From: a virus
Virus record (IMG/VR): IMGVR_UViG_3300047490_000306
Span: 1 to 22,580 of that record
DNA length: 22,580 bases
Reading direction: 5' to 3' (one strand)
Shown: positions 1-22,580 of the stretch, piece after piece
Position numbering within the stretch: position 1 is the first letter of the stretch
How the letters are laid out: each line of letters begins with the position of its first letter
Notes under the pieces: generated by a model
Databases searched by the model: none
What the model was told of the DNA's origin: nothing
What the model saw: the letters and a program-made list of their open reading frames with translations, nothing else
Translations under genes and position numbers: made by a program

Positions 1-199
1 CGCTTATTTCATCAAATCTTTGAATATTGATATTTGGTTTGATATACTTTGTGCCGTGTATGTTGTCTTTGATTCCGGAAAATTTATCTGACTCATGTAA
101 GTAATGAACTGTGCAATTTTCGAATCTCTTGTCGTCGAGATTCATCACGGTAATTGCCGGGCAAGTCATAGAATAATCAATTCCTGCAATTTTGTTCAT
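1..199 (-). CDS. RuvC/RNase H-fold-like protein, N-terminal part
   Basis: Partial gene: 66 codons are visible from an ATG at 199 and the frame runs off the left edge of the window. The N-terminus MNKIAGIDYSMTCPAITVM resembles the first strand of RuvC/RNase H-fold nucleases, which begin hydrophobic-GID-S/T with an acidic metal ligand (D8 here). Similar short nuclease-like proteins occur in T4-like marine phages. No Shine-Dalgarno sequence precedes the ATG; a TAAATA box lies 9 nt upstream (209-214). It follows the porin gene but is separated from it by a strong terminator, so it probably has its own promoter. The assignment rests on one motif only; with the catalytic C-terminal half missing, the function is uncertain. 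Confidence 0.5.
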   Translation of the reverse strand, partial: MNKIAGIDYSMTCPAITVMNLDDKRFENCTVHYLHESDKFSGIKDNIHGTKYIKPNINIQRFDEIS

Positions 200-208
200 T
201 TACACATG

Positions 209-214
209 TATTTA
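209..214 (-). promoter_or_regulatory. TAAATA box, possible T4-type late promoter
   Basis: The minus strand reads GAATAAATAC here, close to the T4 late consensus TATAAATA. It lies between the porin terminator and the next gene, 9 nt from that gene's ATG at 199. A T4-type start site about 5-6 nt past the box would give an almost leaderless transcript. Promoter activity is inferred. Confidence 0.35.
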
Positions 215-225
215 TTCGCTAAAAA

Positions 226-251
226 CAAAACCCGGGATATCCCGGGTTTTG
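226..251 (-). terminator. Rho-independent terminator after the porin gene
   Basis: A perfect inverted repeat (CAAAACCCGGG, loop ATAT, CCCGGGTTTTG) is followed on the minus strand by GTTTTTAG. It begins 32 nt downstream of the porin stop codon. The A-rich and T-rich flanks could let it work on both strands, but no convergent plus-strand gene is seen. Confidence 0.85.
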
Positions 252-282
252 ATACTGTTCTTAAAACTCAACGTTTCAACTA

Positions 283-1401
283 TTAGAACACTAACTGCAA
301 TTGGGTTCTAATGACAAACTGACCATCCTTGGAACTATTCGACCATCCAGTGTTCGCAGTGTTGATTGATGCATCGATTCCGTTAAATGCATAACCAACA
401 TCGGTAGACCATCGTACTGACTTACCATACAAGTAACGGTGAACACCAACAGTGGCTACATTCAAACTATCTGCATACGCAGACGAATCTGCATATTCAA
501 ATTGAGTGTACGGTACCCACTTTTCGGACACTTTATAACTGACCTGAGCAACTCCGGAATATACGGCAGACTGCTTATCCTGCTTGCTGTAGTTAACCGA
601 GAAATTTGTGTTGAATCTGGAAAAATTCCATGCAACATCTCCGGTAGCAACATAGAAATCATCTTCCCAGTGCAAACCGGCTCCGGTTGCCAATGTATTC
701 GATTCTGTTTCGTACAACTTAGCCTGAACTCTTGTGGTAACTCCGTAGTTGTTGTTGGATGGGTTCACTGGGGTATTTGAACGATTCCAACCATCAGTAA
801 ACGCAATCGAGGCATTTGCTGCCGATCCCAGATCAAACGACCCTTCAATTCCTTGGGTAAAATCTTGCCCGAAGGTGTTGGATACAAGTGTGCGTTCCAC
901 GGCGAAAGAATTAGATTCTTCGAGGGAAGCTTCTGCATTAAAGGCCGGGCGGAACTGACCAACTTTCAAGTTAACCGCACCGTAATTTTGAGACACAAAT
1001 GCCTCCTCAAGTTCAAAATTTCCAGAGTCATCAACTTCTGGAGAAATCTGAAACTTGGCGTCACCAATCTCACCCCCGAAATTCAATTGCGTGCGAGGCA
1101 AAGAAAATCCGTACTGATCGGATACAGAATCGCTATTGTTGTAGGTATAGCGAAATTGGGTAAATCCACTAAGTTGCAAACGCGAATCACTGCGCACGAA
1201 CGATTGGTGCGTATCGACCTCGCGAACGAATTCCCTTCGTTCAAAACCATCGCGAGGTGGCTTTTGGTGCGTATCGACCTCGCGAACGAATTCCCTTCGT
1301 TCAAAACCATCGCGAGGTGGCTTTCCGACAAGATCACCCATGGTTGTCGAAGCGACCATCAAAGACGCCATCATAACACCGATATATCTGAATACTCTCA
1401 T
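283..1401 (-). CDS. Phosphate-selective porin (OprO/OprP type)-like outer-membrane protein
   Basis: 372 aa, start at 1401 with an AAAGGA ribosome site. Residues 1-22 form a signal peptide (basic start, VMMASLMVAS core). Residues 27-66 are a 20-residue segment beginning KPPRDGFERRE repeated exactly twice. From about residue 73 the protein is barrel-like: alternating hydrophobic and polar strands (LQLSGFTQFRYTY, LPRTQLNFGG, LKVGQFRPAF) and a terminal phenylalanine (QLVF), the classic sorting signal for outer-membrane barrels. The segment pattern around VGQFRPAF and AVERTLVSNTFG matches the Porin_O_P family, whose members are usually somewhat longer. Known members import phosphate or polyphosphate; substrate selectivity here is inferred. 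It is the last gene before the terminator at 226-251 and lies 28 nt after nrdJ. Porins are unusual phage cargo; alongside PlcP/Agt-like genes it suggests phosphate acquisition. A generic OmpC-like porin is the main alternative. Confidence 0.75.
   Translation of the reverse strand: MRVFRYIGVMMASLMVASTTMGDLVGKPPRDGFERREFVREVDTHQKPPRDGFERREFVREVDTHQSFVRSDSRLQLSGFTQFRYTYNNSDSVSDQYGFSLPRTQLNFGGEIGDAKFQISPEVDDSGNFELEEAFVSQNYGAVNLKVGQFRPAFNAEASLEESNSFAVERTLVSNTFGQDFTQGIEGSFDLGSAANASIAFTDGWNRSNTPVNPSNNNYGVTTRVQAKLYETESNTLATGAGLHWEDDFYVATGDVAWNFSRFNTNFSVNYSKQDKQSAVYSGVAQVSYKVSEKWVPYTQFEYADSSAYADSLNVATVGVHRYLYGKSVRWSTDVGYAFNGIDASINTANTGWSNSSKDGQFVIRTQLQLVF
1204..1324 (-). repeat. Perfect 60-bp tandem duplication with nested palindromes, inside the porin gene
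   Basis: Positions 1204-1264 and 1264-1324 are identical with a 60-bp period, so the reading frame is kept and 20 residues are encoded twice. Each unit carries a nested inverted repeat: outer arms CCTCGCGA/TCGCGAGG and inner arms AACGAA/TTCGTT. The repeat lies just after the signal peptide and before the barrel, where extra residues would be tolerated. The lack of any divergence between copies points to a very recent duplication or to active copy-number change. Confidence 0.95.
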
Positions 1402-1429
1402 TACTATCCTTTCTAAAAAAAACTAGAAA

Positions 1430-3715
1430 CTACTTGCTCTTTTTGTAATCGACGGGGCAAGCTCCGTTGGAACAGTCTATATGTTCTTTACCAATATCTT
1501 CTTCAATACTGACGATATTAGTTATAAGGTCGTTCAGTTGTTGCAAACTGATGGGTTCTTCCGGCTGATACTCATATGACGTAGTATCTTCCTGAGGCAT
1601 AACCGAACAGCAAGCAATTGTACTCTGGAATTTAGGGTACAACGAACTGAACTCTTTATATGATATACGAGCCGGATCATATTTCAAGGTGTATGATATC
1701 TGATTTCCTGCCGGTTCCGAATCATTAGGAACCTTGTTTCCGTGAATCCAATATTTTTCTCCGAGTTGTAGCCACTTATATTGCTCTTCTGGAGTTGCCA
1801 CCGCGGCAGTTATCAGTTTATCTTCAAGACCTAATTTAGTTATTTCTGGTTTTGTAGGAAATCCAACAATCGTAGTTCCTTCATATGTTCTTAACACCCG
1901 ATGTGGATAGCCGGCCTTGACATATTTACCAACAAGCGGATCATCATTTCGAAACTGAACCCAACGCAAATATGCGGCCATAGAAGGCAAATGCCAGCCT
2001 TCAGTGAGTCCGTGAATTTTCGAAATCGTGCCGCTAGGTTTGATTGTCAGCGCCGTATGGGGTACTTCGACCCCAAGTTTTTTGCTGTATTTTACTGCTT
2101 CGTCACGCACGGCGTTTGACAATCGAGATATGGCTGCCCAAAAATCTTTAGAGACATTTTCGTTCAGCAAATCGCGAAAAGATAGCCCAAAGAATTTCCA
2201 AGCAAACTCGTGTACTCCGGTCAAACCAATACCAATGCGGTTTGTGCGTTTGACTTCGCGGTGAAACAGCGAATCCATTAAATTTACCCGAATCATTGCC
2301 CGGGTTGCAACCCGAACTGCTTCTTCTGCTTCATCTAATGTGTCGGCGTGATATGGCACTACATCGCATATGACACAAAATGCACCAAGAATGAATAAGC
2401 AAATTTCGGAGCAAGGATTAACTCCCATAGGAAATGGATGCTTCAAAACTTTCTTAGCAATTTTTGCAAGCATCAATTTTGTTTCATCGTTAACGGTGTA
2501 CTTTTTGGAAGAAACGTAATCGCCATCAACATATTTTTCTATGCCTTTATTGCGAGCCGCCAACTTATGCTGATTGATAATACCTGGTTCTCCGGTACCA
2601 TCAGCATACGCACACTCCATCAATTTGGCCAAAACTTTGCGAGCATGTACGGCAAGTTCTTTTTGTTCTTTGTCCAATTTTTTGATTGCACTAGAAGAAA
2701 GTTTGGTTAGTCTCCAAAATTCTTCGTCGACCATAACCGAGTTATTAGACGACCACAAAAACGAATTAAGTGCGGGTAAGCCTTTTTGCTTTCGTTCATT
2801 TCTTATTGCCAAAACTTCATCAACAGTTTTTCCGTGGAACTCTACCGGGCGTTTGACCTCGATGAATTCCAAAATTGATTTGTTGCGCCAAGATTTCCAA
2901 GACATACGAGCAGCACGCCTTGCTCCTCCGACAAGTACACACTCGGAAAAATAGTGGTCGATATACATCGCCTGTAGCCAAGGAGCAAGATTCGACCCCT
3001 TCAAACTTGCGGCTTTCATAAATGCGTTCATTAACGGAACCGGACCACTGGCAGGGCGATCTTGCATACCACCGATCGGTGCACCTTTAGCTCGAACGTC
3101 GGAAAAAACAAGAATCAACATCTTGTCTTTGTGAATTTTTTCGAACGCCGCAGTTTCCCACGTTTCGAAAGCCTTAGCCCATCCTTCCCGAGAATCCGGC
3201 ACACGAAACCACAGGGTGTCTTTACCTTGCCCGTACTTATGTAAAGCGTCTCTTTCCGATTCATGTGCAGAGTAATCAAAATCGGGATGGCTATCGCTCA
3301 ACACACAACGCAGAGAAGGAGCATGATCCCAATTTACAACCATCAATTCATCGTCAAAACACCGCCCAACACCCGAACCGTTTAGTAGCAAGAAAAACGA
3401 AACAAACGAAGAAGCTGCATGAGAACAGTTCGTAAAAAGTTCCATGTTTCTTTTTGGCTGATTTTTATCGCCATGCTGCAAATGTCTTCCCGACATCATT
3501 ACTGTTGCTTTGGCGATATGTCTTTTGAGTATTTCTCTCTCTGATTCCATTTCATTCGGAAACGGACTTAGCAAAGAATTTCCCAAAGAAACTCTATCCG
3601 CCACATCTAGCCAAGATTCCCATATACCATTATACTTGCGCAAAATGGTTCTTTGTGCCACAGCGGCACCCATGCCGGCTATCGGCTCTCGGACTATCAA
3701 ATTACTTTCGCTCAT
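1430..3715 (-). CDS. nrdJ: Adenosylcobalamin-dependent ribonucleotide reductase, class II
   Basis: 761 aa. Reduces ribonucleotides to deoxyribonucleotides using a B12-generated thiyl radical; supplies dNTPs for phage replication in the cytoplasm, with or without oxygen. Residue numbers count from the chosen start. Diagnostic sites: NCS near C97 (redox cysteine), NPCSE at 433-437 with C435 as the likely thiyl cysteine, a second cysteine cluster FCVIC at 446-450, the PSGT loop at 560-563, and a C-terminal DCSNGACP tail (C748, C753) like the regenerating pair of the monomeric Lactobacillus-type enzyme. The chosen start at 3715 has GGAG 9 nt upstream (3725-3728); an in-frame ATG at 3748 lacks a ribosome site and sits inside a TAAATA box, which fits a promoter with a short leader. 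The gene follows thyX, so two dNTP genes are adjacent. T4 itself uses a class I enzyme, so this is a replacement. Confidence 0.93.
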   Translation of the reverse strand: MSESNLIVREPIAGMGAAVAQRTILRKYNGIWESWLDVADRVSLGNSLLSPFPNEMESEREILKRHIAKATVMMSGRHLQHGDKNQPKRNMELFTNCSHAASSFVSFFLLLNGSGVGRCFDDELMVVNWDHAPSLRCVLSDSHPDFDYSAHESERDALHKYGQGKDTLWFRVPDSREGWAKAFETWETAAFEKIHKDKMLILVFSDVRAKGAPIGGMQDRPASGPVPLMNAFMKAASLKGSNLAPWLQAMYIDHYFSECVLVGGARRAARMSWKSWRNKSILEFIEVKRPVEFHGKTVDEVLAIRNERKQKGLPALNSFLWSSNNSVMVDEEFWRLTKLSSSAIKKLDKEQKELAVHARKVLAKLMECAYADGTGEPGIINQHKLAARNKGIEKYVDGDYVSSKKYTVNDETKLMLAKIAKKVLKHPFPMGVNPCSEICLFILGAFCVICDVVPYHADTLDEAEEAVRVATRAMIRVNLMDSLFHREVKRTNRIGIGLTGVHEFAWKFFGLSFRDLLNENVSKDFWAAISRLSNAVRDEAVKYSKKLGVEVPHTALTIKPSGTISKIHGLTEGWHLPSMAAYLRWVQFRNDDPLVGKYVKAGYPHRVLRTYEGTTIVGFPTKPEITKLGLEDKLITAAVATPEEQYKWLQLGEKYWIHGNKVPNDSEPAGNQISYTLKYDPARISYKEFSSLYPKFQSTIACCSVMPQEDTTSYEYQPEEPISLQQLNDLITNIVSIEEDIGKEHIDCSNGACPVDYKKSK

Positions 3716-3747
3716 CTCGTTAATCTCCAGATTCAATTTAGGTTGCA

Positions 3748-3753
3748 TATTTA
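3748..3753 (-). promoter_or_regulatory. TAAATA box upstream of nrdJ
   Basis: The minus strand reads AACTAAATATG; the TAA is also the thyX stop codon. The box lies 32 nt upstream of the nrdJ start supported by a GGAG site, a spacing that suits a late-type promoter. Because the stop codon supplies half of the motif, chance is a real alternative. Confidence 0.3.
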
Positions 3754-4611
3754 GTTCGATTGCATGATGCTGTCGATTTTATGCAAAAATTCATCATACT
3801 CCCTTTTGCCAATTCCGTAACTTTCGGGAGAACCTAAAGCACCGGTTTTTAACACATAATCCCGCAACATTTTTGCATCGGTTTCGGTTATAGTGTAAGA
3901 TTTCAATACGTACGTTTCAAATGCCTCGAAACAAATTGGAAACTTCGGGCGGACAAGTTGATACATCGCGTTCGCATAATCACGAACCTCTTGTTGTGCG
4001 TGAGTGTCCAATCGTAACCGCAAAAAATGCATTAGATTGTGTATGTCCATTTGCCAAACAACCGCGGTATAGGTGCTTTGCGGCAAACACATTCTCGCCA
4101 ATTCGCGAGATACTCCACATTCCAATCGATGCTTATATTCGTCGAAGGCTATTTCTTCGGCAGTCTTGCCTACATCGCAATATCCAGTACAATATTGCTT
4201 TGGAATATAAGATAGCAATCCATCGCTACCTTGTTTATTCGTCGTGCTTTGTTTGCGCCATTCCTCTGGTACGTACCACTCTTCGGGCATTTCGGAATAT
4301 CGACCGGAATATTGATTCAATTTGGCCGTACGATGTCGCACAATTTGACCATGAATCGCCAAAGGCAATTTGAGCATAAAGGTGGCGCAACATTGTTCGA
4401 ATGGGCTTGTATGCTTGTTTCGCAGCAAATAACGTATCAAGTTAATGTCGTCTTGTACCGTTTTGGTTCCTTTTCCATATGAAATTCTTGCTGCTTCGGC
4501 TACTGTAGAGTCCGTCCCGTAAACAGATTTCAATAGCACGTAACCTTTATCCAAAACACGAATAGCATTAGGATCGTTTTTAATCTGTTCCCACTGTGGT
4601 ATTTCGCTCAT
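3751..4611 (-). CDS. thyX: Flavin-dependent thymidylate synthase
   Basis: 286 aa. Makes dTMP from dUMP with methylene-tetrahydrofolate, FAD and NADPH. The ThyX signature RHRTAKLNQYSGR is at 92-104, HTSPFEQ at 67-73, and the C-terminal block contains RELARMCLPQ, YTAVVWQMD and FLRLRLDTHAQQEVRDYA, as expected for the tetrameric family. The usual serine at position six of the signature is lysine (K97). The start at 4611 is chosen because its ATGA overlaps the primase stop and GGAAAAAA precedes it; an upstream in-frame TTG (4623) is less likely. It works with the neighbouring Dut, which yields dUMP, and with NrdJ. T4 uses ThyA instead, so this is a non-orthologous replacement common in phages of other hosts. 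Confidence 0.96.
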   Translation of the reverse strand: MSEIPQWEQIKNDPNAIRVLDKGYVLLKSVYGTDSTVAEAARISYGKGTKTVQDDINLIRYLLRNKHTSPFEQCCATFMLKLPLAIHGQIVRHRTAKLNQYSGRYSEMPEEWYVPEEWRKQSTTNKQGSDGLLSYIPKQYCTGYCDVGKTAEEIAFDEYKHRLECGVSRELARMCLPQSTYTAVVWQMDIHNLMHFLRLRLDTHAQQEVRDYANAMYQLVRPKFPICFEAFETYVLKSYTITETDAKMLRDYVLKTGALGSPESYGIGKREYDEFLHKIDSIMQSN

Positions 4612-5645
4612 ACTTTTTTCCAATTGTTAAACCGAATTTTAGCGGTCAGCCCTTTATATGTACACGATTCAATCAATTTTTGCGGATTCATCCCGGCCAA
4701 AACCATGTCGTTAATATCTTTTTGTTTTAGATCATTCGGCCAGATAACGATTGAATAACCTTCGTCGATTCTACGATTCATTCTAGATACTATTTCTTCG
4801 TTTCTGGGTTCGTTGTCATAAGCAAAAATCGTATTTGAAACATCAAATGGCAAAGACTTTAGATCAACATCACTTCCGGATAACGCCCAAGCATTGCGCA
4901 AAAACAGACTATCAATTGGGCCTTCTACCGCATAGTTTCTTACGGAAAAATTTACGGCATCCATACCATAGATTTTTGGAGTAGTAATACCTTCTTTTTT
5001 GATCGTTAGATAGCGAATACCCAGACAAGGGCGAATAAACAATCTTCCCTGAATCGCAAATAAATTCTTGTCGCAATCAAAATAAGGTAATACCAACCTA
5101 GGTTCTGATTTGAGTTGCCCTTCTTCTATCGTGCTGTCGAGCGATCTGGCCAAAGCGGCAAAATCATCCGTATAGTATAGTTTTTTCCAAGCAGATTGCG
5201 GTATTTTTCTGCCATCGACATACCCAACCGCAGGATGATTTAATGGCAGACTGTCAACCCTTTTGCATAACGTAACCAGACAATCGGGTACTACCCTGAT
5301 CGTTTTAGGTGGCAAAATTGCAACTTTTGGAAGAGTTTCTTGCACTCGACCAGTCGCATTGGCCATGAAATTTTCTTTGATGTACTCTCGAAACAAAAGA
5401 GAGTCCATAGATTTCAACAGTGTAGAGAACCTAGAACTATATCCGCAGTTGTGACATTTGGCGATATACGATCCTTTATACTCAAACAGATAGAACCTCT
5501 TTTTGTTTAGGTTCTTTTTCGAGTCGCCACATTTAGGGCACCTACACACCGCCAAATTCTTGGTTTTCCACTGAAACTTCGACAATTTCGGCGAAAGCAA
5601 ATTGATGTACTTGTAATCGATATAATAATGAGTGGTCGCCATCAT
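4608..5645 (-). CDS. 61: DNA primase, T4 gp61 type
   Basis: 345 aa, close to T4 gp61 (342 aa). Makes the RNA primers for lagging-strand synthesis together with the gp41 helicase, which is not in this window. An N-terminal zinc ribbon is formed by C36/C39 and C64/C67 (CPKCGDS and KCHNCGYS). The TOPRIM-like catalytic core shows VEGPIDSLFL (E241) and FAYDNEPRN (D277), both near-identical in pattern to T4 gp61. It overlaps the polymerase stop by ATGA at the start and thyX by ATGA at the end, so the polymerase, primase and thyX genes are probably translationally coupled. A second methionine follows immediately, so the true start may be one codon later. Confidence 0.93.
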   Translation of the reverse strand: MMATTHYYIDYKYINLLSPKLSKFQWKTKNLAVCRCPKCGDSKKNLNKKRFYLFEYKGSYIAKCHNCGYSSRFSTLLKSMDSLLFREYIKENFMANATGRVQETLPKVAILPPKTIRVVPDCLVTLCKRVDSLPLNHPAVGYVDGRKIPQSAWKKLYYTDDFAALARSLDSTIEEGQLKSEPRLVLPYFDCDKNLFAIQGRLFIRPCLGIRYLTIKKEGITTPKIYGMDAVNFSVRNYAVEGPIDSLFLRNAWALSGSDVDLKSLPFDVSNTIFAYDNEPRNEEIVSRMNRRIDEGYSIVIWPNDLKQKDINDMVLAGMNPQKLIESCTYKGLTAKIRFNNWKKV

Positions 5646-8161
5646 GCAAAGAATGACTCCAAAGAAGATCGAGGTTCAATAGACCATTTTTTGACTTCCA
5701 ACAAAGAAATCAGAGGATCAGAAAACGTTTTGCTGTATTGTAAATCTCGATCCGCGTATTCTTCCAAACAAAACTCTTTAGGAATCTGCGAAGGAGGAAA
5801 AGAAATAACGGTGTTGTGTAATGGGTTCGGAATCTTCAAGTACAGAAACTTGATCTTGTCTCCGTCAGATATCTTAGTGTACTTATTCGCCAGACCAAGT
5901 CGATCGATCGTGCTATTATAAATCAACGCACCCTTGACGGCGATAGGCGTTCCTTTGGCATATATGCTGTTTGGGTCAGCATATTCCTTCATCCCATTAA
6001 TTCCGCGAGGAAAAGATATATCAATCAGAGGAGCCGCGGCGAAGTCGCGCCGGAATTTCTCTAGAAACTTATGCAATGCCGCTTCATCTTCGTTGAGAAT
6101 GATTCGAATTGCTTCCTTAAGGCCATCACGACATATTTTGGGAGTAGAAGAACGTTGAGTTTCCAACCCGGTAATTTTGATTTTTGGAGTTTTGTAGCGA
6201 ACGCCTTCTGAGTCCCACACCTGCAAACAGTATCTCTTTTTAGCAGTCCACAATGCACGATCAGCAATTACTTCTCTCTTCATTTCGAGAGTTTGCTCTT
6301 TTGCGTTCAAATACTGGTATAATTCGGCAAACCGCGAAGTAATGTATGGCTGTAGATACTTGTTGCAAAACTTATCCATAACATCAACTATCTTTTCTTT
6401 TGGCGTCGATCCCGGCAAAGTTTTGACGAGAGGTTCCAGATTCAAATAACAAGAGTCTGTATCGGAACCGATAACATAATCCACGCCATTTGTTTTGAAT
6501 GTCACATTAAGATACGCATTAAGATACTTCTGAATCCATTGAATAGCTAACTGACCAGTCATAGTAATTGCTTCGGCTTGATTGAGATCGAAATACCGAA
6601 AGTATTGGTTACCCAAAGCACCGTATGCACTGTTAAGACTGATTTTGGCAGCCATCTGCTGAACGTCGAATTGTACTGCTTCTTTACGATACTTCGCTTC
6701 ATCCGAAGTTGACAGATTAGGTTCTTCTAATTTTTTCTTGGCATCCAACATCTTTTTCTTGAAGACTTTTCGACGATTGAAAAATTTCTCCATGAGTTCA
6801 GGAAGAAATCCCTTAACCTCCCTACGAAAACACTGCCCATTAGCGCCAACCGACAAATCGAGAGCGACCGCGGCGGACAGATCACATTTTTTCTCCAAGA
6901 GATCATTTACAGTAACCTCAATTTTGCGATCTACAATTGTATCCGGAGAAATATTGAGAAAACGAATAAGATTGGGATACAGAGAGGCCAAGTCAAAACT
7001 TACGATCCATTTATACTCACCAGGTTTTGGGTCCTTGACATACGCGCCGGCATATTGTTCATCTTTTCCGGAAGACCTCTTCAAAGGAATAGCAATTTTT
7101 TTCGCATTAAGATGGTTGTAGATCAACATATCCCAGGTGCGAACTTGGCTAAACACATCAACGTAGTTAATTCCGGCAGTGTATGCCATCGAAACGTGCA
7201 AAGACAAAAAGTTGAGTTTATCTTCTAGTTGCTCGACCAATTCTGCATCATGCAAATTGTACAGGGCAAACAACTGATGGTCTTTTGTGTAGAATTCTCG
7301 AAAATAATCGTATTTGTCGGTCCATGGAATTTTTCTTTTGTTCAACTCGGCATTAGCAATGTGATCGAGAGTGTATGATTCCTGTGGGCTTAGACTGTAT
7401 TTTCGATACAATTCCTGATAGTCTAAGGTATCAATTCCCTCAATGGCATAAACCTCTGCGATCTTGCCTCGCACTTCAACCTGATCGTACGTAATCTTAT
7501 TCCATGGAGAAAGACTTTTCGCCTTATCTTCACCAAACAAAACACCAATACGGCGAATCAGATATGGAATGTCGAAGAAACGAATATACCATCCAGTGAT
7601 AATATCAAGATCGATCGTTTTCCAAACACCAATGAAATCGAGCAATAATTCTTTTTCAGTTTGGTGCAATCGATACTCAACTCCAGCAGGCAAGACGGCC
7701 GGCTGCAAACCAAAAACATATCTCTTGTCTTTACACAACAGAGTAATGAGATTTACTCTCTCGTTTGCTGTTTCGATGTTTGGGAAACCTTCTTCCGATT
7801 CAGTTTCGATATCGATCGTTCCGACGCGGATTGTGTTGAAGTCGTAAGTCGTTTCCTGCCCGGGAGGGGTTAAACTAGCAATGTATTGATAAATCCACTG
7901 TGTATTTCCATATATCTCGAAATTATCCACACCCTCATATGTCTTCAGAAATTCTTGGCATTCCGACATAGTTCCCGGAGACATAGGATAGACCAATTTG
8001 CCTTGAATGGTTTTCCACGGGTCTGCTTTGGTTTTGCTCGCACCCGTAACATACAGCGTAGGCAAAAAGCTTGTTCTATATTGAACTCGCTTGCCATCTG
8101 CATCATATCCACGAAACAAAATATCGTTGTGTCTACGGGAAACGTTTGTGTAAAAACTCAT
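5642..8161 (-). CDS. 43: Family B DNA polymerase, T4 gp43 type
   Basis: 839 aa (T4: 898). Replicative polymerase with a proofreading exonuclease. Exo I DIE at 117-119 (TIDIET), Exo II around FFDIPY at 195-200, Exo III YNLHD at 301-305. Polymerase motif A DLASLYP (390-396), motif B KISLNSAYG (506-514), motif C SDTDS (566-570), then a KKRYCLQ block. All catalytic acids are present, so it should be active for both synthesis and proofreading. The C-terminus SSLESFFA resembles the clamp-binding tail that contacts gp45. The start overlaps the previous gene by ATGA. In T4, regA and 43 are adjacent; here dut and a DUF5664 gene are inserted between them. Confidence 0.97.
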   Translation of the reverse strand: MSFYTNVSRRHNDILFRGYDADGKRVQYRTSFLPTLYVTGASKTKADPWKTIQGKLVYPMSPGTMSECQEFLKTYEGVDNFEIYGNTQWIYQYIASLTPPGQETTYDFNTIRVGTIDIETESEEGFPNIETANERVNLITLLCKDKRYVFGLQPAVLPAGVEYRLHQTEKELLLDFIGVWKTIDLDIITGWYIRFFDIPYLIRRIGVLFGEDKAKSLSPWNKITYDQVEVRGKIAEVYAIEGIDTLDYQELYRKYSLSPQESYTLDHIANAELNKRKIPWTDKYDYFREFYTKDHQLFALYNLHDAELVEQLEDKLNFLSLHVSMAYTAGINYVDVFSQVRTWDMLIYNHLNAKKIAIPLKRSSGKDEQYAGAYVKDPKPGEYKWIVSFDLASLYPNLIRFLNISPDTIVDRKIEVTVNDLLEKKCDLSAAVALDLSVGANGQCFRREVKGFLPELMEKFFNRRKVFKKKMLDAKKKLEEPNLSTSDEAKYRKEAVQFDVQQMAAKISLNSAYGALGNQYFRYFDLNQAEAITMTGQLAIQWIQKYLNAYLNVTFKTNGVDYVIGSDTDSCYLNLEPLVKTLPGSTPKEKIVDVMDKFCNKYLQPYITSRFAELYQYLNAKEQTLEMKREVIADRALWTAKKRYCLQVWDSEGVRYKTPKIKITGLETQRSSTPKICRDGLKEAIRIILNEDEAALHKFLEKFRRDFAAAPLIDISFPRGINGMKEYADPNSIYAKGTPIAVKGALIYNSTIDRLGLANKYTKISDGDKIKFLYLKIPNPLHNTVISFPPSQIPKEFCLEEYADRDLQYSKTFSDPLISLLEVKKWSIEPRSSLESFFA

Positions 8162-8586
8162 GATTTTTTGAACTTATCCTCTGCTGTGCCCTTCAAAAAT
8201 TCATCGGGATGATAAAACGTTCCAGGCTTCGGTAAATCATTGACCTGATCGCTCAGAAGCCCACGTTCTATTCTTTCTTCATGATCCATGAGACAAAATG
8301 CGTTCCATGCGATAGCTGCGAGATGGTCTTCCGATCGATCTCCACCCAAATAACAAAAAGTATGTCTAAGGATCGCCTCGACATACCTCGACATACTTAA
8401 TCCACGTTCCCAATTTCGAGGCGGATACTTGCTTTTGACACCGTTTTCGTAATGTTTAGCAAGTCTATGTATACCATGAACAGAAATCAAATCGTATCGC
8501 CCTTTACCAGAACTATCCGAACGCAAAGCTCCACTGGTAAATTGTGCCATGGAATCTCCATGGTTAACAGAATCATAGCAAGGCAT
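8158..8586 (-). CDS. dATP/dGTP diphosphohydrolase-like protein (DUF5664 type)
   Basis: 142 aa. The middle of the protein, GRYDLISVHGIHRLAKHYENG followed by RNWERG, SRYVEAILRH and EDHLAAIAWN (86-95), follows the DUF5664 / dGTP_diPhyd_N pattern found in many phages, with the helical EDHxAAxAWN segment likely holding metal ligands. Members are annotated as purine dNTP diphosphohydrolases that reshape the nucleotide pool. The start at 8586 has AGGAG upstream; the GTG-initiated longer form would overlap dut. It ends in an ATGA overlap with the polymerase gene and follows dut by 4 bp, so it belongs to the replication operon. No PurZ-like gene is visible, so there is no support for a modified-adenine genome. 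The enzymatic activity is inferred from the family label. Confidence 0.75.
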   Translation of the reverse strand: MPCYDSVNHGDSMAQFTSGALRSDSSGKGRYDLISVHGIHRLAKHYENGVKSKYPPRNWERGLSMSRYVEAILRHTFCYLGGDRSEDHLAAIAWNAFCLMDHEERIERGLLSDQVNDLPKPGTFYHPDEFLKGTAEDKFKKS

Positions 8587-8590
8587 AAGA

Positions 8591-9118
8591 TTAAACTCCT
8601 GTACTTCCGAAACCACCCTTGCGATCAGTTTTGTCGTCGAGTACTCGATAATCGACTTGCTGTAGACTATAGTTCAATACGGGCACCATTTCAAATTGGG
8701 CAATTCGATCGCCGTGCGAAATTTTCGCATCGACGGAAGAGGTATTGTGAACCAGAACATAGCACTGTTTGGTGTAGTCGGAATCGATAACGCCTTCGGC
8801 ATTAGCAAGAGTAAGACCGTTCTTCAAAGCCAATCCAGAACGAATATGCAAACGAACAGAATATCCTTCCGGAATATCAAAAATATAACCAGTAGGAATC
8901 AACGCTCTATACCCAGGTTTGAGTACGATGGCATATCGATCCGAATCGAATGTCTTAAACGCACACAAATTATGAGAAACGTTGCTGTCGCTGTACGCCG
9001 ACACGATCTGCGTCGAAGGTCCAAAATGTGCCCGAAGATCATAACAGGCAGACTGGGATGTTGCCTTGGTCGGTGCTTGCACCGTGGAATCAATACACAT
9101 ATATTTCAAAATACTCAT
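8591..9118 (-). CDS. dut: Trimeric dUTPase
   Basis: 175 aa. Hydrolyses dUTP to dUMP and PPi, keeping uracil out of phage DNA and feeding ThyX. All five family motifs are present: SACYDLRA (23-30), HIRSGLALKNGL (91-102), NAEGVIDSDYTKQ (106-118), HGDRIAQFEMVPV (135-147) and the glycine-rich RKGGFGSTG (166-174). It is longer than the usual ~150 residues because of a segment at about 33-60 between motifs 1 and 2. An AAAGGG ribosome site precedes the ATG at 9118. T4 uses a different, all-alpha dUTPase (gp56), so this is another non-orthologous replacement. Confidence 0.97.
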   Translation of the reverse strand: MSILKYMCIDSTVQAPTKATSQSACYDLRAHFGPSTQIVSAYSDSNVSHNLCAFKTFDSDRYAIVLKPGYRALIPTGYIFDIPEGYSVRLHIRSGLALKNGLTLANAEGVIDSDYTKQCYVLVHNTSSVDAKISHGDRIAQFEMVPVLNYSLQQVDYRVLDDKTDRKGGFGSTGV

Positions 9119-9134
9119 AATATAACCCTTTCGT

Positions 9135-9548
9135 TTAACCCAATCGTTTAGGTTTTTTTCCGATAACGTACTTAGGTTCTAAAATCCAATCTGGTTTTTC
9201 TGTAAAAGTTAAGACTTTAATGTTGCTCAGGTTAGATTTAGTTTTTGCAATTTTTTCGGTTTGTATGATTTTAATCAAATTCCATTCTTGCAATAACTTT
9301 GCAATTGTGTTTCTTCTTTCTTCATCCTCCCCATCAAACGTAATATCGTTTCCGTCCAACCCGTAAAGTTCTTTGAAATGTACAATTGCATAGCGACCCT
9401 GTTTATGCAAAATGTGGCAACTTTGATAAAGAATTTTGTCTTTTTTGCTAGCGATGCCAATGCGGGAAAGTGTTTCTCGGATTTTAAGGAAATTTTGAGA
9501 AGAAATAATATCTACTTCTACCCCATAACCTCGGAAAACGTCATTCAT
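9135..9548 (-). CDS. regA: RegA-like translational repressor
   Basis: 137 aa (T4: 122). RegA binds the initiation region of early phage mRNAs and represses their translation, including replication genes. The stretches FLKIRETLSRIGIASKKDK, LYQSCHIL, YAIVHFKELYGLDG, AKLLQEWNLIKI and PKYVIGKK match T4 RegA almost position by position. The N-terminus is extended by about eight residues relative to T4, but the start at 9548 has TAGGA upstream. The gene keeps the T4 position immediately downstream of 62, with a TAAATA box 28 nt ahead of its start. It could regulate the clamp and clamp-loader genes just upstream, as in T4. Confidence 0.92.
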   Translation of the reverse strand: MNDVFRGYGVEVDIISSQNFLKIRETLSRIGIASKKDKILYQSCHILHKQGRYAIVHFKELYGLDGNDITFDGEDEERRNTIAKLLQEWNLIKIIQTEKIAKTKSNLSNIKVLTFTEKPDWILEPKYVIGKKPKRLG

Positions 9549-9576
9549 AAAATAGTCCTATTTTGATATCTAGAAC

Positions 9577-9582
9577 TATTTA
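9577..9582 (-). promoter_or_regulatory. CATAAATA box upstream of regA, possible late promoter
   Basis: The minus strand reads CATAAATAG, one base from the T4 late promoter core TATAAATA. It lies in the gap between gene 62 and regA with 28 nt to the regA ATG, leaving room for a leader with its AGGA ribosome site. It is the best placed of the TAAATA boxes in this window. Confidence 0.45.
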
Positions 9583-9586
9583 TGGA

Positions 9587-9973
9587 TTACGTTCCGCCAT
9601 ATCCTGTTGTATACAATTGTAGCAATTGATTTTTATTTTGTTCGCTCATAGTTCGAAGGGCGTCCAGCGCCTTTGTGTAACTATAATCATAGTGATTCTT
9701 GACAATTTCCAACAACTGAGACTCTTCTGCTTTGGCCCATTTGGCGAACCTTTTCTTTTTTGTCACTGCGTAGCGTAGATAATCGTACTGCATTTTTGCA
9801 GGCATTTCGTGCTTTTGATTCATTGCCTGGGCATGAAAAATCGTATCGGCAAATTGAGACAATCCGCGGTTGACAAGAAAGGCATTGTATGCCTTTTCGT
9901 CTTCCGAAGTTTCGATTAGATTGTCTTTGCTGAAAGTAATGCTATTGATAAAGTCAAACGGATTCGTTGTCAA
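9587..9973 (-). CDS. 62: Clamp loader small subunit, gp62-like
   Basis: 128 aa. Partner of gp44 in the ATP-driven loader that places the gp45 clamp on DNA. Shorter than T4 gp62 (187) but like the versions in T4-like cyanophages: NPFDFINSI start, a FLVNRGLSQFADTIFHAQAMN segment and MQYDYLRYAVTKKKRFAKWAK, the most conserved block. The start is a TTG at 9973, the only plausible one: it overlaps the upstream stop as TTGA and is preceded by GAGGA. The rare start and overlap may limit its expression relative to gp44, with which it forms a 1:4 complex in T4. Confidence 0.82.
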   Translation of the reverse strand: MTTNPFDFINSITFSKDNLIETSEDEKAYNAFLVNRGLSQFADTIFHAQAMNQKHEMPAKMQYDYLRYAVTKKKRFAKWAKAEESQLLEIVKNHYDYSYTKALDALRTMSEQNKNQLLQLYTTGYGGT

Positions 9974-10734
9974 AGTAAATCCTCTTCGTCGGAATTTTCT
10001 GCTGTATCAGTCTCAGATCGTTTTCGCAGTTCTTCGACATGGTTGCTGGACATATCAATAATAAGACAAATAGGAATTCTAACCCATTGTTTGTTTTTAC
10101 AATCCCAGAATCCCTTGTAATAGAAAGAATCAATCCAAGAAACACCAATCCAACGATCAATTGGCGGCGCTTCAACCGAATCATTATTCATTTCCAATTT
10201 CTTTTGGGAAATTTTCGTGTGTATTATTTTACCGGTTTCAGATTCATATGTTATGTCGATTTCTTTGGGGTATATCTCGTATAGTGTTTTCTCTATCCAA
10301 TTACCGAGAAGAATTTCGCTGATGATATTCAGCGGGTCCTTTGTGTTTTCTTCATCGTCGATGTTCAAATTTCTGGCGCGCACAAAGTAATTCGATCTTG
10401 TTTCCAAAAATTTATTGCGCAATTCGGCCGCACGAAGGACAAACTCGTTGAATTTACAAGATTTTGATTTTCGAACAATCAGTAGTTCGTCTGAAAGTTG
10501 TCGAACGGTTTCGTCCGAAAGACCATTCATTTCACAAATATCGATTATACACAAATGATTTCTGTGAGCCTCTTTCATCTCGACCATGGTCATCGATGGA
10601 ATGTATTTCTTCCAAATTTCCAAACATGGTTCGTTGTAGGTTTTCTCTAAGTCATATTTTTTGAACAACTGATGTGTCATAATGTTCAAGTCGTTCAGAG
10701 TTTGAATTTTGTGTTTGGTTGCCATCATTATCAT
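9970..10734 (-). CDS. Unknown 254-aa protein between clamp loader genes
   Basis: 254 aa, not recognised. The first 100 residues are predicted helical and rich in charged residues; a middle region (about 130-180) contains EILLGNWIEKTLYEIYP and YESETGKIIHTKI; the tail is strongly acidic (ETDTAENSDEEDLL). No catalytic motif or membrane segment is seen. In T4, gene 62 directly follows 44; here this gene separates them, overlapping 62 (TTGA) and starting 5 nt after 44. Three closely spaced ATGs (10734, 10728, 10725) are possible starts, none with a Shine-Dalgarno sequence, and a TAAATA box ends 2 nt before the first. Its position suggests a replisome-related or regulatory role, but that is only context. 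Confidence 0.8.
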   Translation of the reverse strand: MIMMATKHKIQTLNDLNIMTHQLFKKYDLEKTYNEPCLEIWKKYIPSMTMVEMKEAHRNHLCIIDICEMNGLSDETVRQLSDELLIVRKSKSCKFNEFVLRAAELRNKFLETRSNYFVRARNLNIDDEENTKDPLNIISEILLGNWIEKTLYEIYPKEIDITYESETGKIIHTKISQKKLEMNNDSVEAPPIDRWIGVSWIDSFYYKGFWDCKNKQWVRIPICLIIDMSSNHVEELRKRSETDTAENSDEEDLL

Positions 10735-10736
10735 AG

Positions 10737-10742
10737 TATTTA
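10737..10742 (-). promoter_or_regulatory. AATAAATA box at the gene 44 / 254-aa gene junction
   Basis: The minus strand reads CAAATAAATACT; the box includes the gene 44 stop codon and ends 2-11 nt before three candidate ATGs of the next gene, which lacks a ribosome site. A late-type promoter giving a leaderless mRNA is possible; overlap with a TAA stop is the simpler explanation. Confidence 0.28.
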
Positions 10743-11684
10743 TTTGAATGTCGCGTTAAGAAGAATTTCTGCCATGCAAGCGGCGAGGCAAATTTCCGGA
10801 TCCGCACAGAAAGCCATCCGGTACTGATGTTCGCCTAGAATCATGATGACAGCAGGAATGGAAGCCGGCTCGACGTTCTGCGAAAGCCCGTCGTATATCT
10901 TACGAAAAATCGTCGCAGGTTCCATATCAGTATTCAATGAAATCCATTTACGTATTTCCGTGTAGTTTTTGGCTTTCATGGAATCGATCAAAGGTTTGAT
11001 ATCGAAGTCCGTATATCTGGATAAAATCCCAGAGTCAATTTGCCCAGAATTTGAATAGCGTTGCAACTCCCCCAAGACCCGCCGGTAATCCGGGAAGTAC
11101 TTAACAACGACTTCCAAAAGAACCTTTTGATCGAAGGTGATATTCTCGGCTGTCAAAATCTCCTTCGCTCGCTCAAACATTTTCTTAGCCAGAATCGGCT
11201 TTTCTTTCGAAGGAATTCGAAAATCAATAACGGAGCATCGGGAATGAAGTGGTTCAATAATGCGATTCTTGTAGTTACATGTTAAGACGAATCGACAGTT
11301 GTTCGCGAATTCCTCAATAAATCCGCGCAAAGCAGGCTGGGTACTGGATGGGTTAAGATAATCCGCCTCATCCAAGATCACAGTTTTCTTGCTATTTGTC
11401 AGCGAAACGCTGCTGGCAAAATCTCGTACCGTCGTTCTCAAAGTATCGATGTTACCAGATTCACTGCCGTTAATGAACAGAAAATCCGAATCAATCTCCT
11501 TGCATAAAGCTTTGGCAACTGTTGTTTTTCCACAACCAGCAGTGCCCGAGAAAATCATGTTGGGAATTTCACCAGACCTAACTATAGACTGAAATGTAGA
11601 TTCCAGGCCGACAGGCAAAATACACTCAGATATTTTTTGTGGGCGATATTTCTCGACCCACAAAAACTGTTCTGGGTTTGTCAT
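10740..11684 (-). CDS. 44: Clamp loader large subunit, gp44 AAA+ ATPase
   Basis: 314 aa (T4: 319). ATPase that opens and loads the sliding clamp. Starts WVEKYRPQKISECILP, the universal clamp loader N-terminus; Walker A GTAGCGKTT (47-55), Walker B VILDEADYL (102-110), and the SRC arginine-finger motif (148-150). A C-terminal collar domain follows. All catalytic residues are present. The start has AAGGA upstream. It lies 23 nt after the clamp gene 45, as in T4. Confidence 0.96.
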   Translation of the reverse strand: MTNPEQFLWVEKYRPQKISECILPVGLESTFQSIVRSGEIPNMIFSGTAGCGKTTVAKALCKEIDSDFLFINGSESGNIDTLRTTVRDFASSVSLTNSKKTVILDEADYLNPSSTQPALRGFIEEFANNCRFVLTCNYKNRIIEPLHSRCSVIDFRIPSKEKPILAKKMFERAKEILTAENITFDQKVLLEVVVKYFPDYRRVLGELQRYSNSGQIDSGILSRYTDFDIKPLIDSMKAKNYTEIRKWISLNTDMEPATIFRKIYDGLSQNVEPASIPAVIMILGEHQYRMAFCADPEICLAACMAEILLNATFK

Positions 11685-11707
11685 AACTTATCCTTATCTC
11701 CGGAAAA

Positions 11708-12382
11708 TCAGGCAATCTTACTATCGACTTCGACGCTCACAAAGTAGGAAACGACTGCTCCCTGCCAATTACTGATACCCTTTTTGCTGAGATGTACAGT
11801 GTAATCGCCGGGAATGAACTTAAGGTTTTCGATTTTGAAGAACACTTCAAACTCTGAATTTGAAACCTCTGGACCCGAATTGGATAATTGAATGGAATAC
11901 TCATTTGACGTTGGGCTCTTTTTGTTGAGACAAGTCAAAATCAATTCTCCGGTATCGTTGGAACGCAAGCAAAGGTCGGAAACACCAAGAACGGCGGCCG
12001 CCTTCGAAATTTCTTCTAATTGTTCCTGGGTAATCTTGAAGGAAATATCCTTCGATGGCATTGCGATATCCCGCGTAGGAACATGCAACAATGATGGTTG
12101 AGTGTAGTAATACTTCACCTTCGACTTGCCGGGTGCTGCAATGGAGACAAACTTTTCTTCGAACTGCAAATCCGGATCTTTGAACAGAGAAATGATGTTC
12201 AAGAACTTTCGAAGGTCCCAAATTCCAAAAGAAACAGGAAACGATTCTGCGATACTGGCTTCTGCAAATATTCCATTATTTGCACTGATCGTCCGCAGCG
12301 GCTTGTCGGCGGTGAACATGACGTTAGAGTTAATTTCTGCAAAATTCTTCAATATAGTCAAAGTCTGTGTGCTAATCTTCAT
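11708..12382 (-). CDS. 45: Sliding clamp, gp45-like
   Basis: 224 aa (T4: 228). Trimeric processivity factor for the polymerase and, in T4, a mobile activator of late transcription. The start MKISTQTLTILKNFAEINSNVMF parallels T4 gp45 (LLKNFATINSGIM), and the IWDLRKFLNIISLF segment and the FKIENLKFIPGDYTVHLSKKG segment near the end match the clamp fold at equivalent places. A strong AAAGGA site precedes the ATG. A terminator lies just upstream (12407-12434), so the clamp gene probably starts a new transcript or depends on read-through. If the TAAATA boxes in this window are late promoters, this protein would be part of their control. Confidence 0.92.
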   Translation of the reverse strand: MKISTQTLTILKNFAEINSNVMFTADKPLRTISANNGIFAEASIAESFPVSFGIWDLRKFLNIISLFKDPDLQFEEKFVSIAAPGKSKVKYYYTQPSLLHVPTRDIAMPSKDISFKITQEQLEEISKAAAVLGVSDLCLRSNDTGELILTCLNKKSPTSNEYSIQLSNSGPEVSNSEFEVFFKIENLKFIPGDYTVHLSKKGISNWQGAVVSYFVSVEVDSKIA

Positions 12383-12406
12383 AATATATTCCTTTCATAC
12401 TAAATT

Positions 12407-12434
12407 GAAACCCGTGTTGATGAACACGGGTTTC
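12407..12434 (-). terminator. Rho-independent terminator before gene 45
   Basis: A 12-bp perfect stem (GAAACCCGTGTT / AACACGGGTTTC) with a GATG-type 4-nt loop lies downstream of the 42-aa gene. The minus-strand trailing sequence is only moderately T-rich (AATTTAGT), so termination may be partial, letting some transcription into gene 45. Confidence 0.75.
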
Positions 12435-12462
12435 GTCTTCTCACTATAGAGCAATATTGCTA

Positions 12463-12591
12463 TTAGTCGAATTTGCTAACGATCGCATCGCGAGCCTTGT
12501 CAATGGTATTTTTGTTGTTCTTACCAAAAATAATGAAAACAACGGATGTAACCACTACTCCAGCAACAGCACCAAATATAAATTCAACCAT
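12463..12591 (-). CDS. Small single-pass membrane protein
   Basis: 42 aa. MVEFIFGAVAGVVVTSVVFII is a continuous hydrophobic helix, followed by a positively charged tail (GKNNKNTIDKARDAIVSKFD), giving an N-out/C-in single-pass topology by the positive-inside rule. A GAAAGG ribosome site precedes the ATG by a normal spacing, and the gene ends shortly before the terminator at 12407-12434, both arguing that it is real. Function unknown; small inner-membrane proteins of phages are often involved in host takeover or superinfection exclusion. Confidence 0.72.
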   Translation of the reverse strand: MVEFIFGAVAGVVVTSVVFIIFGKNNKNTIDKARDAIVSKFD

Positions 12592-12625
12592 AATGCACCT
12601 TTCACTAAAATTGGTTCAGTAACTA

Positions 12626-12838
12626 TTACTGACCAGAAATTCTACGTCCAAATTGGGCAGAAATTGTCTGCTTTTGTGCTTCTATTCTATTGTTTATTCG
12701 CGAATCCATTTCCGCCCTGAAGGTATTTCGGAATTCGATTGCATTACCATTTTTGGCATAATCAATCAATTTCGCGACATTATCGGCGGAAATCGTTTCG
12801 GGCGAATTCGAATATTCTTGGGATTGTTCTGTACTCAT
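12626..12838 (-). CDS. Unknown small helical protein
   Basis: 70 aa, acidic start (EQSQEYSNSPETISADN) then a helical stretch with alternating charges (VAKLIDYAKNGNAIEFRNTF, RAEMDSRINNRIEAQKQTI). The pattern resembles small phage prohead-core or scaffold-like proteins (gp67 type), but I would not claim homology from this alone. It lies between unknown genes and the 42-aa membrane protein. No strong ribosome site is seen before the ATG at 12838. Confidence 0.65.
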   Translation of the reverse strand: MSTEQSQEYSNSPETISADNVAKLIDYAKNGNAIEFRNTFRAEMDSRINNRIEAQKQTISAQFGRRISGQ

Positions 12839-12853
12839 AATAATTATGTATGC

Positions 12854-13471
12854 TTATGAATTCGCGGCTGTCTTATTCTTATCACGAATAGACTTCAATC
12901 GTGCTTGCAATACCTTAACATCGCTATTAGTAGCCATGATAAAGTAATTCTTGGTATTGTCGCCCATGTACTTACGCAATTGATATCTGTCCCCAACTTT
13001 GGAAATAGAGTATCGTACTTCTTCTACAATAAGACTTTCTACAATGTTTTCACCGGCCATAATTTCAGTCTCCCTAACTGTTTCTTTTTTGTTCCCGGCC
13101 CCGTCCTTTTTTTCTGCTGGCGCGTCCGGAACAACTGTTTTCTTGATCTTGACCTTTGTACCGCCCTTGTCGGCATTAGCCCATTTCTTTTCGTCAACCT
13201 GGGAATCTGTAGTAGGTTCGAAAAATCTTCTAAACATGACAGCAGGAATAGCCTTAACCGACTTCATTCCCTTAAAGCGAATATAGACCGACAAAAGATT
13301 ATGTCGGTCTTTGAAAGGATTCGAATATTCGCCTACGTCACCTTTTCGCCATTCGATGCCTTGCCATTTACCGCGGTTAAGGGCTTTATAGTGACCAACG
13401 AGAGCATGTTTGTCGTGATCTCTACGCGGAATAGATTTTTTGATAGATTCGAATAGTTCTGAGTTTTTCAT
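12854..13471 (-). CDS. Unknown 205-aa protein
   Basis: 205 aa, not recognised. Two ordered parts are separated by a charged, low-complexity linker (about 95-135, rich in K, A, E and G, including KVKIKKTVVPDAPAEKK). The N-terminal part contains GHYKALNRGKWQGIEWRKGD and ends with VMFRRFFEPT; the C-terminal part contains VEEVRYSISKVGDRYQLRKY and a basic tail. No enzyme motif is seen. The ATG at 13471 has no Shine-Dalgarno sequence but a TAAATA box 5 nt upstream. The linker and basic character suit a nucleic-acid or protein adaptor, which is inference only. Confidence 0.8.
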   Translation of the reverse strand: MKNSELFESIKKSIPRRDHDKHALVGHYKALNRGKWQGIEWRKGDVGEYSNPFKDRHNLLSVYIRFKGMKSVKAIPAVMFRRFFEPTTDSQVDEKKWANADKGGTKVKIKKTVVPDAPAEKKDGAGNKKETVRETEIMAGENIVESLIVEEVRYSISKVGDRYQLRKYMGDNTKNYFIMATNSDVKVLQARLKSIRDKNKTAANS

Positions 13472-13476
13472 ACATC

Positions 13477-13482
13477 TATTTA
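13477..13482 (-). promoter_or_regulatory. CTAAATA box abutting the 205-aa gene
   Basis: The minus strand reads ACTAAATAGATGT just before the ATG at 13471. It is not part of a stop codon, as the preceding gene ends at 13507. The gene has no ribosome site, so a leaderless late transcript is possible. Confidence 0.35.
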
Positions 13483-13506
13483 GTGTTTTATAGATAGCGC
13501 GCGAAA

Positions 13507-13977
13507 TTATCTGAGGTCGGCATCAAACCAAATTCGAGGCTGAATTCGATAAATTGGACCGGTTGGAATTATTCTATCCCGTCGGCTATTCCAATTTTCT
13601 TCATCGCGAACATAATCTTGAACCTCTTTGGGTTTCCGTGGAAATACAGGTGCTTTGGAATTTGATTGTCTTCGTGAATTCCGACGAATTTCTTCTATCT
13701 GGTTATTTGCCTGATTCAAATTTGATTCCAGAGTAGATACTTTATTACGCAAAAAATAAATATCATCATTCATGCTGTTCAAAACAGTATCCAAATTGCG
13801 TAGTTGTCTATTGAGTGATTCAATTTCTCTCGTAAACTTCGCAATAACATCACCAAAACTTGATGATGCCGGCTTTTGACCGGTGCCGGGTACGAAGTTT
13901 GAAGACCCAGGGCGATCAACTTCGCCGGAAGCTCTGGAAATAAGTAATGGGCGGACCTTGCCTTTATTCGATTTCAT
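13507..13977 (-). CDS. Coiled-coil protein with disordered ends
   Basis: 156 aa, function unknown. Residues about 41-97 form a long coiled coil (FGDVIAKFTREIESLNRQL, RNLDTVLNSMNDDIYFLRN, KVSTLESNLNQANNQIEEI heptads). The N-terminus (MKSNKGKVRPLLISRASG) and the C-terminal third are basic, proline- and arginine-rich and probably disordered. An AGAGGAAAC ribosome site precedes the ATG at 13977. Upstream are a strong sigma70-type promoter and a structured leader, so this gene is the first of a transcription unit and is probably expressed early. A scaffold or nucleic-acid-binding role is possible but not shown. Confidence 0.78.
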   Translation of the reverse strand: MKSNKGKVRPLLISRASGEVDRPGSSNFVPGTGQKPASSSFGDVIAKFTREIESLNRQLRNLDTVLNSMNDDIYFLRNKVSTLESNLNQANNQIEEIRRNSRRQSNSKAPVFPRKPKEVQDYVRDEENWNSRRDRIIPTGPIYRIQPRIWFDADLR

Positions 13978-13990
13978 TTGTTTCCTCTAT

Positions 13991-14054
13991 GCTCGGGTGT
14001 ACCTTAAGGTTAACGGTACCTCTAAACCATAGGACCATGACCTCTCACCCAGGC
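13991..14054 (-). ncRNA. Structured 5' leader RNA of the coiled-coil gene
   Basis: On the minus strand GCCTGGGTG (14054-14046) pairs with CACCCGAGC (13999-13991): 9 positions with one mismatch and one G-U. Inside are a hairpin GTACC/GGTAC with an extra TTA/TAA pair set and a weaker AGG/CCT helix. The predicted transcription start of the promoter at 14060-14087 falls at the first base of the closing stem, and the ribosome site lies 7 nt after its last base. This arrangement suggests a regulatory leader or riboswitch-like element. It is 64 nt, too short for a normal tRNA, and I cannot match it to a known riboswitch. Confidence 0.45.
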
Positions 14055-14059
14055 AATAC

Positions 14060-14087
14060 ATTATATCGATTTCGAAAATAAAGTCAA
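14060..14087 (-). promoter_or_regulatory. Sigma70-type promoter for the coiled-coil gene
   Basis: -35 TTGACT (14087-14082), 16-bp spacer, -10 TATAAT (14065-14060), all on the minus strand. This is five of six plus six of six consensus bases, the best promoter in the window, and is typical of phage early promoters read by host RNA polymerase. The start site would fall near 14054. Confidence 0.8.
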
Positions 14088-14154
14088 GTCCTAAATCTAC
14101 GATTGTATTCTTCGTCTCTGATTCCGGTATCGCCAAACCCAATAAGCATAAAAT

Positions 14155-14186
14155 AATTCCCTAATAGTGCAACCTATTTAGGGATT
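14155..14186 (-). terminator. Probable terminator after the 127-aa gene
   Basis: On the minus strand AATCCCTAAATAG, a 6-nt loop, then CTATTAGGGAATT forms CCCTAA/TTAGGG plus TAG/CTA with one bulged base, followed by ATTTTATG. It lies 10 nt after the 127-aa gene and before the sigma70 promoter, so it would insulate the two units. The stem is weaker than the other two terminators. The TAAATA at 14175-14180 is part of this stem. Confidence 0.6.
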
Positions 14187-14195
14187 AGCAGAGAC

Positions 14196-14579
14196 TTACC
14201 ATTCGATCAAAACAGTTTCAAACGACATTTGTTCGTTTTTGGTTTTTAGATCGGGGAATTCAGCAAAAATGTAGCGACCGATTTCTTTAATCCAGCCGGG
14301 AATCTGATTACTGTTGAAATTTACCGGTACTCGCAAGTACTGATTTTCGTCGATCGGTTCGGTCGAATCTACCATTTCGGGAATTATGACCTGTACAAAC
14401 CCGCGTCGCCGATCCGGTTGACCGTTCAGCCAGACAATGAATTGTAAAAAATCACGGGTAATACCGTCTTTTTCTTTTTTGTATTGTCGAGTATTGATGT
14501 TGTATTTGTGTTCGATAAAACGAATAATGTCCCAAAAAGAATAATAAGGCTCTGGGCAAATTTTATTGGGTTTTTCCAT
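14196..14579 (-). CDS. Unknown 127-aa protein
   Basis: 127 aa, mixed alpha/beta composition, not recognised. Begins MEKPNKICPEPYYSFWDIIRF and contains DFLQFIVWLNGQPDRRRGFV and PGWIKEIGRYIFAEFPDL. No signal peptide, membrane span or metal motif. It overlaps the upstream 95-aa gene by 17 bp and is the last gene before the terminator at 14155-14186. Confidence 0.75.
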   Translation of the reverse strand: MEKPNKICPEPYYSFWDIIRFIEHKYNINTRQYKKEKDGITRDFLQFIVWLNGQPDRRRGFVQVIIPEMVDSTEPIDENQYLRVPVNFNSNQIPGWIKEIGRYIFAEFPDLKTKNEQMSFETVLIEW

Positions 14580-14850
14580 TTTTTATGTCTTCGCAATTTT
14601 CTAGAACAATCGTTCCCGATCCTGACAATTTTGCAATCCAAAATTCTTGGGGTACATACTTCACTATCTTAACTTTTCGATCTTTTTTGAGAACTTCTCG
14701 TAATTCTTGTTGAGAGTGTATCGCGATGTTTTTTCCGGCTAACACGTACACCGATTTTGGCCACATCTCAGATTCTAGATCAAACTCGGAACTGTCGAAT
14801 GTCGAATCAGAACCCTTCTTCGATCGTGCTTTTGTATTCTTTTTCGCCAT
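14563..14850 (-). CDS. Unknown 95-aa protein
   Basis: 95 aa. Basic start (MAKKNTKARSKKGSD), an acidic serine-rich stretch (STFDSSEFDLESE), then a compact beta-rich part (SVYVLAGKNIAIHSQQELRE, VKIVKYVPQEFWIAKLSGSG). No known motif. It overlaps both neighbours (44 bp with the 93-aa gene upstream, 17 bp with the next), consistent with a translationally coupled chain, though no strong ribosome site is visible at 14850. Confidence 0.65.
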   Translation of the reverse strand: MAKKNTKARSKKGSDSTFDSSEFDLESEMWPKSVYVLAGKNIAIHSQQELREVLKKDRKVKIVKYVPQEFWIAKLSGSGTIVLENCEDIKNGKTQ

Positions 14851-15088
14851 GTTGTTTTGCTGAAATTGCTTCCATTAATTCGGGGATGCTTTCTATCGGA
14901 TAAACATTGTTCATTTGAACGTGGGCCAAACCGACGCAAATTTTCCAGATTTCGTTTGAAGAAAAAACTCTGTTTCCTTCTATAAAAGAAATCCAAACAA
15001 AATTGAACGGCACTTTTAGATAATGCCGCAAACGCAACAGTTTGCGAAACCAATGACATTCCTGATATGTTAACTCAGAATGAAACAT
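14807..15088 (-). CDS. Unknown 93-aa protein, first gene after the tRNAs
   Basis: 93 aa, start at 15088 only 2 nt after the tRNA-Ser 3' end and without a Shine-Dalgarno sequence. Contains ECHWFRKLLRLRHYLKVPFNFVWISFIEG and a SIPELMEAISAKQ helix; cysteine and tryptophan content and charge pattern look protein-like. Function unknown. A competing frame at 14775-15059 looks less protein-like. The 44-bp overlap with the next gene is long, so start or existence is moderately uncertain. Confidence 0.58.
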   Translation of the reverse strand: MFHSELTYQECHWFRKLLRLRHYLKVPFNFVWISFIEGNRVFSSNEIWKICVGLAHVQMNNVYPIESIPELMEAISAKQHGEKEYKSTIEEGF

Positions 15089-15090
15089 AA

Positions 15091-15179
15091 CGGAAGTAGC
15101 AGGATTCGAACCTGCGGGGCTTTTTAGGGCCCGTCACCTTTCCAAGACCGTGCCTCGAACCGGACTCGGCCATACTTCC
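15091..15179 (-). tRNA. tRNA-Ser, anticodon probably GGA
   Basis: 89 nt. Acceptor GGAAGTA/TACTTCC (7 perfect pairs) with discriminator G; TG at 8-9; D-arm GCC/GGC with GG in the loop; long variable arm GGGC/GCCC; T-arm GCAGG-TTCGAAT-CCTGC perfect. The long variable arm and G discriminator indicate serine. The loop reads TTGGAAA, so the anticodon is GGA (reads UCC/UCU). The anticodon stem does not form five clean pairs (CGGTC against GGTGA); a clean CACC/GGTG stem appears only if GGT is left out. CCA is not encoded. Confidence 0.85.
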
Positions 15180-15183
15180 AAAA

Positions 15184-15252
15184 GCGGAGTGTACAGGATT
15201 CGAACCGAGTTATGTGATGTACGATATCACCGGGTCACCGACAACTCTTCCG
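15184..15252 (-). tRNA. tRNA-like sequence, probably decayed; anticodon arm reads CGT (Thr)
   Basis: The anticodon arm is perfect (GTGAT-ATCGTAC-ATCAC, anticodon CGT for Thr ACG), and a consensus T-loop TTCGAAT and an acceptor 3' strand ACTCCGC are present. However, the T-stem has mismatches (CTCGG against CCTGT), the acceptor 5' strand CGGAAGAGT pairs only with an internal bulge, and the D-arm is reduced to a CGG/CCG hairpin. It is directly upstream of tRNA-Ser. It may be a pseudogene, a hybrid of two tRNAs, or an unusual functional tRNA. Confidence 0.4.
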
Positions 15253-15269
15253 AAACCGATCTGCGACCG

Positions 15270-15275
15270 TATTTA
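15270..15275 (-). promoter_or_regulatory. CTAAATA box upstream of the tRNA pair
   Basis: The minus strand reads AACTAAATACGG, about 17 nt upstream of the tRNA-like sequence. It partly overlaps the stop codon of the 88-aa gene. It fits the TAAATA series in this window, but promoter function is not shown. Confidence 0.28.
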
Positions 15276-15539
15276 GTTCACCGGCCAGATGCAAACTGCG
15301 GGAATGGCTTGGGCAAAATCATCGTCCTCGTCCGGACCAATACCGAAATCTGATTTCAATTCCTCCTCTGTTCCTTCGTAGAATTCTCCGGCCCAAGAAG
15401 TTTCTGGGAAAAACAATCCTTCTCCGGACAAATCACTAGAAATTGGAGAGAATCTATTGCCTTCAGAATCGCAAGCGACGATCACTAGGGCTTCCGGGTT
15501 TAGTTTTTGCAACAAAGATACCAATTCTTTAACCTTCAT
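15273..15539 (-). CDS. Small conserved-type phage protein, unknown function
   Basis: 88 aa. Begins MKVKELVSLLQKLNPEALVI then ACDSEGNRFSPIS, a pattern common in small phage proteins of unknown function (helix, then a strand ending in DxEGNxxSP). The tail is acidic with a PDEDDD stretch and ends AVCIWPVN. The start at 15539 has GGAG with good spacing and overlaps the upstream gene by 11 bp; the longer in-frame ATG (15626) would lie deep in the neighbour and is rejected. Confidence 0.75.
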   Translation of the reverse strand: MKVKELVSLLQKLNPEALVIVACDSEGNRFSPISSDLSGEGLFFPETSWAGEFYEGTEEELKSDFGIGPDEDDDFAQAIPAVCIWPVN

Positions 15540-15756
15540 CGTTGAACTCCGTATTATCTGCTGGGGATGGCAGTTTCTCGGGCGAGAATATTGACACCAA
15601 AATAGCAAAAAAATTAATCGCAACAAAAATAGGCCAGAAAATCAAAAAGACGATATTTTCGAGCGTGGAAGAGTTTTCTTCTGGTTTGGGGGTGAAACAA
15701 ATGATCGACAAAACGACGAGACCAAAGAGATAGTATTGGAAAAAAGTTGTTAGCAT
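15529..15756 (-). CDS. Small two-helix membrane protein
   Basis: 75 aa with two hydrophobic helices: about 3-22 (TTFFQYYLFGLVVLSIICF) and about 34-57 (NIVFLIFWPIFVAINFFAIL and after), linked by a short polar loop, with an acidic C-terminal tail. Likely an inner-membrane protein; no family recognised. The ATG directly follows the upstream stop codon (TAAATG), consistent with coupling, and its 3' end overlaps the next gene. Confidence 0.72.
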   Translation of the reverse strand: MLTTFFQYYLFGLVVLSIICFTPKPEENSSTLENIVFLIFWPIFVAINFFAILVSIFSPEKLPSPADNTEFNDEG

Positions 15757-16008
15757 TTAGTTTGCAGCCAAGCGAGAAGGATCGGTGGCATCCATAATTT
15801 CCGATTCTGCGGAATGCCAGCCTAGAAAAATTTTGGATTCCTGTTCTGGATCGTTCCATTTTTCCTTCGAGTACTTTTTAAGGTCTCCCAAAGAAACTGT
15901 ACCTTCCATGTATGCAACATATCCAAAATGGAAAGGTTCTGGCGCACCATCGGAAAGTTGATCGAGCAAAGATATCGTTACGTTGTTCATGCTGTACTCT
16001 AATTCCAT
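15757..16008 (-). CDS. Unknown 83-aa acidic protein
   Basis: 83 aa, no motif recognised. Contains PFHFGYVAYMEGTVSLGDLK and DPEQESKIFLGWHSAESEIM. Two starts are possible: ATG at 16008 (no ribosome site) or ATG at 15990 (MNNVTISLLDQ, preceded by TAGAG). It abuts the membrane protein gene downstream. Upstream, 16009-16154 holds only very short frames, of which a 17-codon one starting at 16155 is the longest; I see nothing convincing there. Confidence 0.65.
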   Translation of the reverse strand: MELEYSMNNVTISLLDQLSDGAPEPFHFGYVAYMEGTVSLGDLKKYSKEKWNDPEQESKIFLGWHSAESEIMDATDPSRLAAN

Positions 16009-16154
16009 TTTATTCGCAAATCAAGTGCCTATTTCAAGTTTTGTCATTTTTTCATGTTACTCGAATCGGCATTTGTGATTTTGGTTTTGAGGAGTTTGGA
16101 ATTACCGAATGAGTTTTACGAAAAATATCGCACCATTGGGTTGCCGATCGACCA

Positions 16155-16310
16155 TTATTTTTTATTCGTTAGCAGATTCACTATGTTTTGGGCATGGTCC
16201 TGCTTTATTTCTGTGACGAACTGACAAGAACCATCTCTAGAAACCCAAATTGGTGTTTCCCACAAACTGCGATAACAATTTTTCTTCGTATGCTCTGACA
16301 CCTCGTTCAT
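16155..16310 (-). CDS. Small phage protein, W-x-x-x-x-G type motif
   Basis: About 51 aa if it starts at the ATG at 16310. The part ETPIWVSRDGSCQFVTEIKQ then DHAQNIVNLL resembles small phage proteins of the form W-V-S/T-R/K-D/E-G followed by H-x-x-N-x-I/L-x-x-L. It overlaps the upstream 93-aa gene by 74 nt if started at 16310; a GTG or TTG start nearer the motif would shorten the overlap. Function unknown. Confidence 0.5.
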   Translation of the reverse strand: MNEVSEHTKKNCYRSLWETPIWVSRDGSCQFVTEIKQDHAQNIVNLLTNKK

Positions 16311-16518
16311 ATGCTTTTTTCTCTTCTCCGGAAAAATTAGACCCAGACAAATAATCTTCTGACAAATCCATTTTTTGATCGATGGCACTAAATCGGGAAT
16401 CGACTTGCGTTTCGTGATAGTATTTGGCATCGGCAAACCCGCGCTTGTATGCCGATTCTACTGGGTTGACGATTAATGGAATTTGAGGAACCTTTGCGTA
16501 TTTTTTATTTTTAATCAT
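16237..16518 (-). CDS. Unknown 93-aa protein
   Basis: 93 aa. Contains two similar segments, SAYKRGFADAKYYHE (about 23-37) and KAYERGVRAYEEKL (about 69-82), which look like an imperfect internal repeat of the form Y-x-R-G-x-x-A/Y. No enzyme motif. The start at 16518 overlaps the upstream stop as ATGA, supporting the start choice. Confidence 0.7.
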   Translation of the reverse strand: MIKNKKYAKVPQIPLIVNPVESAYKRGFADAKYYHETQVDSRFSAIDQKMDLSEDYLSGSNFSGEEKKAYERGVRAYEEKLLSQFVGNTNLGF

Positions 16519-16871
16519 GATCTTGTCTTTCTTCTCCAGTCGGAATCAATAAAAGAGATATCGCTGAGTTGATTTTCCAAATCAAGCAGAGAAAAGACCC
16601 CGCCCGAGGCAGTTAAATTCGTGTACTTGACGGAATACTGGAAATCAGAACACTGAACACCATGTTCAGTAAGATGTTGCTTGACTATGCCCTGTAATTT
16701 TCCCACGAGAGATTCGAGCGTTCCTTCGACGCACGCCGGAAAGTTTTTTCGCAAAGAAAATCCGGAATCGCGGTATTTATTCTGTATCTTCATGCAATCA
16801 TCGTGATACCTTACGGTATGCTTGTCGAGATCCGGTACATATGTTAATTTCGAGATCATTCCTACGAACAT
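16515..16871 (-). CDS. Unknown 118-aa protein
   Basis: 118 aa, not recognised. Starts MFVGMISKLTYVPDLDKHTV; the middle (SLVGKLQGIVKQHLTEHG) is an amphipathic helix; the end (SDISFIDSDWRRKTRS) is basic. AAAGGG precedes the ATG at 16871. It ends in an ATGA overlap with the next gene. No function is suggested by its context. Confidence 0.72.
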   Translation of the reverse strand: MFVGMISKLTYVPDLDKHTVRYHDDCMKIQNKYRDSGFSLRKNFPACVEGTLESLVGKLQGIVKQHLTEHGVQCSDFQYSVKYTNLTASGGVFSLLDLENQLSDISFIDSDWRRKTRS

Positions 16872-16887
16872 GTTCGCGACCCTTTGT

Positions 16888-17631
16888 TTACTCTAAAATA
16901 TTGCTGAGTGCTATTTTATTGAATTTGTCGAAGAACGGTGTGCAAAAAATCCGACCGTGAATATTCAGATAGTTTTGCCAAAACAATTTACGTTTTTTCA
17001 AATATGCAACCATATTTTTGTTCAAAACACCGGAATATTCATTGTAAATCTGCATGTTTGCTTTTTCGGCAAGAATAGCAGAAGAAAGGTTGAGAAGATC
17101 AATGTCTTTAATCAATTTTTCGATATTCGAAACTGGAACTTTTTGGGGATCGGTAATCAAAATCAGATTTACAATACTATCGATGTACTTTTCCGAAATA
17201 TTCAATCCAAGCAAAATTTGTTTGCAATACTCGGCAGATAAAGATTCGTTCGTATCAGTTTTTGATTCTTCGGAGGATTGCACATGGTATACACAATCAT
17301 GAAATGCGTATGCCACAACTAACATATGCAATTCGACCGGGCTAACGTAATTATGGACAAACAAAGATTGTTCGTTCACGAGGTCTCGAATCGCTGTCAA
17401 TCCATCGACGACATGTTGAAAGGTATGATATGATCGAGGATTACCATACCCATCTACCGGACTTTGATACTTTGCGATTAGGGAATTAAGAATGTCTGGG
17501 TACAAATGACGATCATCGCCATTTTGGATTCCGCTGATTTTGCGCAAGTACCGCAAAGACTGATAGAATTGTATATGTACGGAATCGTTGGGTTCAAAAA
17601 TGTCTACTACGGATGAATTTTGAGTTGTCAT
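16888..17631 (-). CDS. HD-domain metal-dependent phosphohydrolase (COG4339-like)
   Basis: 247 aa. The motif order matches the predicted HD-superfamily hydrolases of COG4339: R-x-YHTFQH (66-73), AFHDCVYH (109-116) carrying the HD pair, TNESLSAEY (127-135), and a DIDLL acid (176-180), followed by a helical C-terminal half. Metal ligands H73 (or H69), H111, D112 and D176/D178 are all present, so it is probably active on a phosphomonoester or nucleotide. The true substrate of the family is unknown. The start at 17631 is chosen for its AAAGGCGGG ribosome site; an upstream in-frame start at 17664 is less likely. It is the only clear enzyme in this stretch of unknown genes. Confidence 0.8.
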   Translation of the reverse strand: MTTQNSSVVDIFEPNDSVHIQFYQSLRYLRKISGIQNGDDRHLYPDILNSLIAKYQSPVDGYGNPRSYHTFQHVVDGLTAIRDLVNEQSLFVHNYVSPVELHMLVVAYAFHDCVYHVQSSEESKTDTNESLSAEYCKQILLGLNISEKYIDSIVNLILITDPQKVPVSNIEKLIKDIDLLNLSSAILAEKANMQIYNEYSGVLNKNMVAYLKKRKLFWQNYLNIHGRIFCTPFFDKFNKIALSNILE

Positions 17632-17676
17632 GTTCCCGCCTTTTCTATAGAACAATAATACCAATGAACGACGAAA

Positions 17677-18096
17677 TCAAGAAGATTGATTTGGTGGGTG
17701 CATTTTTCGATGCAATTTGTACAGAGGGTTTTCGCGAACTCGGAAATTCTTAATCCCAAAAGGTTCAACCATAGACAGCCCATTATGCTCGTCGAAAATG
17801 TTTCCACGAGATGCAAAATCTGTGTTTCGTATATCGCCATTGATCCGATCGATGAGACAGAAGATTCTTTTTTGCCCGATATGTTCCATGATGATTTTCA
17901 TGTAACGAGGGCGCCCTTTGTTTTGAACGTAAAAAGTTGGTTTATCGATGCCGTATTTTTCGCAGAATGAATATGTAATTTCGCGAACTGAGTAAAGCCA
18001 ATTGCGTATACGATCCCAAAAGTCTTTCCGAGAAAAACTTTGGTAACTCATGAGTTTGAGCATTTGCTTGCCAGTGAAGTATTTTCGAGATTTCAT
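17677..18096 (-). CDS. Unknown 139-aa basic protein
   Basis: 139 aa, rich in K, R and aromatic residues. Contains SRKDFWDRIRNWLYSVREIT, KPTFYVQNKGRPRYMKIIME and a C-terminal NPLYKLHRKMHPPNQSS. No known motif; the basic charge suits nucleic-acid binding. Its ATG at 18096 shares a base with the upstream stop (TAATG), a clear sign of coupling with the 104-aa basic gene. Confidence 0.72.
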   Translation of the reverse strand: MKSRKYFTGKQMLKLMSYQSFSRKDFWDRIRNWLYSVREITYSFCEKYGIDKPTFYVQNKGRPRYMKIIMEHIGQKRIFCLIDRINGDIRNTDFASRGNIFDEHNGLSMVEPFGIKNFRVRENPLYKLHRKMHPPNQSS

Positions 18097-18410
18097 TAGA
18101 AAAACAGTTCTCGTCTATTTTTTTTAGGAAGAGATTTCCCGTGTTTTTCCAGATTTACTTCATCACATTGCATTCCGAAATCTTTGTTGCCGTTGTATTC
18201 TTTGCGGTCGTTCCATCCAGTTTTGCAGTGAGATTTCATCCAAGGAAAAGAATAAATCTTAAGACCTTTTCTCATTTTGGGCCACAATTGAGAATTTTCT
18301 TCGAGGTGTTCTTTCAATCCCGGTTTCGACTGGAAAAAATGTTTTACTTTCCGGTTTTCGGCCCTAAACGTACGCTTTCTTCTCTTGCTTTTCGTTGTGA
18401 TTTTAACCAT
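18096..18410 (-). CDS. Unknown 104-aa highly basic protein
   Basis: 104 aa from the ATG at 18410 (MVKITTKSKRRKRTFRAENR), strongly basic at both ends and containing FQSKPGLKEHLEENSQLWPK and KIYSFPWMKSHCKTGWNDR. A longer in-frame start (18455) would overlap the upstream gene by 29 nt. GAGG lies 14 nt before the ATG, too far for a good ribosome site, while a TAAATA box is 5 nt away. Function unknown; possibly nucleic-acid binding. Confidence 0.65.
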   Translation of the reverse strand: MVKITTKSKRRKRTFRAENRKVKHFFQSKPGLKEHLEENSQLWPKMRKGLKIYSFPWMKSHCKTGWNDRKEYNGNKDFGMQCDEVNLEKHGKSLPKKNRRELFF

Positions 18411-18415
18411 GATGT

Positions 18416-18421
18416 TATTTA
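18416..18421 (-). promoter_or_regulatory. AATAAATA box abutting the 104-aa gene
   Basis: The minus strand reads GGTAATAAATAACATC just before the ATG at 18410. It is separate from the upstream TGA stop. A late-type promoter would give a leaderless or nearly leaderless mRNA. Confidence 0.35.
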
Positions 18422-18426
18422 TTACC

Positions 18427-18942
18427 TCATACCATTTTTGAAGCCATTTGCGCAAAAACCTCAGGCAAAGAAATCGGCTTGTAATTTGTACAATCGACCC
18501 CTACGTCGAGACACAACTTTTTAGGATCGTGAGTCAATTTCCCTAGTGTGTGGCTGTGCAAATGCCAAGCACCATCATTCATTCTCGGCCAGATCAACAG
18601 CGGATAATGACACAATACAACATGTTTTCGCATTCCAACAACGTTTAGTTGCAAATGAAATATTTGATGAACTTCCCGAAACAGGCTTTTTTCGTAACCC
18701 AGATTTTTGTCCATCGGTCCCTGAATCAAAAAAATGTTGTCACATTCTATTTGATTTCTCCACGACCTTGCTTTACCAAAAGCAAAATTTCCTAGATGAA
18801 ACAGTCTGTCTTCGGGTTTAACGACTCGGTTAATGTTAGCGATGAGCCGAGTGTTCATTTCCTCGACGTCCAGATATGGGCGGTTTCGGTACTCTATAAT
18901 GCTTTTGCGGTTAAATTGTGTGTCGGCAATGAACCAATCCAT
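18427..18942 (-). CDS. Metallophosphoesterase-fold protein with degraded active site
   Basis: 171 aa. The whole framework follows the small phage and bacterial calcineurin-like phosphoesterases (DTHFGHxNII, NRPF, EEM, LGDF, GNHD, HYPL, HGHTHG, DVGVD). Here those sites read DTQFNRKSII (7-16), LGNF (50-53), GPMD (75-78), CHYPL (111-115) and HSHTLG (129-134). D7, H112 and H131 survive, but H9, D52, N76, H77 and the second histidine of the last motif are replaced. The fold is probably intact and catalysis lost, so a binding or inhibitory role is more likely than hydrolysis. The ATG at 18942 lies one base after the stop of a 19-codon leader with a strong ribosome site, so translation is probably coupled. 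An in-frame upstream TTG (18978) is less likely. Confidence 0.8.
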   Translation of the reverse strand: MDWFIADTQFNRKSIIEYRNRPYLDVEEMNTRLIANINRVVKPEDRLFHLGNFAFGKARSWRNQIECDNIFLIQGPMDKNLGYEKSLFREVHQIFHLQLNVVGMRKHVVLCHYPLLIWPRMNDGAWHLHSHTLGKLTHDPKKLCLDVGVDCTNYKPISLPEVFAQMASKMV

Positions 18943-18943
18943 G

Positions 18944-19003
18944 TTATTTTGCAGCCTGCATTGTGCTTCGACCGTCAAACAGAATATATTCGAGTAAAGC
19001 CAT
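18944..19003 (-). CDS. 19-codon leader peptide, coupled to the phosphoesterase-fold gene
   Basis: MALLEYILFDGRSTMQAAK. AAGGAGA is 7 nt before the ATG at 19003, one of the best ribosome sites in the window, whereas the phosphoesterase-fold gene itself has none close. The peptide stop is followed after a single base by the next ATG (TAACATG). This layout suggests termination-reinitiation. No homology can be judged at this length. Confidence 0.5.
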   Translation of the reverse strand: MALLEYILFDGRSTMQAAK

Positions 19004-19073
19004 TCGAATCTCCTTAAAGGTATCGGTTCTAGGAGAAGTTAACGGCCGAACCCGCATACTTCAATAGTCAAAA

Positions 19074-19433
19074 TCACTTGATTTGATCATGAATTCTTTT
19101 CGGCGCCTCGACAATTAAGTTACCATTCCAATATCGCATAGTTGCCTGGTCTCCCCATGCTTCTGGTTCAACAGTTTCTTGAATAAGACTCATAATCTCT
19201 TCGACATTATTCTGTCTTGTTCGTTGACCAGTTTGAGGAGGGTCTCGAAACGGACCGCTATAATTATTCAATATGCTATTAAGATCAATTTCTGGCACAT
19301 CGGGAAAATCTCTCGGTACAAACTCAAGGTCTTTGATATTGTAAATTATAACATACCGTTCGTCATCCGGAACCTCATTTTGTGGTCCCGCTCCGCCAAA
19401 CAAAGCCGCTACTAAAGCAAGTAATCCGAACAT
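19074..19433 (-). CDS. Small exported protein resembling secretin-type N-domains
   Basis: 119 aa. MFGLLALVAALFGGAGPQ is a signal peptide or membrane anchor. The mature part, YVIIYNIKDLEFVPRDFPDV then EEIMSLIQETVEPEAWGDQ, MRYWNGNLIVEAPKRIHDQI, follows a pattern I know from repeated domains near secretins in Planctomycetota and some other bacteria: Y-x-V/I-x-DL, then (I/L)-I-x-x-V-x-P-x-x-W, a short turn, and a N-G-x-L-x-V strand ending H-x-x-I. GAGGAG at good spacing supports the start at 19433; an ATGA-coupled start at 19481 would add 16 residues. It follows the PlcP-like gene. A pilot or decoy role at a secretin or outer-membrane complex is only inferred. No lipobox cysteine is present. Confidence 0.62.
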   Translation of the reverse strand: MFGLLALVAALFGGAGPQNEVPDDERYVIIYNIKDLEFVPRDFPDVPEIDLNSILNNYSGPFRDPPQTGQRTRQNNVEEIMSLIQETVEPEAWGDQATMRYWNGNLIVEAPKRIHDQIK

Positions 19434-19477
19434 CCCTATTCTCCTCGACAGTGTATGAAGTATGTATATTCGCAGGA

Positions 19478-20272
19478 TCATCGACTCTCGGCCTTGCCGT
19501 TGCTAGCCCTTTCGATACATTGTTCGCCAAAATTGATTAATTGTAGTTCTCCACTTTCATTTTCAACGATTGCATTGCAATTGCTTAAATCTGTCCAGCA
19601 TCCGCAATTTATGTAGTGGCGATTATTGACGAATTTCATTTCTGCGTGGTGAATATGACCACAAATTATTCCGTAGCAATTTTGATCCGACGCATATTTT
19701 GCAACAGCATCGGAAAAATGACTTATGTAAATGGTTGCTTTTTTAACTTTACATTTCACATATTTACTCAATGACCAATATTCTAAACCACAAAGATTTC
19801 TAATTCTGTTGTATATGCCGTTAAGCCATATCAAAAATTCATATCCGTGATCGCCGAGTTTTGAAATCCAAGGAGAATATCTCGTTATGAGATCAAATTG
19901 ATGCCCGTGAATTACGACGTACTTTTTTCCAGAAGAAGTCGTATGAATTACCTGTTCGCAAAAATGAATGTTTCCGAACGTATTATGCTCATCGATGAAA
20001 TGGGACAAGAATTCGTCGTGGTTGCCGTACACATAATTTATTATACATCCTTTTTTGGCGATTTTCAACAATCTTTGTATGATGTTTATGTGTTTTTGAC
20101 CGGCCTCTGCTCCAAGAAATCCGGATTGCTTCATTCTCCAGATATCAATAACATCTCCTACAAGATATAGTTTTTCGAATTCATTTTCTTTGAGAAACCG
20201 GTAGACGAGATCGACTTGGCTTTTATTGCATCCGAGATGTAAATCTGATATAAAACATGCCTTGTATTTCAT
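19478..20272 (-). CDS. plcP: PlcP-like metallophosphoesterase (COG2908), probable phospholipase C of lipid remodelling
   Basis: 264 aa. All five calcineurin-like metallophosphoesterase motifs are intact: SDLHLG (9-14), GDVIDIW (39-45), YGNHDE (82-87), IHGHQFD (121-127) and CGHIHHAEM near 206-214. The GLEYWSLSKYVKCKVKKA and GQKHINIIQRLLKIAKKG segments match COG2908 proteins annotated as UDP-2,3-diacylglucosamine pyrophosphatase-like, the family that includes Sinorhizobium PlcP. PlcP cleaves phospholipid headgroups to diacylglycerol under phosphate starvation, freeing phosphate. The usual GDW near the end is GCW, a change of unknown effect. The gene overlaps the glycosyltransferase as ATGA, the Agt-PlcP pairing seen in marine and soil bacteria. 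LpxH activity in lipid A synthesis is the main alternative and is less likely given this partner. Confidence 0.75.
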   Translation of the reverse strand: MKYKACFISDLHLGCNKSQVDLVYRFLKENEFEKLYLVGDVIDIWRMKQSGFLGAEAGQKHINIIQRLLKIAKKGCIINYVYGNHDEFLSHFIDEHNTFGNIHFCEQVIHTTSSGKKYVVIHGHQFDLITRYSPWISKLGDHGYEFLIWLNGIYNRIRNLCGLEYWSLSKYVKCKVKKATIYISHFSDAVAKYASDQNCYGIICGHIHHAEMKFVNNRHYINCGCWTDLSNCNAIVENESGELQLINFGEQCIERASNGKAESR

Positions 20273-21288
20273 TTTACACCTATCAGGTAATCAGTGAATG
20301 TCGTCGTGCAATTTTCCCACGAAAAGATTTTTGCAAGTTCGATTGCATCTTTGCTGTTTCCGAACTTTATGGCATTATCGAGACACTGCTGCAAATCTTC
20401 TCCAATAAAACATGATCTTTTGGCTAATTCTGGACTAGTCTTTGCTATGTCGATTGGTCCTGGTTCCGGATAAGCGGCAAATGGAACTCCGCAAGCCAGA
20501 GATTCGAGAAGAACCAAACCGTACGTATCGCTCCTGCTGGGAAATACAAAAACATCACTCTCAGAATACAACCTAGCAAGTTCTTCTCCGGTTTTTACCC
20601 CGAAAAAGTGTATGTCTGAATTTTCTTTTTGTAGTCTTGAACAAATGGGCCCATCGCCGATAACTATTTTTGTTCCTTCTGTTTTCAAATCGACAAAGGC
20701 CATCATGTTTTTTTCGGCCGAAACCCTCCCGACATATGCTACTATAGGCCTTTTTAGATTTGAAGATTTCGAATAAGGCTTGAATACCGACAGATCGACA
20801 CCTCTGGGCCAAACGACGACGTTCTTAAATCTCTTTTTGCCCAGTATTTCCTTCATTGAGCGGGTTGGCACAAGAACTCGGCTTGCTTTAGAATGAAACC
20901 ATCTCAAATATGCGTATGTTATGCCCAACGGAATACAATGCATCTTTTTGAGATATTCTGGAAATCTTGTATGATATGAAGTAGTAAAGGAAATTTTGTG
21001 CTTCAAACAATAATTGCGAACCATCAGCCCAATTGTTCCCTCGGTGGCCACATGTACATAATCAGGCGCACATTCTTTCGAAAATAAAGATTCGATAACT
21101 TTTTTATCTGGTATCGATATGGAAATTTCTTTGTAGAACGGCCAGCGAAAGTTTCTGAAATTGTTTGGAGTCAAAAATACAACTTCAAAACCCAGTTTTT
21201 TCAATTCTTCGGCCGTGGTGTTTAGAGTGCGCACTACCCCATTGACTTGTGGATACCATGCATCTGTGGCGATTAGTATTTTCTTCAT
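20269..21288 (-). CDS. agt: GT4 glycosyltransferase, probable Agt glycolipid synthase
   Basis: 339 aa, GT-B fold retaining enzyme. N-terminal domain: ILIATDAWYPQVNGVVRTL (4-22) with the glycine-rich acceptor loop and SYHTRFPEY (104-112). C-terminal donor domain: VGRVSAEKN (186-194) and the E-x-x-E region FPSRSDTYGLVLLESLACG (249-267), ending in YPEPGP. This is the close relative of sulfoquinovosyl-, mannosyl- and glucosyl-diacylglycerol transferases. Agt adds a sugar to diacylglycerol made by PlcP, giving glycolipids that replace phospholipids; here the plcP-like gene overlaps it by 4 bp. No signal peptide; such enzymes sit on the inner face of the membrane. The ATG at 21288 has no ribosome site; a TAAATA box lies 7 nt upstream and an upstream TTG (21312) is unlikely. 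LPS or capsule glycosylation is an alternative role. Confidence 0.78.
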   Translation of the reverse strand: MKKILIATDAWYPQVNGVVRTLNTTAEELKKLGFEVVFLTPNNFRNFRWPFYKEISISIPDKKVIESLFSKECAPDYVHVATEGTIGLMVRNYCLKHKISFTTSYHTRFPEYLKKMHCIPLGITYAYLRWFHSKASRVLVPTRSMKEILGKKRFKNVVVWPRGVDLSVFKPYSKSSNLKRPIVAYVGRVSAEKNMMAFVDLKTEGTKIVIGDGPICSRLQKENSDIHFFGVKTGEELARLYSESDVFVFPSRSDTYGLVLLESLACGVPFAAYPEPGPIDIAKTSPELAKRSCFIGEDLQQCLDNAIKFGNSKDAIELAKIFSWENCTTTFTDYLIGVK

Positions 21289-21295
21289 TCGCGAA

Positions 21296-21301
21296 TATTT
21301 A
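21296..21301 (-). promoter_or_regulatory. CATAAATA box upstream of the glycosyltransferase gene
   Basis: The minus strand reads CTCATAAATATTC, 7 nt before the ATG at 21288, which lacks a ribosome site. The TAA is the stop codon of the 46-aa frame just upstream. It is one base from the T4 late core TATAAATA. Confidence 0.35.
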
Positions 21302-21439
21302 TGAGCAGCCAACCAGGGTCTCAGAAGCGTCGGAAGCCCCTAGGATCGATTCTGGCGGGCCCGCCGGGCCCGGCTCGTCAATGTCACGAAACGGGCTGAA
21401 ATTCACCAGAATCGATCCTTTTGTTCGGGATCTGTTCAT
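21299..21439 (-). CDS. Possible 46-aa Gly/Pro-rich protein
   Basis: MNRSRTKGSILVNFSPFRDI then DEPGPAGPPESILGASDASE, ending LVGCS. The middle is encoded by the GC-rich inverted repeat at 21342-21419. Only a weak GAAGAAAA precedes the ATG. It fills the space between the 35-aa frame and the glycosyltransferase, but the composition may simply follow from the DNA structure, so coding is uncertain. Confidence 0.35.
   Translation of the reverse strand: MNRSRTKGSILVNFSPFRDIDEPGPAGPPESILGASDASETLVGCS
21342..21419. repeat. GC-rich inverted repeat with 14-bp perfect arms
   Basis: AGGATCGATTCTGG (21342-21355) and CCAGAATCGATCCT (21406-21419) are exact reverse complements separated by 50 nt. The interval holds a second hairpin, CGGGCC-CGCCG-GGCCCG (21356-21372), adjoining the left arm. 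On the plus strand TTTTGTT follows the right arm; on the coding strand there is no T-run, so it is not an obvious terminator for these genes. Confidence 0.9.
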
Positions 21440-21452
21440 ATTTTCTTCGTCG

Positions 21453-21560
21453 TCACTCTCTAGTCGATTTTTCTGGAAATAGTCGGCCGCCGCATCGAAT
21501 GGGGTCGAATGCCGGAATTCGGCCGGTTAGTGCCTGGTCGCTATAGATGTCATATACCAT
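21453..21560 (-). CDS. Possible 35-aa protein
   Basis: MVYDIYSDQALTGRIPAFDP continuing IRCGGRLFPEKSTRE. It starts about 30 nt downstream of the predicted start site of the promoter at 21598-21625, and GGATAT precedes the ATG. The composition is protein-like but the length allows no family call. Confidence 0.42.
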   Translation of the reverse strand: MVYDIYSDQALTGRIPAFDPIRCGGRLFPEKSTRE

Positions 21561-21597
21561 ATATCCACAATTGCAGCGTGTCACCGATATACGATCA

Positions 21598-21625
21598 ATT
21601 ATAGAATGAATTCAGTGGCTGTAAA
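21598..21625 (-). promoter_or_regulatory. Sigma70-type promoter ahead of the glycosyltransferase/PlcP region
   Basis: -35 TTTACA (21625-21620), 16-bp spacer, -10 TATAAT (21603-21598) on the minus strand, eleven of twelve consensus bases. The start site would be near 21591. It would drive the small 35- and 46-aa frames and then the glycosyltransferase and plcP-like genes, suggesting expression by unmodified host polymerase early in infection. No Pho box was found nearby. Confidence 0.65.
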
Positions 21626-21795
21626 TGAGACTCGCGACGATTGATTCATTGATGAACTTTTCGTTTTTGGCCGCGATAGTAAATCCTATGTCTGCTGGTA
21701 TTCGCAGAGAAGAATTTATTGATTCCTGAAATCGTTTTATCGATGATTGGATAAACCGTATTATCAGTCTGAATTGCAATGTGGTCGTTCGTCAT
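21612..21795 (-). pseudogene. Small protein gene apparently split by a +1 frameshift
   Basis: An ATG at 21795 with AGGA upstream opens MTNDHIAIQTDNTVYPIIDK then TISGINKFF in one frame, which stops at 21646 after a poor-looking tail. Skipping one base near 21706-21716 (coding strand AAATTCTTCTCTGCG) continues as SLRIPADIGFTIAAKNEKFI then NESIVASLIYSH, ending at the TGA at 21614-21612. The joined product is about 60 residues and reads like a single protein. It overlaps the 184-aa gene by 32 nt. A sequencing indel, a recent mutation or a programmed +1 shift are all possible; a plain 49-aa gene is the alternative. Confidence 0.4.
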
Positions 21796-22318
21796 TTTTA
21801 CGAATCCTGCTTTCTATTGAATCTTCAATAAATTTCGAAAGTTCCGGGTCTTCGATCGCAGCACGAATTTCTCCCTCCGAAACACCGGCATGAAGTAAAC
21901 AAACTACACCTATAGCCACGCTTTCCAAAATACTAGTATAGGTACACTTTTTTTCATTTTTGGTGATGCTAACCGTATGCTTGCAAATTCCAGACCTGTC
22001 TACAGTTCGAACCAGTGAGTACTCGTAATAGGTCAATTCCGACGAATTCTTGATCTGTCTTTCCAGAGATTGCGCATCCTCAACCGAGCGTACAAAATCC
22101 TTGTCATGATGCCAGTCCGGCGCCAATTGATTCTGGTCGTTTGTATTGTGCAAAGCCCAATCTACATCGATTTCCCAGAAGCCCTTGCGAACTTTGAACA
22201 GCCTGGAATGACCTCCTCCAGGTTTCGCCATGTCCATTGCATCTGCTTGTTTATAGGTGATGCGTTCGGGTTTGGTGGAAAGAAAAATATGTTCAGCGAT
22301 AAGGAGATTGAGTCGCAT
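21764..22318 (-). CDS. Unknown 184-aa protein
   Basis: 184 aa, not recognised. Begins MRLNLLIAEHIFLSTKPERI; contains KVRKGFWEIDVDWALHNTND, DWHHDKDF, and a beta-rich segment YYEYSLVRTVDRSG; a hydrophobic helix SILESVAIGVVCLLHAGVSE (about 136-155) precedes EGEIRAAIEDPELSKFIEDS. The histidine pair in DWHHD is notable, but no family motif is assigned. The start at 22318 has AAAAGGA; the frame stays open upstream to 22411, with an arginine-rich GPGPGEE extension encoded by a GC-rich hairpin (22334-22347) that I judge non-coding. 22319-22407 otherwise shows no gene. Confidence 0.72.
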   Translation of the reverse strand: MRLNLLIAEHIFLSTKPERITYKQADAMDMAKPGGGHSRLFKVRKGFWEIDVDWALHNTNDQNQLAPDWHHDKDFVRSVEDAQSLERQIKNSSELTYYEYSLVRTVDRSGICKHTVSITKNEKKCTYTSILESVAIGVVCLLHAGVSEGEIRAAIEDPELSKFIEDSIESRIRKNDERPHCNSD

Positions 22319-22407
22319 TTGTTCCTTTTCTTCGCCCGGCCCCGGGCCCAGGTTTCGTCGTTTTCGTCTTTGACAACGACGCGACGAGAAGAACATCAAG
22401 ACCGGTG

Positions 22408-22479
22408 TCAAACGCTGCCTGGATTCGAACGCTTCATTTCCTTGTCGATCACCAGTGCGTTTATCGCGGCGTGGTTCAT
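22408..22479 (-). CDS. Possible 23-aa peptide
   Basis: MNHAAINALVIDKEMKRSNP then GSV. Its ATG overlaps the stop of the upstream gene as ATGA and is preceded by GAGGTGAAG, so initiation is well supported, but the peptide is very short and may only be a coupling relic. Confidence 0.4.
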   Translation of the reverse strand: MNHAAINALVIDKEMKRSNPGSV

Positions 22480-22580
22480 TTCTTCACCTCAGTAACTACT
22501 TGGCTGCCATCGGCAAGCGTGTTGACGACGTGGGTTCCTGCGGCATGGGCTTTCACTCCATTGTCGAAGCCACGGTCATA
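22476..22580 (-). CDS. Unknown protein, C-terminal 34 residues
   Basis: Partial gene entering from the right edge. The visible end, YDRGFDNGVKAHAAGTHVVN then TLADGSQVVTEVKK, is a polar beta-rich tail. No family can be named. It is coupled to the 23-aa frame by an ATGA overlap. Codon positions look biased in the same way as the neighbouring genes, with GC-rich third positions. Confidence 0.6.
   Translation of the reverse strand, partial: YDRGFDNGVKAHAAGTHVVNTLADGSQVVTEVKK

Follow-up and report, generated by a model that had tools for sequence, protein, structure and literature searches.

The window analysed here is an IMG/VR virus record of 22,580 bp, in which the minus strand holds most of the genes. 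Two overlapping minus-strand genes make up the locus. The first (20269..21288) was recognised by its Pfam GT4 domains, conserved residues and nearest relatives as an agt-like GT4 glycosyltransferase gene, and the second (19478..20272) as a plcP-like gene for a COG2908 metallophosphoesterase by its score against an LpxH model, its motifs and its place in a tree. According to the ORF coordinates, the agt stop and the plcP start overlap by 4 bp (20269..20272, minus strand), which suggests coupled translation. The transferase ORF encodes 339 aa from an ATG, with an in-frame upstream TTG at 21312 as a possible alternative start; the phosphoesterase ORF encodes 264 aa. No obvious signal peptide was recognised in either protein by reading the sequence, and both are therefore expected to work on the cytoplasmic side of the membrane. 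The order agt-plcP is the reverse of that in all other viral pairs examined (plcP-agt).

The window is a contig of a T4-like phage, as judged by its replication module. It carries a gp43-type DNA polymerase (5642..8161, minus strand; phrog_262, 2.4e-300), the RegA translation repressor (9135..9548, minus strand; phrog_242, 1.4e-52), the gp44 clamp loader (10740..11684, minus strand; phrog_168, 4.1e-114) and the gp45 sliding clamp (11708..12382, minus strand; phrog_223, 2.3e-66), together with the gp62 clamp loader and a T4-type primase. The closest polymerases to gp43 in the phage collection were from cyanophages (approximately 47% identity), and a search of viral contigs with the gp45 clamp returned no close relative. 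Nucleotide metabolism is represented by ThyX, dUTPase and a B12-dependent ribonucleotide reductase. The reductase gene (1430-3748, minus strand) adjoins thyX, and the N-terminal domain of a dATP/dGTP diphosphohydrolase was detected at 8158-8616 (minus strand; PF18909, 3e-19). A second phosphoesterase-like ORF of unassigned function (18427-18978, minus strand; phrog_547, 2.3e-32) lies shortly downstream of plcP. The agt and plcP genes are located upstream of the T4 replication module, and their GC content (39-40%) shows no shift from the rest of the window (37-44%). The observation made in the sequence-only reading, overlapping GT4 and COG2908 genes in a T4-like phage, is confirmed.

The phosphoesterase was matched by the Pfam models Metallophos_2 (2.7e-10) and Metallophos (1.9e-7). 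Against the curated LpxH model TIGR01854 it scored 27 bits, far below the cut-off of 190. In ten proteobacterial genomes scored with the same model, true LpxHs reached 221-323 bits where present and the reported PlcP-type paralogues 33-45 bits; bacteria in this set encode true LpxH separately, besides PlcP. All metal ligands are kept in the window protein (D10, H12, D40, N84, H122, H206 and H208). The residue after GN is R in all six aligned LpxHs and H in all 78 bacterial PlcPs and in the window protein (H85), so that the GNRD motif of LpxH is replaced by GNHD. Likewise, the last position of GDxxD is D in 78 of 78 bacterial PlcPs and in the window protein (D43), and E or N in LpxH; the PlcP-type motifs GNHDE and GDxxD are both present. 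LpxH occupied its own side of a branch with support of 100, apart from the window protein, which is 41.5% identical to the PlcP of Pseudomonas aeruginosa (locus L264) and 18-20% identical to LpxH. In P. aeruginosa gene numbering the L264 pair is PA3219-PA3218, and its Agt1 has been proven experimentally. An AlphaFold model of the phosphoesterase had a pLDDT of 82.5 and was poor in the lid helices. Its nearest solved structures in Foldseek were LpxHs, and no PlcP was found among the solved relatives. The earlier preference for PlcP over LpxH, which had rested on motif pattern and gene pairing, was upheld by profile scores, motifs and tree, and at the family level assignment to PlcP is supported.

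The transferase was matched by Glyco_transf_4 (3.7e-22) and Glycos_transf_1 (8e-15), and its best NCBIfam neighbours, below cut-off, were membrane-lipid glycosyltransferases. Its closest proteobacterial counterparts are Agts with 45-50% identity, the genes of which adjoin plcP as the window agt does with its 4-bp overlap; identity to the P. aeruginosa partner in L264 is 38.7%. In the tree it was placed among Agts and at a large distance from the outgroup of MgtA type. The SAR11 enzyme GTcp forms glucosyl-, galactosyl- and glucuronosyl-diacylglycerol, and mutants have shown that H104, D256, the donor residues, R163 and W320 are needed, with more than 90% of activity lost when D256 was changed to Glu (PMC8231724). 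H106 and D254 of the window transferase align to the H104-D256 dyad. Among the donor and diacylglycerol-site residues of GTcp that mutation has shown to be needed, G16, G82, G85, R163, R190, K195, T257, G259, E264 and W320 are identical in the window protein (R163 and W320 corresponding to R162 and W324); the exception is F258, in place of which the window protein and P. aeruginosa Agt1 both have Y. Motifs and their order served to transfer the GTcp numbering to the window protein. The catalytic Asp, in place of the usual Glu, was found in 81 of 81 bacterial rows and in P. aeruginosa Agt1, with Glu in the MgtA outgroup. A separate feature of the viral Agts is Glu at this position in 22 of 70. 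The AlphaFold model of the transferase had a pLDDT of 92.8; its closest solved fold was MshA, and PimA was also matched. Activity as a diacylglycerol glucosyltransferase has been shown for P. aeruginosa Agt1 (PMC8528852), and expression of a Pelagibacter Agt in Escherichia coli led to MGDG and GADG (PMC4796936). Profile scores, conservation of GTcp residues and the tree all bear out the initial Agt assignment, and the protein is supported as Agt-like at the family level.

For recurrence of the pair, viral contigs were scanned. A search with the window transferase alone found no close relative, and alignment queries were needed. A scan by transferase alone then yielded 80 viral loci, 72 of which had plcP adjacent or within approximately 1.1 kb; the pair is thus widespread in phages. 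Over both scans, plcP followed by agt on one strand was counted at 96 viral loci (some contigs being counted twice). Among bacterial loci with both genes, 69 of 71 had plcP before agt. Two bacterial loci that had at first appeared reversed proved to be an artefact of over-long ORFs, as domain coordinates revealed. Among the pair-bearing contigs are ones of 96-338 kb with T4 portal and polymerase genes; examples with the portal and/or gp43 polymerase measure 244, 144, 338, 335, 315, 150 and 146 kb. Genes near the viral pairs include those for NrdA, NrdB, ThyX, PhoH and primase. Two members of the phage collection, L004 (MT836169.1) and L005 (CAKLQH020000017.1), read as bacterial chromosome fragments and were set aside.

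Family membership, pairing, recurrence in phages and, in some relatives, linkage to pstS or desaturase genes lead us to interpret the pair as a phage-captured cassette for membrane-lipid remodelling, with a probability of roughly 0.7. Phage DNA synthesis makes heavy demands on phosphorus, of which host membranes contain a large reserve. On the inner side of the cytoplasmic membrane, PlcP would serve as a metal-dependent phospholipase C that splits phospholipids of the host to give diacylglycerol and a phosphorylated headgroup. Agt would then transfer glucose (or glucuronate or galactose) from a UDP-sugar to the diacylglycerol, and the resulting phosphorus-free glycolipid would replace the lost phospholipid and keep the membrane intact. 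Because the product of PlcP is a phosphorylated headgroup, release of free phosphate would require host phosphatases, which could turn it into phosphate for phage DNA. The altered membrane may itself serve the phage, so that the benefit could lie in phosphate, in the membrane change or in the two together. The inferred part of this reading comprises activity, substrates, timing and benefit.

The same two families with minimal spacing form the bacterial plcP-agt operon (PlcP-GTcp of SAR11 strain HTCC7211, PA3219-PA3218 of P. aeruginosa and Agt of Agrobacterium tumefaciens). The window pair shares with it the catalytic and diacylglycerol-site residues of GTcp, the PlcP metal ligands and the GNHDE and GDxxD motifs. 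It differs in being phage-encoded, in its reversed order, in having no recognised Pho box and in two esterase residues (H124 and C225, see below).

Neighbouring genes offer hints to the purpose of the cassette. Of 50 mostly long records, 8 had pstS, and in 5 of these 8 it was no more than 6 kb from plcP (1.3 expected, p 0.002). A desaturase gene could be clearly matched in 10 contigs, and in 8 of them its distance from the pair was at most 5 kb (1.5 expected). The 6-kb and 5-kb cut-offs were set post hoc and host-derived phage genes tend to cluster anyway, so that this proximity is support for a purpose and not proof of it. The same chemistry might instead be used mainly for envelope change, such as a block of superinfection or adjustment of charge and curvature for assembly or lysis, with phosphate salvage incidental. 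The desaturase linkage suggests such a role in membrane properties, a connection between the lipid composition of bacteria and attachment of phages has been reported (PMC9938194), and glycolipids have been linked to protection from polymyxin (PMC8528852). In addition, pstS was not found in the 22.6-kb window, and the single Pho-box match in a scan of it did not exceed chance expectation and was away from the pair. These negative results, together with the failure to find a desaturase gene in the window, also count against the main reading. However, pstS precedes plcP-agt by 110 and 304 bp in loci L151 (G061) and L147 (G037), respectively, an apparent phosphate and lipid cassette in these phages, and plcP adjoins a PstS-like gene in the cultured pelagiphage Mosig. 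The bacterial cassette, moreover, belongs to the phosphate-starvation response. We regard a mainly envelope-directed purpose as possible but rather unlikely.

A further complication is the divergence of the window PlcP. It has HGH (residues 122-124) where all bacterial PlcPs sampled have HGD, and GCWTD (224-228) where they have GDW[VI]E, so that D124 is replaced by H and D225 by C; a change of V to T (GDWV to GCWT) also marks the subclade. Invariance of these residues in bacteria is not known to equal a requirement for activity. Both active sites had been described as looking intact; this is correct for the transferase and, in the esterase, for the metal ligands, but not for the two aspartates. 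In 75 viral loci of this subclade (from a targeted scan and earlier loci), both markers, HGHQ and GCWT, were present in 72. No agt was found within approximately 5 kb in 72 of the 75, several of which are truncated; in the other three, which represent two distinct phages (L293/L321 and L296), agt adjoins plcP. The subclade appears to be a divergent, so far phage-only branch, and the window protein is best described as PlcP-like and divergent, not as a PlcP of the typical kind. Because two conserved aspartates were replaced and most members are without agt, its exact chemistry is less certain.

These features raise the question of whether the subclade has shifted to another substrate, such as a phospho-headgroup, a cyclic nucleotide or a host signalling phosphodiester, with Agt added later and loosely linked. 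Loss of the aspartates across the subclade, the majority of members without agt, the different nearest phage relatives of the window agt and plcP and their reversed order would all fit this. On the other hand, all metal ligands and the GNHDE and GDxxD motifs were kept, and agt adjoins subclade PlcPs in three phage groups (the window, L296 and L293/L321). Since agts from at least two branches adjoin subclade PlcPs, a continuing functional link can be argued, and a substrate shift seems doubtful to us.

In the tree, the sister of the window agt is the gene of L296 (60% identity, support 99), in which plcP (4995-5756) and agt (5753-6781) overlap by 4 bp in the usual order. The L296 plcP carries HGHQ and GCWT and belongs to the same subclade as the window plcP; within it, it groups with L055 and L030 (support 98), away from the window gene. 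The L293 agt falls in another viral branch than those of the window and L296, in trees with weak support for the deep branches. A first careful tree had suggested that the window agt was captured independently, but this idea was abandoned: an AU test performed before L296 was included did not reject a single viral agt clade (p 0.37), and L296 was then found as its sister. In the simplest reading, subclade plcPs would have joined agt more than once, or swapped partners, with tight spacing kept. A broader proposal, to which we assign about even odds, is that large T4-like phages of many lineages carry a complete two-step pathway from phospholipid to glycolipid. It would have been assembled more than once (different agt branches with one plcP subclade, and with the order reversed in the window) and would include a phage-only PlcP variant with rebuilt conserved motifs.

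An LpxH paired with an LPS or capsule transferase, which would modify lipid A or surface polysaccharide, is very improbable and was rejected by model score, motifs and trees: the deposited annotation of relatives and the Foldseek neighbours point to LpxH, but the latter included no solved PlcP for comparison, the score, motifs, identity and branch given above all separate the esterase from LpxH, bacteria with PlcP encode true LpxH separately, and the transferase stands with Agts. Bacterial contamination or chimeric assembly, for which L004 and L005 provide a precedent in the collection, can hardly account for a pair with uniform GC in a same-strand run into T4 replication genes and with counterparts beside T4 genes on many other phage contigs, and a chimera is further unlikely because a 60%-identical agt adjoins a same-subclade plcP in the separate contig L296; this explanation was likewise rejected.

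The LpxH label has a bearing on earlier work. LpxH (UDP-2,3-diacylglucosamine hydrolase, lipid A synthesis) shares the metallophosphoesterase fold and metal ligands with the window protein, which differs in the features listed above (approximately 19% identity, GNHD for GNRD, a score far below cut-off and a separate branch). In surveys of viruses, lpxH appears in the lists of metabolic genes (PMC10653327, PMC9611531). Judging from the present results, some of these calls may be mislabelled plcP genes, in which case the function to be inferred would be turnover of phospholipids and not synthesis of lipid A. The open-access literature searched contained no account of phage-borne plcP or agt, in agreement with the sequence-only reading. 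The pair would represent a pathway known from bacteria, carried by an apparently unreported host for it, a phage, and including an enzyme variant specific to phages.

Phage pstS, phoH and viral fatty-acid desaturase genes (PMC7300359) are comparable in being host-derived and expected to adjust host resources in infection, and some pair-bearing relatives carry phosphate or desaturase genes beside the cassette. These genes leave membrane-lipid phosphorus in place, whereas the window pair would be a two-step lipid replacement. If active, the cassette would let a phage draw on membrane phosphorus and redesign the membrane, and infection by viruses would be tied to the lipid remodelling with which cells respond in phosphate-poor waters.

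Homologous PlcPs also occur in phages without agt, among them Pelagibacter phage Mosig, Synechococcus phage S-SRM01 and many IMG/VR contigs. The Mosig and S-SRM01 copies have no Agt and are annotated as LpxH, and the Mosig genome announcement does not mention the plcP gene. Cultured Mosig and its host HTCC1062 offer a tractable system for part of the question. Phage plcPs without agt sometimes adjoin a PstS-like gene or a GT2 glycosyltransferase gene. The latter was found downstream of plcP in 10 of 40 such loci (e.g. L068:5743-6456). GT2 is possibly an alternative partner of phage plcP, and these loci recall other bacterial plcP neighbourhoods with glycosyltransferases (PMC4796936).
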